Source of the DNA: Chitinophagaceae bacterium
GTDB taxonomy: Bacteria > Bacteroidota > Bacteroidia > Chitinophagales > Chitinophagaceae
Assembly (NCBI GenBank): GCA_003168265.1
Contig: PMSV01000008.1
Span: forward strand, 124,001-188,000
Direction: 5' to 3'
DNA length: 64,000 nt
Shown here: piece after piece, positions 1 to 64,000 of the stretch
How positions within the stretch are numbered: the stretch's first letter is position 1
How the letters are laid out: each line of letters starts with the position of its first letter
The notes under the pieces: generated by a model
What the model was told of the DNA's origin: nothing
Databases searched by the model: none
Seen by the model: only the letters and a program-made list of their open reading frames with translations
Made by a program: the position numbers and the translations under genes

Positions 1-852
1 GTATTCCCCATTGATGGATCCACTTGGGCTCAGTCCGAATCCGCCATACATAGGATTGGGCTGGGAACTTGAATAACCCGGGTTAACCAAAGCGTCTGTA
101 GTGAGATATCCATAGGAAGAAGTTGCAGCAGCTTCTGTTTGGAGATAGCTCTGCTTGGTGGTCACAGCAGACTCATGGATCAATAGCCTCAGTTTTACTG
201 AGTTGGCGAACTGCAACCAGTTGGTCATATTGCCTGCGAACAATACATCATCATTTCCCGGCGTAACCACGGCTGCGTTGCTCAGGTTTGCATTAATGCT
301 TGTCATGGCTGCATCCAGTCTTGCTACCAGGGTGTCATAGATCCCGCTTGCATCATCGTATTTCGGGAAGAAATTCGCGTTCGCCTGCAGGGCCTGGCTG
401 AAAGGGATATCGTTATATAAGTCAACGAGGTTGGCGTAACAAATCGCTTCCACTACATTAGCGATCGCATTATAGTTTGCATAGTTTGTCTCGCCTGCAG
501 TAGTGGTCACGATATAGTTCAGGTTGGTCAGGATTCCATAGTAATTATCCCAAAGCTCAGGGGCCGTATTACTCATGATATAATCCTGAACAGGGGAATT
601 AAAGGAATAACCAGCGGAATAGTTCCAGTATCCTAACCAAGCGGCCTGGTCTTCATAACTCGTATTCACTCCGTAACTATTGGAGGCAATTGCCAGATTG
701 GTCAGGGTTGGCGGAAGGATAAGGTTCGGAGGATTCACAACACCTGTACTCGGTGTGTTCGGGTTATTCTGAAGACTCTCTATGAAAGACTTCTTGCAAC
801 TACCCATGATCAGGACCGCCAGAAGAAAAGTTATTATATGTAATTTTTTCAT
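1..852 (-). CDS. SusD/RagB-like nutrient-binding lipoprotein (C-terminus cut by window edge)
   Basis: This is the surface lipoprotein partner of the SusC-like porin upstream. SusD proteins cap the TonB-dependent barrel and bind oligosaccharides or peptides at the cell surface. The reading frame opens at the ATG at 852 and stays open to base 1, giving 284 codons with no stop, so the C-terminus lies outside the window. The N-terminus is a lipoprotein signal with a lipobox-like MGSC at residues 16-19, followed by two lysines. The body is rich in Asn, Tyr, Ala and Thr, as in the SusD-like_2 group (for example ASNSYGVNTSYEDQAAWLGY and YANLVDLYNDIPFSQAL). It starts 41 bases after the SusC stop, so the two are surely co-transcribed. 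The substrate cannot be told from sequence. Confidence 0.88.
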   Translation of the reverse strand, partial: MKKLHIITFLLAVLIMGSCKKSFIESLQNNPNTPSTGVVNPPNLILPPTLTNLAIASNSYGVNTSYEDQAAWLGYWNYSAGYSFNSPVQDYIMSNTAPELWDNYYGILTNLNYIVTTTAGETNYANYNAIANVVEAICYANLVDLYNDIPFSQALQANANFFPKYDDASGIYDTLVARLDAAMTSINANLSNAAVVTPGNDDVLFAGNMTNWLQFANSVKLRLLIHESAVTTKQSYLQTEAAATSSYGYLTTDALVNPGYSSSQPNPMYGGFGLSPSGSINGEY

Positions 853-893
853 GTAATTCAATTTTTGATTGATTAGAATCATTGCCATGCTGC

Positions 894-3800
894 TTAGAAT
901 GTGAAGGACAGAGTTCCTGTGTACTGTCTTGTCGGTGGCAGCTCATAGAATGTATTGTTACCAAGACCGTTCGAATTATCATAGTTGAATTCAGGATCTG
1001 TAAACCTGTTCTCTTTAGGCCTGAACATCAGGAAATTGTTAACTAGTAAAGTGATTTTGGCTCCTTTGAAGAATTTCATCTGGGAAGCCACTGCTTTTGT
1101 GAAGTCATAAGTCAGACGAACAGTGCGCACCTTCCAGGCGGCGGCATTTTCAACATAGGGAGTTTGAATAGCCGTATTTGACATGAAATAGGCCCAGAAA
1201 TTGATATTTCCATCCTCTACATAGGTGCTTGTATTCGGAACCAATTTCCCGTTCTGCATTACTTCGGAGTTCGGGAAAATGAAATTCTGTCTTCCGTTGG
1301 CGGCAGTGTTTCCGGCTACACCAGTGAAGTCCAGGGATTTTTCTGCTGAATTATAGAATACATAACCCCCTCTGTAGTCTGCAATTATCTGAAGGGTGAA
1401 CTCCTTATAGGTTAGAGTCGAGGTGAGACCCAAAATGTATTTGGGAGTGGTTCGGCCAACGGCAATCAACCCCTGAGCTACACTAGGCATACCGTCAACC
1501 GGATCGACGATGACCTTGTGTGTCGCTGAATCCCTGACGAAGTCCTGCACATAAAGTTGGGGGAATACCATGCCTACAATGGCTTCATTGTTATTGCCGA
1601 TATAGGTCTGCGTTGTGGCATTTGCTCCGCTCCCATATAAATGATCAACGGTTGTGGTATTGATCGCCAGGTTGGCCTTCATATTCCAGAACCAGTCTTT
1701 TGTTTTAACCACATCGTATTTGACGTCGAATTCCCAACCTTTAGAAGTAGTCTGTGCTGCGTTAAGGCTCGCAGACTGGAAACCTGTAGAGGAAGTGAGT
1801 CCTACCGTGAACAACTGATTGTAGTTGACATCATGATAGTAATTCACATCACCTGTCAGGCGATTGTTCAGCGTACCGAATTCAAATCCTCCTTCAAACT
1901 CATTCGTAGCTTCAGGCACATTGCCGGGATTGTTGAAGTTTGTACTAAGAGACAGGGCGGACAGACCTCCATAAGGATAGGGAGAAGGGACACCGAAAGT
2001 ATTCACTGTTGAATAGGGAGACAGCGTGATTTGGCCTGTATGGCTATAAGCAGCCCTTAACTTGGCATAATTTATAAAGCTGCTGTTCTTCAATGCCGAG
2101 AAATTATCTGAAAATACCCAACTGATATCGCCTCCGTACACATTATAAGCATTGTTGCCAATAGCCAGCAAGGAGGATTCGTCCCTTCTGAAGTTACCAT
2201 GAAGGAATATGAATTCGTTGTAATCAAGGGAAAGGTCGGCGAAATATCCGATCAGCCTTGCATCAGAAACTCCCTGGGCATTTCCACTGCCGGCCGGATT
2301 GGTGGAAGTAATCGGATTGCCGGTTCCTACCAGGCCGAATTTGTTTGAAATATTGAATATTCCGGGCGCAAGTAATCCGCTTGTTTGACCCTGGGGGCCC
2401 GAACCATTGATATCATCGCCAACAGCATTACCAACAGATTGGATCTGGGTATTGGAATACCTGTCCCATATCGTATTACCCAATATCAGGGTAGAACCAA
2501 TATTGCCGAATTTTTTCGTAAAAGTCAATAAGACATCCTGCTGGATACGACGCTGGAGATAGGTCTTGTTTTCGACTGCGCCGGCTATATTGCCATTTAA
2601 AGGAGTACCGTAAATCGGGGGGCCATAGTTTGCTTCAGCAAAGGAGGTGAAAGTAGCCTGATTCCTGTAAGCATCCAATACATTATTAGCTAGCAGGGCG
2701 CTTAGCCTATATGTGGCTGAAAACCATTCCACGGGTTTGAGGTTCAATGCCAATGCACCCTGGAGGTTATCATAGTGGTTAATTATGCGGGAATTGTCAA
2801 CCTGCCACCAGGGATTAATATAATAGGCATTGGGATAGTTATTAAGGTTGCCGAAAGAATTCGGGTTCTGCCAATCTTTTAACTGGGAGATAGGGAAATT
2901 CGCCTGGGTATTCAAAAGGGTCCAGTAAATGGGCCAACTGGCTGTTATATCATTTCCCACCACGTTGGTGTATTTATAACTGTAAGTCATGTTATAGTCA
3001 TAGGAGAAGACACCATAGGTTCTTCTGCCGCCGATCGTAACACTGGCCCTGTTGGCCACATCTTTGGGAGTAATCCCGTTAACATCTACGAATTGAAGGC
3101 CGACAAAATTTGAATTCTTTACATCGCCGTTTGATAAAGAAACATCTGTTTGGGAAGTTACCCCTGTTGTAAAGAATTGGTTCAATACGGATTTGCTCTG
3201 CGGTTCAAACGGCACTTTCAGAACCTGGCCCGCTGCATTTGGAATTCCAACAAATGCATCGGCGGGATTGCCATTGAATGGCTCCCCATAGGACTGATTT
3301 TCGAAAGGGACGTATAATGTTTGGTCTGTGTAGGGGTTCAGAGCATAAAATTGATAAGGAGTGCCGGTTAGATAGAGTCCTGCTTCCCCACCATAACCAG
3401 AATAGGTGTTTTGGAGATTAGGCACATAGGAGAGATGTTCTGCCGTCACTGTTTGCTGCAAGTTGATGGTTGACTTGCCGTTCTTGCTACCTTTCTTGGT
3501 GGTGATGATGATCACCCCGTTGGTAGCTTCAGAACCGTAGAGGGCCGCAGCACTGGCGCTCTTTAATACGGACATGTTTTCAACATCTTCCGGATTGATG
3601 GTGGCGATATAATCGCTTTGGACTTCCATTCCATCCACGATATATAAAGGCTGGTTGCTGGAAGAAATATGTCTTTCACCACGGAGAAGAACCACAATCG
3701 AGGGGTCAACCCCATTATTGGTAATACTGATTTGCGCGCCCGATACCTGGCCGATCAAACCCGTTTCCAGGTTGACGGGTTTGGTTTCGTTGAGTACGTC

Positions 3801-4178
3801 CGCGCTGATCGTCGCGGCACTATAACCCAGGGCCTTGGCCTCCTTGCGGATACCCTGAGAGGTGACCACCACTTCTGTCAGGTTACTGACCTGACGACTC
3901 ACTGTTACAGTAAAACCTGTCTGGCTGTTAATGGGATAATCTTTTTCAGAGATCCCTGTTCCGGAGATCACAAGGGTAGCTGTCGGACTAGCTTTGATGG
4001 AAAAGTTTCCATCCGCATCAGCGCTGGTACCACCCTTAACACCCTTAACCCTGATGGTAGCAAAAGGAACCGGTTGGCCGGCACCATCAACAACACGCCC
4101 TGTGATTAACTTGGACTGTGCAAATGAAGTTGTAGTGGAAACAACTGCTACTAGTAGCAGTAATAGAAGTTTTCTCAT
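894..4178 (-). CDS. SusC/RagA family TonB-linked outer-membrane protein
   Basis: TonB-dependent outer-membrane transporter of 1094 residues, the usual size for SusC. In order: a signal peptide ending SFAQ at residue 21; a carboxypeptidase-regulatory-like beta-sandwich at about 24-98; the SusC hinge around EVVVTSQG (102-109); a plug domain at about 115-235, including YIVDGMEV and the stretch ending NGVIIITTKKG; then the 22-strand barrel to a terminal aromatic residue (TLSFTF). It is the first gene of a SusC-SusD pair. Import would be energised by TonB/ExbBD encoded elsewhere. No glycoside hydrolase, peptidase, ECF sigma factor or anti-sigma gene is adjacent, so the substrate class stays open. 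The upstream region (4179-4415) carries two inverted repeats, listed separately. Confidence 0.95.
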   Translation of the reverse strand: MRKLLLLLLVAVVSTTTSFAQSKLITGRVVDGAGQPVPFATIRVKGVKGGTSADADGNFSIKASPTATLVISGTGISEKDYPINSQTGFTVTVSRQVSNLTEVVVTSQGIRKEAKALGYSAATISADVLNETKPVNLETGLIGQVSGAQISITNNGVDPSIVVLLRGERHISSSNQPLYIVDGMEVQSDYIATINPEDVENMSVLKSASAAALYGSEATNGVIIITTKKGSKNGKSTINLQQTVTAEHLSYVPNLQNTYSGYGGEAGLYLTGTPYQFYALNPYTDQTLYVPFENQSYGEPFNGNPADAFVGIPNAAGQVLKVPFEPQSKSVLNQFFTTGVTSQTDVSLSNGDVKNSNFVGLQFVDVNGITPKDVANRASVTIGGRRTYGVFSYDYNMTYSYKYTNVVGNDITASWPIYWTLLNTQANFPISQLKDWQNPNSFGNLNNYPNAYYINPWWQVDNSRIINHYDNLQGALALNLKPVEWFSATYRLSALLANNVLDAYRNQATFTSFAEANYGPPIYGTPLNGNIAGAVENKTYLQRRIQQDVLLTFTKKFGNIGSTLILGNTIWDRYSNTQIQSVGNAVGDDINGSGPQGQTSGLLAPGIFNISNKFGLVGTGNPITSTNPAGSGNAQGVSDARLIGYFADLSLDYNEFIFLHGNFRRDESSLLAIGNNAYNVYGGDISWVFSDNFSALKNSSFINYAKLRAAYSHTGQITLSPYSTVNTFGVPSPYPYGGLSALSLSTNFNNPGNVPEATNEFEGGFEFGTLNNRLTGDVNYYHDVNYNQLFTVGLTSSTGFQSASLNAAQTTSKGWEFDVKYDVVKTKDWFWNMKANLAINTTTVDHLYGSGANATTQTYIGNNNEAIVGMVFPQLYVQDFVRDSATHKVIVDPVDGMPSVAQGLIAVGRTTPKYILGLTSTLTYKEFTLQIIADYRGGYVFYNSAEKSLDFTGVAGNTAANGRQNFIFPNSEVMQNGKLVPNTSTYVEDGNINFWAYFMSNTAIQTPYVENAAAWKVRTVRLTYDFTKAVASQMKFFKGAKITLLVNNFLMFRPKENRFTDPEFNYDNSNGLGNNTFYELPPTRQYTGTLSFTF

Positions 4179-4258
4179 GTGCGTTAGTATTTAGTAATAA
4201 AAATCAAAAACTCTTAAAAACTTATTAGCCTTGGTCTATATGCTTTTTAGGAAAACAG

Positions 4259-4286
4259 TATTGCCCTTAAGAATCATAAGGCAATA
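4259..4286 (-). promoter_or_regulatory. Inverted repeat in the SusC upstream region
   Basis: The arms TATTGCCCTTA and TAAGGCAATA can form a 10-bp stem with one bulged base around a 7-base loop. It lies about 75 bases before the susC-like ATG, probably inside its 5' leader. Read on the minus strand it is followed by CTGTTTTC, so it could act as an attenuator-like hairpin or simply stabilise the leader. The function is inferred only. Confidence 0.35.
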
Positions 4287-4325
4287 ATGAGCCTAAAATC
4301 GCTGCCGAAAATAAGGCCTGAAAGT

Positions 4326-4350
4326 GTTAACGAAATGTTAATTCGTTAAC
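4326..4350. promoter_or_regulatory. 25-bp perfect palindrome, candidate operator between SusC and TraB/GumN genes
   Basis: GTTAACGAA and TTCGTTAAC form a perfect 9-bp inverted repeat around a 7-base spacer that itself contains TTAA. A further related CGTTAGC lies just to the right. The spacing is that of a dimeric repressor or activator site. It sits between two divergent genes and about 150 bases upstream of the SusC start. No regulator gene is adjacent. Confidence 0.4.
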
Positions 4351-4415
4351 AAATCGTTAGCATTCTTGGTTGCTGAGAATGTATCTCGAATATAAAAAAT
4401 GTGTAAAGTTGTATT

Positions 4416-5309
4416 ATGAAAAGAGTTTGGCTACTAACATCAGCTTTATTTTTTTGTAGCTTTGTTTTTTCTCAAATTATTGATAACCAGCACGCTAATA
4501 CCCTACTTTGGCGAATTTCAGGGCATGGCCTGAAAAAACCCTCCTATATATTTGGAACCATGCATATTCTTTGCGCCGAAGACGCTTTTTTGAGCAAATC
4601 CTTTAAAAAAGATCTGGACAGTGTGGATCAGGTTTTTTTTGAAATTGATATGGGGGATATGTCAGCAATGATGGGAGCTTTCAGGTTTATGACAATGAAG
4701 GACAATATGAAATTGTCCAATCTTTTAGACTCTGTTGATTACCAAAAGGTTAAGGAATATTTTAATAAACATGGCTCAATAGTTCCCTTCAGTATACTTG
4801 AGAAATTTAAACCAATGCTTTTAAGCGGATTGATGGAAGATCAGGAGATGCCATGTTCGACCACTGATGGCATGGAATGGGTCATTCTAAAAGAAGCAAA
4901 GGGAAAAGGGAAGACCACCGGTGGTTTGGAAACAGCAGAATTTCAGGCTTCGCTATTTGACAGTATCCCTTATAAAGACCAGGCGGAGGAACTTATAAAA
5001 GAAATTGACAGCAGTGCTTACTATCGGCGACAATCGGATACGCTTGTCAAAGCCTATCGGGACCAGGATCTTGAAAAAATTGAAAAACTGACTATTGAAG
5101 AAAACGGACAGGATGCGCATTTCCTTGAATTATTGCTTTACAGAAGAAACCAAAAATGGGTGAACTCACTGCAAATTCTTATGGAAAAGCAATCCCTAAT
5201 GATCGCTGTAGGGGCCGGGCATCTGCCTGGAGAAAATGGTCTGCTGAATTTGCTGAGAAAAATAGGTTATATCGTATCGCCAGTCTTTGATTCGGGAAAC
5301 ATCTTGTAA
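4416..5309 (+). CDS. TraB/GumN family protein
   Basis: A 297-residue exported protein. It has a signal peptide (about residues 1-20, ending VFSQ), then the family's first conserved block SYIFGTMHIL (43-52), an acidic FFEIDMG block (74-80), and near the C-terminus GAGHLPGENGLL followed by LLRKIGYIV. These His-containing blocks match the TraB/GumN fold (PF01963), which resembles haem-binding and Tiki-type protease-like proteins. The cellular role in Bacteroidota is not established. It is transcribed divergently from the SusC gene and convergently to ndk. No strong intrinsic terminator was seen in the 34 bases after its stop. Family assignment is firm, function is not. Confidence 0.85.
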   Translation: MKRVWLLTSALFFCSFVFSQIIDNQHANTLLWRISGHGLKKPSYIFGTMHILCAEDAFLSKSFKKDLDSVDQVFFEIDMGDMSAMMGAFRFMTMKDNMKLSNLLDSVDYQKVKEYFNKHGSIVPFSILEKFKPMLLSGLMEDQEMPCSTTDGMEWVILKEAKGKGKTTGGLETAEFQASLFDSIPYKDQAEELIKEIDSSAYYRRQSDTLVKAYRDQDLEKIEKLTIEENGQDAHFLELLLYRRNQKWVNSLQILMEKQSLMIAVGAGHLPGENGLLNLLRKIGYIVSPVFDSGNIL

Positions 5310-5343
5310 AAAGGCCGGGGTTCTATCTCCGTCCCCTGATCAA

Positions 5344-5760
5344 TTAATAAGTTTCTAATTGGCTGAAAAAGAATTTACTTTCAATATCTGCATTTTCATC
5401 GCTGTCGCTTCCATGAATGGAATTTTCGCCTACCGAAGTAGCAAACAATTTCCTTATCGTGCCGGGATCCGCCTTGGCAGGATCGGTAGCACCGATCAAT
5501 TGGCGAAATTCAGCAACCGCGTTGTTTTTTTCCAGGACTGCAGCTACGATCGGACCACTGCTCATGAACTCAACCAATTCACCATAAAATGGCCTTTGCT
5601 TGTGCACGGCATAAAATTCCCCTGCTTTTTCTGTAGAAAGCTTTGTCATTTTCATGGCCCGGATGCGAAATCCCGCTTTAACGATCAAATCCAGAATGGA
5701 ACCTGTATGACCTTTTCCAAAAGCGTCAGGTTTGATCATCGTAAAAGTCTTATTGCTCAT
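5344..5760 (-). CDS. ndk: Nucleoside diphosphate kinase
   Basis: Transfers the gamma phosphate of ATP to other (d)NDPs through a phosphohistidine, balancing cytoplasmic NTP pools. It is 138 residues, the normal bacterial length. It starts with TFTMIKPDA (residues 5-13) and carries the signature NSIHGSD, with the catalytic His at 116. The C-terminal region ESKFFF is also typical. It is a single gene, divergent from the NrnA-type phosphoesterase; about 137 bases separate the two starts. Confidence 0.97.
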
Positions 5761-5853
5761 TGATAAATTTTGGCGGCGAAGTTAGACAATTGCATGAAAT
5801 AGTGAAAGGCTGCGATCAATCTAATTTCGAACAGACCGAACACCCAACTTGTT

Positions 5854-5884
5854 TTTGGCAATTGGCCATTATTATGCACCTTTG
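5854..5884 (+). promoter_or_regulatory. Bacteroidota-type promoter for nrnA
   Basis: TTTG at 5854-5857, a 19-base spacer, then CACCTTTG at 5877-5884, against the consensus TTTG-N19-TAnnTTTG. The expected transcription start is about 6 bases downstream, leaving a very short leader before the ATG at 5898. This site shows that the in-frame upstream ATG at 5760 is not used. Confidence 0.6.
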
Positions 5885-5897
5885 CAGCCATTTTAAA

Positions 5898-6905
5898 ATG
5901 AAAAAACTAGGCGAAATACGTTCTTTATTTGATAGGTCCTTGCGTGTCGTGATTACCATGCATCAGAAACCGGACGCAGACGCCATGGGCTCCTCCCTTG
6001 GTCTTTCATTATTCCTGAAAAACTTTAATCATTCTGTGACCGTCATTTCCCCGACCAATTGGGCGGATTGGCTGAAATGGATGCCGGGTTGCCAGGATGT
6101 CATTGATTTTGAATACAACACTGAAAAAGCAATAGCGGCGCTAAATGAAGCAGAAATGGTGTTTTGCCTTGATTACAATACTTTCTCCAGAACAAGGAAA
6201 ATGGAAGATAGGCTCAAGGCCCTTACCTGCACACGCATATTGATAGATCACCATCGCGAACCGGCCGTGAATTATTTCGAATATGGTTGCAGTAATAGTT
6301 TCAAAAGCTCAACCTGCGAAATGGTTTATGATTTCATCCGTGATTCTGATTTCAGTGAAATGATCGACAGGCCGATTGCAGAATGTCTTTATGCCGGCGT
6401 AATGTCGGACACCGGTTCATTCCGGTTTAATTCTGCCACTTCGGAAGTTCACAAGATGGTGGCTTTTTTAAAAACCACAGGGTTTAACCATAGCCTGGTC
6501 CACGAATGGCTTTTTGATAATTTCCTGGAAAATCGCCTGCGGTTTATGGGCCATGTTTTCACCAACCGGCTTGAAGTATACTACGAAAGCAATACAGCCC
6601 TGATTGCCGTTCCCTGGAGAGATTTAGTGAAATACGATATCAAGACGGGTGATACCGAAGGGCTCGTGAACTATCCCTTATCCATCCGCGGAATCAAATT
6701 GGCAGCCCTGATCATCGACCGCGATGAGGAAATCAGGTGTTCTTTTCGAAGTAAGGGAGATTTTGATGTCAATCGCTTCGCCAGAATACATTTTGAAGGC
6801 GGAGGACATTTTAATGCAGCCGGAGGTAGAAGCAAATCCACTCTTGAACAAACGGTTCAGCAATTCATCACAGCAATGAAAGAAAATCAGTCACTATTAC
6901 AATAA
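5898..6905 (+). CDS. nrnA: DHH/DHHA1 phosphoesterase, NrnA type (nanoRNase / pAp phosphatase)
   Basis: A cytoplasmic Mn-dependent phosphoesterase of 335 residues, expected to degrade 2-5 nt RNAs and dephosphorylate pAp. The DHH domain shows motif I HQKPDADAMG (22-31), motif II FCLDYN (89-94), motif III DHH (117-119) and motif IV SDTGSFRF (170-177). The DHHA1 domain ends in the glycine-rich GGGHFNAAGGR that binds substrate. The frame is open from an ATG at 5760, but that ATG overlaps ndk and lies upstream of a good promoter, so the start at 5898 is preferred. The FKBP lipoprotein gene follows 7 bases later and is probably co-transcribed. Confidence 0.88.
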   Translation: MKKLGEIRSLFDRSLRVVITMHQKPDADAMGSSLGLSLFLKNFNHSVTVISPTNWADWLKWMPGCQDVIDFEYNTEKAIAALNEAEMVFCLDYNTFSRTRKMEDRLKALTCTRILIDHHREPAVNYFEYGCSNSFKSSTCEMVYDFIRDSDFSEMIDRPIAECLYAGVMSDTGSFRFNSATSEVHKMVAFLKTTGFNHSLVHEWLFDNFLENRLRFMGHVFTNRLEVYYESNTALIAVPWRDLVKYDIKTGDTEGLVNYPLSIRGIKLAALIIDRDEEIRCSFRSKGDFDVNRFARIHFEGGGHFNAAGGRSKSTLEQTVQQFITAMKENQSLLQ

Positions 6906-6912
6906 TTATAAA

Positions 6913-7866
6913 ATGAAAAAACTTTCATCGTATTTATTCATCCCCCTGATAATGGTTCTTGTCGCTTCCTGTTCGCAAGGGTATCATAAAACCAAGAGCG
7001 GTTTGTTATATAAGATCATTTCAGATGGCAAAGGGCAGGCTGTAAAAAAAGGGGACTTTCTCAAATTTGATTTCGTTCAAAAAGTGCATGACTCAGTGCT
7101 TCGGACAACCTATGGAAGTGTGCCGGCATATTCTGTCGTCGACAGTGTCAAACCAACATATGATCCGACGGAAATCTTTATCAATCTTCATAAGGGAGAC
7201 AGTGCAGTGGTTGTGATCATGGTAGATACCCTGGTTAGAAAATTCGGCGGCCAACTTCCTCCTTTTCTAAAGAAACATGATAAGATATTCCTTTCCTTAA
7301 AGGTCAGCGATGTATTCACAAGCAAAGATGCAGTGGACAAGGATCGTGAGGCTGAAAGGCAGAAGGAAGTCGCCAAAGATGATAAGGCCGTTTCGGATTT
7401 TCTTGCAACAAATAAGATCAATGCATCTAAGACTGCAAAAGGAACCTATGTAGTCGTGCAGAATCAAGGCGATGGCCCTGCTGCAGACAGTGGCAAACAG
7501 GTTTGTCTTTTTTATACTGGCAAGTCCATGTTTACAGGAAAAGTATTTGAATCAAATATAACCGGTCCCCGTAAAGACACATTGAAATTCGTAGTTGGAA
7601 GAAAAGGCATGATCCCCGGAATGGATGATGGCATCCGTTTATTTAAGAAGGGAGGAAAAGGGATCCTGTATATTCCCGGTGTGCTGGCCTACGATGCACA
7701 AAATGGGCCTACAGGAAAACCATATGAAGACCTGATTTTCGAAATAAATGTCGTGGATGTAACGGAGGCCCCCAAGGAAGTGGCCCGCAATCCTGCACAA
7801 ACGCTTTCACCACAGCAATTGCAGGCGCTTAAGGACCGGATGCAGAAGAACCCGAATGGCAAATGA
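6913..7866 (+). CDS. FKBP-type peptidyl-prolyl isomerase, lipoprotein
   Basis: A 317-residue lipoprotein with a lipobox LVASC (Cys20), so it is anchored in the outer or inner membrane facing the periplasm. Two FKBP-like regions are visible: a diverged one at about residues 24-130 and a canonical one at about 170-280 (VCLFYTGKS, GRKGMIPGMDDGI, GGKGILYIPG, LIFEINVVDV). They are separated by a charged, probably helical linker. It likely helps fold or chaperone exported proteins. The C-terminal tail is Gln/Pro/Lys-rich. Only the second domain looks able to bind proline substrates; the first may be a dimerisation or chaperone module. A terminator follows at once. Confidence 0.9.
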   Translation: MKKLSSYLFIPLIMVLVASCSQGYHKTKSGLLYKIISDGKGQAVKKGDFLKFDFVQKVHDSVLRTTYGSVPAYSVVDSVKPTYDPTEIFINLHKGDSAVVVIMVDTLVRKFGGQLPPFLKKHDKIFLSLKVSDVFTSKDAVDKDREAERQKEVAKDDKAVSDFLATNKINASKTAKGTYVVVQNQGDGPAADSGKQVCLFYTGKSMFTGKVFESNITGPRKDTLKFVVGRKGMIPGMDDGIRLFKKGGKGILYIPGVLAYDAQNGPTGKPYEDLIFEINVVDVTEAPKEVARNPAQTLSPQQLQALKDRMQKNPNGK

Positions 7867-7869
7867 TTC

Positions 7870-7893
7870 AAAAGCGGCTCCGGCCGCTTTTTT
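7870..7893. terminator. Bidirectional intrinsic terminator
   Basis: A 9-bp stem AAAAGCGGC / GCCGCTTTT with a TCCG loop, followed by T6 on the plus strand and T4 on the minus strand. It ends the nrnA-FKBP unit and also the convergent transporter unit. Confidence 0.8.
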
Positions 7894-8821
7894 ATGTTCT
7901 TACGGTAATTTTCTTTCTTGTACTGATATTGGCGATGATCAATCCGGTGATCACCAACAACGCGCTTACGATATGTAGCGCCGTGATTTTTTCACCCAGG
8001 AACCAGACAGCTTCTGCTGCACTAAACAAGGGAATCAGGTTGCCGAATAAAGCTGTAGTGGCGGTACCCAGTTTTGCAATGGCCCGGTTCCAAAAAATAT
8101 AGCTCAATACGGAGTTGCCCAGACCCAGATAGACAATGACACAGATCAGGTTCCAACTCCAGGAAATTGGCGGTTGCTCTCTCCATTCTATAAGAAAGAA
8201 AGGGAAAAGCAGGAGGGAGCCTGCCACGAATAAAACTGTAAGAAAGACAATGGGATTCAGATCCCGGGGTTTTCTGCGAACAAGCACATTGTAGATAGCA
8301 AAGAAGAATGCGCCTAGCAAAATCCACATGTCTCCCAGTTCAAAATGCAGTTGTAATACCCTTCTGAAATCCCCCTGCCCCAACAATAAAAAAATACCGG
8401 AAATGCATAATATGATGCCTATCGCCCTGATTATGTTCACCGATTCTTTCAGAAATATCCTTGCCAGTATAACCGCCATAATGGGGGAGGAGGTGGTGCC
8501 TATTAGGGCAATCTTAATGGCAGGGGTGTATTTGCCGGATATATAGATGCAGGTATTGAATAGACTAATGCCCGTTAATGCCGCCCAGAAAAGATAGGCC
8601 GCATTCTTCCTGATGATCTTTCTTTGAGCAACCACCTGTTTAAGTCCGAAAGGAAGCATGATCAGGCTCGCCAGGGACCATCTGAAAAAAGCAAGACTTA
8701 CCGGACCGATCTTGTCATGAACAGCCCTTGCGATCACAAAATTGCCCGACCATATCAAAGTGGCAAGAACGGCAAGGCCCACGGATGCATATGGGATTAT
8801 TTCTTTTTTAGAGTGATTCAT
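7892..8821 (-). CDS. EamA/DMT-family transporter
   Basis: An inner-membrane protein of 309 residues with about ten hydrophobic helices in two EamA repeats. This is the drug/metabolite transporter superfamily, whose members export metabolites or amino acids. The start MNHSKKEIIPYAS at 8821 places a short basic cytoplasmic end before helix 1. A longer in-frame start at 8860 would overlap the upstream radical SAM gene and is less likely. Helix 1 contains the usual WSGNFVIAR motif. It is the last gene of a three-gene minus-strand unit. The substrate is unknown. Confidence 0.88.
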   Translation of the reverse strand: MNHSKKEIIPYASVGLAVLATLIWSGNFVIARAVHDKIGPVSLAFFRWSLASLIMLPFGLKQVVAQRKIIRKNAAYLFWAALTGISLFNTCIYISGKYTPAIKIALIGTTSSPIMAVILARIFLKESVNIIRAIGIILCISGIFLLLGQGDFRRVLQLHFELGDMWILLGAFFFAIYNVLVRRKPRDLNPIVFLTVLFVAGSLLLFPFFLIEWREQPPISWSWNLICVIVYLGLGNSVLSYIFWNRAIAKLGTATTALFGNLIPLFSAAEAVWFLGEKITALHIVSALLVITGLIIANISTRKKITVRT

Positions 8822-8837
8822 ATATCGGTAGCAAGTC

Positions 8838-10136
8838 TCAATGCGCAAAATCCAACTCAAAATCCCCCTTGACCCTCTCCTTCGGAGGATTGAAATAACC
8901 GAATTTAAGAGAAGGGAATTCGTCCTTGATGAGGTCCATGAGTTGCCTCATTCCAAGAAATTGACCTGTTTCACTGATTCCGATCCGACCCAAATACCAA
9001 TCCGGGTCAATATTGAAATTCCGCCATTGGATCATATTCAGTCCTGTTTCTTTGATCAGGGTCCTCATCGCTTCATATTCGTCGATGCTATCGGACATGC
9101 CCGGGAAAACAAAATAATTGATGGAAGTCCAGCCGCCAAATTTTTTGACGACGCGCAGGCTCTCGACAATGTCTTCATATACATAATTATTCGGGCGATA
9201 ATAGGATTCATATATAGGTTTTCTGGCCGAGTTCATGCTCACACGGACACTGTCAAGCCCGGCTTCACAAAGCGTTTTGATTGCAGCAGGATTTGACCCG
9301 TTCGTGTTGATGTTGATGCTGCCTTTTTTGGTATGATTTCGGATCTGCCGGATCGCTTCCCCTATGGTTTCCCACATAAGCAAAGGTTCTCCTTCACAGC
9401 CCTGCCCGAAACTGACGATCGGGTAGGGGGCTGTTTCCAGATGCGGGACCGTGAATTCGACGATTTCCTCCGCCATTGGCTTAAAGACCAATCGGTCCTG
9501 TGTGGAGGGAATTGATTCTTCCTGCGGTTGAAAAGAAATGCAGCCGATGCAATTGGCATTGCAGGCTGGGGAAGAGGGAATGGGGCATTCCCAACGGCCC
9601 AAGGACAGATTCCTGGCAGCGGGGCAATTATAGGTAAGACAACAATTCTCCATTAAATGCCTTACCAGTCGATTATTGGGGTAGGCATTCAGCAACTGTT
9701 TTGCACCTTCTCCAATTTTCTTCTTGTCATAACCCGAGCATTCCTGCCTTATATCCTTTTCAATCCGGATAGCCGGAACATAGAATCGCTTATCCTGCCA
9801 GCCTACGGCTGTATAACAAAAAAGAGGAAGGGTATGTGCATCAGGTTCGGTTTCATAAGCGGAAAGGAACAATCCGGTATGGGCAGGGGGGATAAAAGCG
9901 GCTACAGCAAAACCCTTTCGGCAAATCTCCATTTGTCCCGTTTTAGCGTTGATGCCGATCCCAAACCTTCCCGGAAGTTCGTACAAAGAGCCTCCTTCCG
10001 GTAATGCTATCCAATCCTCAACCGGCACAAGCAGAGCATCCCAACCGCTTCTTCCTGTAGCATAAAGGTCACGGTCTTCAAAAATATTTCCCTTCCCATC
10101 AGAATAAAGCAGAAAGGGGGAATGTTTTAATTGCAT
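8838..10136 (-). CDS. Radical SAM protein with cysteine-rich N-terminal extension
   Basis: A 432-residue enzyme with the radical SAM cluster motif CNANCIGC (Cys192, 196, 199), a TIM-barrel SAM-binding region (SFGQGCEGEPLL) and the later motif INTNGSN. The roughly 185-residue N-terminal extension contains more cysteines just before the cluster (165, 166, 171, 184), which may ligate a second Fe-S cluster or zinc. The reaction is unknown; the family is widespread in Bacteroidota but I do not recognise a characterised member. It lies 3 bases after the membrane-protein gene upstream and about 16 bases before the EamA transporter, so all three are likely one operon. Confidence 0.85.
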   Translation of the reverse strand: MQLKHSPFLLYSDGKGNIFEDRDLYATGRSGWDALLVPVEDWIALPEGGSLYELPGRFGIGINAKTGQMEICRKGFAVAAFIPPAHTGLFLSAYETEPDAHTLPLFCYTAVGWQDKRFYVPAIRIEKDIRQECSGYDKKKIGEGAKQLLNAYPNNRLVRHLMENCCLTYNCPAARNLSLGRWECPIPSSPACNANCIGCISFQPQEESIPSTQDRLVFKPMAEEIVEFTVPHLETAPYPIVSFGQGCEGEPLLMWETIGEAIRQIRNHTKKGSININTNGSNPAAIKTLCEAGLDSVRVSMNSARKPIYESYYRPNNYVYEDIVESLRVVKKFGGWTSINYFVFPGMSDSIDEYEAMRTLIKETGLNMIQWRNFNIDPDWYLGRIGISETGQFLGMRQLMDLIKDEFPSLKFGYFNPPKERVKGDFELDFAH

Positions 10137-10139
10137 AAG

Positions 10140-10724
10140 TCAAGGAGTGGGGGAGTTAATAGTAGTCAATCCAGTTGCGACAATGTTCAGCCTTTCCCTG
10201 CAATAAGAATTGAATTCATCTTCATCCGCATCCGGGTCATCATCGTCGATCGTTTCCTTCTGGAATAAGCGATTATTCCTGAAGTCTATCGTCAGCAACC
10301 CATCCTTGAGCAGGATATTATTAAAATCGGTCCAAACAAACCTTCTTCGGAAAAGTGAATTGATCACGACCTCCTTCCCGGAAAATCCTACTTCCAGAGG
10401 GTGTTTGGCCTGGTATTCCAGAAAGGCAAGCAGAAACAAACAGATGGAGATCCAGGAAAGAAAAGGCATCCCGATCCACAATATGCCGGCCAGGAAAAGC
10501 AAATACCTGTAACGGACCTGACGGTGCCTCATAGATGCAACAATATTATAGGCAATACCAGAGGCGAGGACCAAAGCGCCCAGGCTAAAAATATAATTGA
10601 ATTGGCGGGCCTCAAATTGTTGAAAGACAAAAGCGACAATGGAAAACAGACAAATGAACAGGCTGATAAAATCGATCTGCCGGTCACTACTCTTTCTTAG
10701 GATTACCACATAGTCATACTTCAT
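10140..10724 (-). CDS. Hypothetical membrane protein with PH-like cytoplasmic domain
   Basis: A 194-residue protein not assigned to a named family. Four hydrophobic helices lie within residues 20-115, two hairpins separated by a basic loop (MRHRQVRYRY). After them comes a small soluble region (KEVVINSLFRRRFVWTDFNN...LLTIDF) that reads like a bacterial PH-fold domain, then an acidic stretch (DDDDPDADEDE). It is the first gene of the unit with the radical SAM protein and the EamA transporter. It may be a membrane scaffold for the radical SAM enzyme, but this is inference only. Confidence 0.7.
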   Translation of the reverse strand: MKYDYVVILRKSSDRQIDFISLFICLFSIVAFVFQQFEARQFNYIFSLGALVLASGIAYNIVASMRHRQVRYRYLLFLAGILWIGMPFLSWISICLFLLAFLEYQAKHPLEVGFSGKEVVINSLFRRRFVWTDFNNILLKDGLLTIDFRNNRLFQKETIDDDDPDADEDEFNSYCRERLNIVATGLTTINSPTP

Positions 10725-11025
10725 GTGGCAAATTTAGTGGTTAGCGGGTGAATCATTGTGAATTGGAAAACTGTGTAAGTCAAGACTGTTTTTAATTTTT
10801 GACAGGTTCCATAATAAAAGGCATACTAGTATGGTTTGGACAGATAGTTAAATATCAAGTTTTGTCTATTGATAATCTAGACTAATTAAGCGTGCGTAAA
10901 ATTTAGCTATTGGTATTGTTTTTATTTATGCAAGAGAATAATTGCTACCCTGTCATCAGTTTTTTGGACCTGTCGGCTGACTTGTTACAACTACATTTAT
11001 TCAGAATATTTTCAAGAATGAAAAT
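10725..11025. other. Intergenic region without a recognised gene
   Basis: AT-rich, with stops in all frames and no convincing ORF or RNA gene. The 9-mer GACAGGTTC occurs at 10801-10809 and again at 11077-11085, each followed within about 15 bases by ATAATAA. This may be a remnant of a short repeat. Confidence 0.4.
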
Positions 11026-11074
11026 CCCCCGGGAGATATTTTGAGGGAGATATACTCCATTTATTTCCCGGGGG
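11026..11074 (-). terminator. Large hairpin, probable terminator of the SnoaL-like gene
   Basis: CCCCCGGGA (11026-11034) pairs perfectly with TCCCGGGGG (11066-11074). A smaller nested stem GGAG/CTCC lies inside the 31-base loop. Read on the minus strand, the stem is followed by ATTTTCATT. The U-run is short, so termination is likely but not certain. Confidence 0.5.
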
Positions 11075-11103
11075 CGGACAGGTTCAATGGTTCTATAATA
11101 AGC

Positions 11104-11457
11104 TTAGTAGAAAAACTGTTCGGAAACGATCTTTCCATTCTCCACCTTGTATAAACCGATTTCTTCCATCTTGGTTCGCTGCCCTCCCTTTGGCGTGTAA
11201 TCCATGGTCATAAAACTGGAAAAATAAGAGCCAGCCACTTCCGGCTTATCCGTAGTACCGCCATGCATGGCTTCAACTAGCTCGTTCCATTTTTTAGCTT
11301 TCTCATGAATGGCTGCCAGCCCAACAGCTCTTGTCCAGTCGGATCCGGGAGGTTCATCACTCGTCGCCTTTTCGCTGAAAAGTTCACTGTAAATCTTGTT
11401 AAAGTCGCCTTCCTGCATGTAGGCGTAAAATTTTTCGGCTACCTGATTAGTTGTCAT
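11104..11457 (-). CDS. SnoaL-like (NTF2-fold) protein
   Basis: A 117-residue cytoplasmic protein with no signal peptide. The pattern of N-terminal helices (VAEKFYAYMQEGDFNKIYSE), central strands and a final strand pair (IGLYKVENGKIVSEQFFY) is that of small SnoaL/NTF2-fold proteins. These serve as isomerases, hydratases or ligand-binding domains. No catalytic residue set can be assigned. It is a single gene with its own upstream AT-rich region and a probable terminator after it. Confidence 0.75.
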   Translation of the reverse strand: MTTNQVAEKFYAYMQEGDFNKIYSELFSEKATSDEPPGSDWTRAVGLAAIHEKAKKWNELVEAMHGGTTDKPEVAGSYFSSFMTMDYTPKGGQRTKMEEIGLYKVENGKIVSEQFFY

Positions 11458-11544
11458 TTTCGTTAGTTTTTATGAAAATTGGTATAAAGAAAGGCAAATT
11501 AAGGAAAAAAAATTAATACTAAAAAGATTAGCATTAAATACCGC

Positions 11545-12141
11545 TCAGAATTCATTGGCAGCTTTCACTAATTTGGTGATATCATGAAATTCCTTTACTA
11601 TGTCTGGGATCAGCCTCAGCACGGGCTTATCCTCTTCGAAAAATTTACGCAACTGGCCTTTATATCCATTGATCAGCGAACCTCCCTGGGTAATAGCAAT
11701 CACTTCGTGAGCATCATTTTCCAGTACATAAACTTCCTCCATGCCTCCCATTCCTCCCTTCCCGGGATCATGGGCGTTGGATGTATAATAGTAATATTCA
11801 TTGACTCTTTTGCCCATTTCCATTGGCCATACGAATACAGCATGATTTTCATCATCCACAACCTTGGATATATAAATATATTTTTTTGATCGATAGATAA
11901 ATCCATATCCCTTGATCTGGCCTGGCTTGAATTTTACCTTTCTGTTCGCACTATCCAGGATTGTCACTGAAAAGAACAGTTCTATTTCATTGAATGTTCC
12001 CAGGTTGATCGGCATTCGTATACTGCAGGCCGTTGTATCACCCGAATTGGATATATAAAAACCATCTGCATACTTATCTTTCGCCTCGCTCACTTTAAAA
12101 AAGCAAAGAATAATTGGCAAAAGATTGAAAAATTTCTTCAT
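11545..12141 (-). CDS. Secreted hypothetical protein
   Basis: A 198-residue protein with an N-terminal signal peptide (MKKFFNLLPIILCFF, cleavage near VSEA at about 20). The mature part starts with DGFYISNSGDTTACSI and is rich in beta-type strands and tyrosines. Similar openings (exported, DGYYIxxxGDTxxCxI) recur in uncharacterised Bacteroidota proteins. No family or function can be given. It stands alone between the SnoaL-like gene and a small hypothetical gene, with about 87 bases downstream. Confidence 0.7.
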   Translation of the reverse strand: MKKFFNLLPIILCFFKVSEAKDKYADGFYISNSGDTTACSIRMPINLGTFNEIELFFSVTILDSANRKVKFKPGQIKGYGFIYRSKKYIYISKVVDDENHAVFVWPMEMGKRVNEYYYYTSNAHDPGKGGMGGMEEVYVLENDAHEVIAITQGGSLINGYKGQLRKFFEEDKPVLRLIPDIVKEFHDITKLVKAANEF

Positions 12142-12371
12142 AAAATCTGCATATATTTTACAATCTAACTGAAAAACTCAAAACTAACAGTTATCGCATC
12201 AAACTCGCACTAAATCATCTCTCTAACGAAGCCTTAACCAGCCGAATCAAAATGTTCGTTCTAACTTTGAGTTTAGGAAATACATTATAAATGGGAAGGC
12301 CCTTACAAAAAAACCTTCTATTGAATTCATGCGGACACTTAATCCGGAAATTTGAAGAATGAGAATGGCTA
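12142..12371. other. Intergenic region, nothing recognised
   Basis: AT-rich spacer of about 230 bases. A weak GAAGG/CCTTC repeat around an A-run is present at about 12296-12330. No ORF, RNA or clear promoter was identified. Confidence 0.35.
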
Positions 12372-12677
12372 TTATCGATAAAGGTTATCTAGAGTTTTTA
12401 CTACAATCATTAAGGACTGGATTGTCTCCTTTGGAATGGTATCAGAGCTATAAGTGAATTCCTTTTTGTCAGCATCCCAAACGAGCTTGATAATATCGTT
12501 TGGAAATTGTTTTTCAACTTCCTTGAATGTATTTTCAACAGCTTTCCTTATAGCTGAAACATAGAGTGATTCTTCAGGAGATGCTGACTGCCTGACTCGA
12601 TTTCTCTTACCATCTATTATAATATCCAATATTATCATAGAGATAATATTTGTTGGATGCTTGAAATTACGACTCAA
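12372..12677 (-). CDS. Small hypothetical protein
   Basis: A 101-residue ORF with normal-looking protein composition. The second half forms a probable long amphipathic helix (SLYVSAIRKAVENTFKEVEK) flanked by strands (DIIKLVWDADKKEFTYSSD). The first methionine gives a 13-residue basic lead-in; the start could equally be the internal ATG at 12638 (MIILDIIIDGKRNRV). It has no signal peptide and no recognised family. The neighbours give no clue, and it may be an orphan gene. Confidence 0.5.
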   Translation of the reverse strand: MSRNFKHPTNIISMIILDIIIDGKRNRVRQSASPEESLYVSAIRKAVENTFKEVEKQFPNDIIKLVWDADKKEFTYSSDTIPKETIQSLMIVVKTLDNLYR

Positions 12678-12759
12678 TGGAGGGGAATCTTGTAGATTTT
12701 AAACTACAAGAAACAAAAGTGATGGAGACTGATTCCAACCGGGTATTGAACATTATCCT

Positions 12760-15168
12760 TTAGGCCTTAATGGATGAAGGCGGCATCTTTGTAATTACAA
12801 GCATGCTTATCAGATAAATTACGATAGCGATCCACAATACTGACTGAAAGCCGGTCATCATGCTTAATATAATGGTCATTACAGATCCAGCTACTGTAAA
12901 AAATCCATTTATGCCCCAGGCCCAGGGAATTAAAGAAGGCGCTTGCCTGGCGATGATGTCAATACCTGTTGGGAAAGCCATGCCCATTAAAATACCTAAA
13001 GGCATGATCAGTAGAATTGCCAGTATGACCCGGGCAGGCATGGCTAAAGCAATGGCCACCCTGAGTAATGAAGGAAGAAATAAACTGGCGGCCAATAATA
13101 AAGCAGATAAAGCCAGGATGGAAATCCGCAATGTCCGCATTGGATTCAGCCTGTACTTTCCTGAAATGAAAGCGCCAGCGCCTGTAAATAATAAGAGCGC
13201 TGAAAGTACAATAGCAAAAGTGTATACCGGTTCGCCCAATAACAGGTTGAATAACTGGATCATCACAATTTCAATGATAATAAACCCGATTCCCAATCCT
13301 GAAAAATAAAAGAGGAAAGGAAATATATTTCTCACCTGCAACCCAGTTGAAGAAAATCGCCAGAGTGGTAAAAGGATTGCCAGGGCTGAGATAATCAATA
13401 CCTGGACCAGTAAAATAATCAGGCTCACTTCCGCAACGGGCCTATCTTCCAAGGCCATCCTGCCCATTTTTTGCTGCGAAAAAATATCTTTAAATGATTG
13501 CAGGTTCAAAGCAGACCATCTTGTATGGTGGTTAAAAAATGGCCGGTTATCGGTAGCAGGTGCAATTTCAAATGGATAGTTTTCATACAGGCCCTTCAGG
13601 TTTTCAGCTCTTAATTCCGAATCATAAATATTCTTAACAGGGCTGAATGGGTCATATAAAACGGCAGGCGGCGGATCTTTTACCAGATTGATAAATGTAT
13701 TCATCTCAGCCACCCTTTGACGGGTCAATGCATTTTTGCTCATTACAAAAACGGAAAAAAAAGATTTCCTGCCGGCATTGTCATTAGAATCAAAATCAGG
13801 ATAGTTGTACGCAAAAAAATGCATGGCCGCGTCGGTAACTCCCTTTTCCGCCAACACTTCTCTGCCCGTTGAAAATAATCTGGGCAACTGAAACTCCGGG
13901 CGCGTAAAATAAATGATGCCGCTGTCCTTAAGATGGTCAAAATAATCTGCAAAGGCTTCTTTCGTAAGCACATAATTTTCTGAAAGACTCAGTGCGCCGG
14001 AGGCTATCGCAGCATTACTGATTGTATGTACAGATACGATAGCATCATATTTATTCTTTGTGGATCGAACAAAATTTCTTCCTTCACCTGTAACCAGCTC
14101 AACCTGCGGCTGATGAAAGAGATCGCTCCAATAGGGGTTATGAAGAACCACATCATTGATAATCGGGTTGATCTCCACCGCCGTTACTTTATGCACGCCA
14201 TGATGTAAGGCATCAAGCACCTGGGTGCCGCAGCCGCTCCCGATGATAAGCAGGTCCGGATTTTTTCTATCAAGGTAGGCCAGGCAGGAACCGTACAATG
14301 AATCTGCCGGAAATTTTTCCAAGACAGTCTTAACATCCGGCCTCATATCAAAATCAAGGCCTGTAGCTGCCGTTCCCTGGTCGATGGAAAATGTCGGCGA
14401 GATCTTTGATGAATCGATTTCACTTCTGTCAATGTATAAATCAATTCTTGAAAAAGTATTCCACTTTGTAAAATCCGGCTTCTTTTTGCTTGCAGACCGC
14501 CTTTTGTTCGAGGTAATGTGTAACGGAATGAATTGATCCGCATTCAATGAAATGAACAGGGTTGTTACTAACAAAAAAAACGCAATCAATGTCAGGGGTC
14601 TAAAATTTATGCCAAAAAACAGGATGGCAGCGAATGCAGCGAATGGAGCAGCGAAAAGAACTGAGCCACCACCTCCAAAATAAGACATGGTAAAAATAAT
14701 AGCGAGGCATCCAAATGCTGCGCCTGCCAGGTCAAAGGCGTAGAGCCTGTGTATATTAGATGGAAAACGGGTAAATAACAAAGACAGAGCCAAACCTGCA
14801 AAAAAAAATGGAATGGAAACAATAATGTAGGTCAGCGGCATATACAGAATCTGCATTTTATCCGCATATAAACTAAATGGATCAAAAGGAATTTTTTGCA
14901 ACAACCAAAAACAGACAATTACTGAAGATGCAAGACAAACACTGATCCATCCAAGGGTTTTGTCGAGTGGGAAATCCTCACGTAATTTTTTCCATAAGGA
15001 AAGTAAAACCCCGGAAACGCCAAACCCAAGAAGCGCCGTTGAGATAATCAGGAAACCAAAATGATACCAGAGCGTTACCGAAAAAACCCTGGTAAGCGAA
15101 AGCTCAAATAGCAGTGTTGAAAAAGAAATGAAAAAGATTCCAAGGTAATATTTTGAATTTTGTTTCAT
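12760..15168 (-). CDS. Membrane protein with central spermidine-synthase-like SAM-binding domain
   Basis: An 802-residue fusion: about seven helices at the N-terminus (1-215), a soluble Rossmann-fold domain (about 240-520), then about six helices to the C-terminus. The soluble part has the SAM-type glycine motif IGSGCGTQVL and the acidic ribose-binding VTAVEINP, as in spermidine synthases. In true aminopropyltransferases a catalytic Asp follows in a DxSDP-like motif; here the equivalent stretch is YDAIVSVHTIS, which lacks it. The protein is therefore unlikely to make spermidine and may be a membrane-embedded methyltransferase or transporter-like protein. It is a single gene, upstream of small hypotheticals and downstream of the cyclase operon. 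Confidence 0.82.
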   Translation of the reverse strand: MKQNSKYYLGIFFISFSTLLFELSLTRVFSVTLWYHFGFLIISTALLGFGVSGVLLSLWKKLREDFPLDKTLGWISVCLASSVIVCFWLLQKIPFDPFSLYADKMQILYMPLTYIIVSIPFFFAGLALSLLFTRFPSNIHRLYAFDLAGAAFGCLAIIFTMSYFGGGGSVLFAAPFAAFAAILFFGINFRPLTLIAFFLLVTTLFISLNADQFIPLHITSNKRRSASKKKPDFTKWNTFSRIDLYIDRSEIDSSKISPTFSIDQGTAATGLDFDMRPDVKTVLEKFPADSLYGSCLAYLDRKNPDLLIIGSGCGTQVLDALHHGVHKVTAVEINPIINDVVLHNPYWSDLFHQPQVELVTGEGRNFVRSTKNKYDAIVSVHTISNAAIASGALSLSENYVLTKEAFADYFDHLKDSGIIYFTRPEFQLPRLFSTGREVLAEKGVTDAAMHFFAYNYPDFDSNDNAGRKSFFSVFVMSKNALTRQRVAEMNTFINLVKDPPPAVLYDPFSPVKNIYDSELRAENLKGLYENYPFEIAPATDNRPFFNHHTRWSALNLQSFKDIFSQQKMGRMALEDRPVAEVSLIILLVQVLIISALAILLPLWRFSSTGLQVRNIFPFLFYFSGLGIGFIIIEIVMIQLFNLLLGEPVYTFAIVLSALLLFTGAGAFISGKYRLNPMRTLRISILALSALLLAASLFLPSLLRVAIALAMPARVILAILLIMPLGILMGMAFPTGIDIIARQAPSLIPWAWGINGFFTVAGSVMTIILSMMTGFQSVLWIAIVIYLISMLVITKMPPSSIKA

Positions 15169-15280
15169 TTACTCTATCAGTCAGGATTTGACCTGGTCCT
15201 TAAGGTTAACTTTAATTTACAGAACTTAGTCGTTCCACAGGAAGTTAATTGTAGAACCACAACACAGGGTAGCTATTTTA

Positions 15281-16957
15281 TTATTTATGCTGTATTTCTT
15301 CAATTCCAATCCAGTTTTCTGGTACGCCATTGTTAAGGTATTGGTGGGCATTTCCCAAAAATAATTTAGTAGTAATATCGTCCGGATGAATTTCTAAAAC
15401 CTGATGAAACTTACTGGTGGCTTCAGAAAAGGATTTATTTACATAATCTGACATCGCCTGATTGAAAAGCGATAAGCTAGATAGTTTTTTTTGGATATTG
15501 TTTTCATCATTGCCATCGAAACACTCGTAAATGGCAATGGGTTTTGTCTTACCCTTTAAGCGCACCATCCCGAGATGGCGAAAATGAAAGAATGCGTAAT
15601 CAGTCATGTTATTCAGGCTATCATTGCTTAAAAGGACATCGCCTTTGTAATACTTTGTGAGAGTCTCCAATCTTGATGCAATGTTTACGGTATCGGAAAT
15701 TGTAGTTGCATCCAATCTTTGGTTGTCGCCTGTAATTCCCATTATCAACGGCCCCGTATGTAATCCAATCCCGATTCTTATCGGAGGTTTTTTCTTCAGC
15801 ACACGGCTCACATTGAATTCCCTCACTGCCCTTTGCATTTTTATTGCTGCGTTGAGTGCATCTGACGCATTCCCCGGGAAAATGGCCATAACCGCATCGC
15901 CAAGATATTGATTGATGAAACCATTATGCTGCCGGATAATCGGTCCCATTTTCTCATTGAAGGAAGAGACGAAACTAAAATTTTCTTCAGGCGTCATTTT
16001 CTCCGATAAAGTGGTATAATCCCTGATATCGGCAAATAGAACTGTCACGATTTTTTCCACCTGGTCACCAAGCTGTATATCCGTGATCACTTTTCTACCC
16101 AGTGATTTAATAAATTCATGGGGCACGAACTTGTTCGTAATCTCATAAATCCGCCGCATCGCTTCTTCTTTTTCTTTTGCTTCCCGTATGTTTCTTTCAT
16201 ATAATATAGCACTTTCAATGGCTGAAGAAGATTGCAGCGCAAGGGTGATCAGAAATTTTAAATCTACGGCAGAATACTCAACATCATCGGTGCTAGCCAA
16301 AACAATCGCTCCCATCACACGGTGTTTCACTTTTAATGCAGCGTAGATCAGTGATTGCACTTCCGGCATAATCAACCCTGCTTCTTTCAATGCAGAAACA
16401 TCACCTAAAATTTCTGATTGGCCACTATGCGAAAGATGCAGCAGCAGATCAACATTGGCCTTCATTTTGTCTTTGGAAAAGAACTTCCCCGATGAAGCAA
16501 GTACTTCTAACTGGTCGCTTTTCTCATCCCACAGAATAATTAATCCATTATCAGATTTTATTAAACGCATTGCTTCATCAAGTGTGATTTCCGCAATGGA
16601 ATTTTGCCCGATAGTTTGTGCAAGTTTGTCAGAAAAATCAAAAATCATATTCACTTCCTGGTAAAGCATCAACACTTCATTGCCGATTTTCTTTCTTTCT
16701 GTTTCTTTTTGTATCAGTAAATGAATGAGCGAAGAAATGACATGAACTTTTTCATCACCTTTCACCCATCCGATAATTTCTTCATCAAAGGTGATGGGTT
16801 CTGTGTGTAAGATGGTGCCGGGAGTCCTGCCTAATAAAATGTTTTGGGTATCATCTTCAATAGAAAGATCAGCTTTTAGCTGCTCAATCAATAAAGTTAG
16901 CAGAGCATTGGCTTCCCTATTCTTTACAACTATATTTTTGAGATGCATCCTGGGCAT
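15281..16957 (-). CDS. GAF-domain class III adenylate/guanylate cyclase
   Basis: A 558-residue cytoplasmic protein: an N-terminal region of unknown fold, a GAF domain (about 110-255), a short coiled-coil linker, a class III nucleotidyl cyclase domain (about 300-480), and a TPR-like tail (about 495-545). The two metal-binding Asp are D310 (FADIRDY) and D354 (LGDAVMA); the transition-state residues N425 and R429 are present (TVNIASR). The position that is usually Lys in adenylyl cyclases is Gln350, and the partner position is Thr418. The product (cAMP or cGMP) is therefore uncertain. It follows a receiver protein and a hybrid histidine kinase on the same strand, so it is probably the output of that pathway. 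Confidence 0.88.
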   Translation of the reverse strand: MPRMHLKNIVVKNREANALLTLLIEQLKADLSIEDDTQNILLGRTPGTILHTEPITFDEEIIGWVKGDEKVHVISSLIHLLIQKETERKKIGNEVLMLYQEVNMIFDFSDKLAQTIGQNSIAEITLDEAMRLIKSDNGLIILWDEKSDQLEVLASSGKFFSKDKMKANVDLLLHLSHSGQSEILGDVSALKEAGLIMPEVQSLIYAALKVKHRVMGAIVLASTDDVEYSAVDLKFLITLALQSSSAIESAILYERNIREAKEKEEAMRRIYEITNKFVPHEFIKSLGRKVITDIQLGDQVEKIVTVLFADIRDYTTLSEKMTPEENFSFVSSFNEKMGPIIRQHNGFINQYLGDAVMAIFPGNASDALNAAIKMQRAVREFNVSRVLKKKPPIRIGIGLHTGPLIMGITGDNQRLDATTISDTVNIASRLETLTKYYKGDVLLSNDSLNNMTDYAFFHFRHLGMVRLKGKTKPIAIYECFDGNDENNIQKKLSSLSLFNQAMSDYVNKSFSEATSKFHQVLEIHPDDITTKLFLGNAHQYLNNGVPENWIGIEEIQHK

Positions 16958-17032
16958 GATTTGATAAAGAAAATAACAGTTGTGTCAGGCAAACTTTGAG
17001 TATTCAGAGGAAAAGTTCGGCAAAAAATAAAA

Positions 17033-17413
17033 CTAAGATAAGCCAAGTACAGTCCTGGCTTTAGTAAGAATGGCTTCAGGGTCGAAAGGCTTCGTCATGT
17101 ACACATCTGCGCCAACTTCCGCTCCCTTCTGTCGGTCCAGTTCCTGACCTTTTGCAGTAAGCAATATAATATATACTTCATTTAAAAAAAGCTCTTTCTT
17201 CACTTTTCTGCAAACTTCCATCCCATTCATTTTGGGCATCATCACGTCTAAAAAAACAAGCTGCGGTTTTTCTGTAATGATGATCTCCAATGCCTTTTCG
17301 CCATTGTCTGCTGTTAAAAATTCAACGTTTTCATCTTCGAGCTCTTCCAGGGTTTGTTCAATCAGCATACGTATGTGCGCTTCATCGTCTACTATCAGGA
17401 TTTTTTGTTCCAT
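17033..17413 (-). CDS. Single-domain response regulator
   Basis: A 126-residue CheY-like receiver with no output domain. The acidic pair (DDE, residues 9-11), phosphoacceptor Asp56 in LVFLDVMMPKMNG, the conserved Thr in LLTAKG and Lys in MTKPFD are all present, so it should accept phosphate. It lies 16 bases after the hybrid kinase stop and about 75 bases before the cyclase start, all in one direction. It most likely relays phosphate from the kinase to the cyclase protein or to another partner. Confidence 0.93.
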   Translation of the reverse strand: MEQKILIVDDEAHIRMLIEQTLEELEDENVEFLTADNGEKALEIIITEKPQLVFLDVMMPKMNGMEVCRKVKKELFLNEVYIILLTAKGQELDRQKGAEVGADVYMTKPFDPEAILTKARTVLGLS

Positions 17414-17429
17414 TTTTCTTATTAATCAG

Positions 17430-20400
17430 TTACTGATAAATTAAAAACAAGACGTTTTCCAAGCCTTTTTCAAATCGCAAAGTCTTCACAATTTCCTGAT
17501 TGGCACTAAGTATGGAATTCAGGATAATAATGTCAGGTTGATTGGCTATCGCTTTTTCAACAAGTTCTTTCCCGTCTGATTCAACAACCTGATAGCCCTT
17601 TGCCTGCAGTACTTCCATTAAGGTGCGGACGGTAACACTATCTTCATCAACCACCATTACTTTTTTTCTTGATTTTCCTTGTTCGAGCAAGTGGCCTATT
17701 TCAGTAAATAAAAGACTCGTATCAATAGGCTTGGTTAGATATCGGTCCACGCCAATCCGGTATCCTCTAGCTTTGTCCTGAACGATGGAAAGAATGATTA
17801 TGGGAATATCCATCGTTTGCGGATCGTTCTTAAGGATGGCAGCTACATCAAAGCCATTCATTTCGGGCATCATCACATCAAGTAAGATCAGGTCGGGACG
17901 AACCTTCCTGATTTTAGCCAGCGCTTCTTTCCCATTGGCAGCTTCTTCAATATTATACCCCGCTTCTGTAAGCTCTTGCCTGAGCAAAGAGCGGATACCC
18001 TCTTCGTCGTCTACGACCAATATATTGGCATGATTACCATTGAGAGAAGGTTGAGATTGTTCTACGCGTTTTTTCAACTGGCGGAGCAAGTCATCAAAGG
18101 CCAATGGCTTTTTTGTTGAATCTGATTTCACAAATGGCAGGGAAAAAAAGAAAGTGCTTCCCTTTCCCAGTTCGCTTTCGAGCCAAATATGGCCGCCATG
18201 ATGCTCCACAATTTCTTTACAAATAGGCAAACCCAGGCCGGTTCCTTTTGGTTTGTCAGTGAGTGTATCGCCAACCTGTTTAAATTGTTCGAATACCGCA
18301 TCATAGTCTCCAGGGGCAATTCCAATACCCGTATCAGTTATTCCTACAACAACCGTATCGTCCTTTTTAAATGCACGGCAGGTGACAGCTCCTGTTTCCG
18401 TAAATTTCACGGCATTTGATAAAAGATTCACTACCACCTGTATCAGTTTATCGCGGTCACCGGTAATTTCAGGAAGGCCATCTTCGATTTGCCTTTCCAG
18501 TTTAAGGTTTTTCTGATCAAATAAAGCTGTAGTTGCGGCTATAGCTCTTTCCACAATTTCAGGCAAGGGCGCAGGTTCCATATTCCATTCCATTTTACCG
18601 GCCTCGATTTTTGCTAGATCAAGCACATCATTGATGAGATGTGTAAGACGTTCGCCTTCTGCCACCACAACATTTAAATTTTCTGAAATCTGCTGAACTG
18701 TTTTATTTGTTTTGGGATCTGTGGTATCCGTAAGCGGGAAGACTTTTTCTTCCAATCTTTTTTTAATGATTTTTGCAAAGCCGAGTATGGAAGTTAGCGG
18801 GGTTCTAAGTTCATGGCTGACTGTGCTCAGAAAAGCGCTTTTCGCTGCATTGGCCTGCTCAGCTATTTTGCGGGCAGCTTCAGCCTCCATTTTTGCCTGT
18901 TTCACTTCTTCAAATAACCCGGCTTTTTTCAAGGCAACACCCACATTAGCAGCGATGGTAGTAAGCAGCCGCTGGTCTTTTTCATTAAACCGGTTTTCCA
19001 TTTCCGTACTTTGCACACTCATGACACCGATAATTTCATCACCAACCGGAATGGGAACGCCTAAATAAGATGCCGAAGGAACACCAATTCTATTGACGCC
19101 AAGTTCTGAGGTTTTTTCACTGACGTCTTTATTGATCAGTAAGGATTGGCCTGTAAGAATAATCTTTGAAGTAAGGCCTTCGCCCAAATCCATGGGTGGC
19201 ATATTATCGCCATGTTGATAAGGGAAGTTGATGACTTTCTTTTTTGCATCAAGTAATGCCAGATACACAATATTTGCTTTAAAAAGTTTGAGCAACTGGT
19301 CGCCAACAAGTGTAATCAGATCGCCCATGTTTAATTGGGCAGCTAGCGCCTGGCTTATCTGGTTTACCGTTAATAGCTCCTCTGCCTGTTGCTTTACTTC
19401 CTGAGTTCTTTCTTCAACTTTGATTTCGAGTTCTTTTTGTTTGACATGCAATTGATAAGTTCTGTACCGAACGAAAGCGTAGAAAATTGCTATTACGCAA
19501 AAGACGTATAATGCGTAAGCCCACCATGTTTGCCACCAGGGAGGCGTGATCGTAAAACTAAAACTGGCAGGTTTAGTCCAAGGTCCGCTCGAAATCTTGC
19601 TGCGAACCTTAAAAGTATAATTGCCAGGGGGAAGATTCAGATAATTGTCGCTATAACTTTTGTTTGCAAAATTGCTCCAATGTTTATCAATTCCCTCCAG
19701 AATATATGAATATAAAGTAGTATCCGCAGAGCCCAAATTGGCTTGTGCAAATTGAAACTGAATATAATTCTGGTCGTAAGGGATGAGAAGGTTGGCAGGC
19801 AAATTATAAGGGCCTGTAATGCTATCCCAATGAAAGATTGTTTTTTGTTCAAAACCAGTATTGGCTGGGGTTTGACCTTTAACATAAAATGTATCTGCAC
19901 TCCAAAGAGTGTCATGTTCGCCTATTAAAAGAGGATTCGAAAAATTATGAGACTGATTCATCATATTCAGCCCGGTAATATAAGTTGATGGGCTGTCATG
20001 ATCTTCTTTCAGTTCATTGACTATTGTAATTCCGAGGTCTCCCCAAAGGTATCGCCCATTTTTGGTGATAGCGTTGACGTCCCATAAGGTCTGGCTAATG
20101 TAAAGTCCATCCGACTTGGCCAATGTGGAGACCATCCATTTTCCCTGCTGTGAATTTGAATTTACATCATCTGCAGGGGCCGGCGGGATGATAAGATTTA
20201 CTTTATGATAGGTCCCTGCAACAACATAATTTTTATATTCAACCAAAGAATTCACATAATCGTTGGATAAACCTTGTGAAGTGCTGATGGATGTGATCAG
20301 GCCTCTTTTGGTATCTGCTATGTAAATGCCTTTATCCGTAGCGATCCACATCCTGCCATATTTATCGGGCATCAGGGTGCGATAACAGGTGTCTTTTAAC

Positions 20401-22259
20401 CCAGGCTCTTTATCTAAATATTGGATTGTCCAATTTTCAGGATCGATCACATCTACACCTCCGGTGTAAGTGGCTATCCATATCTTCCCCCGAGTATCGC
20501 TTTTTATGTTCAAAAGATTCTCATCGCTAAGACCATCTTTTTTAGTGGCAAGCCTAATGCTCTTTTTCGAAGAGTCAATTATTTCAATACCCCCCGAAGG
20601 GCCGGTGATCCAGATATTATTTCTTGCATCCCTTAAAATAGAATAAACCGTGTCGCTTATAAGCCCTTCTTTTCTCCCTGTATGTTCAATGGTTTTATGT
20701 GTCTGATCAATAATATCCAGTCCCCCGTTACTTGTGACCCATATATTACCGTCTACCTGATTAAAAGACTGAATAGTATTATTGTCAAAGCCCTGCTCTT
20801 TGTTCAATTGCCTTAATGTCTCCTTTTCTTCATTTAAAATAAAAATCCCTTCACTGTTTGTGCCAGCCCATATATTGCCAGCGGCATCTTCAAAAAGGGT
20901 TGAAATATTTTTTTTACCCAGAGGGTAAACCATTTGCCCACCCTGATCTATGATATATAACCCCGTCTGGGCTGTTCCTACCCAAACTCTTTGCTTATTA
21001 TCAAACAGCAGATCAAGGTTATAATCATGAGGAATCCCTTCATTCTCAGCAAAGTATTTCATCATTCCTTTTACCGGATCAAGAAGAGCCAATCGCTGAT
21101 CTGCTGATATCCAGATTCGGTCGCTGTTGTCAATTAACAAACGGTAATAGATTCTATTTTGCAGACCCTGCAATACGCCATAATTGGTAATAATGCCATG
21201 TTCTATATCCACTAAATCCACGCCTCCGTTCCTGGCTCCAACCCAAATCCTGCCTTTTTGATCTCCTGTGATCGCTCTTATGGTGTCACTCTGCAGTCCG
21301 TTAATCTTTCTTAGATAGCTTATTTTTCCTTTTTCTAAATTGATGATATCGATACCATCATTTGTATTTATCCAGATATTTTTTTTGTTGTCCTGGTATA
21401 TACCTAAAGTATTCTTACCGGAAATGCCTAAGTTGTTGCCAAGTTGTTTATAGGTTTGCTTCTGCGGGTTAATGATTTCAACGCTCTTGCTGGCCGTCTC
21501 AGAAACCCAGATGCTCCCTTTATTATCCAATATCATTTTTGGAAGCAGCGGAAAGGGAGCCAATATCGTAGCCGAAAAGCTCATCAACCCCTCTTGTATG
21601 TCTATCATTCCAATACCTGTCTCATTGATAAACCAAATCCTGCCTTGATTATCTTCAACCAAACCTTTGCACCTGAGAGAAGGATAGGTTTGCAGGTATT
21701 CACCATCAAACCTGCAAAGACCCTTACTAGTGCCGATCCAGATAAGGCCGCTTTTTTCCTGAAAAAAAGAGAAGATCACTTTACCCCGAACACCTAGCGA
21801 TTGAGTCAAATCAAAAATAGAAAGAGTGGTTCCGTTCTTTGATGTAAGTGCGGGCACTTTTGTAACATTTGGAGGAAGCAAGAAGGAGACTTTGAACTGC
21901 AAAGATTTGGACGCTGACTTATCCGGATTGAAAGCCATATCCGGCAAAGCATTAAAATCAAAATGAACTTCCTGGGGTAGCGCAGCAAATGGTTTGAGAC
22001 CTGAAGTATTATAAGGAGTTGTAGGAAGCGCTTCAATATCTAATTTTTTTATCACAGATTTTACGCCACCTGTTTTAACAGTAACCCAGTTTAATTTTTT
22101 TGGTGCAGATAATTGTAACGGCTGACTCACTGGCTGCGCATACCCGCTATCGCTTATCGGGAATGGGATATTGGTATTATTGTTATTGCAGGATGCTAAA
22201 ATAATCAAGGCTGAAATCGCTAGAAAAAGCAAAGGGCAATTAGGGGTAATTTTGCGCAT
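17430..22259 (-). CDS. Hybrid two-component sensor kinase with beta-propeller sensor, GAF and two receivers
   Basis: 1609 residues from the ATG at 22259; an in-frame ATG at 22316 is less likely because it would put 19 residues before the signal sequence. In order: a lipoprotein-type signal (LASC, Cys24); two-component propeller repeats with repeated IWIGT/GGVDVID motifs (about 150-700); a Y_Y_Y domain with a transmembrane helix at about 913-931; a coiled coil; GAF (about 955-1115); HisKA with His1149 (SHELRTPL); HATPase_c with the DTGIGI and GTGLGL boxes; receiver 1 with Asp1461 (LLDVMMPEMNG); and a shortened receiver 2 that has Asn at the phosphoacceptor site (IIILNSIL). It is a periplasmic sensor feeding the receiver and cyclase genes downstream. 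The ligand is unknown. Confidence 0.93.
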   Translation of the reverse strand: MRKITPNCPLLFLAISALIILASCNNNNTNIPFPISDSGYAQPVSQPLQLSAPKKLNWVTVKTGGVKSVIKKLDIEALPTTPYNTSGLKPFAALPQEVHFDFNALPDMAFNPDKSASKSLQFKVSFLLPPNVTKVPALTSKNGTTLSIFDLTQSLGVRGKVIFSFFQEKSGLIWIGTSKGLCRFDGEYLQTYPSLRCKGLVEDNQGRIWFINETGIGMIDIQEGLMSFSATILAPFPLLPKMILDNKGSIWVSETASKSVEIINPQKQTYKQLGNNLGISGKNTLGIYQDNKKNIWINTNDGIDIINLEKGKISYLRKINGLQSDTIRAITGDQKGRIWVGARNGGVDLVDIEHGIITNYGVLQGLQNRIYYRLLIDNSDRIWISADQRLALLDPVKGMMKYFAENEGIPHDYNLDLLFDNKQRVWVGTAQTGLYIIDQGGQMVYPLGKKNISTLFEDAAGNIWAGTNSEGIFILNEEKETLRQLNKEQGFDNNTIQSFNQVDGNIWVTSNGGLDIIDQTHKTIEHTGRKEGLISDTVYSILRDARNNIWITGPSGGIEIIDSSKKSIRLATKKDGLSDENLLNIKSDTRGKIWIATYTGGVDVIDPENWTIQYLDKEPGLKDTCYRTLMPDKYGRMWIATDKGIYIADTKRGLITSISTSQGLSNDYVNSLVEYKNYVVAGTYHKVNLIIPPAPADDVNSNSQQGKWMVSTLAKSDGLYISQTLWDVNAITKNGRYLWGDLGITIVNELKEDHDSPSTYITGLNMMNQSHNFSNPLLIGEHDTLWSADTFYVKGQTPANTGFEQKTIFHWDSITGPYNLPANLLIPYDQNYIQFQFAQANLGSADTTLYSYILEGIDKHWSNFANKSYSDNYLNLPPGNYTFKVRSKISSGPWTKPASFSFTITPPWWQTWWAYALYVFCVIAIFYAFVRYRTYQLHVKQKELEIKVEERTQEVKQQAEELLTVNQISQALAAQLNMGDLITLVGDQLLKLFKANIVYLALLDAKKKVINFPYQHGDNMPPMDLGEGLTSKIILTGQSLLINKDVSEKTSELGVNRIGVPSASYLGVPIPVGDEIIGVMSVQSTEMENRFNEKDQRLLTTIAANVGVALKKAGLFEEVKQAKMEAEAARKIAEQANAAKSAFLSTVSHELRTPLTSILGFAKIIKKRLEEKVFPLTDTTDPKTNKTVQQISENLNVVVAEGERLTHLINDVLDLAKIEAGKMEWNMEPAPLPEIVERAIAATTALFDQKNLKLERQIEDGLPEITGDRDKLIQVVVNLLSNAVKFTETGAVTCRAFKKDDTVVVGITDTGIGIAPGDYDAVFEQFKQVGDTLTDKPKGTGLGLPICKEIVEHHGGHIWLESELGKGSTFFFSLPFVKSDSTKKPLAFDDLLRQLKKRVEQSQPSLNGNHANILVVDDEEGIRSLLRQELTEAGYNIEEAANGKEALAKIRKVRPDLILLDVMMPEMNGFDVAAILKNDPQTMDIPIIILSIVQDKARGYRIGVDRYLTKPIDTSLLFTEIGHLLEQGKSRKKVMVVDEDSVTVRTLMEVLQAKGYQVVESDGKELVEKAIANQPDIIILNSILSANQEIVKTLRFEKGLENVLFLIYQ

Positions 22260-22400
22260 GGCTATAAATTTATAATTTTTTTTGAATGCAATGAAATAAT
22301 AAAAATCTCTAATCATCGGATGATCAAAAAAAAGAGAAGTGCCGAAATGTTCGTCAATACTGAGTTTTATGGAATAAAAAAATTCTCCGATTAGAGGTTG

Positions 22401-22485
22401 TTGTGCCCAGGACTAATTACCTCCGCGCCTCCGGCGCTCCGGTGATCCAATGATGTCCTGCGAGGGGGGCTTACACATAGGCCCT
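22401..22485. repeat. 85-bp direct repeat, copy A (carries part of the tRNA-Leu 3' end)
   Basis: Nearly identical to copy B at 22585-22669, differing by two substitutions and two single-base indels. It begins with TGTGCCCAGGACT, which is the complement of the tRNA-Leu acceptor end, then diverges into a GC-rich block and the sequence GGGCTTACACATAGGCCCT. No coding potential was recognised. Confidence 0.75.
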
Positions 22486-22550
22486 TGGCCAGGAAGCGGT
22501 CAACCGTCTCTTTGTTTGTTCGCTCCCGCGAATAAATTCGCATGGCTACC

Positions 22551-22583
22551 AAAAAAAATGCCCTCCGGCTATCGCCGGAAGGC
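22551..22583 (-). terminator. Intrinsic terminator beside repeat copy B
   Basis: A 10-bp stem GCCCTCCGGC / GCCGGAAGGC (one G-T pair) with a 4-base loop. On the minus strand it is followed by eight T. It lies right after a copy of the tRNA-Leu 3' end, as expected for a terminator of a former second tRNA gene. Confidence 0.7.
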
Positions 22584-22584
22584 C

Positions 22585-22669
22585 TTGTGCCCAGGACTGG
22601 ATTACCTCCGCGCCTCCGGCGCTCCGGTGATCCAATAATGTCCTGCGAGGGGGCTTACACATAGGCCCT
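22585..22669. repeat. 85-bp direct repeat, copy B (carries tRNA-Leu 3' end)
   Basis: Second copy of the repeat at 22401-22485. Here the tRNA-derived part TGTGCCCAGGACTGGATT matches the 3' end of the intact tRNA-Leu over 18 bases before diverging. Between this copy and the tRNA lies an imperfect inverted repeat whose outer 12 bases are TTTTTGCATTCT. Confidence 0.75.
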
Positions 22670-22738
22670 CGCGCCTTCGGCACTCTTGGTTTTTGCATTC
22701 TTCCGCTCTGGCGAGTCAACTCGCCCGTTCCAGAATGC

Positions 22739-22763
22739 AAAAACCCCCGACATTAGTCGGGGG
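22739..22763 (-). terminator. Intrinsic terminator of tRNA-Leu
   Basis: An 8-bp stem CCCCCGAC / GTCGGGGG with a 4-base loop; T5 follows on the minus strand, 9 bases after the tRNA 3' end. Confidence 0.85.
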
Positions 22764-22771
22764 CCTTCGTG

Positions 22772-22855
22772 TGCCCAGGACTGGATTCGAACCAGCACAT
22801 GGTTTCCCACGCTGCGACCTGAACACAGTGCGTCTACCAATTTCGCCACCTGGGC
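22772..22855 (-). tRNA. tRNA-Leu (anticodon CAG)
   Basis: An 84-base tRNA with a 7-bp acceptor stem GCCCAGG/CCTGGGC, D-loop GGTAGA, anticodon stem CTGTG/CGCAG with loop TTCAGGT (anticodon CAG), a long class II variable arm and T-loop GTTCGAATC. The discriminator is A. The 3' CCA is not encoded. It reads CUG codons. Confidence 0.96.
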
Positions 22856-22866
22856 ATCAGGGGGTG

Positions 22867-22899
22867 CAAATATAGGTCAGTTATGTTTTTTGCCCCAAA
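22867..22899 (-). promoter_or_regulatory. Bacteroidota-type promoter for tRNA-Leu
   Basis: On the minus strand TTTG, a 21-base spacer and TATATTTG, a full match to TAnnTTTG. The -33 element lies inside the 3' end of the EamA gene. Transcription would start a few bases before the tRNA. Confidence 0.75.
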
Positions 22900-23816
22900 C
22901 TTTTTCCGGTTTTCCAGCCAATGAGCAGGATACCTGATATGATAAGAGCGGTTCCTGTGATTTGGGCATAAGTAATTTTTTCATGGAGAACGAGCCACGC
23001 CTGCAGGATGGTGGAAACTGGACCTATGCTCGATATGATGGCGACATTACTCGCGCCGATTTTTTTCATGCCCAAAGAGATAAGGAAGGTGGGGATCACC
23101 GTTGCGATCAGGGCGAGTGATACTCCATAGAGCCAGTATTTGGATGCTGATTCGTTTCCATTGCCATTCCCGGATAGGAGAAAATGGATGAAGACTCCAG
23201 CCGTGGAAAATAGCATGGCATAGGCGGTGAACCTGGTAACTCCAACCTGATGGACCAGCCTTCCGCTTCCGGCAATATAAATTGCGTAGGTGATGGAACA
23301 AAGAAATATCAGGGAACTTCCCAGAAAAAAATTCGGATTTGCAGAATCGAGATGCAATTCCCCGGCATAGGCGATGACAAGCCCGGCATAGGTGAGCAGG
23401 AGGGCCCATTTTTGAAAGGGACTGATTTTTTGGTGGAAGAAAAATGAGTTGATTAGCAGGACAAAACTGGGATAAAGAAAAAGAATCAGCCTTTCCAGTC
23501 CGGCGGATACCCATTGGAGCCCTAAGAAATCAAATAGGCTGCTGAGATAATAACCAAAAATTCCCAGGAAGATGATATACAGCCACTGTCTTGAGTTGAT
23601 CCTTATTGTATTTTCTCTGCGGCTGCCCAGCCAGGCTGCTACAAGATAAAAAGGGAGTGAAAATAGCATGCGGAGCACAAGAAGAGTGAGGGCATCGATC
23701 TTTGTGCTGTGAAAGGCTAGTTTGACGATTATCGCTTTTGTGGAAAATAGAACGGCGCCCAATAAGGTAATGCTAAAGCCGGCAAATGACAGTTGGTAGT
23801 GGGTGTGCTTATTCAA
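22881..23816 (-). CDS. EamA/DMT-family transporter
   Basis: An inner-membrane protein of 311 residues with ten predicted helices in two EamA repeats. It opens with LLGAVLFSTKAIIVKLAF, typical of this family, and ends in a short basic tail. It is different from the copy at 7.9 kb (low similarity by eye). It starts 23 bases after the dapD stop and is probably co-transcribed with it. The substrate is unknown; location behind dapD hints at an amino-acid-related metabolite but does not prove it. Confidence 0.88.
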   Translation of the reverse strand: MNKHTHYQLSFAGFSITLLGAVLFSTKAIIVKLAFHSTKIDALTLLVLRMLFSLPFYLVAAWLGSRRENTIRINSRQWLYIIFLGIFGYYLSSLFDFLGLQWVSAGLERLILFLYPSFVLLINSFFFHQKISPFQKWALLLTYAGLVIAYAGELHLDSANPNFFLGSSLIFLCSITYAIYIAGSGRLVHQVGVTRFTAYAMLFSTAGVFIHFLLSGNGNGNESASKYWLYGVSLALIATVIPTFLISLGMKKIGASNVAIISSIGPVSTILQAWLVLHEKITYAQITGTALIISGILLIGWKTGKSLGQKT

Positions 23817-23839
23817 TTCCTTATTAAATCATTATTCCA

Positions 23840-24652
23840 TTATGCACTCACATTGAATTCCCGAAGTGCCTCATTAAGGCTCGTCTTGAGATCGGTACTT
23901 GGTTTGCGCTGCCCTATAATGAGGGCGCAGGAAACACCATATTCCCCGGCTTCAAATTTTTTCATATAGCTGCCCGGAATTACTACGCTTCTGGCCGGAA
24001 CCCTTCCTTTGAATTCAACCGGCGCAGGCCCGCTGACATCGATGATTTTTGTGGATTGGGTCAGTACGACATTTGCACCCAGGACGGCTTCCTTTTCGAC
24101 GATCACGCCTTCTACGACGATGCACCGGGAACCGACGAAACAACCATCTTCAATAATGACGGGAGAGGCTTGTAAGGGTTCCAGGACGCCACCAATTCCA
24201 ACTCCTCCGCTGAGATGAACTCCTTTACCGATTTGGGCGCAACTTCCGACCGTGGCCCAGGTATCGACCATAGTGCCTTCATCCACATAGGCGCCAATAT
24301 TGACATAACTTGGCATGAGTACGACATTTCTTGCGAGATAAGCTCCATAACGGGCGACTGCATGAGGTACTGCCCTGACTCCCAGCTCTTTATAGTTTTT
24401 TTTCAAAAGCATTTTATCGTAAAATTCAAAGGGATTAAGATCCCAGGTCTGCATGGGTTGGATAGAAAAATATTGAATTATGGCTTGTTTCACCCACTCA
24501 TTTACTTTCCATAGTCCGTTTTCAGGATTAGCCACCCTGAGTCTTCCCTTGTCCAGTTCTTCTATTACTGAATGAACGGTCTCAGAATAAGTTTTCTGCT
24601 TCAGCAATTCTCTATTTGTCCAGCTTTGGCTGATCTGGTCTTTAAGTTCCAT
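23840..24652 (-). CDS. dapD: 2,3,4,5-tetrahydropyridine-2,6-dicarboxylate N-succinyltransferase
   Basis: Catalyses the succinyl-CoA-dependent acylation step of the lysine/diaminopimelate pathway in the cytoplasm, supplying peptidoglycan precursors. It is 270 residues. The N-terminal helical domain has NRELL, and the left-handed beta-helix carries hexapeptide repeats (VNIGAYVDEGTMVDTWATVG, GVHLSGGVGIGGVLEPL). An ATG six codons upstream (24670) lies inside the -7 promoter box, so MELKDQISQ at 24652 is taken as the start. The EamA transporter gene follows. Confidence 0.94.
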   Translation of the reverse strand: MELKDQISQSWTNRELLKQKTYSETVHSVIEELDKGRLRVANPENGLWKVNEWVKQAIIQYFSIQPMQTWDLNPFEFYDKMLLKKNYKELGVRAVPHAVARYGAYLARNVVLMPSYVNIGAYVDEGTMVDTWATVGSCAQIGKGVHLSGGVGIGGVLEPLQASPVIIEDGCFVGSRCIVVEGVIVEKEAVLGANVVLTQSTKIIDVSGPAPVEFKGRVPARSVVIPGSYMKKFEAGEYGVSCALIIGQRKPSTDLKTSLNEALREFNVSA

Positions 24653-24663
24653 CAATTTTTTTA

Positions 24664-24671
24664 CAAACATA
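24664..24671 (-). promoter_or_regulatory. -7 promoter element for dapD
   Basis: TATGTTTG on the minus strand, a perfect TAnnTTTG. The -33 element is weak. Transcription would start just before the ATG at 24652, giving a leader of only a few bases and excluding the upstream ATG. Confidence 0.5.
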
Positions 24672-24746
24672 GCGGTTGGACAGCAATCATTTTAGAAAAT
24701 CGAAATGCAAAAAAGAGACTTGGCAGGAGTTTTTTATTATATGAAT

Positions 24747-24779
24747 TTTGGCTAAATTTTAAACATATCGATTGATTTG
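24747..24779 (+). promoter_or_regulatory. Promoter candidate for the outer-membrane protein gene at 24849
   Basis: TTTG (24747-24750), 21 bases, then TTGATTTG (24772-24779), one base off TAnnTTTG. The leader would be about 60 bases. Confidence 0.45.
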
Positions 24780-24848
24780 CCGTCAAAAACAATTAGTTAA
24801 CCGAATTTATTCGGTAATTGCCTCCTAGGAACTTAAACTTAAAGCCGG

Positions 24849-25817
24849 GTGAGAAATAAATTTACGCTGCGGAGGGTGGGAATCTATATTGCTTTTTTTG
24901 GGATTACCTTTTCTCAGGCTTTTGGCCAAAATAGCCCGAGGCAACAAAAAATTGATACACTCAATCAATCCATGGATTCACTTAGCCTTGAATCCATCGA
25001 AGATTCTATTTTCGCACTCGCTCCCAGGAAATCCCATTTTTCAGCCGATATCAGCTACCTGAGCAATAATGTTTATATGGGCAGATTTGATTCTGTAGCT
25101 ACGCCCTATATCACAGCTTTGCTGGCTTTTTACGACAAATCCGGCTTATTTGCGAATGCTTCGGCCTCCTATCTAGCCCTATCCGGCTATAATCGAATCG
25201 ATCTTGTTACTGTCGAAGCCGGTTATCTGTACGTGCATAAGAATTTTGACGCAGAGGTATCTGCGGCCAAATATTGGTTCAGCAAATACAGTTTTAATGT
25301 CAGGTCCTCCATAAGAGAGGGCTTTACAATTTTGACTGGCTATGACCTGGGTTTTATCAAACCAACTATTTCACCTACGGTCACTATTGCAGATAAAGCG
25401 GATTTTGCATTGGCAGTCGGGATTGAACATAGCTTTTACCTTTTCAATGATGCGGTTGATATTACACCAACAGCAAACCTGAATGGCAGTACCGAGAACT
25501 TTTACAATTCCTACTATAAAAAACATAAATTCTCACTGAGGAGGAAAGGAGAGGTTGTTAAGGTCAACGGTCATCTGGAAGGAGAGGTTCTGAATGCTTC
25601 CCAGTTTAAGATTCTGGATTATGAGTTTACTATGCCGATCAATTATGTTGTGAAAAAATTCACATTTAATTTTTCTCCTGTATTTGCAATACCGGTCAAC
25701 CCGGCTCTAACACAGTTAACTGCTATCAGACCTGGTTTCCCGGACAAAGTAAAGATCTCCAATGAAGTGATCACGAATTCTTTTTTCTGGCAGGCCGGAA
25801 TTACCTATAAGTTCTAA
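24849..25817 (+). CDS. Probable outer-membrane beta-barrel protein
   Basis: A 322-residue exported protein that starts at a GTG. The signal peptide runs to about residue 26 (FSQAFGQ). The mature chain has alternating polar and hydrophobic strands, many aromatic residues and ends in ...FFWQAGITYKF, a terminal Phe as expected for outer-membrane barrels. No domain is recognised. It converges with and overlaps by four bases the gene at 25814. The function is unknown. Confidence 0.75.
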   Translation: MRNKFTLRRVGIYIAFFGITFSQAFGQNSPRQQKIDTLNQSMDSLSLESIEDSIFALAPRKSHFSADISYLSNNVYMGRFDSVATPYITALLAFYDKSGLFANASASYLALSGYNRIDLVTVEAGYLYVHKNFDAEVSAAKYWFSKYSFNVRSSIREGFTILTGYDLGFIKPTISPTVTIADKADFALAVGIEHSFYLFNDAVDITPTANLNGSTENFYNSYYKKHKFSLRRKGEVVKVNGHLEGEVLNASQFKILDYEFTMPINYVVKKFTFNFSPVFAIPVNPALTQLTAIRPGFPDKVKISNEVITNSFFWQAGITYKF

Positions 25818-26224
25818 CCTCTTTTAAAAACCGAAAGAAAATAATTTGGTTTACCTGCGGTTTCGAAATTTTCGGGATAGCTGCTGCCTGAAAGATCATA
25901 ACAGATGGTAAGTTTGCCTCTTTTCAATTTGTAGACTGCCGTGAAATGTTTTCCGAAATTGACTCCTTCCTTTCCATAGATATCCAATTTATTTCCTTGG
26001 TATTTGACAGTGCCCTTATCCAGGCCTTCGGCATATACAATATAGCTGCTGTCTGTAAGAACGAGTTTTTGGTTTTGAAAAGCTTCTTTGGGAAAGGCTT
26101 TTCCGTTCAATTCCTGACTGATGGGTATCCAGGTTCCATTGAGTGAGGATTGCTGGCTGCGAGCCTGGGTAATTATCATTGTAGAAAATAACAGGCAGGC
26201 AAGATGGAGGGCGGTTTTTTTCAT
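25814..26224 (-). CDS. Exported TIGR03067-like domain protein
   Basis: A 136-residue protein with a signal peptide (MKKTALHLACLLFSTM, cleavage near SQQ). The mature part reads LNGTWIPISQELNGK, then KLVLTDSSYIVY, KLDIYG, AVYKLKRGKLTICYDL and FLSVFKRG. This order matches the small beta-rich TIGR03067/lipocalin-like domain that is common in exported proteins of unknown role. The in-frame start three codons upstream (26233) is possible but less favoured. It converges with the barrel gene. Its role is unknown. Confidence 0.7.
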   Translation of the reverse strand: MKKTALHLACLLFSTMIITQARSQQSSLNGTWIPISQELNGKAFPKEAFQNQKLVLTDSSYIVYAEGLDKGTVKYQGNKLDIYGKEGVNFGKHFTAVYKLKRGKLTICYDLSGSSYPENFETAGKPNYFLSVFKRG

Positions 26225-26289
26225 AATACGCACTTTTTTTATGAATTTAAGTAAAAAACGTTAAATTCTGGTTTATTGGGGATTGCCAT

Positions 26290-26297
26290 TATTTTTG
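26290..26297 (+). promoter_or_regulatory. -7 promoter element for the YrdC-like gene
   Basis: TATTTTTG, a perfect TAnnTTTG. It lies downstream of the earliest possible start codon (26276), which favours a start at 26318. Confidence 0.4.
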
Positions 26298-26317
26298 CCG
26301 GAATCAACAGCGATAAG

Positions 26318-26887
26318 TTGGAATTTGAAGAAGATATCAAGGGCGCCATTGAGACTCTACGAAGCGGTGGTACTATTCTTTATCCTACAGATACTATCTG
26401 GGGGATTGGCTGCGATGCAACGGATCCTGAGGCCGTCAGAAAGCTTTATGAATTAAAGAAAAGGACCGAATCCAAAAGCCTGATCGTGCTGGTCGCTGAT
26501 TTTAAGGATATTCTGAAATATGTCAGTCATCCGGATCCGGCAATTTTTGATTTCCTGGATAAACTACAAAATCCTACAACTGTCATTTATGAAGGCGCTG
26601 TCGGTTTGGCTTCGAACCTGGTGGCCGAAGATGGCAGTGTAGGAATGCGTGTTGTCAGAGACCAGTTTTGCAGGCATTTGATCAAGAGGTTCCGCAAGCC
26701 TATCGTCTCCAGTTCCGCCAATCTTTCCGGCGCTCCTTCTCCTGGAAATTTTAAAGAAATTTCTCAGGAAGTTAAAATGGGCGTGGATTATGTGGTGAGT
26801 TACCGCCAGGAGGAACGGGCACAGCACCTGGCTTCGACAGTAGTAAAATTGAACCGGGATGGAACTGTAACGACCATACGAAAATGA
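26318..26887 (+). CDS. L-threonylcarbamoyladenylate synthase family protein (Sua5/YciO/YrdC)
   Basis: Condenses threonine, bicarbonate and ATP to threonylcarbamoyl-AMP for the t6A37 modification of tRNAs reading ANN codons. The core is seen as GGTILYPTDTIWGIGCDAT near the start, KKRTESKSLIVLV, VGMRVVRD and PIVSSSANLSG. The chain is 189 residues if it starts at the TTG at 26318 (MEFEEDI), which follows a promoter element; a TTG at 26276 would give 203 residues. The next gene overlaps its end by 4 bases, so they are translationally coupled. YrdC-only paralogues exist, so the exact assignment within the family (TsaC versus YciO) is open. Confidence 0.88.
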   Translation: MEFEEDIKGAIETLRSGGTILYPTDTIWGIGCDATDPEAVRKLYELKKRTESKSLIVLVADFKDILKYVSHPDPAIFDFLDKLQNPTTVIYEGAVGLASNLVAEDGSVGMRVVRDQFCRHLIKRFRKPIVSSSANLSGAPSPGNFKEISQEVKMGVDYVVSYRQEERAQHLASTVVKLNRDGTVTTIRK

Positions 26888-27879
26888 ATTTATTGAAAAA
26901 ACTACTCATCATACAAACTGCTTTCATCGGGGATGTGGTGCTTGCTACTTCTTTAATTGAGAAGATTTCCAGTTATTATCCGGATGTTCAGATTGATTTT
27001 CTTCTGAGGAAAGGAAATGAGGCCTTACTCGTAAATAATCCTCATATAAATGAAGTCCTGATCTGGGATAAGATGAGCAATAAGAGAAAAAATCTTTTTA
27101 ATCTATTGAAGAAAATCAGGTCTGAGCGATACGATAAGGTGATTAATGTTCAGAGGTTTGCGGCTACTGGTCTGTTAACAGCCTTTTCGGGCGCTGATGA
27201 GACGATCGGCTTTGACAAGAACCCATTTTCATTTCTCTTTTCAAGGAAGATCTCCCATAGACTGGAAAAGGGCAGACATGAGATCGACAGAAACCAGGAA
27301 TTGATCCGGGTGTTTACGGATGAAAATCCGGCCATGCCAAGGCTATACCCTTCAGAAAAAGATTTCGAGAAGGTTTCGGGATTCAAGGACAAACCCTATA
27401 TCACCATTTCTCCGGCTTCGGTCTGGTTCACAAAGCAATATCCTGCAGAAAAATGGATCAGCATTATCGGCAAATTGGAACCGGATTTGCTTGTGTATCT
27501 ATGTGGGGGCGCTTCGGATAAATCCCTTTGCGGCCAAATTCTACAGGAATCCAGGCGACCATTATTGACTAATCTCAGCGGGGAACTGAGTTATTTGGAG
27601 TCCGCAGCCCTGATGAGGGATGCCCGCATGAATTTTGTTAATGATTCAGCTCCTATGCATTTTGCTTCCGCCATAAATGCTCCCGTTGCAGCGATTTATT
27701 GCTCTACTGTTCCGGCATTTGGGTTCGGCCCTTTATCGGAAAAAAAATTCCTGATTGAAACCCGGGAAACCCTGGATTGCAGACCTTGCGGCCTGCATGG
27801 CTACAAAGCCTGCCCGAAAGGGCATTTTAAATGTGCTTATGGAATTGAAGATGATCAATTGGCAATGGCGCTTAAATAG
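26884..27879 (+). CDS. Glycosyltransferase family 9 protein (heptosyltransferase-like)
   Basis: A 331-residue cytoplasmic or peripheral-membrane enzyme of the GT-B fold. It adds sugars, typically heptose from an ADP-activated donor, to the inner core of lipopolysaccharide. The N-terminus LLIIQTAFIGDVVLATSLIEKI is the family start motif; the C-terminal half has FVNDSAPMHFASAINAPVAAIY, the conserved donor-binding region. The acceptor cannot be told. A conserved Cys-rich region close to the C-terminus (DCRPCGLHGYKACPKGHFKC) is also common in this group. It is coupled to the preceding gene. Confidence 0.9.
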   Translation: MNLLKKLLIIQTAFIGDVVLATSLIEKISSYYPDVQIDFLLRKGNEALLVNNPHINEVLIWDKMSNKRKNLFNLLKKIRSERYDKVINVQRFAATGLLTAFSGADETIGFDKNPFSFLFSRKISHRLEKGRHEIDRNQELIRVFTDENPAMPRLYPSEKDFEKVSGFKDKPYITISPASVWFTKQYPAEKWISIIGKLEPDLLVYLCGGASDKSLCGQILQESRRPLLTNLSGELSYLESAALMRDARMNFVNDSAPMHFASAINAPVAAIYCSTVPAFGFGPLSEKKFLIETRETLDCRPCGLHGYKACPKGHFKCAYGIEDDQLAMALK

Positions 27880-27909
27880 CAAAAAACCCTTTCTTATATT
27901 TACGGGGCT

Positions 27910-29331
27910 ATGATGATTCCATGTACAGAAAGAGAGTTATTCGTTTTCAACAAGATTAGCAGGACGGCCCGGGAGATGGGCGTCAAAACATACCTGATAG
28001 GGGGCTTTGTAAGAGATAAGCTGATCGGCCGCGATACCAAGGATGCCGATATCGTATGCGTAGGAGATGGGATCGAATTGGCACAGCGCGTGGCTTCGGC
28101 ATTTCAGCCACCCCCACCCGTTGCTTTCTTCAAAAATTTTGGGACGGCGCAAATAAAATTGGAAGGATGGGAAATTGAATTTGTAGGGGCCAGGAAAGAA
28201 AGCTACCATCCGGATTCCAGAAAACCGGAGGTGTTTGCGGGAAGCCTGCAGGACGATCAGCTAAGGAGGGATTTTACCATCAATGCTATGGCCATCAGCC
28301 TCAATGAGGCTGATTATGGAAACCTGATCGATCCGTTTGAAGGAATTAAGGACCTGGAAAAGAAAATCATCAAGACCCCTCTTGACCCCGCCAAAACCTT
28401 CAGCGATGATCCCTTACGCATGATGCGCGCCGCCCGTTTCTCCTCACAACTGGGTTTTGGGCTGGATGAGGAAACGGCACGTTCGATGCAGGAAGAATCT
28501 CCCCGGATAAAGATCGTTTCACAAGAGAGAGTCACGGAGGAATTAAATAAGATCCTGATGAGCTCCCGGCCATCAGTCGGATTTGACCTGCTTTATCGCA
28601 CTCATATACTTGAAATTATTTTTCCGGCTATGGTCGAACTGGCAGGAGCTGAATATATAGATGGGAAAGGGCATAAAGATAACTTTTATCACACGCTACA
28701 GGTGGTAGATAATATTTCCCGTTCCACAGATAATCTCTGGCTCAGATGGGCGGCTGTGCTGCATGATATTGGAAAACCTGCGACGAAGCGATTCGAACAG
28801 GGCCACGGATGGACCTTTCATGGCCATGAGGTTGCAGGAGCCAGAATGGTTCCACGGATTTTCGGTTCGCTTAAGCTACCAATGAATGAAAAGATGCGTT
28901 TTGTTCAGAAGCTGGTCGAACTCCATCTGCGGCCTATCAGCCTGACAAAGGAGAATATAACGGATTCGGCTATTCGCAGGTTGCTTTTCGATGCCGGGGA
29001 TGATATAGACTATCTGATGACACTTTGTGAGGCGGACATCACTTCCAAAAATCAGCAGAAAGTGAAGCGCTACCTCGAAAATTTCGAGATGGTAAGAGGC
29101 CGCCTTAAAGAAGTGGAGGAGAATGACCGAATCCGAAACTGGCAACCTCCCATAACAGGGGAAATGATCATGGAAACTTTTGGACTTCCACCCGGAAGAA
29201 AGGTAGGGGACCTCAAGAATGCCATAAGGGAAGCGATCCTTGATGGAGTAATTGAAAATAAATTTGAGGCTGCATGGGAATTCATGCTCCAAAAAGCCAT
29301 GGAGTCGGATTTGCAACCCCTTAACCGATGA
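27910..29331 (+). CDS. cca: CCA-adding tRNA nucleotidyltransferase with HD domain
   Basis: Adds or repairs the 3' CCA of tRNAs using CTP and ATP. It is 473 residues. The polymerase head has GGFVRD (31-36) and the catalytic pair D45/D47 in KDADIV. A region RRDFTINAMA binds nucleotides, followed by RMMRAARF. The C-terminal HD domain has VLHDIGKP, typical of bifunctional or Bacteroidota-type enzymes. It is needed here because none of the tRNAs in this window encode CCA. The start uses the first of two adjacent ATG codons. An upstream TATATTTA may be the -7 box. Confidence 0.92.
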   Translation: MMIPCTERELFVFNKISRTAREMGVKTYLIGGFVRDKLIGRDTKDADIVCVGDGIELAQRVASAFQPPPPVAFFKNFGTAQIKLEGWEIEFVGARKESYHPDSRKPEVFAGSLQDDQLRRDFTINAMAISLNEADYGNLIDPFEGIKDLEKKIIKTPLDPAKTFSDDPLRMMRAARFSSQLGFGLDEETARSMQEESPRIKIVSQERVTEELNKILMSSRPSVGFDLLYRTHILEIIFPAMVELAGAEYIDGKGHKDNFYHTLQVVDNISRSTDNLWLRWAAVLHDIGKPATKRFEQGHGWTFHGHEVAGARMVPRIFGSLKLPMNEKMRFVQKLVELHLRPISLTKENITDSAIRRLLFDAGDDIDYLMTLCEADITSKNQQKVKRYLENFEMVRGRLKEVEENDRIRNWQPPITGEMIMETFGLPPGRKVGDLKNAIREAILDGVIENKFEAAWEFMLQKAMESDLQPLNR

Positions 29332-29434
29332 ATTGAAGTTGCATATGTTAGTTATTTGGTAAATTTGTTTTTTGCGGATGGCTTGAGGGAAACAGAAAAA
29401 ATTGCTAGAAATTGCTTTTGTTTTCCAGCTTAAA

Positions 29435-29442
29435 TACCTTTG
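29435..29442 (+). promoter_or_regulatory. -7 promoter element very close to the ATG at 29447
   Basis: TACCTTTG is a full TAnnTTTG match. A possible -33 ATTG lies 20 bases upstream. The next gene's ATG begins 5 bases after the box, so the transcript may be leaderless. Confidence 0.5.
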
Positions 29443-29446
29443 AAAT

Positions 29447-30025
29447 ATGGCCGTATTAAAATTCAGGGTTTATTACGAAGAAGACGATAGCGTTTACAGG
29501 GATGTTACGACCAGGCATACTCAGTCCTTTCTGGACCTGAATAATATTATTCTCAAAGCATTTGAATTTGACAGTAAGCATCAATCCACCTTTTTCAGAA
29601 GCAACGATCATTGGCAAAGGGGCAGGGAGATCACCAGGGAGAAATACAATAAAAACTATAGGGTGGAACCTCTGCTGATGGCACCTACAATGATTGGAAC
29701 TGAAATCAGGGATCCTAATCAGAAATTTATTTTTGTTTATGATTTTGTGAAGAATTGGACCTTCCTGGTGGAATTGATCAATGTGACCCGGGAGGAGGAT
29801 TTCTCCAAGCATTATCCAGTGGTGGTAAGAGTGGAAGGGATCGGACCTTCACAGTATGGTACTAAAGGTCTTGTAGGTGATAAATTATCTGAAGTGGAAG
29901 AAAAATATGACCTGGTAACCAATGCAGATGGTTTTGTGGAGGAAGGCGAAACAGATGATAAGGAATTGGAAGAAACTGATGAAGAGGGTTCCACAGAAGG
30001 GGAGGTAGGAGAAGCTGAATTTTAA
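29447..30025 (+). CDS. PRiA4_ORF3 (IS1096 TnpR-like)-fold protein with acidic tail
   Basis: A 192-residue protein. Residues 1-140 resemble the plasmid pRiA4b ORF-3 family (PF07929): an N-terminal strand-helix part (FRVYYEEDDSVYRDVTTRHTQ), then FIFVYDFVKNWTFLVELINV and VVRVEGIGPSQYG. The remaining 45 residues are highly acidic, with many Glu, Asp and Gly, and probably disordered. Despite the transposon-derived family name, no transposase or inverted repeat is nearby; this is a stable chromosomal gene between cca and miaA. Its role is unknown. Confidence 0.72.
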   Translation: MAVLKFRVYYEEDDSVYRDVTTRHTQSFLDLNNIILKAFEFDSKHQSTFFRSNDHWQRGREITREKYNKNYRVEPLLMAPTMIGTEIRDPNQKFIFVYDFVKNWTFLVELINVTREEDFSKHYPVVVRVEGIGPSQYGTKGLVGDKLSEVEEKYDLVTNADGFVEEGETDDKELEETDEEGSTEGEVGEAEF

Positions 30026-30074
30026 GTAAGATTTCTGAAAGAGATTTGTTAGGTTCTTTACAAGCTTTAACAAA

Positions 30075-30971
30075 TTGAAAAATAAGACTGCTATTGTCAT
30101 AGTGGGCCCTACAGCAGTGGGCAAAACTGCAGCCGCCATTCGGCTGGCCGTCCGTCTTGACGCTGAAATCATTTCCGCCGATTCGAGGCAATGTTATCGT
30201 GAGCTGAATATCGGAGTGGCCAAGCCGGATTCCACCGAACTCGCTATGCTTCCCCATCATTTTATCAATTCCCATTCAGTTAAAGAAGACTTGAACGCCG
30301 CATTTTATGAAAGATTCTCTGTCCAAAAAGCCCGGGAATTGTTTCAGCATCGTGATCGGGTAGTTGTAGTTGGAGGTACAGGGCTTTATATAAAGGCATT
30401 TTGCGAAGGATTGGATGATATGCCACCTGCAGACCCGCTCATTCGGAAGCAAATCCAGGATATATACAGGCAGAAAGGCCTTACCTGGCTGCAAGAACAA
30501 ATCCGGGTGCAGGATCCGGCCTTCTACCGCGAAATGGAGATCCAAAACCCTCAGCGTTTGATCAGGGCCCTTGAATTTGTTCAGTCTACAGGCGTCTCCA
30601 TTCTCCGCTATCGGTCGGCCAAAAGGAAAGAAAGGGATTTCCGGATAATTAAGGTAGGCCTCCACCTGGACCGTGAAAAACTTTACGATCGGATCAATAG
30701 ACGGGTAGGCCGCATGATGGAAAAGGGGCTGGAAGATGAGGTGAAAAACCTGGTGGCCTTTAAAGACCTCAATGCGCTTAAAACAGTGGGTTATAAAGAA
30801 CTATTCAATTATCTGGAAGGCAAATCCAGCCTGGGACAGGCCGTAGAATCAATCCAAACAAATACCCGGCACTATGCAAAAAGGCAAATGACCTGGTTTC
30901 GAAGGGATGCCGAAATTCATTGGGCAGAGCCTGAAGATGATCAGGCGATTCAAAAAATAACCGAATCTTAA
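30075..30971 (+). CDS. miaA: tRNA dimethylallyltransferase
   Basis: Transfers a dimethylallyl group to N6 of A37 in tRNAs that read UNN codons. It is 298 residues. The P-loop GPTAVGKT is at 11-18, followed by the DSRQCYREL region, and GGTGLYIKAFCEGL further on. It starts at a TTG, preceded by an AT-rich region. The C-terminal part (QTNTRHYAKRQMTWFRRD) is the conserved tRNA-binding end. It is downstream of the PRiA4_ORF3-like gene (50-base gap). Confidence 0.95.
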   Translation: MKNKTAIVIVGPTAVGKTAAAIRLAVRLDAEIISADSRQCYRELNIGVAKPDSTELAMLPHHFINSHSVKEDLNAAFYERFSVQKARELFQHRDRVVVVGGTGLYIKAFCEGLDDMPPADPLIRKQIQDIYRQKGLTWLQEQIRVQDPAFYREMEIQNPQRLIRALEFVQSTGVSILRYRSAKRKERDFRIIKVGLHLDREKLYDRINRRVGRMMEKGLEDEVKNLVAFKDLNALKTVGYKELFNYLEGKSSLGQAVESIQTNTRHYAKRQMTWFRRDAEIHWAEPEDDQAIQKITES

Positions 30972-31031
30972 TATCCCACTTGCCTGATACATCTCAATTT
31001 TGCAGATCATTTTTTCAGTTTGTCCAAGATA

Positions 31032-32417
31032 ATGAATCCTTCGTCAAAAGATTTTGGTGAGCATTTTCTATGGGGAGTGGCTATCGCTGCTGCCCAGAAC
31101 GAAGGAGCATATAACAAAGACGGAAGGGGACCATCGATCTGGGATCTTTTTTCCAAAAGACCGGGTAAAATAAAGGATGGCCAGAACTCTCTTCACAGTT
31201 GCGATTTTTATCATCGCTACAAGGACGACTTGCTTTTGGTCAAAGGCCTTGGATTTCGGGTCTTCCGATTTTCGATTTCCTGGTCGCGAATCCTTCCTGA
31301 AGGAACGGGAAAAATAAATAAGGAAGGCCTGCTTTTTTATCATCGGCTCATCGATGAATGTTTGAATCTGAATCTGATTCCCTTTGTCACCTTATATCAT
31401 TGGGACCTGCCTGCTTCCCTTCAGAAAGAAGGGGGCTGGGCCAGTCACATTATGCTCAAATGGTTTAGCCGTTATGTGACGCTATGTGCAGAAGAATTTG
31501 GGGACAAGGTGAAAAACTGGATCGTCCTCAATGAGCCCTTTGGATTTACATCCCTTGGTTACATGCTGGGCCGTCATGCGCCAGGCATGTCAGGCCTTCG
31601 GAATTTTTTGCCTGCCGTTCACCATGCCGCCCTGGCACAGGCGGAAGGCGGAAGAATATTGAGGAGATTGGTTCCGGGAGCCTATATCGGAACGACTTTT
31701 TCCTGCTCGGAGACCTTACCCTATACAGATAGAAAGGAAGATGTCGAAGCAGCCCAAAGGGCTGATATTCTGTTAAACCGTTTATTTATCGAGCCTGCAC
31801 TGGGAATGGGTTACCCCCGTGAAGAATTCAAATTCCTCGATAAACTGGAACTTTATAATAAAGCCTGGAAATATACTGAGCGAATGACATTCGAATTTGA
31901 CTTCATCGGACTTCAGAATTATTTTCCACTTGTCATACGCTACAATCCTCTTATTCCAATTGTCTTTGCCTCTGAAGTGAAAGCTGCCACTCGAAAAGTG
32001 CCACGCACCAGCATGGGTTGGGAGATCAACCCGGGTAGCTTCTACCGGATACTGAAGAGGTTCAGTTCAATGATAGGAGTGAAGAATATCATCGTGACGG
32101 AGAACGGAGCGGCTTTCAGGGATGAACTAAAAAATGGAAGCGTGGATGACGCGGAAAGGATCGACTATTTTTCAAGTTATATCCACGCAATGGGAAAGGC
32201 CATGCAAGATGGCGTTCCCGTGAAAGGATATTTTGCCTGGACACTTACAGATAATTTTGAATGGTCTGAGGGATATAAGGCCAGGTTTGGATTGGTGCAT
32301 GTGGATTTCAAGACCCAGCTTAGGACTGTAAAGAATTCCGGATACTGGTTCAGGGACTTTCTTAATGACTATGACAAGCAGTTAAAACCCGTCAGCTTGG
32401 AAAATATCATTGAATAG
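31032..32417 (+). CDS. Glycoside hydrolase family 1 beta-glucosidase-type enzyme
   Basis: A 461-residue retaining beta-glycosidase without a signal peptide, so cytoplasmic. The acid/base Glu168 lies in LNEPFG and the nucleophile Glu357 in IVTENGA, each in its GH1 motif. The N-terminal FLWGVAIAAAQNEGAYNKDG and SISWSRILPEG are GH1 landmarks. A TTG at 31020 gives a slightly longer version; MNPSSK at 31032 is preferred. A TTTTG-containing -7-like element lies just upstream (near 31000). It ends convergently, overlapping the GT-C gene by 11 bases. The substrate could be beta-glucosides or beta-galactosides. Confidence 0.9.
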   Translation: MNPSSKDFGEHFLWGVAIAAAQNEGAYNKDGRGPSIWDLFSKRPGKIKDGQNSLHSCDFYHRYKDDLLLVKGLGFRVFRFSISWSRILPEGTGKINKEGLLFYHRLIDECLNLNLIPFVTLYHWDLPASLQKEGGWASHIMLKWFSRYVTLCAEEFGDKVKNWIVLNEPFGFTSLGYMLGRHAPGMSGLRNFLPAVHHAALAQAEGGRILRRLVPGAYIGTTFSCSETLPYTDRKEDVEAAQRADILLNRLFIEPALGMGYPREEFKFLDKLELYNKAWKYTERMTFEFDFIGLQNYFPLVIRYNPLIPIVFASEVKAATRKVPRTSMGWEINPGSFYRILKRFSSMIGVKNIIVTENGAAFRDELKNGSVDDAERIDYFSSYIHAMGKAMQDGVPVKGYFAWTLTDNFEWSEGYKARFGLVHVDFKTQLRTVKNSGYWFRDFLNDYDKQLKPVSLENIIE

Positions 32418-33933
32418 CATTCTCTGTGGTAATATAGATCACCCCGTTGCTAAAACGATAGAGTATCCTCATACGTGGATGGCTAACGGCCTGATCCTGG
32501 CTAAATAGCTCAATATTGACCGTGTCATCAAACCAGATCAGGTAACATTTATCGTTATTATAGTACTTCGTTTTTTCTCGTTCTGAAATCTCATGGGGCA
32601 ACATGGTACAGGGCAGTCCGGTATAGAAATAAACGGCATCATCCGAATTGGAATAAAGCGTATAACCTTTTTGAAAGCCGTTAAAATGATTCCTCAGGAA
32701 ATTGACGATTTCCGAGTCTGTATTCCATGGATCTTCTGTGTAGCCTGGTACTCCGGCATCCTTGATCCCATCATAATTTTCAAAATCATTTTGCAGTTGC
32801 TTGATTTGGAAGCAGCCGAAAATCAATAGGGTAAAAAGTGTGACCCAGAATTTTTTTTCTTTTGATACCGTATCCCGGTATAATATGATCATTGAACTAC
32901 CTCCCCAGACCATCGGGATAAAGGCCGGGGAGACCAACCTGCTGCTAAATGTTTCATAACGCGACATAGTAGCAGAAAGAATCATGAATAGCCCATATAC
33001 AGCAAAAAAACAAGTTGAAATATTTTCATAGGATTCATAATGCATATGGGAATGCCGACGGCGTATAAAGACTACTATAAAGATGATCAGCAGGATCACC
33101 GCTATTACAAAAGACAACCAAAGGCTATTTTCAGGAAGCGGGAGCCAGGTGCAGAGTATGGCTCCGAAATTGCCAATATTGTCAGATAAGGAGCTCAGGC
33201 TTTTTTCGCGATTGCCTGTCAGAGTGGAAGAATACAGATGATTTCTGATCAGATTGGCCCCCAGCATCGAGGAACTGATCAATCCGAACAGGAGAATATT
33301 CAGGATTTTTTTTTTGAAAGAAGAATGGAAAGAAAAAAAAATCATAAGAACTCCTGTTGCTATCAGCGTAATACCTGCATAGCGGGTCAAACAGGCCATA
33401 CCTGTGATCAGGGAAAGAAACAATAGACGGGAAATTCCTGGGTTTTTCAGGTAGCGGCTCAAACTCAGAATGAAAAAAAGAAAGAGCAGCATGAAGAGGG
33501 TCTCAGACCACATCATGGAATAGATCTCCAGCATACAGGGACTTAGCATCAGGCCGAAAAGGGCGATTTGTAGGTACCAACGGGAGTGATTAACGAATCC
33601 TTCGATCATTCGTCCGCTGATATAGATGAGCATGGCAAAAAGGGAGGCATTGAGCAATGGCACAAAAACGAGCGGATCCAGTCGGGTGATAATCATCCAG
33701 AAATTGAGGAAACCCGGGTAGAGCAGGGGAAATATGACCAGTGCATTTCCATCAAAATCCTTATAAGAGCCATACTGAAAGGCATTTCGGGCCGTGCTTA
33801 AATAAACTACCGAATCCGGTGAAATGCCGATACCGCTATGTCTTGTGAATGCAAAAATGATGAGAAAACCTGCAATAGCTGCGACGAGGGTATCCACATG
33901 TTTCAACCGCAGCAGCCTTAGAATTAGATTCAT
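32407..33933 (-). CDS. Polytopic membrane protein, GT-C glycosyltransferase-like
   Basis: A 508-residue inner-membrane protein with about eleven helices. A short periplasmic loop after helix 1 contains SPDSVVYL (Asp40), resembling the catalytic Asp loop of GT-C enzymes that use lipid-linked sugars (PMT/ArnT type). The C-terminal 120 residues are a soluble periplasmic domain. It may be a glycosyltransferase acting on cell-surface glycans or proteins. The exact family is not certain. It has a probable own promoter upstream and overlaps the end of the GH1 gene tail-to-tail. Confidence 0.72.
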   Translation of the reverse strand: MNLILRLLRLKHVDTLVAAIAGFLIIFAFTRHSGIGISPDSVVYLSTARNAFQYGSYKDFDGNALVIFPLLYPGFLNFWMIITRLDPLVFVPLLNASLFAMLIYISGRMIEGFVNHSRWYLQIALFGLMLSPCMLEIYSMMWSETLFMLLFLFFILSLSRYLKNPGISRLLFLSLITGMACLTRYAGITLIATGVLMIFFSFHSSFKKKILNILLFGLISSSMLGANLIRNHLYSSTLTGNREKSLSSLSDNIGNFGAILCTWLPLPENSLWLSFVIAVILLIIFIVVFIRRRHSHMHYESYENISTCFFAVYGLFMILSATMSRYETFSSRLVSPAFIPMVWGGSSMIILYRDTVSKEKKFWVTLFTLLIFGCFQIKQLQNDFENYDGIKDAGVPGYTEDPWNTDSEIVNFLRNHFNGFQKGYTLYSNSDDAVYFYTGLPCTMLPHEISEREKTKYYNNDKCYLIWFDDTVNIELFSQDQAVSHPRMRILYRFSNGVIYITTENAIQ

Positions 33934-33962
33934 GCAGGTTTTGCTTATTTCTAAGCGAATAT

Positions 33963-33995
33963 AAAAAAAGAGACGGCCTCAATGCACATCTCTTT
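33963..33995 (-). terminator. Terminator of the tyrosine-rich lipoprotein gene
   Basis: AAAGAGA and TCTCTTT form a 7-bp stem around a 15-base loop. On the minus strand T7 follows. It lies 31 bases past the stop of the gene at 34026. Confidence 0.65.
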
Positions 33996-34025
33996 CACAA
34001 ATTTTTTTGGTTCTAAGCAACTCGT

Positions 34026-34724
34026 CTAATGCCTGCCACCGCTAAATCCGCCACTACTGCGAAATCCTCCCGACGAGCCAAACGAGCTGCCGCCATATCT
34101 CGTGCTGGGGGAATAGCCACCTCTGTTATAGGGGCTATTGAACTGATTACCGGCTTTTCCACCCTTGTTAAAAGGACTTTGCTTGGAATTGGTATTGGCA
34201 AAGGCCGTATTGCGATAGGCAGATGGATTGATCGGGTTAGTAGAGGTGTAAGTGTTATACATAGACGTTTTGCCACCTATGAAAGCTGTGTTGTAACCGG
34301 AGAAATAAGGATTGTAATAATTGTTCCATCCGTAATACATGCTCATGTAACCATAGGGATAAAAGGGGCTATAAAATCCCAATCCCATGTAATAGGGGTT
34401 GTATAAGCCATAGTAACCGAATCCGAGTCCGAAACCATAACCGGCATAAGGCATATAGGCATAGGGGGAATAATAAGGGCTGGCATAAGGGCTATAGTAA
34501 GCATCGTAGCCATAATCATCAAACGTTGAAAACCGGTTCGGGTCCTGAACCTTCATCATCAGGTATTGATCATTTGCATTGGCATCATAGTATTCCCCTT
34601 GCTTATTGGATGAATAATAAGAATCACTGCCTGAACCACTAGCCTGTTTTGATGAGGAACAACCGCTCAATATAACTGAGACGGTAACGGCAGTAATAAT
34701 GATTGATGCGGATAATTTTTTCAT
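34026..34724 (-). CDS. Tyrosine/glycine-rich lipoprotein
   Basis: A 232-residue lipoprotein: signal peptide and lipobox ILSGC (Cys22), then Ser/Lys-rich linker, a low-complexity section dominated by Tyr, Pro, Gly, Phe and Asn (residues about 70-155, with repeated SPY and YNPYY), and a Gly/Ser/Arg-rich tail ending GGRH. By count 37 of 232 residues are tyrosine. No family is recognised. The composition resembles adhesive or structural surface proteins and other uncharacterised Bacteroidota lipoproteins. It is divergent from proS, with 143 bases between the starts. Confidence 0.78.
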   Translation of the reverse strand: MKKLSASIIITAVTVSVILSGCSSSKQASGSGSDSYYSSNKQGEYYDANANDQYLMMKVQDPNRFSTFDDYGYDAYYSPYASPYYSPYAYMPYAGYGFGLGFGYYGLYNPYYMGLGFYSPFYPYGYMSMYYGWNNYYNPYFSGYNTAFIGGKTSMYNTYTSTNPINPSAYRNTAFANTNSKQSPFNKGGKAGNQFNSPYNRGGYSPSTRYGGSSFGSSGGFRSSGGFSGGRH

Positions 34725-34867
34725 GCTCTTGTCATTTAAATATTATTGTCAGGACCCTACATTTGCACTTTTATTGCGTAAAGTTACAATATTTGGGTAT
34801 TGAATACCAGAAAATTTGTTATTGAGATTTTAACAGTAGCTTTTCCGGGCATTAATGAATTTTAATC

Positions 34868-36346
34868 ATGAGCAAAGAAATCACTTCCAGGCAACAGGAT
34901 TATTCCCAATGGTATAACGATTTGGTTATCAAAGGGAATTTAGCAGACTATTCGGCTGTCAGGGGCTGTATGGTCATTAAACCTTATGGTTTTTCACTTT
35001 GGGAGAAGATGCAGGCACAACTAGATCGAATGTTTAAAGATACCGGCCATGAGAATGCCTATTTCCCACTCTTCGTGCCTAAAAGTCTTTTTGAGGCTGA
35101 GGAGAAAAATGCAGAGGGATTTGCAAAGGAATGCGCCGTCGTGACTCATTATCGCCTTATATCGGATCCGTCCGCCAAAGGACGGTTAATGGTCGATCCT
35201 GAGGCCAAATTGGAAGAGGAATTGATTATTCGACCGACCAGCGAAGCAATCATCTGGAATACTTACAAGAACTGGATTCAGTCCTACCGGGACCTTCCCC
35301 TCCTTATTAACCAATGGGCCAATGTCGTACGCTGGGAGATGAGAACCCGCCTCTTTCTGAGGACGGCGGAATTTTTATGGCAGGAGGGCCATACTGCCCA
35401 TGCAACCGGGGAAGAAGCGGTTAAAGAAGCGGAACTGATGTTGGATATTTATGCGGAGTTCGCTGAAAAATACATGGCCTTGCCTGTAATCAGGGGAGTG
35501 AAGACCGAATCCGAGAGATTTGCCGGAGCCATTGATACTTATTGCATCGAGGCCCTGATGCAGGACGGGAAGGCCCTGCAAGCTGGAACCTCTCATTTTC
35601 TGGGTCAGAACTTTGCCAGGGCATTCGATGTTAAATTCTCCGATAAGGATAATAAGTTGGACTATGTTTGGGCCACGAGTTGGGGAGTCAGCACCAGGTT
35701 GGTCGGCGCCCTGGTCATGGCGCATAGCGATGACGACGGACTTATAATGCCTCCAAAGATTGCCCCCATCCAGGTGGTGATTGTGCCGATTTATAAGGGA
35801 AATGATAAGAAAGACCTGCTCGACGGGAAGGGCCAGGAACTGGCTTCCCAATTGAAGTCCCGGGGAATAAGCGTAAAATTCGATCAAAACGATAATGCGC
35901 GGCCTGGTTGGAAATTTGCAGAATATGAATTGAAGGGCGTGCCATTGCGAATTGCAATGGGATTGAGAGATATCGAAAGCGGGACTGTAGAAGTGGTCAG
36001 AAGGGATACCAGGGAGAAAATGGTAATGTCCCTTGAAGGGCTTACGGAAAAAATCATTACCCTTCTTGACAATATCCAGGAGAATATTTACCAGAAAGCG
36101 CTGACCTATCGGGATTCGCGCATTACAAAGGCCGACAACTGGGCCGAATTTGTTCGATTGCTGGACGAAAAGGGAGGATTTATTTCCGCGCATTGGGATG
36201 GAACCCCTGAAACGGAACAAACCATCCAGGAAAAAACAAAAGCAACGATCCGTTGTATCCCCCTGAATAACCCTCTTGAGGAAGGAAATTGCATATTTAG
36301 CGGAAAGCCCAGCCAGCAAAGGGTGCTTTTTGCCAGGGCCTACTAA
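34868..36346 (+). CDS. proS: Prolyl-tRNA synthetase (archaeal/eukaryotic type)
   Basis: Charges tRNA-Pro with proline. At 492 residues it is the short type without the bacterial INS editing domain and with a C-terminal domain as in archaea and eukaryotes. Class II motifs are seen: [17 protein letters not shown] (motif 1 region), [21 protein letters not shown] with [26 protein letters not shown] (motif 2), and [11 protein letters not shown] with [16 protein letters not shown] (motif 3). The anticodon-binding domain begins near [10 protein letters not shown]. It ends in a Tyr (FARAY) as in related enzymes. The start is the ATG at 34868. Confidence 0.96.
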
Positions 36347-36457
36347 TCTGTTTTCCGATCGATTGACGATTCTTCAAATTATTCTTATAGATTTGAAGAT
36401 GCTTGCTATGAGTGGTATGTCTCATTTTCAAAATCCTTCAAAAAATACATACACTAT

Positions 36458-37045
36458 ATGGATCAATCGATTATTGCCATTAAGGACAATTCCGCCAATC
36501 CTGCTCCCCTGGGACTTTTCGGATTCGGAATGACAACGGTATTGCTCAATCTTCATAATGCAGGTTTTTATGAGATGAATTCCATGATCCTTGCGATGGG
36601 CCTGTGTTATGGCGGCCTTGCGCAGATCGTCGCCGGTATTATGGAATCCAAAAAGAATAACAGCTTCGGGATGACCGCCTTCATTTCTTATGGTTTTTTC
36701 TGGCTTTCTCTTGTTGTCCTCATCGTGATGCCAAAATTGGGCTGGGTAGCAGCAGCCTCCTCCAAGGGAATGATTGCCTACCTGCTCATGTGGGGGTTAT
36801 TCACCTTTCTGCTTTTTATTGGAACTCTACGGATCAGCAGGGCACTGCAATTCGTATTTGCCACACTGACCATTCTTTTCATTCTGCTCGCTGCCGGGGA
36901 TGCAACTGGCAATGAAACACTCAAAATATTTACAGGCTATGAGGGCATTTTATGCGGGCTTTCAGCTATTTATACCGGGGCTGCTGCCTTGTTGAATGAG
37001 GTCCTTGGAAAGACCGTCCTGCCCATTGGCCTGGTGAAAAAATAA
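36458..37045 (+). CDS. Acetate uptake transporter, GPR1/FUN34/SatP family
   Basis: A 195-residue inner-membrane protein with six helices. It carries the family signature [11 protein letters not shown] (residues 14-24) before helix 1. SatP-type proteins take up acetate and succinate with protons. In helix 3 and 6 the usual small residues are present. It is a single gene after proS (112-base gap, containing an 8-bp inverted repeat CTTCAAAT/ATTTGAAG). Bacterial members often support growth on acetate. Confidence 0.9.
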
Positions 37046-37169
37046 AGCGGTTTCCGGGTAGTTCCAGTTATTTGTGCAGGATTCGATGAAAATGCGATCT
37101 TATTGTATAAACAATTTCCTATCTCCCCTGTTTATTTATTTTACTTTGGAAACATTCAAAAGGGAAATC

Positions 37170-38099
37170 ATGAAATGGCTACTCCTCCTCTCCGCTTTCT
37201 TCTATCAAACCATTTATGGTCAATATAGCCTGGAATTAAATTTGCAAAAAGACAATATTTATCACCTGAAAATAAATTCCTCTAACCAGTTCAGCGGGGA
37301 AATGGAAGGCCATTCCGTGAAGGGAAGCTATACTATCAGGGGTTCAATGCATTTTAAAGTGGTTGAAGCAAGCGCAGCAGGTTATCAACTTGATGTCGCC
37401 TATGACAGTATAGATATTCAAATGAAGGGTCCTATGGGAAAATTTGAGTTCAATTCAGCCGACATTGATCAGGCAGGGAGTGGGTATGGCAATATTTCCG
37501 AAAAACAGGTACGCATCACGCTGCTTAAGAACGGCGCCATAAGTAAAATAGAAAATAAGGATACCAGCGGATTCATGGTCAGGATCAAGGGCAATCCGAT
37601 GTTCGCAATGCTGAAACAAATGATGATGATGGGAGGATTCAAACAATCCATGGGCTCAAAGGCTATGAAAGACGCCATGAAAGAAAATATCGAAAAAATT
37701 ACAGCACTCTATCCGGACCATAAGGTAAAAATCAACGAATCATGGGTAAATGAAATTCGCCCCGATTCCGCCCATACCAACTGGATCAAGACCACCTACC
37801 AGCTCATCAGCTACCAGGATGGGATTGCCAGGATCAAGGGTCATACTGAGACCGGCGCGAGCAGTAGTGATAAACAACCCAAATCCATGTTCGGCACCGT
37901 GATAGGTATGTCCGGCTTCAATATCACCGGTCAGAGTGAATCCCTGATAGAGATAAACACAAATACCGGCTGGATCAGGGAAGCTTCTGTAAAAAATGAT
38001 TTTAAGGGAAATTTGAAAATGTCGGGCAAACAATCCCCGAACCAACCAGAGAGTCATCTCCTTCAACTAAATGGAGATACCAATATCAGCGGTTTCTAG
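37170..38099 (+). CDS. Exported DUF6263-like protein
   Basis: A 309-residue protein. The in-frame ATG at 37074 would put 32 unlikely residues before the signal peptide; MKWLLLLSAFFYQTIYG at 37170 is the better start, with AAAAGGGAAATC upstream. The mature part opens YSLELNLQKDNIYHLKINSS, and later has a Met-rich section (GNPMFAMLKQMMMMGGFKQ), as in DUF6263-type proteins of Bacteroidota. It probably sits in the periplasm or on the outer membrane. No function is known. It is 37 bases before the DUF5686-like gene. Confidence 0.75.
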   Translation: MKWLLLLSAFFYQTIYGQYSLELNLQKDNIYHLKINSSNQFSGEMEGHSVKGSYTIRGSMHFKVVEASAAGYQLDVAYDSIDIQMKGPMGKFEFNSADIDQAGSGYGNISEKQVRITLLKNGAISKIENKDTSGFMVRIKGNPMFAMLKQMMMMGGFKQSMGSKAMKDAMKENIEKITALYPDHKVKINESWVNEIRPDSAHTNWIKTTYQLISYQDGIARIKGHTETGASSSDKQPKSMFGTVIGMSGFNITGQSESLIEINTNTGWIREASVKNDFKGNLKMSGKQSPNQPESHLLQLNGDTNISGF

Positions 38100-38136
38100 C
38101 CTATCGTTTTCGGAGCCATGATCTACCTTCGAATAA

Positions 38137-40587
38137 ATGAAGTATTTTCTTTGCCTCTTCATTAATCTAGCTGGAATTACTGCTATAGGTCAGCCCTCCT
38201 ATAAGGCCATAGTGGCGGATAGCCTGTCTCATAAACCACTCCCTTTTGCCACAGTAAGAGCGGAGAGGCAAAATACGCAGCTTGCCGGCGTGGATGGAAG
38301 CTTCCGCATCCTTATGCGTGAAACCGGCATCCGGTTAAAGATTTCCTATGTCGGATATGTTTCCAGAGATCTATTCATTGAAGCAAGACCAGGCAGCCCG
38401 GATACTATTTTTCTGATGCCGGCGCCATCCAACCTGAATGAAATCACCGTAATTCCCGATAACGAAAAGATCCGGCGAATCATCAACGAAACGATTCGAA
38501 ACAAAGCCCTGCATGATCCGGATAAATATGATCGTTACCAATGCTATATCTACTATAAGTTCAAGGCCGACCTGATCTTAAATAAATTAATGGATACTGT
38601 CGGGTCATCGACAGCAAGCAACTCCCAAATTCCTGATATGAAAAAAGGCATTCAAAAAATGTCCCGGGGAGATACTGGCAGGTTACGGAATTTCATGATG
38701 GCCAATCATCTTGTTCTTGCAGAAACCTATAGCCGCAGGAATTATAGAAGGCCCCATCAGACACAGGATGATATTATTGCCTCCCGATTTTCCGGCCTTA
38801 AAAAGACCTATTTCACTTCCCTTGTCACGGATGTTATGCCCTTTCATGTATATAGGGATTATATCAGTCTCAACGGAACGGATTACATCAATCCTATTGC
38901 CCGGGGCTGGCAGGATCGTTATCGGTTCCGGCTGGAAGATGAATTATATAGCGGGGAGGACACAATCTACATCCTCAGCTTTCGGCCCAAAAAAAACGCA
39001 GCCTTCCATTCGCTAAGAGGCATTGTTTATATCAACAGTGATGGCTATGCGATTTCTAATTTTATATCCAGCACCGGCGATTCTGCAGATGATCGCGAGA
39101 TCCGGATCGAACAGAAATATACCAGGACCGGCGGCCGTTGGTTTCCGGAGGAATTGAATTACGATGTGCTTTTAAAAAAATACCCCAGTCCAATGGCTGG
39201 CATGCACCTGAATGGTCATTCGATCATCAACCTGGTAAGATTTGACAGTGTAAGGGTGGATTTTAAAAGAGCCCATCCCGTTGCCCTCAGCGATTCCGTA
39301 GATCTGTACACGGAAGAACAATGGCAAAAATTCAGGCCGGATGGCCTGACCCAAAAAGAAAGCAATACCTATCGCTCGATGGACAGCCTTTCGCTGAAAG
39401 TGGGGATGGAAAACAAAGTGAACGCCTTTGGCAAACTGGCACTTGGCAAATTCGGAATAGGTCCGCTCGATCTTGACATCACGCGACTCGCGAATTATAA
39501 CGAATATGAAGGCACGCGCATCGGGGCTGGCCTGTCGACCAATGATCGGGTATCCCGCTATTTTTCTTTGGGGGCATGGGCCGGGTATGGTATAGGCGAC
39601 CATCGTTGGAAATATGGAGCATCCGCTACACTATATCCTTTTGCAGAAAAGGATGACTGGCTCGGGATCTCCTACCAGAACAATTACAGAAGCGAAGGAG
39701 ATGTTCAGATCAATCCCGAAATCGACAAGGAAACTTTCCGGAACTGGATACTCACGAGTGTGGACCAGATCAGCCAATACAATTTAACCTTTCATACCCA
39801 GCGTGGTTACTGGCAAATCGAAGCCGAGGGTAGCTCGGGGCAATTGCAGTCCCTTTATCAAAATGGGTTTCAGATCGCGGGGAAAAATATTGAGTTTTTT
39901 CAGTTCAAAGAGGCCGGCCTGAATTTCCGCTATGCCTATGGTGAAAAAAGGATACCACTATTCGGTTACTACGAACCCTTTGGAACCAGTTATCCTACGA
40001 TCTATCTCAGGCTGACAGGGGGAGATGTGAATTCAGGTTCCTATTCAACAGATTATTACAAGGTCCTGGCTGCACTGGCTTATGCAAAGCATACAGGCAA
40101 CTGGGGCTATGATCATTTTCAGCTTGAAGGAGGGCTTCTCCAAACCCTGCATGGCCAGCCCCTTCCTCCCTCATTTCTTTTGGCCGGCAAAGGATTTCGC
40201 AATGATTATTTCAATTATTATGCATGGGGTGGATTCATTACCATGCGACCTTATGATTATTTCAGCGATCGTTACATCAGTCTGTTTTATTGCCATGATT
40301 TTGACCACTACCTCTGGAATTGGAAATTCAGCAAACCATTTATAAGCATTGCACATAACCTGATTTATGGATCCCTGTCACAGGTTAGTTCACAAGCTAG
40401 TCCCACAGCGAAAGCCCCTGTCAATGGTTTTTATGAAACAGGGATCCTATTGAACCAACTAGTAAGTATAAATTATCTGCATCTCGCAAATATCAATTTG
40501 AATGCCGGAGTCTTTTACCATTGGAGCAGGGCATTGGTCTGGAATCAGAATTTGATTTGGGCGGCCGGCTCGACCATCAGTTTTTGA
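38137..40587 (+). CDS. DUF5686-like outer-membrane protein with carboxypeptidase-regulatory-like domain
   Basis: An 816-residue exported protein. The signal peptide ends about residue 19 (TAIGQ). Residues 20-100 are a carboxypeptidase-regulatory-like domain (YKAIVADSLSHKPLPFATV...VSRDLFIEA). A helical linker (NETIRNKALHDPDKYDRYQCY) leads to the DUF5686 barrel, ending ...WAAGSTISF. This is a common Bacteroidota outer-membrane protein family of unknown function. It lies downstream of the DUF6263-like gene. Confidence 0.85.
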   Translation: MKYFLCLFINLAGITAIGQPSYKAIVADSLSHKPLPFATVRAERQNTQLAGVDGSFRILMRETGIRLKISYVGYVSRDLFIEARPGSPDTIFLMPAPSNLNEITVIPDNEKIRRIINETIRNKALHDPDKYDRYQCYIYYKFKADLILNKLMDTVGSSTASNSQIPDMKKGIQKMSRGDTGRLRNFMMANHLVLAETYSRRNYRRPHQTQDDIIASRFSGLKKTYFTSLVTDVMPFHVYRDYISLNGTDYINPIARGWQDRYRFRLEDELYSGEDTIYILSFRPKKNAAFHSLRGIVYINSDGYAISNFISSTGDSADDREIRIEQKYTRTGGRWFPEELNYDVLLKKYPSPMAGMHLNGHSIINLVRFDSVRVDFKRAHPVALSDSVDLYTEEQWQKFRPDGLTQKESNTYRSMDSLSLKVGMENKVNAFGKLALGKFGIGPLDLDITRLANYNEYEGTRIGAGLSTNDRVSRYFSLGAWAGYGIGDHRWKYGASATLYPFAEKDDWLGISYQNNYRSEGDVQINPEIDKETFRNWILTSVDQISQYNLTFHTQRGYWQIEAEGSSGQLQSLYQNGFQIAGKNIEFFQFKEAGLNFRYAYGEKRIPLFGYYEPFGTSYPTIYLRLTGGDVNSGSYSTDYYKVLAALAYAKHTGNWGYDHFQLEGGLLQTLHGQPLPPSFLLAGKGFRNDYFNYYAWGGFITMRPYDYFSDRYISLFYCHDFDHYLWNWKFSKPFISIAHNLIYGSLSQVSSQASPTAKAPVNGFYETGILLNQLVSINYLHLANINLNAGVFYHWSRALVWNQNLIWAAGSTISF

Positions 40588-40638
40588 AAAGCTATCCCGT
40601 GAGAATCATGTATTTTTAACGAACAATCGAATAGCTCA

Positions 40639-41604
40639 ATGAAAAAATATATCATCATAAGTCTCTTGCTGTTATCAGGCTGCGTTCAGAAAAAATCTGC
40701 TGTTCCGGTTGTCGGATTTGTGGATGCCTTCCAGGACAATACCATTGCACAGGCGAAGGACGGATTCATCGACGCATTGAAGAAAAATGGATTTGATGAG
40801 AAGACAGGCAATATCAAAATACTTTACCGAAATGCACAGGGAAATATCCCTACGCTGACCCAAATAGTCAATTATTTTATTTCAGAGCCGGTTGATCTCA
40901 TTGCCGCCAATGCCTCCCTATCTGCTATAACGGCCATTCAGAAAACCCGGACTGTGCCGGTGTTCATGATGGTCGCACCTACGCCTACCCTGATGAAGGT
41001 CCTGGATCAAAATGGTAATCCTCCATCTAATCTCCTTGGAGTAGGGGAGAACCTGGACTATATCGACACTTCTTTCCTGCTGATTCCCCGCATTCTCAAT
41101 CCAACCGGAAATTCGGAAAAAACAATCAGCGTCGGCATGCTGTTCAATCAATCCGAACCGCAATCCGTAGAAGCCATTGACCGGATCCGGCAGCTCTCAG
41201 GCAAAAACCATATTAATCTGGTTGCGCTTCCAGTTAACAGTTCGGCCGATGTGCAACTCGTTACTGCCGCACTGCTAAACAAAAATATCAATGCATTTTT
41301 TGCCAATCCGGATAATACGGTTTTTGCATCCTTTGAATCGATCGAAAAACAGTGTAAACAGGGGAAGGTGCCCATCTTCACAAGTGAAGCCGGGCTGGTT
41401 TCCCGCGGTGCTTTGGTCGCCTACGGCGCTGATATTTATCAGTGGGGATTTCAGGCCGGAGAACAGGCTGCCGCATGGCTCCTCTCAACCGATAAGAAGG
41501 GATTTCAGTGGGAAATGGTCAGGTTGCGCAAGAAAGTGTACAATCCTTCGGTTGCCCAAATTTATGGGTTAAGCATACCCAAGGATTTTGAACCCGTCAA
41601 ATAA
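40639..41604 (+). CDS. ABC transporter substrate-binding lipoprotein (ABC_sub_bind, TrpX-like)
   Basis: A 321-residue periplasmic-side lipoprotein: lipobox LLSGC (Cys15). The chain has the two-lobed fold of the PF04392 family (VVGFVDAFQDNTIAQAKDGF, VDLIAANASLSAITAIQKT, VPVFMMVAPTP). TrpX-type proteins bind tryptophan or similar ligands. The permease and ATPase genes follow directly (2-base gap, then 4-base overlap), so the three form one import system. Confidence 0.85.
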   Translation: MKKYIIISLLLLSGCVQKKSAVPVVGFVDAFQDNTIAQAKDGFIDALKKNGFDEKTGNIKILYRNAQGNIPTLTQIVNYFISEPVDLIAANASLSAITAIQKTRTVPVFMMVAPTPTLMKVLDQNGNPPSNLLGVGENLDYIDTSFLLIPRILNPTGNSEKTISVGMLFNQSEPQSVEAIDRIRQLSGKNHINLVALPVNSSADVQLVTAALLNKNINAFFANPDNTVFASFESIEKQCKQGKVPIFTSEAGLVSRGALVAYGADIYQWGFQAGEQAAAWLLSTDKKGFQWEMVRLRKKVYNPSVAQIYGLSIPKDFEPVK

Positions 41605-41606
41605 TA

Positions 41607-42479
41607 ATGGAATTCTATTTGCAGGCTCTCCAATTGTCCCTTTGTCTGGGGCCCCTTTGCATGGGAATCTTTATTTCCATGAAAATTTTCAATATTCCCG
41701 ACATTACAACCGATGGAAGTTTCACTTTAGGCGCTTCTGTAACGGCTGTCCTCCTGAGCAGGCATCTATCCCTCCCCCTTGTCCTGGTTTCCTGCATGGG
41801 AATGGGCGCTGCTGCAGGTGCCCTTACCGGTTTCATCCATACGCGATTAAAGATCGATGCCTTGCTGGCCGGTATACTTGTGATGACGGCGCTCTATTCC
41901 GTGAACCTCGTCATCCTGGGACGATCGAACCTGCCTCTTATAGGTACTGCATCCCTTTTCGGCATTCTGACTTTTTTCTCCAATGAATTATATAATGACT
42001 TGCTGGTCGCCTTCCTGTTGATCCTGGCTCTTTTCTTAATAATTTCCTATATGCTGCGCACGGATTTCGGGATTGCGATGCGCGCAACAGGCAATAGCGA
42101 ATCTATGACGCGTTCTCTGGGGATTAATAATAACCGGATGAAGATCATTGGCCTGGCAATAGCCAATTCCCTGACAGCACTGAGTGGTTTTTTGGTTGCC
42201 CAATTCCAGGGCTTCGCAGATATCAATATGGGAATTGGTATAGTAATCGTGGGTCTAGGATCGGTGCTGATTGCCCAGGCCCTGAAAACCTGGTGGAAGA
42301 CCAAATCCATTGGAGGTCAATTAGCGCTTGTCCTTGCAGGTAGCCTGCTTTTTCAATTGGTGTTGGCCCTCACCCTTTCTTTGGGGGTGGATCCTAATTT
42401 TTTGAAGCTGGTAACTGCTTTATTCGTTCTGTTCATCGTAGCAATTCCTAATATCAGCACTTCATTGAAGAGAAAATGA
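41607..42479 (+). CDS. ABC transporter permease (BPD_transp_2 family)
   Basis: A 290-residue inner-membrane permease with eight to nine helices, of the LivH/ribose-type permease superfamily that pairs with ABC_sub_bind binding proteins. It has the opening NIPDITTDGSFTLGASV and the coupling motif near TDFGIAMRATGNSESMTRSLG that contacts the ATPase. It overlaps the ATPase gene by 4 bases. Substrate specificity is set by the upstream binding protein. Confidence 0.87.
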   Translation: MEFYLQALQLSLCLGPLCMGIFISMKIFNIPDITTDGSFTLGASVTAVLLSRHLSLPLVLVSCMGMGAAAGALTGFIHTRLKIDALLAGILVMTALYSVNLVILGRSNLPLIGTASLFGILTFFSNELYNDLLVAFLLILALFLIISYMLRTDFGIAMRATGNSESMTRSLGINNNRMKIIGLAIANSLTALSGFLVAQFQGFADINMGIGIVIVGLGSVLIAQALKTWWKTKSIGGQLALVLAGSLLFQLVLALTLSLGVDPNFLKLVTALFVLFIVAIPNISTSLKRK

Positions 42480-43225
42480 TCAGGCTCCAAAACATATCGA
42501 AGGTATTTAATCATGGCGAAATCAATGAGGTTAAGGCCCTCCAAAACATAGATCTCCTTATTGAAAGGGGGAGCTATCTAGTAGTGGTCGGTTCCAACGG
42601 CTCCGGGAAAACGACCCTCCTTAACTTGATTTCCGGCGCCGAAAGGCCCACTTCGGGCAGGATTTTTATTAATGGGACTGATGTAAGTTCGGAACCGGAA
42701 TACAGAAGAAGCAAATGGGTTACCCGCGTATTTCAGAATCCCTTTACTGGGACGGCTTCAGATCTGACCATTTTGGATAATTTCCGACTGGCCGCTCTAA
42801 GGACAAAATCCAAAAAACTCATCATCGGAGTGAATGCCGCATTTAAGAAAAAAGTGAAGGACTGTATCGCAGAATTGGGCATGGGCCTCGAAGACAAGAT
42901 CAATCTCCCCATGGGATCCTTATCGGGTGGACAGCGTCAGGCACTGACCTTGCTGATGAGCGTCATGGACGATTCAGGGATATTGTTGTTAGATGAACCC
43001 ACAGCCGCCCTTGATCCCCGTTCTGCCCGCCTGATACTGGATCTTTCCGATCGACTCATAAAACAATACGGACTTACGGCAATGTGCATCACCCATAATC
43101 TTAAAGATGCCCAGGAATTCGGTAACCGGCTGATCCAATTCCAGGGTGGAAAGATCATCAAGGACCTGGACCAGGAAAAAAAATCAAAACTAACTGTATT
43201 GGAATTAGTGAACTGGTTTGAATAG
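42476..43225 (+). CDS. ABC transporter ATP-binding protein
   Basis: A 249-residue ABC ATPase: Walker A GSNGSGKTT (39-47), Q-loop in FQNPF, signature LSGGQ, Walker B ILLLDEPTAALD, and H-loop in CITHN. It powers the permease encoded just before it. It is the third gene of the transporter operon. The acyltransferase gene starts 6 bases after its stop. Confidence 0.93.
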   Translation: MIRLQNISKVFNHGEINEVKALQNIDLLIERGSYLVVVGSNGSGKTTLLNLISGAERPTSGRIFINGTDVSSEPEYRRSKWVTRVFQNPFTGTASDLTILDNFRLAALRTKSKKLIIGVNAAFKKKVKDCIAELGMGLEDKINLPMGSLSGGQRQALTLLMSVMDDSGILLLDEPTAALDPRSARLILDLSDRLIKQYGLTAMCITHNLKDAQEFGNRLIQFQGGKIIKDLDQEKKSKLTVLELVNWFE

Positions 43226-43231
43226 AACTTT

Positions 43232-44332
43232 ATGGCGGCTCAATCAAATCAAAATATTTCCGAAAAGCATATGCCGGAACTGGATGGCGTCCGTGGTCTT
43301 GCAATTTTATTAGTAGCGAGCGGCCATTATTTTTACCGGTACCCCCCATTTCATTTCGGTTGGGTGGGGCTGAATCTTTTCTTCATGCTATCGGGATACC
43401 TCATTACTAAACGTCTTTTTTTCCATTATCAATCCAACCCCACCGGCTATTACCGCAATTTTTATTTGCGAAGGGTGCTACGCATATTCCCCCTGTATTA
43501 TGGATGCCTGTTCCTGTTTTTCATAATGCTCCCGATTTTTTATACTCATTATGAACAATATTTTTCAGAACTGTCTAAGATTCAGGCCTGGTATTGGCTC
43601 TATCTGAGCAATTGGAGAATCATATTCTATGGTTTGCCAGTCAGTGCGGTTCTCTTTCATTTTTGGTCGCTGGCGGTGGAGGAACAATTCTACCTTTTCT
43701 GGCCGATGCTTTTCCGCTTTACGGTTTTCAAGGCCAGCCAAATCCTTATACTTCTTGGAATCATTTGCATTTCCATCGGATTTCGAATTGTCACCGGGTC
43801 ACATGATGCAGCTTATTACAATACCCTGGTCACTTGTGAACCACTTCTGACAGGTGCCATCTTATGCATTCTGCAAACCCGTTCCCTTCCTGCATTCAAT
43901 AGCCGCTATTTCTACCTGTTGCTTCCAATAAGTATCGGGCTCTTTGCGATCATTCTCCTTCATAATCCGGATCTCCATATCAGTAACCGGTGGCTATTGC
44001 GCTATGGATATTCAGCGATCGATCTGTTCTGGCTATGGCTTTTTTGGGCGGTACTTCAATCAAATGGATTCAAACTATTAAAGCGATCGCTGAGCCTGTC
44101 CTGGCTTCGTTGGCTTGGGAAATACTCCTATGGCATTTATGTATTTCATTGGCTTCTTCTTCAGATGCTTTTCCCCCAGATCGAAAAGTTCTATTTGCAA
44201 CAGGGACTTTCTCAGGACGGGTCATACTGGCTTACCCGTCTGACAGGGATTTTTCTACTGCTCTTTCTGAGTTATTTTAGTTTTCATTATTATGAGCAGC
44301 CAATACTTAAATGGAAGAGGAAATTTCAATGA
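43232..44332 (+). CDS. Acyltransferase family 3 (OafA/YrhL-like)
   Basis: A 366-residue inner-membrane protein with about ten helices. It begins LDGVRGLAILLVASGHYF, the family motif with the conserved His, and has RRVLRIFPLYY and FWSLAVEEQFYLFWP. Such enzymes O-acetylate or O-acylate surface polysaccharides, lipopolysaccharide or small molecules. It overlaps the convergent ribE tail by 7 bases. It may be co-transcribed with the ABC transporter, but a shared role is not evident. Confidence 0.88.
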   Translation: MAAQSNQNISEKHMPELDGVRGLAILLVASGHYFYRYPPFHFGWVGLNLFFMLSGYLITKRLFFHYQSNPTGYYRNFYLRRVLRIFPLYYGCLFLFFIMLPIFYTHYEQYFSELSKIQAWYWLYLSNWRIIFYGLPVSAVLFHFWSLAVEEQFYLFWPMLFRFTVFKASQILILLGIICISIGFRIVTGSHDAAYYNTLVTCEPLLTGAILCILQTRSLPAFNSRYFYLLLPISIGLFAIILLHNPDLHISNRWLLRYGYSAIDLFWLWLFWAVLQSNGFKLLKRSLSLSWLRWLGKYSYGIYVFHWLLLQMLFPQIEKFYLQQGLSQDGSYWLTRLTGIFLLLFLSYFSFHYYEQPILKWKRKFQ

Positions 44333-44910
44333 TGGGTCATTCTTGCAACATATTTTCCAATCAGGTCAAATTCCAGGTTCACGCTTGATCCAGCCTGGAT
44401 TTCCCTGATATTGGTATTTTCGTAAGTATAGGGTATAATGGCAACGCTGAAATTTTTTTTCTTCACGTCAAATACCGTCAGGCTGATCCCATTCAGGCTG
44501 ATTGAACCTTTTTCGATGACCAGGTTGCTGAAGCGGCCAGGAAACTCAAAACGGAATTCCCAACTTCCCGGAATCTCCTTTCTTTTTGTACAAATAGCAG
44601 TAGTATCAACGTGACCTTGCACAATATGACCGTCCAGGCGTGCATTCATTTGCATGCAACGTTCGAGGTTGACGAGTCGCCCGGGAGCCCAGTCGGATAA
44701 ATTTGTTTTTCGCAGAGTTTCCTCAATGGCCGTGACCTGGTGCAAACCTGGAAAAAGATCTTCAACTGTAAGGCAAACTCCGCTATGCGAGAGGCTTTGG
44801 TCTACCTTTAATTCCCCGGACAGGGCGGATTCGATCCAAAAGGTCCTGTTAGTCCCCTGCCTGCTTATTTTGTTCACTATCCCTGTAGATTCAATGATTC
44901 CTGTAAACAT
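44326..44910 (-). CDS. ribE: Riboflavin synthase, alpha subunit
   Basis: Dismutates two 6,7-dimethyl-8-ribityllumazine molecules to riboflavin and a pyrimidine. It is 194 residues. Two lumazine-binding repeats are seen: MFTGIIESTGIV with SHSGVCLTVEDL, then LDGHIVQGHVDTTA with SLNGISLTVFDV. The repeat structure and length are normal. It is divergent from rpsU. An ATTTTG sequence lies a few bases before the ATG and could be part of a promoter. Confidence 0.96.
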   Translation of the reverse strand: MFTGIIESTGIVNKISRQGTNRTFWIESALSGELKVDQSLSHSGVCLTVEDLFPGLHQVTAIEETLRKTNLSDWAPGRLVNLERCMQMNARLDGHIVQGHVDTTAICTKRKEIPGSWEFRFEFPGRFSNLVIEKGSISLNGISLTVFDVKKKNFSVAIIPYTYENTNIREIQAGSSVNLEFDLIGKYVARMTHH

Positions 44911-44964
44911 GGGTCAAAATTCGGGAAATTATTAACCGTATTTTATTGATTCGGAAATTAGCGC

Positions 44965-44972
44965 TATATTTG
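44965..44972 (+). promoter_or_regulatory. -7 promoter element for rpsU
   Basis: TATATTTG is a perfect TAnnTTTG match; the -33 region is weak. Transcription would begin about 10 bases downstream, leaving a leader of about 25 bases that holds a Shine-Dalgarno sequence. Confidence 0.6.
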
Positions 44973-44990
44973 CAACCCATAAAATCATTT

Positions 44991-45000
44991 AAAGAGGTAG
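44991..45000 (+). promoter_or_regulatory. Shine-Dalgarno sequence of rpsU
   Basis: AAAGAGGTAG with GAGG ending six bases before the ATG at 45004. Strong SD sites are rare in Bacteroidota. rpsU is a known exception in Flavobacterium, where bS21 controls access to the anti-SD. Confidence 0.65.
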
Positions 45001-45003
45001 AAA

Positions 45004-45201
45004 ATGCTAATTATTGATTCCAAAGACTGTGAAAATATTGACAAAGCCCTGAAGAAGTATAAGAAGAAATTCGAAAAGGCCAAGGTCCTGCTGCAACTCA
45101 GGTCCCGCCAGTCTTATACCAAGAAATCAGTTAAAAGGAGGGGGGAAGTTCTTCGTGCGATTTACAAGCAGAAGATCACGACGGGACAGATCGAGATTTA
45201 A
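45004..45201 (+). CDS. rpsU: 30S ribosomal protein bS21
   Basis: A 65-residue basic small-subunit protein that binds near the 3' end of 16S rRNA, close to the anti-Shine-Dalgarno region. The N-terminal half is a typical ALKKYKKKFEK stretch and the C-terminus has VKRRGEVLRAIYKQKI. It has an unusual strong SD before the start, suggesting autoregulation by bS21 as described for Flavobacterium johnsoniae. A terminator follows. Confidence 0.95.
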   Translation: MLIIDSKDCENIDKALKKYKKKFEKAKVLLQLRSRQSYTKKSVKRRGEVLRAIYKQKITTGQIEI

Positions 45202-45229
45202 GCTATCTTATGTTGAAAATATTACCAGG

Positions 45230-45251
45230 CCATCCTTCGGATGGTTTTTTT
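45230..45251 (+). terminator. Terminator of rpsU
   Basis: CCATCC / GGATGG stem with a 3-base loop and T7. It isolates rpsU from the recombinase gene. Confidence 0.8.
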
Positions 45252-45290
45252 ATTTCAATGACCTACCTTTAAGTAAACAATGCACTTACC

Positions 45291-46181
45291 TTGGAATCAC
45301 TGATCCTGCATTTTACAGAGTACCTGCAATTTGAAAAGAGGTATTCCGACTATACGGTTCGTAGCTACCGGGATGATCTTCAAGCTTTTAACACTTTCCT
45401 ATTTGGACAATACGGGAATCTCCCAATTGGAGAAATCTCCCCCGGCTTTGTCAGGAGCTGGCTGGCCAGCCAGAAAAATGCAGGTATCAGTTCCCGCTCC
45501 ATCAATCGCAGAATTTCGGTTCTGAAATCCTTTTTTAAATATTTAATGAAGACAGGTCAGGCAGAGACCAGTCCGATGGGAAGCATTAACAGTCCGAAAA
45601 TGAGTAAGAGGCTGCCCGTCTATGTAGAAAAAAAAGATATACTCCGGCTGCTTTCCCGGATTGAATTCCCGGATGACTGGCAGGGCAGGACAGATAGGCT
45701 GTTGATCGCTATATTTTATAATACCGGCATGCGCCTAAGCGAACTAGTCTACCTTAAGGAAGGTCAGATAGACTTTTCTAATAGCAATATCAAGGTCCTT
45801 GGCAAAGGGAATAAGGAAAGATTGATCCCAATGAGCGATTCCTTATCAGATGCAATCAGAAAATATATGCAGGAGAAGGAGGATAGGATTACCGGGGATA
45901 AAACCGTCTGCTTGCTCACTAATGGGAAGGGGGAAAGATTGTATCCCAAATCCGTATATCTCAGCGTAAAAAAATATTTAAGCATAGTTACGACACTTGA
46001 AAAGAAAAGCCCCCATGTCCTGCGTCACAGCTTCGCCACTCATCTTACGGATGGAGGAGCAGAATTGAATTCGGTAAAGGAACTCCTGGGTCATTCCAGC
46101 CTGGCCGCAACCCAGGTCTATACCCATAACAGTATAGAAAAATTGAAGGATGTCTATCGGAAAGCCCATCCGAAAGCCTGA
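45291..46181 (+). CDS. Tyrosine recombinase, XerC/XerD type
   Basis: A 296-residue site-specific recombinase of the size and layout of XerC/XerD, which resolve chromosome dimers at dif. All catalytic residues are present: Arg148, Lys172, His242, Arg245, His268 and Tyr277. The N-terminal SAM-like DNA-binding domain (residues 1-100) is normal. It starts at a TTG. It stands between rpsU and hpf, a core-gene neighbourhood, and nothing mobile is nearby, so it is a housekeeping enzyme rather than an element integrase. XerC and XerD cannot be separated by eye. Confidence 0.92.
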   Translation: MESLILHFTEYLQFEKRYSDYTVRSYRDDLQAFNTFLFGQYGNLPIGEISPGFVRSWLASQKNAGISSRSINRRISVLKSFFKYLMKTGQAETSPMGSINSPKMSKRLPVYVEKKDILRLLSRIEFPDDWQGRTDRLLIAIFYNTGMRLSELVYLKEGQIDFSNSNIKVLGKGNKERLIPMSDSLSDAIRKYMQEKEDRITGDKTVCLLTNGKGERLYPKSVYLSVKKYLSIVTTLEKKSPHVLRHSFATHLTDGGAELNSVKELLGHSSLAATQVYTHNSIEKLKDVYRKAHPKA

Positions 46182-46198
46182 AGATTTAGGCTTTTTTT
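46173..46198 (+). terminator. Terminator overlapping the end of the Xer gene
   Basis: AAAGCCT / AGGCTTT 7-bp stem, 8-base loop, then T-run. The left arm includes the last codons of the gene. Confidence 0.7.
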
Positions 46199-46319
46199 AT
46201 TTGGAAAAGCAGGGTGGTTTCATTAATTTCAACCTGCGCTAAATAGTAAGAATATCACCCGCTGCCATAGAAAATAATAAGCTCTTTTTTTTATTGTTTC
46301 ACTTTAAAACGAGATCGAT

Positions 46320-46619
46320 ATGAATGTAATAATTCAGGCAGTTCATTTTGATGCGGATGTCAAGCTAACGGAATATGTAACCAAAAAGATCAAAAAGCTT
46401 GACACATTTCACGGCCAAATCATCAAAGTGGAAGTTTTCCTAAAGCTTGACAATGTAATCCACACCATTAAAGACAAAATCGCAGAAGTCAATGTACATG
46501 TCCCCAAATATCAATTCTTCTCAAAATGCTGTTCGAAATCATTTGAAGAATCTTTCGATGACGCATTCGAATCAGTGATCAACCAGATCAAAAGGAAAAA
46601 AGATAAATTAGCGGCATAA
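46320..46619 (+). CDS. raiA: Ribosome hibernation promoting factor (HPF/RaiA)
   Basis: A 99-residue short-form HPF that binds the decoding region of the 30S subunit and stops translation in stationary phase. The N-terminal NVIIQAVHFDADVKLTEYV and the basic C-terminal end (NQIKRKKDKLAA) are typical. It is a single gene between the recombinase and the tRNA cluster. A GC-rich terminator follows. The short form lacks the C-terminal dimerisation domain of long HPF. Confidence 0.93.
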   Translation: MNVIIQAVHFDADVKLTEYVTKKIKKLDTFHGQIIKVEVFLKLDNVIHTIKDKIAEVNVHVPKYQFFSKCCSKSFEESFDDAFESVINQIKRKKDKLAA

Positions 46620-46629
46620 ACTTAAAACA

Positions 46630-46659
46630 GGCTCCGGGTACCGGGGCCTTTTCTTTTTT
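46630..46659 (+). terminator. Terminator of hpf
   Basis: GGCTCCGG / CCGGGGCC stem (one G-T pair) followed by TTTTCTTTTTT. Confidence 0.85.
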
Positions 46660-46703
46660 GGGTTTTTCCCATTAAAAATCAATTGAAAAAGACGACCAAA
46701 ATT

Positions 46704-46732
46704 TTTGGATTGCAGAAATTCGCTTACTTTTG
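46704..46732 (+). promoter_or_regulatory. Promoter for the tRNA-tuf operon
   Basis: TTTG (46704-46707), 17-base spacer, TACTTTTG (46725-46732). Transcription starts about 125 bases before the first tRNA, and the leader can be processed off during tRNA maturation. Confidence 0.65.
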
Positions 46733-46863
46733 CCTTCCCAAAAAAATAGCTGGTTGTCTTTTTTGGTAAAGTTCTTTTTATCAATACTTAATTATTAATG
46801 AGTTCAGGGCTTGCATGCTATGCGAGGCTTAGTCAGCAACTTAACGCGGTAAAATAAACAATC

Positions 46864-46937
46864 GCCAGTGTAGCTCAGTTGGCCAGAGCAGCTGATTTGT
46901 AATCAGCTGGTCGGGGGTTCGAATCCCTCCACTGGCT
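46864..46937 (+). tRNA. tRNA-Thr (anticodon TGT)
   Basis: A 74-base cloverleaf with acceptor GCCAGTG/CACTGGC, anticodon stem GCTGA/TCAGC, loop TTTGTAA (anticodon TGT), T-loop GTTCGAATC. The discriminator is T. CCA is not encoded. First of four tandem tRNA genes. Confidence 0.96.
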
Positions 46938-46955
46938 CAGAATTCTCAGTTGCAT

Positions 46956-47038
46956 GGGCAAGTAGCCAAGTGGCCAACGGCAACAGACTGTAAATCTGTC
47001 CTCTTCGGAGTTCGGTGGTTCGAATCCATCCTTGCCCA
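46956..47038 (+). tRNA. tRNA-Tyr (anticodon GTA)
   Basis: An 83-base tRNA with a long variable arm, acceptor GGGCAAG/CTTGCCC, anticodon loop CTGTAAA (anticodon GTA), T-loop GTTCGAATC. Discriminator A. CCA is not encoded. Second in the tandem set. Confidence 0.96.
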
Positions 47039-47148
47039 CAGTTCTTTTTTTAATGCGGATAATGAATGATTGCGGCAAAAAGATAGCAATATCGATGGCA
47101 ATTAACCGAGCAATTGCAAGTCTGCAAATCATTCAACATCCATTACTT

Positions 47149-47221
47149 GCGGAAGTAGCTCAGTTGGTAGAGCGACAGCCTTCCAAGCTGTAGGTCGCGG
47201 GTTCGAACCTCGTCTTCCGCT
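47149..47221 (+). tRNA. tRNA-Gly (anticodon TCC)
   Basis: A 73-base tRNA with acceptor GCGGAAG/CTTCCGC, anticodon loop CTTCCAA (anticodon TCC), T-loop GTTCGAACC. Discriminator T. CCA is not encoded. Third in the set, after a 110-base spacer. Confidence 0.96.
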
Positions 47222-47281
47222 CATAAGGTGGGTAAGTGCCGACAGCCGACCCTCAGGAGTGCCTAGCCCCAACCGGGAAAT

Positions 47282-47353
<72 letters not shown>

Positions 47354-47480
47354 CAAAATTTCGAGCCGTTAAACCGGCATCGGTTTGTTCAGGCGAGGGC
47401 TGGGCCCCAATAAATTAGGTAAGTAGTTAAAGATCATATCTTTAGCTTTAAATTTAAAACACAATTTAAAACAGATAACA

Positions 47481-48668
47481 ATGTCAAAAGAGACCTTCAA
47501 GAGGGACAAACCCCACGTTAACGTTGGTACCATTGGCCATATCGACCACGGGAAAACGACTTTGACTGCCGCGATTACGACCATATTATCTAAAAAAGGT
47601 TTGGCAGAAGCAAAAAAATACGATGAAATTGATGCGGCTCCGGAGGAAAAGGAGAGAGGGATTACAATCAATACGGCACACGTGGAATATCAGACAGCAA
47701 ATCGCCACTACGCGCACGTGGATTGCCCTGGTCACGCTGACTATGTAAAAAATATGATCACAGGTGCCGCACAGATGGATGGCGCTATCCTCGTTGTTGC
47801 CGCTACGGATGGACCGATGCCTCAGACAAAAGAACATATTCTTCTGGCCCGCCAGGTAGGTGTTCCCCGTATGGTGGTATTCATGAATAAAGTGGATCTC
47901 GTGGATGATCCTGAACTTCTTGAACTGGTAGAAATGGAAATTCGCGAATTGCTGACTTTCTACGGTTTCGACGGGGATAATACACCAATCATAAAGGGTT
48001 CTGCCACAGGAGCGCTTGCCGGGGATGAAAAATGGGTCAAGGCTATTGATGAATTGATGGCTGCAGTTGATAGCTATATTCCGCTGCCTCCTCGTCCAGT
48101 CGATCAGCCCTTCCTGATGTCAGTTGAAGATGTATTCTCCATCACGGGCCGTGGTACAGTTGCTACGGGACGTATTGAAAGAGGCCGCATTAAAGTGGGT
48201 GAAGCCATTGAAATCGTTGGTCTGCAGGATGCTCCTTTGAACTCTACGGTTACGGGAGTTGAGATGTTCCGCAAACTGCTGGATCAGGGTGAAGCTGGTG
48301 ATAACGCCGGTCTTTTACTCCGTGGTATTGAAAAGACCCAGGTCCGCCGTGGAATGGTTCTTTGCAAGCCAGGAAGCATTACTCCGCATACCGAATTCAA
48401 AGGGGAAGTTTATGTATTGAGCAAAGAGGAAGGGGGACGTCATACTCCTTTCTTTAATAAATACAGGCCGCAGTTCTATTTCCGTACAACTGATGTTACG
48501 GGAGAAGTAACGCTGCCCGCAGGAACGGAAATGGTGATGCCTGGTGATAATACGACTCTTTCTGTAAAACTGATCCAACCAATCGCAATGGAAAAAGGTT
48601 TGAAATTCGCTATTCGCGAAGGTGGAAGAACAGTTGGTGCAGGCCAGGTTACGGATATAATCAAATAA
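47481..48668 (+). CDS. tuf: Elongation factor Tu
   Basis: The GTPase that carries aminoacyl-tRNA to the ribosome. It is 395 residues. G1 GHIDHGKT, G3 DCPGHADY and G4 NKVD are present, with domain 2 ([18 protein letters not shown]) and domain 3 following. Four tRNA genes lie upstream in the order Thr-Tyr-Gly-Thr, and tRNA-Trp, secE and nusG lie downstream, as in E. coli tufB. A TATCTTTA sequence before it may be an extra promoter within the leader. Confidence 0.98.
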
Positions 48669-48719
48669 GCCCGTTTCCCTATCAAAAAGGGAAGCATGCT
48701 ATAAGCTTATTATATTTGC

Positions 48720-48747
48720 AAAGTATCCGGCTGGTCCCGGGTACTTT
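48720..48747 (+). terminator. Strong hairpin between tuf and tRNA-Trp
   Basis: AAAGTATCCGG pairs with CCGGGTACTTT (11 bp, one G-T pair) around a 6-base loop. Only GTTTCGTT follows, so termination may be partial. A perfect -7 sequence TATATTTG (48711-48718) lies just before it, but has no clear -33 partner. Confidence 0.5.
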
Positions 48748-48792
48748 GTTTCGTTATGAGGTTTTACAAAATCCGGCAGGATTTTGTTAGAA

Positions 48793-48863
48793 ACGGGCAT
48801 AGTTCAATGGTAGAATGGAGGTCTCCAAAACCTTAGATCAGGGTTCGAATCCTTGTGCCCGTG
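48793..48863 (+). tRNA. tRNA-Trp (anticodon CCA)
   Basis: A 71-base tRNA with acceptor ACGGGCA/TGCCCGT, anticodon loop CTCCAAA (anticodon CCA), T-loop GTTCGAATC. Discriminator G. The 3' CCA is not encoded. It stands between tuf and secE. Confidence 0.96.
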
Positions 48864-48949
48864 CTACGAATTGTGATATTTGTTTTATGTCAGGGAATAT
48901 TCCTTCTGATCATAATACAAACAGAATTATTCGGATCAAATTGGAATAA

Positions 48950-49141
48950 ATGAACAAAATAACAACTCACCTTCGGGAATCTTACAAGGAATTGACCGAA
49001 AAAGTGTCCTGGCCCTCTTGGGCACAATTGCAGCAATCGACATGGATTGTGCTGGTAGCTACCATTTTGATAACTGTAGTAGTAGGAATCATGGATATTG
49101 CAGCCAGTGCCGTTTTAAAAATGGTCTATTCATTCTTTTAA
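48950..49141 (+). CDS. secE: Preprotein translocase subunit SecE
   Basis: A 63-residue single-helix protein that clamps the SecY channel. It has the amphipathic ELTEKVSWPSWAQLQQS segment before one transmembrane helix (TWIVLVATILITVVVGIMD). The length is normal for the minimal bacterial form. nusG starts 2 bases after its stop. Confidence 0.95.
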   Translation: MNKITTHLRESYKELTEKVSWPSWAQLQQSTWIVLVATILITVVVGIMDIAASAVLKMVYSFF

Positions 49142-49143
49142 TC

Positions 49144-49713
49144 ATGGAAATAGCAAATCAAATCCAATCTGAAACTAAATGGTATGTTCTGCGTGTCGTT
49201 AGCGGCAAAGAACGTAAAGTAAAAGAATACCTGGACAAGGAAATTACCCGTGGTGGCTGGGGAGATGTTGTAAAGCAGGTTTTTCTTCCGGTTGAAAAAG
49301 TTTATAAGGTGCAGAATGGGAAAAAAGTGATGCGCGAAAGAAACTATTATCCGGGATATGTGATGATTGAAGTAACCGAAGGAAAGCTTAGCGATGACCT
49401 CAGAGAAGCAGTAAAGAATACTACCAATGTGATTCATTTCCTGGGTAAGGAAAATCCGATCGCTCTGAGAAAGGCTGAGGTAAATAAGATGCTTGGAAAG
49501 ATGGATGAAATGGCTGAATCCGGTGGCATGAGCATGAGTGAGCCCTTCATTATCGGAGAAACCATCAAAATCATTGAAGGCCCCTTTAACGATTTTAACG
49601 GCATCATCGAAGAAGTAAATGATGAAAAGAAAAAATTGAAAGTGACGGTGAAGATATTTGGTCGATCCACTCCGGTCGAGCTGAACTACATGCAAGTCGA
49701 AAAGATTTCATGA
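49144..49713 (+). CDS. nusG: Transcription termination/antitermination factor NusG
   Basis: A 189-residue factor that binds RNA polymerase and links it to Rho or the ribosome. The NGN domain begins KWYVLRVVSGKERKVKEYL and the C-terminal KOW domain contains GPFNDFNGIIEEVN. The start is the ATG at 49144, just behind secE; an upstream in-frame ATG (49018) lies inside secE and is not used. It is the last plus-strand gene before an oppositely oriented histone-like gene. Confidence 0.96.
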   Translation: MEIANQIQSETKWYVLRVVSGKERKVKEYLDKEITRGGWGDVVKQVFLPVEKVYKVQNGKKVMRERNYYPGYVMIEVTEGKLSDDLREAVKNTTNVIHFLGKENPIALRKAEVNKMLGKMDEMAESGGMSMSEPFIIGETIKIIEGPFNDFNGIIEEVNDEKKKLKVTVKIFGRSTPVELNYMQVEKIS

Positions 49714-49755
49714 GTCGATGCTAGTTTTTTCAGAAAAAATTATTCCGGATACAAT

Positions 49756-49780
49756 AAAAAAACCTTCCCTTTCGGGAAGG
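49756..49780 (-). terminator. Terminator of the histone-like gene
   Basis: CCTTCCC / GGGAAGG 7-bp stem with a 4-base loop, followed on the minus strand by T7. It lies between nusG and the convergent gene and may also stop plus-strand transcription weakly. Confidence 0.75.
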
Positions 49781-49817
49781 CAATTTATATGTAGTATTAT
49801 GACTAGTTCTATAATGA

Positions 49818-50195
49818 TTACTCACCTGTACCTGTCTCTGTCAAAGGCGTTGAAGGCAATTCCGGAGTGGGTGCAGGAACCGGAACAGGCGCGGATGCCG
49901 TTGGCGTTGCCGGAGCAGGTTTTTTCTTAGGTGCAGCCTTTTTCGCAGGTGCAGCTTTTTTAGCCGGAGCAGGTTTTTTCTTAGGCGCAGCCTTTTTCTT
50001 AGGTGCAACTTTTTTCTTAGGTGCAACTTTTTTGGCAGGAGCCTTCTTAGCTGCTTTTTTAACTGCTTTTTTGACAGTTTTCTTGGGGGCTGCTTTTTTC
50101 TTAGCAGCCTTTTTCTTGGCGGCTTTCTTCGGTGCGGCTTTCTTTGCCGACTTCTTTACAGCTTTTTTTGGGGCTTTTTTCTTTGACTTTGCCAT
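49818..50195 (-). CDS. Lys/Ala/Pro-rich histone H1-like protein
   Basis: A 125-residue, very basic protein made almost entirely of Lys, Ala and Pro in KKA, PKK and APAKK repeats, with a short neutral tail (TPTASAPVPVPAP...). This resembles the Hc1/H1-like DNA-binding tails of bacteria, which bind DNA or RNA without sequence preference. No folded domain is visible. It lies on the minus strand inside the otherwise plus-strand nusG-rplK region, with its own leader and terminator. Repeat-driven length variation is likely. Name is by composition only. Confidence 0.75.
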   Translation of the reverse strand: MAKSKKKAPKKAVKKSAKKAAPKKAAKKKAAKKKAAPKKTVKKAVKKAAKKAPAKKVAPKKKVAPKKKAAPKKKPAPAKKAAPAKKAAPKKKPAPATPTASAPVPVPAPTPELPSTPLTETGTGE

Positions 50196-50412
50196 AATGT
50201 TAATGTGAGTTTTTTGTTGTTATTAGATTAATACGGAGATTGATGCAAAAGTTAGAGAGAAAAATTCAAATAGAAAAAAAAGCCATAAAAAAATTAACTC
50301 TTTTCAGGAATTATCCTTCTGAAAAAAGCAATTTACGAAAACGTCGGTTTGGGTCTAACTGGACCTTTAAGTGACTGTCAAGGGGGCAGTAGTAAACTCT
50401 CCTGAAAAAATA

Positions 50413-50443
50413 TTTGTCTAATTAGGATTTTGTCTTAGTTTTG
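50413..50443 (+). promoter_or_regulatory. Promoter for the rplKAJL operon
   Basis: TTTG (50413-50416), 19-base spacer, TAGTTTTG (50436-50443). The match is very good. Transcription would start near 50450, giving a leader of about 105 bases. Confidence 0.75.
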
Positions 50444-50492
50444 CAGCCCCAAACAAGTTCTTTTGATAATCGTATTTGGGAGTTCCGCTCTG

Positions 50493-50528
50493 ATTGAATG
50501 ATCCATTGAATGATCCATTGAATGATTC
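50493..50528 (+). repeat. Three tandem 12-bp repeats in the rplK leader
   Basis: ATTGAATGATCC twice, then ATTGAATGATTC, directly head to tail. They lie in the transcribed leader, about 28-63 bases before the rplK ATG. A role in operon regulation is possible but unproved. Confidence 0.8.
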
Positions 50529-50555
50529 GGAACGTTAAAACCAAAAAAATATATC

Positions 50556-50999
50556 ATGGCAAAAGAGATCACAGGCTATGTCAAATTGCAGGTAAAAGGC
50601 GGTCAAGCCAATCCTGCTCCTCCGATCGGACCAGCACTTGGTTCAAAAGGTATTAATATCATGGAGTTCTGCAAGCAATTCAATGCAAGGACCCAGGATA
50701 AGGTTGGAAAAGTACTTCCCGTCATCATTACAGTTTATAATGATAAGTCTTTTGATTTTATCATTAAAACGCCCCCGGCGGCGGTACAGTTGATGGAAGC
50801 AACCAAAATTCAAAGCGGCTCCAAAGAGCCAAATCGTAACAAAGTAGGAAAAGTTAACTGGGCACAGGTGGAAGCCATTGCCAAGGAAAAAATGCCTGAT
50901 TTGAACTGCTTCACAGTAGAAAGTGCCATGCGGATGATAGCAGGAACAGCAAGAAGCATGGGCATTACGGTAGAGGGAAAGGCTCCCTGGAACAATTAA
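50556..50999 (+). CDS. rplK: 50S ribosomal protein uL11
   Basis: A 147-residue protein of the GTPase-associated centre that binds 23S rRNA helices 43/44. The N-terminal [23 protein letters not shown] and SMGITVEG end are characteristic. First gene of the rplK-rplA-rplJ-rplL set. Its own promoter precedes it, with a repeat-containing leader. Confidence 0.98.
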
Positions 51000-51025
51000 T
51001 TTCTCCCAACTAAAAAATTTGCGAG

Positions 51026-51718
51026 ATGGCCATTACTAAAAAAAGAAAAGCAGCAGTTGCTAAAGTTGATAAAAACAAAGTCTATTCACTCAATGAGGCT
51101 TCTTCCCTGGTTAAGCAGGTGAATACCACCAAATTCGATGCATCGGTGGATTTACATGTCCGCCTTGGAGTCGACCCCAAAAAAGCAGACCAATCAATTC
51201 GTGGGACGGTCAGCCTGCCACACGGGACGGGTAAAACCAAAAAGGTTCTGGTGTTGTGCACTCCCGATAAGGAAGCTGACGCGAAAGCGGCCGGTGCAGA
51301 CTATGTAGGCCTGGATGAATTCATTCAGAAGATCGAAGGCGGATGGGTGGACGTAGATGTAATCATTGCTACTCCTTCTGTAATGCCAAAAATAGGTAAG
51401 CTGGGTAAGGTGCTTGGACCCCGTAACCTGATGCCCAATCCGAAAACCGGAACGGTGACCAATGATGTTGCGGCTGCCGTTAATGAAGTAAAAGGCGGCA
51501 AGATTGCCTTTAAGGTGGACAAAGCGGGAATAATCCATGCCTCTATCGGCAGGGTAAGCTTTGCTCCTGAAAAGATACTGGACAATAGCCATGAATTGCT
51601 TAATGCCATTATCAAAGCCAAACCGGCAACTGCGAAAGGAACTTACCTGAAAAGCATATTTATGGCAAGTTCTATGAGCCCGGGAATCGCCGTCGATACC
51701 AAAGGCTTTGTGCACTAA
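51026..51718 (+). CDS. rplA: 50S ribosomal protein uL1
   Basis: A 230-residue L1-stalk protein, which in many bacteria also represses its own operon by binding the mRNA leader. Motifs [15 protein letters not shown] and [10 protein letters not shown] are present. It is 26 bases after rplK. Confidence 0.98.
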
Positions 51719-51751
51719 ACCCAAAAATCGAATAGTCAAAACAATAATAAA

Positions 51752-52285
51752 ATGACGAAGGATCAAAAAAACGAAGTGATTGACGTATTAAAGGAAAAGT
51801 TTTCCCAATACAATAACTTTTACGTTGCCAATACGGAATCGCTGACGGTTGAGCAGGTGGGTAAACTCCGCCGGATTTGTTTCAACAAAAAAGTTGAAAT
51901 GAAAGTGGCAAAGAACACCCTGATCAGAAAAGCGCTCGATAGCATCGATAGTAAAAGATTTTGTGATGTTTACGATTCACTCCATGGGGTAACCGCCCTG
52001 TTGTTTTCAGAGAATGCTAAGGAACCAGCCTTGATAATCAGCTCGTTCCGCAAGGATGGCAATTTTGAAAAACCGGTTCTGAAAGCTGCATTCATCGATG
52101 GGGATGTATTTGCCGGGGATGATCAGCTAAAGGCCCTTACAACGCTGAAAAGCAAACAGGACCTGGTCGGAGAAATCATCGGCTTGCTTCAGTCACCGAT
52201 CAAAAATGTACTCAGCGGCCTGAATGCAGGAAGCAAACTGGCTGGAATTGTGAAAGCGCTTGAGGACAGAGCAGCATCTAACTAA
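51752..52285 (+). CDS. rplJ: 50S ribosomal protein uL10
   Basis: A 177-residue protein that anchors the L7/L12 dimers to the ribosome stalk. The N-terminal rRNA-binding region (VEQVGKLRRICFNKKVEMKVAKNTL) and C-terminal L12-binding helix (LSGLNAGSKLAGIVKALEDRA) are present. A 152-base gap separates it from rplL. Confidence 0.97.
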   Translation: MTKDQKNEVIDVLKEKFSQYNNFYVANTESLTVEQVGKLRRICFNKKVEMKVAKNTLIRKALDSIDSKRFCDVYDSLHGVTALLFSENAKEPALIISSFRKDGNFEKPVLKAAFIDGDVFAGDDQLKALTTLKSKQDLVGEIIGLLQSPIKNVLSGLNAGSKLAGIVKALEDRAASN

Positions 52286-52386
52286 TTGATTTATAAATTA
52301 TTGCACTTGTATCATTTTCACAGGGCAACTATTCAGAGTAAAATGACCCAGGCCTGGGGGTTAACAAAGGCAGATTTTTTTAAACC

Positions 52387-52417
52387 CTCCGCCGGAGTGT
52401 AAAACCGTGAAGGCGGA
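52387..52417 (+). promoter_or_regulatory. Mutually exclusive hairpins between rplJ and rplL
   Basis: TCCGCC (52388-52393) pairs with GGCGGA (52412-52417). The overlapping palindrome CTCC-GCC-GGAG (52387-52397) forms a competing small hairpin. T-rich and A-rich flanks extend the larger stem. It could be a processing site or an attenuator that sets the L7/L12 excess. Confidence 0.4.
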
Positions 52418-52437
52418 AAAAATTTAAACTTTAAGTT

Positions 52438-52815
52438 ATGGCAGATTTAAAAGCAGTTGCTGAACAGTTGGTTGGACTGACTGTAAAAGAAGTAAACGAA
52501 CTGGCAAAAATCCTGAAAGAAGAATACGGTATCGAACCTGCAGCCGCAGCTATAGCCGTTGCAGCAGGCCCCGCCAGTGGCGCAGCCCCGGTGGTTGAAG
52601 AAAAAACCTCTTTCAATGTAATCCTTAAAGCAGCCGGAGCCAATAAACTGAATGTTGTTAAGGTCGTAAAAGACTTAACTGGTCTCGGTCTGAAAGAAGC
52701 CAAGGATCTGGTTGACGGAGCTCCAAAGCCTGTTAAGGAAGGCGTGAGCAAGGCTGATGCTGAAGCCCTGGTAGCCAAGCTGAAGGAAATCGGTGCAGAG
52801 GTGGAAATCCAGTAA
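52438..52815 (+). CDS. rplL: 50S ribosomal protein bL12
   Basis: A 125-residue acidic stalk protein. It has an N-terminal dimerisation helix ([21 protein letters not shown]), a hinge rich in Ala and Pro, and a C-terminal factor-binding domain ([27 protein letters not shown]). It is present as several dimers on uL10. A strong terminator follows before rpoB. Confidence 0.98.
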
Positions 52816-52841
52816 AAAAGGATTTTCTAAAAATAGGAATT

Positions 52842-52873
52842 TTAACCCCGGCCTGTCCGGGGTTAATGTTTTT
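52842..52873 (+). terminator. Terminator of the ribosomal-protein operon
   Basis: A 10-bp stem TTAACCCCGG / CCGGGGTTAA with a 5-base loop and a TGTTTTT end, between rplL and rpoB. Confidence 0.85.
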
Positions 52874-52901
52874 GGGCAATCAATATTATTCACTAACTTT
52901 G
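52871..52901 (+). promoter_or_regulatory. Promoter for rpoB
   Basis: TTTG (52871-52874), 19-base spacer, TAACTTTG (52894-52901). The -33 element overlaps the terminator tail. It gives rpoB a transcription start of its own, uncoupled from the ribosomal genes. Confidence 0.75.
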
Positions 52902-53042
52902 CAGTCCTTTTTATGTTCCTAAGAGCAATAATCACCTGACGGTTTTGTTTGGCAAATTCGAGAACTGATAATAGTTCCCAGTTCTTGTATTGCTCCTGAC
53001 GGTAGTTGAAGTTTGATCAATTTAAAACCGGTTTTAAATTAT

Positions 53043-56000
53043 ATGTCCTCCACTAAAGTGCAAAACAGGGTCAATTTCGGTAAGATCAAGCATCTGGCCG
53101 AGACACCTGACCTGCTCGAAGTCCAGATTCAATCATTTAAAGAGTTTTTCCAGTTGGAAACCACGCCGGATAAGCGTAACAACGAAGGCTTGTTCAGGGT
53201 GTTCAAGGAAAATTTTCCGATTACGGATACCCGGAATATTTTCATGCTGGAGTTCCTTGATTATTTTATCGATCCGCCGCGTTATACGATCGAGGAATGC
53301 ATGGAACGCGGGCTTACCTATGCCGTGCCCCTGAAAGCAAAACTGAGGTTAAGCTGTAATGATGAAGAGCATGTAGATTTCCAGACCATCGTTCAGGATG
53401 TGTTTCTGGGAAATATCCCCTACATGACCCCCCGCGGAACCTTTGTTATCAATGGTGCGGAAAGGGTAGTCGTATCCCAATTGCATCGTTCACCTGGCGT
53501 ATTTTTCGGACAATCCATCCATCCGAACGGAACCAAAATCTATTCCGCCCGTGTGATTCCTTTCAAAGGAGCATGGATGGAATTTGCAACCGACATCAAC
53601 AATGTGATGTACGCCTATATAGATCGTAAGAAGAAATTCCCTGTAACCACCCTTTTACGTTCCATCGGTTATGAAACCGATAAGGATATTTTGGAATTGT
53701 TCGGAATGGCTGATGAAGTGCCAGTTGACAAGAAAGGTTTACAGAAATACATAGGAAGAAAACTAGCTGCCCGGGTATTGAGAACCTGGGTGGAAGATTT
53801 CGTGGATGAGGATACCGGTGAAGTGGTATCTATAGAGCGCAATGAAGTGGTGCTGGAACGCGACACGATCCTGGATGCTGACGCAATCGGGATGGTGGTA
53901 GATATGGAAGTGAAGAGCCTCTTTATCCAGAAAGAGAATGTGGGCGGAGATTACGCAATCATTTACAATACTCTGAATAAGGATACTTCCAACAGCGAAC
54001 TGGAAGCGGTACAGCATATCTATCGCCAACTCCGTGGAGCAGATGCGCCGGATGATGAAACCGCTCGCGGGATCATCGACAAATTGTTCTTTAGCGATAA
54101 GCGATATGATCTTGGGGAGGTTGGTCGCTACAAGATCAACCGAAAGCTGGGATTGAATCAGCCTCTTGATCAGAAAACCCTGACCAAGGAAGACATGATC
54201 GAGATTGTCAAGTACCTTGTCCGGCTAACCAATGCCAAGGCCGAAATCGATGATATCGATCACTTAAGCAATCGTCGTGTGCGTACTGTGGGCGAACAAC
54301 TCTATGCTCAATTCGGTGTGGGGCTGGCCCGTATGGCAAGAACCATCCGCGAACGTATGAACGTTCGCGATAACGAAGTATTCACACCGGTCGATCTGAT
54401 AAATGCAAGAACACTTTCTTCTGTGATCAATTCTTTCTTCGGGACCTCGCAGCTTTCCCAGTTCCTGGATCAGACCAACCCGCTAAGTGAAATCACACAC
54501 AAGCGCCGTATCTCCGCACTAGGGCCCGGCGGATTAAGCCGGGAGAGAGCCGGATTTGAAGTACGCGACGTTCACTATTCGCACTATGGCCGTCTTTGTA
54601 CTATTGAGACACCGGAAGGACCGAATATCGGATTGATTTCTACGCTTTGTGTACATGCCAAGATCAACGAAATGGGTTTCATCGAAACCCCCTACCATAA
54701 AGTGCATGAAGGGAAAGTGGATTTGAAAAAACTCACCTACCTGAGTGCCGAAGAAGAAGATATCGCCAAGATTGCCCAGGCGAACGCTCCGCTGGATGAT
54801 AAAGGAAATTTTGTAGAAGAGAAGATTACCTCCCGGCAGACTGGAGATTTTCCGATCCTCGACAAAAACGAAGTGGAGTTTATGGATGTTGCTCCCAACC
54901 AGATCGTTGGATTGAGCGCATCCCTGATTCCTTTCCTGGAACATGATGATGCTAACCGTGCATTGATGGGATCCAACATGCAACGTCAGGCTGTGCCCCT
55001 TATCCGCCCCGAAATGCCAATCGTAGGTACTGGCCTGGAAGCTAAAGCTGCCCGTGATGCCAGAATACAGATTCATTCCGAAGGAGAAGGAGCCGTGGAA
55101 TATGTGGATGCCAACGAGATTCATGTACGTTACGAAAGAAACGAAACTCAGAAACTGGTCAGCTTTGAAGATGACCTGAAAATTTACAAACTCACCAAGT
55201 TCATAAAAACAAACCAGGAGACCTGTATCAACCTGAAGCCCGCTGTCAAAAAAGGACAGCGTGTGAAAGAAGGCGATTTTCTGACCGAAGGATATGCCGT
55301 GCAGGCAGGAGAAATGGCGCTTGGAAGAAACCTTAAAGTGGCATTCATGCCCTGGAAAGGTTACAATTTCGAAGATGCCATCGTGATTAGTGAAAGAGTC
55401 GTAAGGGAAGATCTTTTCACTTCCGTACATATTTCCGAATATGAACTCGAAGTGAGAGATACCAAACTTGGAGAAGAAGAACTGACTCCGGATATCCCCA
55501 ATGTATCAGAAGAAGCTACCAAGGATCTGGATGAGAACGGTATCATCCGCGTTGGTGCGCAGATAAAGGAAGGTGATATCCTGATCGGCAAGATCACTCC
55601 AAAAGGAGAGAGCGACCCTACGCCCGAAGAAAAGCTATTGCGCGCTATTTTCGGCGACAAGGCTGGTGATGCAAAGGATGCTTCATTGAAAGCTCCGAGC
55701 GGAACTGAAGGCGTGGTAATCGGCAAAAAACTTTTCCAGCGTGCTAAGAAGGATAAGAATACCAAAGTGCGTGAAAAAACAGCTTTGGATAAGATCGAAA
55801 AGGTCCATGAGAAGAATGTTACTGACCTGATGGAAGTCCTGCTCAGTAAATTGCAGGTATTGCTGAGAGATCATACTTCATCAGGGGTGAACAATAATTT
55901 CGGTGAAGTGCAGATCGGAAAGGGGGCGAAGTTCACCGCCAAGAATCTTTCCGGCATCGATTATCTCAATGTCAATCCGCTTGGATGGACAGGCGATCCC

Positions 56001-56846
56001 AAGACGGACGAATTGATCAATGTGCTTTTGCATAATTACAATATCAAGTACAACGAAGAGCTGGGAAGGTATAAGCGCGAGAAATTCAATATCTCCATTG
56101 GAGATGAATTGCCTGCCGGAGTATTGAAACTGGCAAAGGTCTACCTGGCTGTTAAGCGTAAGCTGAAAGTGGGAGACAAAATGGCCGGTCGCCACGGAAA
56201 CAAGGGTATTGTGGCTAAGATCGTTCGCGCTGAAGATATGCCCTTCCTGAAGGACGGCACTCCCGTCGATGTCGTGTTGAACCCCCTCGGCGTGCCTTCA
56301 CGTATGAACCTTGGACAGATATATGAAACGGTTCTGGGCTGGGCAGGAGAAAAACTGGGATTGAAATTTGCAACTCCTATTTTTGATGGAGCTTCGGTTG
56401 AAGAAATTGCTGAACATATCGAGCGTGCCGGTTTACCGAGTTTTGGTCATACCTTTCTCTATGATGGAGAAACCGGTGACCGCTTTGACCAAAAGGCGAC
56501 CGTTGGGATCATCTATATCATCAAGCTGCATCATATGGTGGATGATAAGATGCATGCCAGAAGTATCGGGCCTTATAGCCTGATCACCCAGCAGCCACTA
56601 GGAGGCAAGGCGCAGTTTGGCGGCCAGCGTTTCGGTGAAATGGAAGTTTGGGCACTTGAAGCTTACGGCGCTGCGAACATCCTTCAGGAATTGCTCACAC
56701 TGAAATCGGATGATATCATCGGACGCGCCAAGACTTATGAGGCGATCGTAAAAGGGGATAATATTCCCAGGCCAGGTATTCCCGAATCTTTCAACGTGCT
56801 GGTGCATGAACTGAGAGGATTGGGTCTGGATCTCAAATTCGATTGA
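53043..56846 (+). CDS. rpoB: RNA polymerase subunit beta
   Basis: A 1267-residue core subunit of RNA polymerase. Landmarks include [22 protein letters not shown], the rifampicin region [38 protein letters not shown] and the final [22 protein letters not shown] start 30 bases upstream is open but the ATG at 53043 fits the family. It is complete. No rpoC follows: a terminator lies 29 bases after the stop, then the oppositely oriented thrC. Confidence 0.98.
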
Positions 56847-56874
56847 GGATAATTCATATGGATTTAGAATACTT

Positions 56875-56905
56875 AAGGCCGCTTCTAAAAATGCGGCCTT
56901 TTTTT
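56875..56905 (+). terminator. Terminator after rpoB
   Basis: AAGGCCGC / GCGGCCTT 8-bp stem with a 10-base loop and a T7 run. On the minus strand the U-run is short, so it acts mainly on rpoB. Confidence 0.85.
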
Positions 56906-56909
56906 ATAT

Positions 56910-58229
56910 TTAAATTGTTTCCAGCAGAAAATCTCTCAGTGCAGAATAGTCGGCTTCTATCCGGATGCTGTTTTTTTTCTTCAATAATAGATCATAAACC
57001 GGTTGCGGAACAGGCACTTTCCAATTGATAATGGATTCCACTGTTTCCGGAAATTTGACAGGATGCGCGGTTTCAAGGAAAATGCCTTTGGCGAATGGCT
57101 GACCTGCTTCGGAGGATATCTCGCCCAAATATTCTTTCAGAGCCTGAAAGGCTACGGCTCCATGGGGGTCTAGTAAATAGTTGTTTTCATTAAAGACTTC
57201 AAAGATAGTTTGCATGGTCTGTTCATCCGTGATACTATAGCCGCTCAGCGCTTCTTTCAGGGCAGGATAGTAGTGATTAAAGAGCTCCAATATCCGCACA
57301 AAATTGGAGGGGTCGCCTACATCCATGGCATTGGAAATGGTAGGGACGGCCTGTTTCGGGCGATAGTTCCCATTGATCAGATAGTCCGTCACAGTATTGT
57401 TCGCATTGCAGGCGGCGATAAAATGGTTGGCGGGCAGGCCGGATTGATAGCTTAAAAGCCCGGCGCAAATATTGCCGAAATTCCCGCTGGGTACGCAGAA
57501 CACAGGCGGATTTTTCTTGTCCGGCCATGCCTTCCAGGCAAACCAGTAATAGAATTGCTGGGGCAGCCACCTGGCTATATTGATGGAATTGGCTGAAGTG
57601 ATGAACATGATCTTATTTAGGGACTCATCCGCAAAAGCTTTCTTTACCATTTCCTGGCAATCGTCAAAATTGCCATTCACTTCAAGGGCCTTGATATTTT
57701 GGCCAAGGGTTGTCAACTGCAGTTCCTGGACATTGCTCACTTTACCGGAAGGATAGAGGATCACTACCTTCACTCCCTCCACACCCAGGAATCCGCTGGC
57801 TACTGCTCCTCCTGTATCACCTGAAGTGGCCACCAGCACAGTAAGTTCCTGATCCTTATTTTGGATAAAATGACCGAGGCAGCGGCTCATAAATCGGGCG
57901 CCCACGTCCTTAAAGGCCATGGTTGGGCCATGGAACAGTTCCAAAGAATACATGTCTTCAGTTACCTGAACAAGCGGAAAATCAAATTGAAGGGTCTCAG
58001 ATACGATCTGCCGAAGTTTTTCTTCTGGTATTTCTGTTCCGATATAGGGCTGAATAACCATGAAAGCAATCTCTTCCTTGCTGTATTCTTCAATATTTTC
58101 AATGAAGTCCCGCGGCTGAAGGGGGATGGATTCGGGAAAATACAAACCCTTATCCGGGGCCTGCCCTCTTATAGCAGCTTCCCTGAAGTCCACGGCCGGA
58201 GACTGACGATTCAAACTTAGGTATTGCAT
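56910..58229 (-). CDS. thrC: Threonine synthase
   Basis: Converts O-phospho-L-homoserine to threonine with pyridoxal phosphate. It is 439 residues. The PLP lysine is Lys107 in FHGPTMAFKDVG; ATSGDTGGAVA binds the phosphate and ITSANSINIARWLPQ is the conserved later motif. It is the last gene of the thrA-thrB-thrC operon (12-base gap to thrB). It ends convergently with rpoB. Confidence 0.97.
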   Translation of the reverse strand: MQYLSLNRQSPAVDFREAAIRGQAPDKGLYFPESIPLQPRDFIENIEEYSKEEIAFMVIQPYIGTEIPEEKLRQIVSETLQFDFPLVQVTEDMYSLELFHGPTMAFKDVGARFMSRCLGHFIQNKDQELTVLVATSGDTGGAVASGFLGVEGVKVVILYPSGKVSNVQELQLTTLGQNIKALEVNGNFDDCQEMVKKAFADESLNKIMFITSANSINIARWLPQQFYYWFAWKAWPDKKNPPVFCVPSGNFGNICAGLLSYQSGLPANHFIAACNANNTVTDYLINGNYRPKQAVPTISNAMDVGDPSNFVRILELFNHYYPALKEALSGYSITDEQTMQTIFEVFNENNYLLDPHGAVAFQALKEYLGEISSEAGQPFAKGIFLETAHPVKFPETVESIINWKVPVPQPVYDLLLKKKNSIRIEADYSALRDFLLETI

Positions 58230-58241
58230 TCTGCTGCTTGT

Positions 58242-59177
58242 TTAAGGAAAATGGTCATCATTCTGAACGCTTATCCCATTTGGGTTGATCGTTGTGATAT
58301 AAGTATGATGGGGTATATCCAATTTGAAATACAGATCCTGCATGATCTTTTCGACCTGCGAAGCAGTTTGCAGGTCACGGCTCATCATGAATATCGAAGG
58401 ACCGGAGCCGGAAATTCCTCCCCCCAGGGCCCCTGCCTGCTTGCACAATTCCTTCACTTCATCAAATCCGGGAATCAGCATGCTTCGGACTGGTTCGATG
58501 ATTACATCTTCCAGTGACCTGCCGATGAGTTCATAATCTCCTTTCATGAGACCGGCTACAAGTCCCGCAATATTTCCCCACTGACGAATGGCATCTTTAA
58601 GTAAGACTTCTTTTCTCAATATCTGTCTGGCGTCGGAGGTCCGGACTTCGATCTGGGGATGGACCAGGGTGATGATCAGGGGAGGGGCTGAAATACTTAC
58701 AATATCTAGCGGAAAAATAGACCTGATCAGGGTGATGCCTCCGAAAATGCAGGGAGCTATATTGTCAGCATGCTTCACGCCGGATGCCACTTTTTCTCCG
58801 AACATGGCAAGACGTACAAGATCATTTTTGGAATAGATATTGCCCATCAGGCAATTTGCCGCGAATACGGCCCCTGCCGCACTAGCCGCGCTGGATCCGA
58901 TACCGCTTCCCGGTTTGATCTGTTTATTGATGGTAACTTCGAACCCAATGGTAAGATTAGTTTCGGAGAGGATCTCGAGCAAAGGTGCACCGGCCGTGTT
59001 CTGGGTAGGCTCTGTGGGAAGGGGGTAACCGTCTTCGCTGCGGATAATCACCTTTCTTTCGTCCAGCAATTTCACCTTCATGAGGTCATATGGCTTGTCC
59101 AGGCAGAGTCCAAGCACATCGAAACCGCAGACTAGGTTTGCAATTGTAGCCGGGGCTTGTATGTTAATTTCTTTCAT
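58242..59177 (-). CDS. thrB: Homoserine kinase
   Basis: Phosphorylates homoserine with ATP. It is a 311-residue GHMP-kinase fold protein: N-terminal INIQAPATIANLVCGFDVLG, the ATP-binding PGSGIGSSAASAAGAV, and GGGISGSGPSIFMM near the end. The start is 4 bases after the thrA stop, so translation is coupled. It is the middle gene of the operon. Confidence 0.96.
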   Translation of the reverse strand: MKEINIQAPATIANLVCGFDVLGLCLDKPYDLMKVKLLDERKVIIRSEDGYPLPTEPTQNTAGAPLLEILSETNLTIGFEVTINKQIKPGSGIGSSAASAAGAVFAANCLMGNIYSKNDLVRLAMFGEKVASGVKHADNIAPCIFGGITLIRSIFPLDIVSISAPPLIITLVHPQIEVRTSDARQILRKEVLLKDAIRQWGNIAGLVAGLMKGDYELIGRSLEDVIIEPVRSMLIPGFDEVKELCKQAGALGGGISGSGPSIFMMSRDLQTASQVEKIMQDLYFKLDIPHHTYITTINPNGISVQNDDHFP

Positions 59178-59181
59178 TGGT

Positions 59182-61629
59182 TTAAACTCTGGCTGCCCGG
59201 ATAATATCTGCGAAAACTCCAGATGCGGTTACTTCGGCACCCGCACCTGCCCCCTTGATTACAAGAGGTTGTTCAGGATACCTCTCAGTGTAGAGCAGCA
59301 CAGCATTGTCTTTTCCGTAAAGATGATAAAAATCGGATTGGGGCCCGATATGCTGCAACCCTACTGAAGCCTTTCCATTCTCAAAATTCGCTACAAATTT
59401 CAGCTTCCTTCCTGAATTGAACGCCTCCTCATATAATTTTTTGAAATGTGCTTCTTCTTTTTCCATGGCTTCATAAAATTCCTCCACAGGGCCTTTCAGA
59501 CAGGAATCCGGCAAAAAGGATTGGTTGACAACCCCTGACATTTCGATTCTTTCTCCGGCCTCCCTGGCCAATATCATGATTTTTCGCATAACATCCGTTC
59601 CACTTAAATCCAGCCTGGGATCGGGTTCGGTATATCCTTCAAGTTGGGCCTGCCTGACGACTTTTGAAAAGGATTCTTTTCCGTCATACTGGTTAAATAC
59701 GAAATTAAGCGTTCCGCTTAGTACGGCCTGTATCCTGTTAATTTTGTCGCCGCTGCGCAAAAGATCGTTGAGTGTGCCGATGACTGGTAATCCGGCTCCC
59801 ACATTGGTTTCAAAAAGAAAAAGCGAATTGAACTCCGTTGCCAGGTTTTTGAGCTTTTTATAATACTCATAGGATGAGGAGGCAGCCACTTTATTGCAGG
59901 CTACCACCGATATGCTTTTTTCAAGCAACTGATCATAACAGGAAGCTACCTGTTCACTTGCTGTAATATCGGCCAGCAGGCTGTTTCGGAGATTCTTGGA
60001 ACGGATGGTCTCAATGAAGCGGGGCAGGTCCATCGGGTCTCCTTTTTCACTTATATCTTCTTTCCAGTCATCCAGATTAATTCCCTCATCCTTAAATAAC
60101 ATTTTCCGGCTATTGGCGAGTCCGACTACATTGACTTGAAGGCGGAGATGCTCTTCAAGATAAGCGGACTGCTTTTTCAATTGGGCAAGAAAACGGCTTC
60201 CTACATTACCAACCCCCGTCACGAAAAGATTCAATTGTTTATAGGTCGTTTCGAAAAATTCTTCGTGCAAAGTGTTGATGGCTTTTTTCACATCGGCTCC
60301 GGAAATCACCGTAGAGATATTTCTCTCAGAAGAACCCTGGGCAATCGCCCTGATATTGATTCCGTTTCTTCCAAGTGCACCAAACATTTTTCCGCTCACT
60401 CCTGAATGATTTTTCATATTGTCACCCACCAGGGCGATGATGGCCAGACCTTCTTCCGTGAGAAGCGGTTCTAATTTTCCCGATCTGATCTCAAAGTCGA
60501 ATGCTGCATCCACAGATTGTTTTGCTCTTTGCAAATTGCCTTCATCGATGGCCACGCAGATAGAGTGTTCGGACGAGCCCTGGGTGATAAGGATGACATT
60601 TATTTTTTCAGAAGCCAGCGCCTCGAATAATCTTTTGGAAAAACCAGGAATGCCAACCATGCCGCTGCCTTCCAGACTGAGCAGGGCGATTTTTCCGATG
60701 CTTGATATGCCACGGATATTGCTGCCATTCTTACCGGCTTGCCGCTCGATGAGGGTTCCCCTGTCCTTTGGCGCAAATGTGTTTTTTACCCAAACCGGGA
60801 TGCCCATATTCATCAGCGGTTGGATGGTAGGCGGGTAAATGACTTTGGCTCCAAAATGGGATAATTCCATGGCCTCCTGATAGGAGATCTGTGCAATCAC
60901 TTTGGCATTCGGGACTACCCTTGGATCGGCCGTCATCATCCCTGAAACATCTGTCCAGATTTCCACAGCTTTTACCTGCAAGGCTGCACCTACAATGGCC
61001 GCGGTATAATCTGAGCCGCCCCTGCCCAGGGTCGTCGTAACTCCCTGCGCATTGCTTGCTATGAATCCGGGGAGAATGATCAGGGAGCTGTGCGTTGTGC
61101 GGATAAATTCCTTTATATTCCGGTTTGTCTGTTCGAAATCCACTGCCGCAAAACCAAAATGCGAGTCGGTTAAGATCAATTCTCTTGAGTCTTTCCATAT
61201 ATTGGCCGCACCTAGTACTTTTAACCTTTCGGAAAGGATATGGGAGGAAATGAGCTCCCCATAACTCACCATCCTGTCTTTTGTCCTCTCCGATAATTCC
61301 TGTAACAGAAATACCCCATTGCACAGATCCTCGATCTCATTGCATCTTTTTTTAACCATGCTGAGGATCCTGCTTTGCTGTGTGATCGGGATCAGTGTCC
61401 GCACTGCATCCAGGTGCCTTTGTTCGAGAACCTGCATTTCTTCCTTATAGGATTCGTCTCCTTCTGCTGCCAGTTTCCCGCAGCGAAGAAGCAAATCGGT
61501 GATTCCACCCAATGCCGATACGATCACAATTGTTTCTCCATTGTGCGTCGATTCAAGGATGATGGATATCGATTTATTTATATTCTCTGCATTGGCTACG
61601 GAACTTCCCCCGAATTTTAATACCTGCAT
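59182..61629 (-). CDS. thrA: Bifunctional aspartokinase / homoserine dehydrogenase
   Basis: An 815-residue fusion that carries out the first and third steps from aspartate to homoserine. Aspartokinase is N-terminal (VLKFGGSSVAN, GRGGSDYTAA), two ACT regulatory domains follow (about 310-460; LSLEGSGMVGIPGFSKRLFEALASE and IIALVGDNMKNHSG), then homoserine dehydrogenase (LFVTGVGNVGSRFLAQL, VLSGTLNFVFNQ, DLSGTDVMRKIMILARE) to the end. Threonine feedback inhibition is expected through the ACT domains. A Thr/Ile-rich leader ORF lies 63 bases upstream of its ATG. Confidence 0.97.
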   Translation of the reverse strand: MQVLKFGGSSVANAENINKSISIILESTHNGETIVIVSALGGITDLLLRCGKLAAEGDESYKEEMQVLEQRHLDAVRTLIPITQQSRILSMVKKRCNEIEDLCNGVFLLQELSERTKDRMVSYGELISSHILSERLKVLGAANIWKDSRELILTDSHFGFAAVDFEQTNRNIKEFIRTTHSSLIILPGFIASNAQGVTTTLGRGGSDYTAAIVGAALQVKAVEIWTDVSGMMTADPRVVPNAKVIAQISYQEAMELSHFGAKVIYPPTIQPLMNMGIPVWVKNTFAPKDRGTLIERQAGKNGSNIRGISSIGKIALLSLEGSGMVGIPGFSKRLFEALASEKINVILITQGSSEHSICVAIDEGNLQRAKQSVDAAFDFEIRSGKLEPLLTEEGLAIIALVGDNMKNHSGVSGKMFGALGRNGINIRAIAQGSSERNISTVISGADVKKAINTLHEEFFETTYKQLNLFVTGVGNVGSRFLAQLKKQSAYLEEHLRLQVNVVGLANSRKMLFKDEGINLDDWKEDISEKGDPMDLPRFIETIRSKNLRNSLLADITASEQVASCYDQLLEKSISVVACNKVAASSSYEYYKKLKNLATEFNSLFLFETNVGAGLPVIGTLNDLLRSGDKINRIQAVLSGTLNFVFNQYDGKESFSKVVRQAQLEGYTEPDPRLDLSGTDVMRKIMILAREAGERIEMSGVVNQSFLPDSCLKGPVEEFYEAMEKEEAHFKKLYEEAFNSGRKLKFVANFENGKASVGLQHIGPQSDFYHLYGKDNAVLLYTERYPEQPLVIKGAGAGAEVTASGVFADIIRAARV

Positions 61630-61692
61630 AATGATTTAAATTTGATGGTTAAATGCCTGAGGCCATTGGGTAATATGCTAATTTAATCCGCC

Positions 61693-61782
61693 TTAGCGGA
61701 TCGTAATGGTGGTAGTCAAAATAAAAATTCCGGCATTAAATGCAGGAGAGAGGAGGAGTAGGTATTTTTTAAAGGGCTTCAT
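61693..61782 (-). CDS. Putative thr operon leader peptide
   Basis: A 29-codon ORF upstream of thrA, in the same direction. The peptide starts MKPFKKYLLLL and ends ILTTTITIR, with four Thr and two Ile in the last seven residues (codons 23-28, 61716-61699). Such runs match the leader of E. coli thrL, which senses threonyl- and isoleucyl-tRNA supply. Its stop codon sits in the loop of a hairpin ATCCGC-TAAG-GCGGAT whose left arm overlaps the final Ile and Arg codons. No clear U-run follows, so the mechanism may be translational or Rho-dependent. A TATCTTTA -7-like box lies about 20 bases upstream of the ATG. The ORF is too short to be certain by itself. Confidence 0.6.
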   Translation of the reverse strand: MKPFKKYLLLLSPAFNAGIFILTTTITIR

Positions 61783-61928
61783 TTTCTATGCTGCGGTAAA
61801 GATAGGGAATCGAATAGGGAAATTGAAAAACTTGGTCAGTTTTATATGAAAAATGAACTATTTTCAATCTTTCTTTCGACGATTGCTCTATTATTTTGTG
61901 TTTTGTTGAATACTATTAAATATGGTTT

Positions 61929-64000
61929 ATGAGCTATCAGTCCTTACAGGGTTTGCAGAATTTCCGCTACCAGGTCGGCATTAAATTTCAACTATACAAC
62001 AGCCTGTTTACATCCCTCCCCTTTCACCGAATTGAGCGAACAGGGATATTGTTATCCTTATTGCTTACCTATTGTGAGGATGCCTATAAGAAAAAAGAAA
62101 GCCCTGAAAAGATCATCAATGATTTTTTTGAAAAGCATACGAATAATACCGATGAAAGGGAGAGGGCAGATATCCTTTTCCGTTTCGTTCAATACGTAGA
62201 GCGGCAGATCGTATTATTCGATGCGGTAGAAGACGCCGCATTCAAAGATGTAAATGACATGAACGGACCCGGAACCTTGAAGCAGCTGGCATCACAAGTG
62301 ATCGATTCGGGCAGGGAGCAGGAGCTGACAGAAAAGCTGAAGGACTATTCCGTTTACATCGTATTGACCGCCCATCCTACCCAGTTCTATCCCGGATCGG
62401 TGCTGGGAATCATCAATGACCTGTCCAGGGCCGTGATGGAGAACAATGCCAATCAGATCAACACTTTTATGCAGCAATTGGGGAAGACTCCTTTTTTGAA
62501 AAAACAGAAGCCTACTCCTTTTGATGAGGCCATCAGCCTGATCTGGTACCTGGAGAACGTATTTTACCAGGCCGCCGGAAGGATCATCTCCTTCCTGAAG
62601 GACCAGTTCCGCGATTGTGTCGATGAAAGCAACCCTATCATAAAGATGGGTTTCTGGCCTGGAGGAGATCGGGACGGAAATCCATTTGTCAATTCGTCCA
62701 CCACCCGTAAAGTGGCGGAAGCGCTGAGGGGCTCGATTATCAAATGTTATTACCTTGATGTCCGAAGGCTGAAAAGAAGGCTGACATTTAAAGGAGTTGA
62801 CATTATTATCTCATCGCTTGAGGCCAAATTATACGATAACCTTTTTACTGCCGAACAGAAAAATGATTTGAAGAAAGAGGAGATCATCGAACCATTGAAA
62901 AAGATAAGGGAGATCCTGGTTTACGAACACAATAATCTATTTCTGAACCTTGTGGACAACCTGATCAGTAAGGTGGAAATTTTTGGATTGCATTTTGCGT
63001 CCCTGGATATCCGCCAGGATAGTTCCGTCCATGCAAAAGCTCTCCAGGCACTGGCTGAGACGGATGATATTCTTCCTAAAAATTATGAGTCCCTGGACGA
63101 GCAGGAAAAGATCCGTCTGCTTTCCGGCATCCGGGGAAAGATCAATATCGATTCCTATAAGGATCCCGTCATCAGGGATACATTTGAGTCCATTGCTTCA
63201 GTTCGCGAAATTCAGAACTTCAACAGTGAGTTCGGCTGTAATCGCTATATCATCAGCCATACTTTCAGTGCATTGAATGTTTTTGAAGTGTATGCGCTTT
63301 TTTTGCTGAATGGCTGGAATATGGAAGAATTGAGAGTCGATATTGTTCCTCTTTTTGAAACGGTGGAGGATCTCCGTCATGCCGTTATCGTGATGCGGAC
63401 CCTTTACAATAATAAGACCTACCATGATCACCTGAAGCTTCGCGGCTTGAAACAAACGATCATGCTAGGTTTTAGCGATGGCACCAAGGATGGAGGTTAT
63501 ATGATGGCCAATTGGAGCATCTATAAGGCTAAAGAAGAATTGACCTGGATTTCCAGGGAATATGGCATCAAGGTGGTCTTCTTCGATGGCAGGGGCGGCC
63601 CTCCGGCGAGGGGAGGCGGAAAGACCCATAAGTTTTATGCATCGATGGGCAGGAATATTGAAAACAAAGAGATTCAATTGACCATACAGGGCCAGACCGT
63701 AAGTTCGAATTTCGGGACCATCGACTCGGCCCAATACAATATCGAGCAATTGATCCACGCAGGTATTTCCAATGAACTTTTTTCATCAAATGAAATCACC
63801 TTACGCAAAGACGAGGAAGAATTATTACAGGATCTGGCGGATGAAAGTTATCGTGCCTATATGGATCTGAGGAATCATCCTGATTTTTTGAGATACCTCG
63901 ATGACCTAAGCCCTTTGCGTTTTTACAGCGAAACCAATATTGCGAGCCGGCCTTCGAAAAGGAACAGCAGTTCAAGGCTTGATTTTAATGATCTGCGCGC
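61929..64000 (+). CDS. ppc: Phosphoenolpyruvate carboxylase (C-terminus cut by window edge)
   Basis: Carboxylates phosphoenolpyruvate to oxaloacetate, feeding the TCA cycle and the aspartate family. The frame is open for 690 codons to the window end, against about 850-900 for the whole enzyme. Motifs: the catalytic VLTAHPTQFYPG, FWPGGDRDGNPF, GFSDGTKDGGYMMANW and FFDGRGGPPARGGG. The start ATG at 61929 fits the family; the ATG at 61922 is out of frame. It is divergent from the thr operon; the 146 bases between the leader ATG and ppc hold both promoters. Confidence 0.95.
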   Translation, partial: MSYQSLQGLQNFRYQVGIKFQLYNSLFTSLPFHRIERTGILLSLLLTYCEDAYKKKESPEKIINDFFEKHTNNTDERERADILFRFVQYVERQIVLFDAVEDAAFKDVNDMNGPGTLKQLASQVIDSGREQELTEKLKDYSVYIVLTAHPTQFYPGSVLGIINDLSRAVMENNANQINTFMQQLGKTPFLKKQKPTPFDEAISLIWYLENVFYQAAGRIISFLKDQFRDCVDESNPIIKMGFWPGGDRDGNPFVNSSTTRKVAEALRGSIIKCYYLDVRRLKRRLTFKGVDIIISSLEAKLYDNLFTAEQKNDLKKEEIIEPLKKIREILVYEHNNLFLNLVDNLISKVEIFGLHFASLDIRQDSSVHAKALQALAETDDILPKNYESLDEQEKIRLLSGIRGKINIDSYKDPVIRDTFESIASVREIQNFNSEFGCNRYIISHTFSALNVFEVYALFLLNGWNMEELRVDIVPLFETVEDLRHAVIVMRTLYNNKTYHDHLKLRGLKQTIMLGFSDGTKDGGYMMANWSIYKAKEELTWISREYGIKVVFFDGRGGPPARGGGKTHKFYASMGRNIENKEIQLTIQGQTVSSNFGTIDSAQYNIEQLIHAGISNELFSSNEITLRKDEEELLQDLADESYRAYMDLRNHPDFLRYLDDLSPLRFYSETNIASRPSKRNSSSRLDFNDLR

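Follow-up and report, generated by a model that had tools for sequence, protein, structure and literature searches.

The leader ORF and the thrABC operon

The thr locus lies on the minus strand of the window, i.e., the whole stretch of 64,000 nucleotides that was analyzed, in the order leader ORF, 63 nt, thrA, thrB, thrC. Using NCBIfam models, we identified the three genes as thrA, encoding a bifunctional aspartate kinase/homoserine dehydrogenase I (59182..61629, with the start at 61629; NF006959, 1028.6 bits), thrB, encoding homoserine kinase (58242..59177), and thrC, encoding threonine synthase (56910..58229). A divergent ORF that begins at 61929 matches phosphoenolpyruvate carboxylase; it is cut by the window end and stays below the model's whole-protein cut-off. 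Inspection by eye revealed TATCTTTA (61797..61804, minus strand) as a candidate -7 element of the TAnnTTTG type, the -7 consensus of the Bacteroidota promoter type.

The leader ORF (61782-61693, minus strand) comprises 29 codons, encodes MKPFKKYLLLLSPAFNAGIFILTTTITIR up to its stop codon and ends in the residues ILTTTITIR. As described in the initial annotation and confirmed here by direct reading, it contains six successive Thr/Ile regulatory codons, ACT ACC ACC ATT ACG ATC (four Thr and two Ile; 61716-61699, minus strand), and thrA follows 63 nt after the leader stop. When the 260 nt around the leader were resampled with a first-order Markov model, at least four Thr among six successive Thr/Ile codons arose in 4 of 20,000 resamplings. 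Neither the leader peptide of the window nor those of three relatives were matched by any Pfam or NCBIfam model. Searching the whole window with Rfam at gathering score detected tRNA families only, and at E up to 10 nothing relevant, including no Thr_leader match, was found over 61560-61930.

The comparison covered 110 loci that encode a close relative of ThrA. Of these, 30 belong to genomes of the same family; the other 80 come from named records and share 66-74 % identity, many of them labelled Chitinophagaceae or with genera of that family and others only Bacteroidetes or Sphingobacteriales. The 110 loci collapse to 93 distinct upstream regions, and 89 of these contain a Thr/Ile-rich leader at the score that we applied. 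The short Thr/Ile ORF, for which the initial annotation had proposed an alignment of relatives, is thus conserved. The best Thr plus Ile count per nine residues reaches at least seven in 79/93 upstream regions compared to 22/1860 resampled sequences, and six successive Thr/Ile codons with at least four Thr occur in 48/93 compared to 10/4650. Thr or Ile dominates the last eight positions of the run, and the third bases of the Thr codons vary across the leaders (ACA 187, ACC 151, ACT 114, ACG 26). These features make it very likely that a leader peptide sensing Thr and Ile precedes thrABC.

Four upstream regions are leaderless. In L047 and L051, thrA lies directly 3' of ilvA, which encodes threonine ammonia-lyase, and no thr leader is present; this represents a case of natural loss. 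The contig of L088 stops 107 nt upstream of thrA. L092 has thrA and no leader, and counts against the explanation that we favor below.

Hairpins and the CATAT box in the leader RNA

From 5' to 3', the leader RNA consists of an often present first CATAT box, hairpin P0, the Thr/Ile run, hairpin P1, a linker, a CATAT box, hairpin P2, an unconserved stretch and the ATG of thrA. P0, the CATAT box and P2 are absent from the initial annotation. The window contains P0, P1, the CATAT box and a short P2, and no clean first box. All coordinates given below refer to the minus strand.

P0 (61729..61747) lies within the ORF and is predicted from folding energy to form UCC.GCAU-UUA-AUGC.GGA, with a z of -3.6 in the window; over 87 loci, its mean z is -1.80, and z falls below -1 in 59 of them, compared to -0.05 and 20 loci for a control stretch. 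P1 (61686..61701; ATCCGC-TAAG-GCGGAT) was detected by the array finder and by covariation. The stop codon (61695-61693) lies in its loop, between the arms ATCCGC (61701-61696) and GCGGAT (61691-61686). This hairpin had been noted from the single sequence and proved to be real, as it covaries in relatives, with arm pairs such as ACAACCC/GGGTTGT, AATCCGC/GCGGATT and CAACCCT/AGGGTTG, among others. P1 includes the last codons of the ORF, i.e., structure and ORF end overlap. Because the stop codon falls 3' of P1 in several relatives (endings RKG), we regard the P1 hairpin, and not the stop position, as the conserved feature. We also considered whether P1 mimics the anticodon arm of tRNA-Thr and rejected this by eye, the P1 loop not being conserved.

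The CATAT box of the window, CATATTACC (61669..61677), corresponds to a motif that is conserved in relatives (motif 2). Near the stop codon, 86 of the 89 leaders carry CATA(T/C) and the remaining three TATAT. The linker between P1 and the box measures 5-10 nt and is 6-8 nt long in 74/87 loci, which places the last of the five box bases 11-13 nt past P1. The spacing from the box to P2 amounts to 7-8 nt in 81/87 loci. In the window, P2 (61653..61666) is predicted as AT.GCC-TCA-GGC-AT; the finder supports its core (61655-61663), and P2 covaries in relatives, where some picks with long loops are doubtful (e.g., L007, L009, L034, L036, and L044). A G-free, non-conserved stretch (61630..61652) separates P2 from the thrA ATG.

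The complete P1-CATAT-P2 array was found in 87/93 upstream regions and in 0/465 dinucleotide shuffles. The six regions without it are L047, L051, L088, L092 and also L048 and L101, in which the leader is present with a weaker P1. Motif discovery returned no motif in 4/93 upstream regions; after removal of near-duplicates, 86 of the other 89 were retained, and alignment A1 holds 82 of these 86. The motif run misplaced L016. In a second alignment, A2, which holds 23 of the 25 sequences that share one chosen spacing, 92.1 % of the cells in both helices are paired compared to 87.5 in shuffles, and 19 cells changed on both sides compared to 8.2. Further pair types (8 versus 8.3; 427/500 shuffles as high) and pairs with two-sided change (4 versus 2.6; 38/500 as high) are not striking. 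Since P1 and P2 positions were picked for complementarity, permutation figures for the covariation of the helices are inflated, and the shuffle run serves as the control of the finder. The whole 206-nt leader of the window folds no better than shuffles (z -0.46); its minimum-energy structure holds P0, P1 and the P2 core.

Possible routes from ribosome position to thrABC expression

The explanation that we favor, with moderate confidence, is ribosome-mediated attenuation whose output would depend on a factor, probably of the Rho type, and in which P1 and the CATAT box would act as a pause. The attenuator would sense charged tRNA-Thr and tRNA-Ile via the ribosome translating the 29-codon leader. 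When Thr or Ile is short, the ribosome would stall on the Thr/Ile run and P1 would stay closed; when the amino acids are plentiful, it would reach the stop codon and force P1 open. This switch between a closed and an open P1 is well supported by the anatomy of the leader. Known pause hairpins have a spacing of about 11-13 nt. Because the end of the CATAT box sits 11-13 nt past P1, we propose that both together may constitute a hairpin-stabilized pause of RNA polymerase, by which transcription would stay synchronized with the ribosome.

The off state would be reached when a Rho-type factor terminates transcription on the G-poor RNA that follows the leader and is free of ribosomes up to thrA; a ribosome that is stalled, with P1 and P2 closed, would counteract this. 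We propose this off state because G is scarce in the RNA preceding the ATG and the genome of the window contains a rho gene. Rho loading sites are typically unstructured, C-rich and low in G. The G content of the last 45 nt is 0.074 compared to 0.147 before 456 control ORFs, which were called mechanically on both strands and are unverified as genes; this stretch is not enriched in C (0.181 versus 0.193 in controls). The composition of terminator-bearing leaders, for which 13 of 14 his loci were used (L288 gave no start and was dropped, and L282 was left out), agrees with the idea of Rho but is confounded, as hairpins force C to be close to G. As a counterpoint, a ribosome waiting at the stop codon should itself hinder Rho. 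Judged from geometry and composition, a Rho-type factor acting as described has an even chance of being the output, given the sensor. More tentatively, Bacteroidota might use a terminatorless thr attenuator built from P0, P1, P2 and the often-duplicated CATATYRY box, with the elongation complex or a dedicated factor as its reader. If true, leader-peptide sensing would here be coupled to an output stage with a new mechanism, and the P1-CATAT-P2 core would be common to two classes of the phylum.

The same sensor might be coupled to an RNA-binding protein or to the polymerase/NusG machinery reading P1-CATAT-P2, which we consider rather doubtful. The CATATYRY box, often doubled around P0, the Thr run and P1, would then be a binding site, and the position of the ribosome would select the copy that lies beside a closed hairpin. 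Consistent with a binding site, the box near the stop is almost invariably CATA(T/C), and a first box of the form NATATYRY occurs 5' of P0, 100 to 40 nt 5' of P1, in 56/87 loci compared to 131/1740 shuffled segments and 3/174 upstream background windows. The reading frame of the first box is constant in family f1 (50/51) and a different one in five of the eight found in family f5; because of this difference, the first box resembles a nucleic-acid signal. However, there is no candidate protein, the CATAT box could equally be a pause sequence, and the NATATYRY pattern gave no first box in many leaders of other families (7/15 in f5, 9/12 in f24, 3/3 in f4, and 6/6 in f8) and no clean one in the window. 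Pairing between the two CATAT copies, conceivable since AUAU is self-complementary, was rejected by eye, as CATAC variants are uncompensated. A promoter function of the CATAT box was considered as well.

The initial annotation had suggested that ribosome position alters folding at the thrA start and hence thrA translation, through an AU-only pairing of GATTAAATT with GATTTAAATTT just before the ATG. The AU-rich segments of the window can be paired on paper, and the lack of a detected terminator is compatible with control at this level. The stretch shows no structural conservation, though: the last 58 nt before thrA contain no structure above shuffles (mean z -0.05; 20/87 loci below -1), and pairing at the thrA start is predicted over 87 loci to be 0.42 for free RNA, for a ribosome at the stop codon and for a ribosome stalled on the Thr run alike. 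In a column-pair scan, the 30 best pairs all involve columns of the P1 3' arm and none touches columns before the ATG; several of these pairs are codon-phase artefacts, and the fixed registers of the scan could not reveal P2, which limits its power. Control of thrA translation in this way thus appears unlikely.

Classic transcription attenuation, with P1 or P2 serving as a weak, non-canonical intrinsic terminator, has some appeal, as the thr leaders of families f3 and f9 and most of the his leaders examined are of the classic type. In agreement with the initial annotation, which saw no U-run terminator, scanning 61400-62400 detected none on the thrA strand. Among the thr leaders of the window's family, the scan found no intrinsic terminator in 72/87 and only P1 itself in 15/87, where P1 passed a loose terminator test. 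In family f24, none of 25 upstream regions, 10 of which have a leader at score 5, gave a terminator. The scan permits no bulges and missed the f9 terminators, so that an odd terminator could escape it. P1 is an unlikely terminator because it stays closed when the ribosome is starved, and starvation would then switch the operon off; P2 has no following U-run in the loci listed.

Furthermore, duplex scans revealed no antiterminator partner. Over 87 loci, the P1 3' arm has no downstream partner beyond shuffles (mean z +0.25; 3/87 below -2), the mean z of the P1 5' arm is +0.15, and that of the CATAT box is -0.07 upstream and +0.08 downstream. The P1 3' arm of family f4 gave a mean z of -1.10 against downstream sequence (n = 3). 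In the f3 control leaders, the leader end can pair with the 5' side of the terminator (z -5.8 to -0.1 over seven loci), and 6/7 have a strong terminator. In f9, masking region 2 of L155 yields a hairpin that ends in CGGGCUUUUU, and masking region 1 yields an antiterminator; the folding of L151 is less clear, and the f9 leaders also have a hairpin at the stop codon. Taken together, a weak intrinsic terminator is quite improbable as the output of the window's leader.

Most of the his loci examined appear to have a textbook architecture. Among the HisG loci of the family and the order, an upstream terminator is present in 14/15 and a leader with at least four His in eight residues in 11/15. In the genome of the window itself, the his leader L288 (G000:C17, reverse complement of about 1208-1330) encodes MNRIHHIHHHHTYPKG up to its stop, followed by a 13-pair terminator with a U-run and by hisG; over the whole locus, terminator-like sites are no more frequent than by chance (4 versus 4.2 expected). 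In L289 (reverse complement of about 1215-1335), a terminator-like hairpin before hisG, GCTTATCGAAAGATAAGCCCCTTTTTATTGAATA, exists in three tandem copies. At ilvD loci, 3/14 (L256, L260, and L262) have an Ile/Val/Leu-rich leader ORF, e.g., LVVVIIIIVLVV, with a GC-rich hairpin and a U-run 3' of it; no such leader was found at the ilvD locus of the window's genome (L265).

That the ORF arose by chance and the conserved helices form an RNA element unrelated to translation could be read from the unfixed stop, which lies beyond P1 in some relatives, but is hardly credible given the synonymous variation of a Thr/Ile run that 89/93 upstream regions share and the His-rich leader with terminator before hisG in the same genome.

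Distribution in the phylum and relation to known systems

A covariance model of P1-CATAT-P2 (R1) gave one significant match in the genome of the window, the thrA leader (E 7.7e-5); a second copy of the element was not detected there, all other matches having E 0.37 or worse. One of the weaker matches, L113 (G000:C8:213898-213950; CATATATGGATTGGGCATTTTGCT), is CATAT-P2-like, lies 5' of a FIST-domain gene and is probably due to chance (E 1.03). Across 395 genomes of the phylum, 56 have a match at E up to 0.1, and in 23 of these it lies immediately 5' of thrA: 11 belong to f1, six to f24 (G467, G282, G374, G481, G256, and G268) and six to f5 (G279, G495, G213, G507, G389, and G405). Family f5 is within the class of the window and f24 outside it. 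Of 20 phylum matches that we inspected (L127-L146), eight are immediately followed by a thrA-like start and the other 12 are not. A match in G070:C23 (E 0.003) falls within an open coding frame and is regarded as a chance match. For these reasons, we count only syntenic R1 matches.

Thr/Ile-rich ORF ends at a score of at least 5, a cut-off that was set without shuffle calibration, occur in 54/106 thrA upstream regions from 23 families; the 106 regions were our own choice from 298 genomes with a ThrA match and leave out the large family f18. Such ORF ends were found in f1 (7/7), f5 (15/19), f24 (10/25), f4 (4/4), f3 (7/7), f8 (6/7), f9 (2/3), f11 (1/4), f46 (1/1) and f17 (1/4), and in none of the other 13 sampled families, e.g., f2, which belongs to the order of the window (0/5), f10 (0/3) and f29 (0/5); the families without one count against the favored explanation. 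In two f8 loci (L200 and L201), the hairpin at the leader stop has flipped polarity, ACGGG-GTAA-CCCGT. This distribution points to widespread control of threonine synthesis by leader peptides in a phylum distant from E. coli. It also appears that the thr leader has changed its output stage, whereas his leaders, both in this genome and in nearby ones, retain the textbook version. Thr leaders that have a terminator and those that lack one occur in related lineages and offer a natural comparison of how ribosome stalling may be converted into an expression decision without an intrinsic terminator.

New here is a predicted thr leader variant that has no recognizable terminator and carries a conserved composite RNA element. 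The Bacteroid-trp RNA, which from its name presumably has a role for trp genes, gave no match at gathering score in the window, ten relatives and nine further loci. This RNA (RF01692) is marked as a likely cis-regulatory RNA of Bacteroidetes in Table 1 of PMC2864571. Excerpts of a report on B. thetaiotaomicron mention leader-like sORFs and contain no thr case (PMC7366714). Among the literature matches listed, whose coverage excludes most subscription journals, there was no report of a Bacteroidota thr leader. Such leaders may already be predicted, because the abstract of the attenuator survey of Vitreschak et al. from 2004 reportedly mentions Bacteroidetes/Chlorobi.

The initial annotation had likened the locus to E. 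coli thrL. This holds for the sensor, which recurs in most upstream regions of close relatives and in other families: the E. coli thr attenuator (Rfam Thr_leader) likewise has, ahead of thrABC, a short ORF containing Thr and Ile codons, a hairpin at the leader end and the ribosome as sensor. It does not extend to the output, since neither a 3:4 intrinsic terminator nor a 2:3 antiterminator was found here; in addition, the leader of the window has P0, the CATAT box and P2, and does not match the Rfam Thr_leader model. The thr leaders of f3 (L219-L224) and f9 (L155 and, less clearly, L151) likewise place a Thr/Ile-rich leader directly before thrA, but combine it with a terminator and antiterminator pairing, which were not found in the window's family. 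The his leader L288 of the same genome shares the principle of a biosynthetic gene preceded by a peptide in which the cognate amino acid is frequent, and differs in the terminator with U-run that follows the leader. Parallels in output logic may be tnaC, which responds to free Trp, and mgtL, which responds to Mg and Pro. Both are Rho-dependent, whereas a role of Rho is only proposed here; they have in common with the mechanism suggested for the thr leader that transcription depends on where the ribosome stands in a short ORF, with no intrinsic terminator involved.
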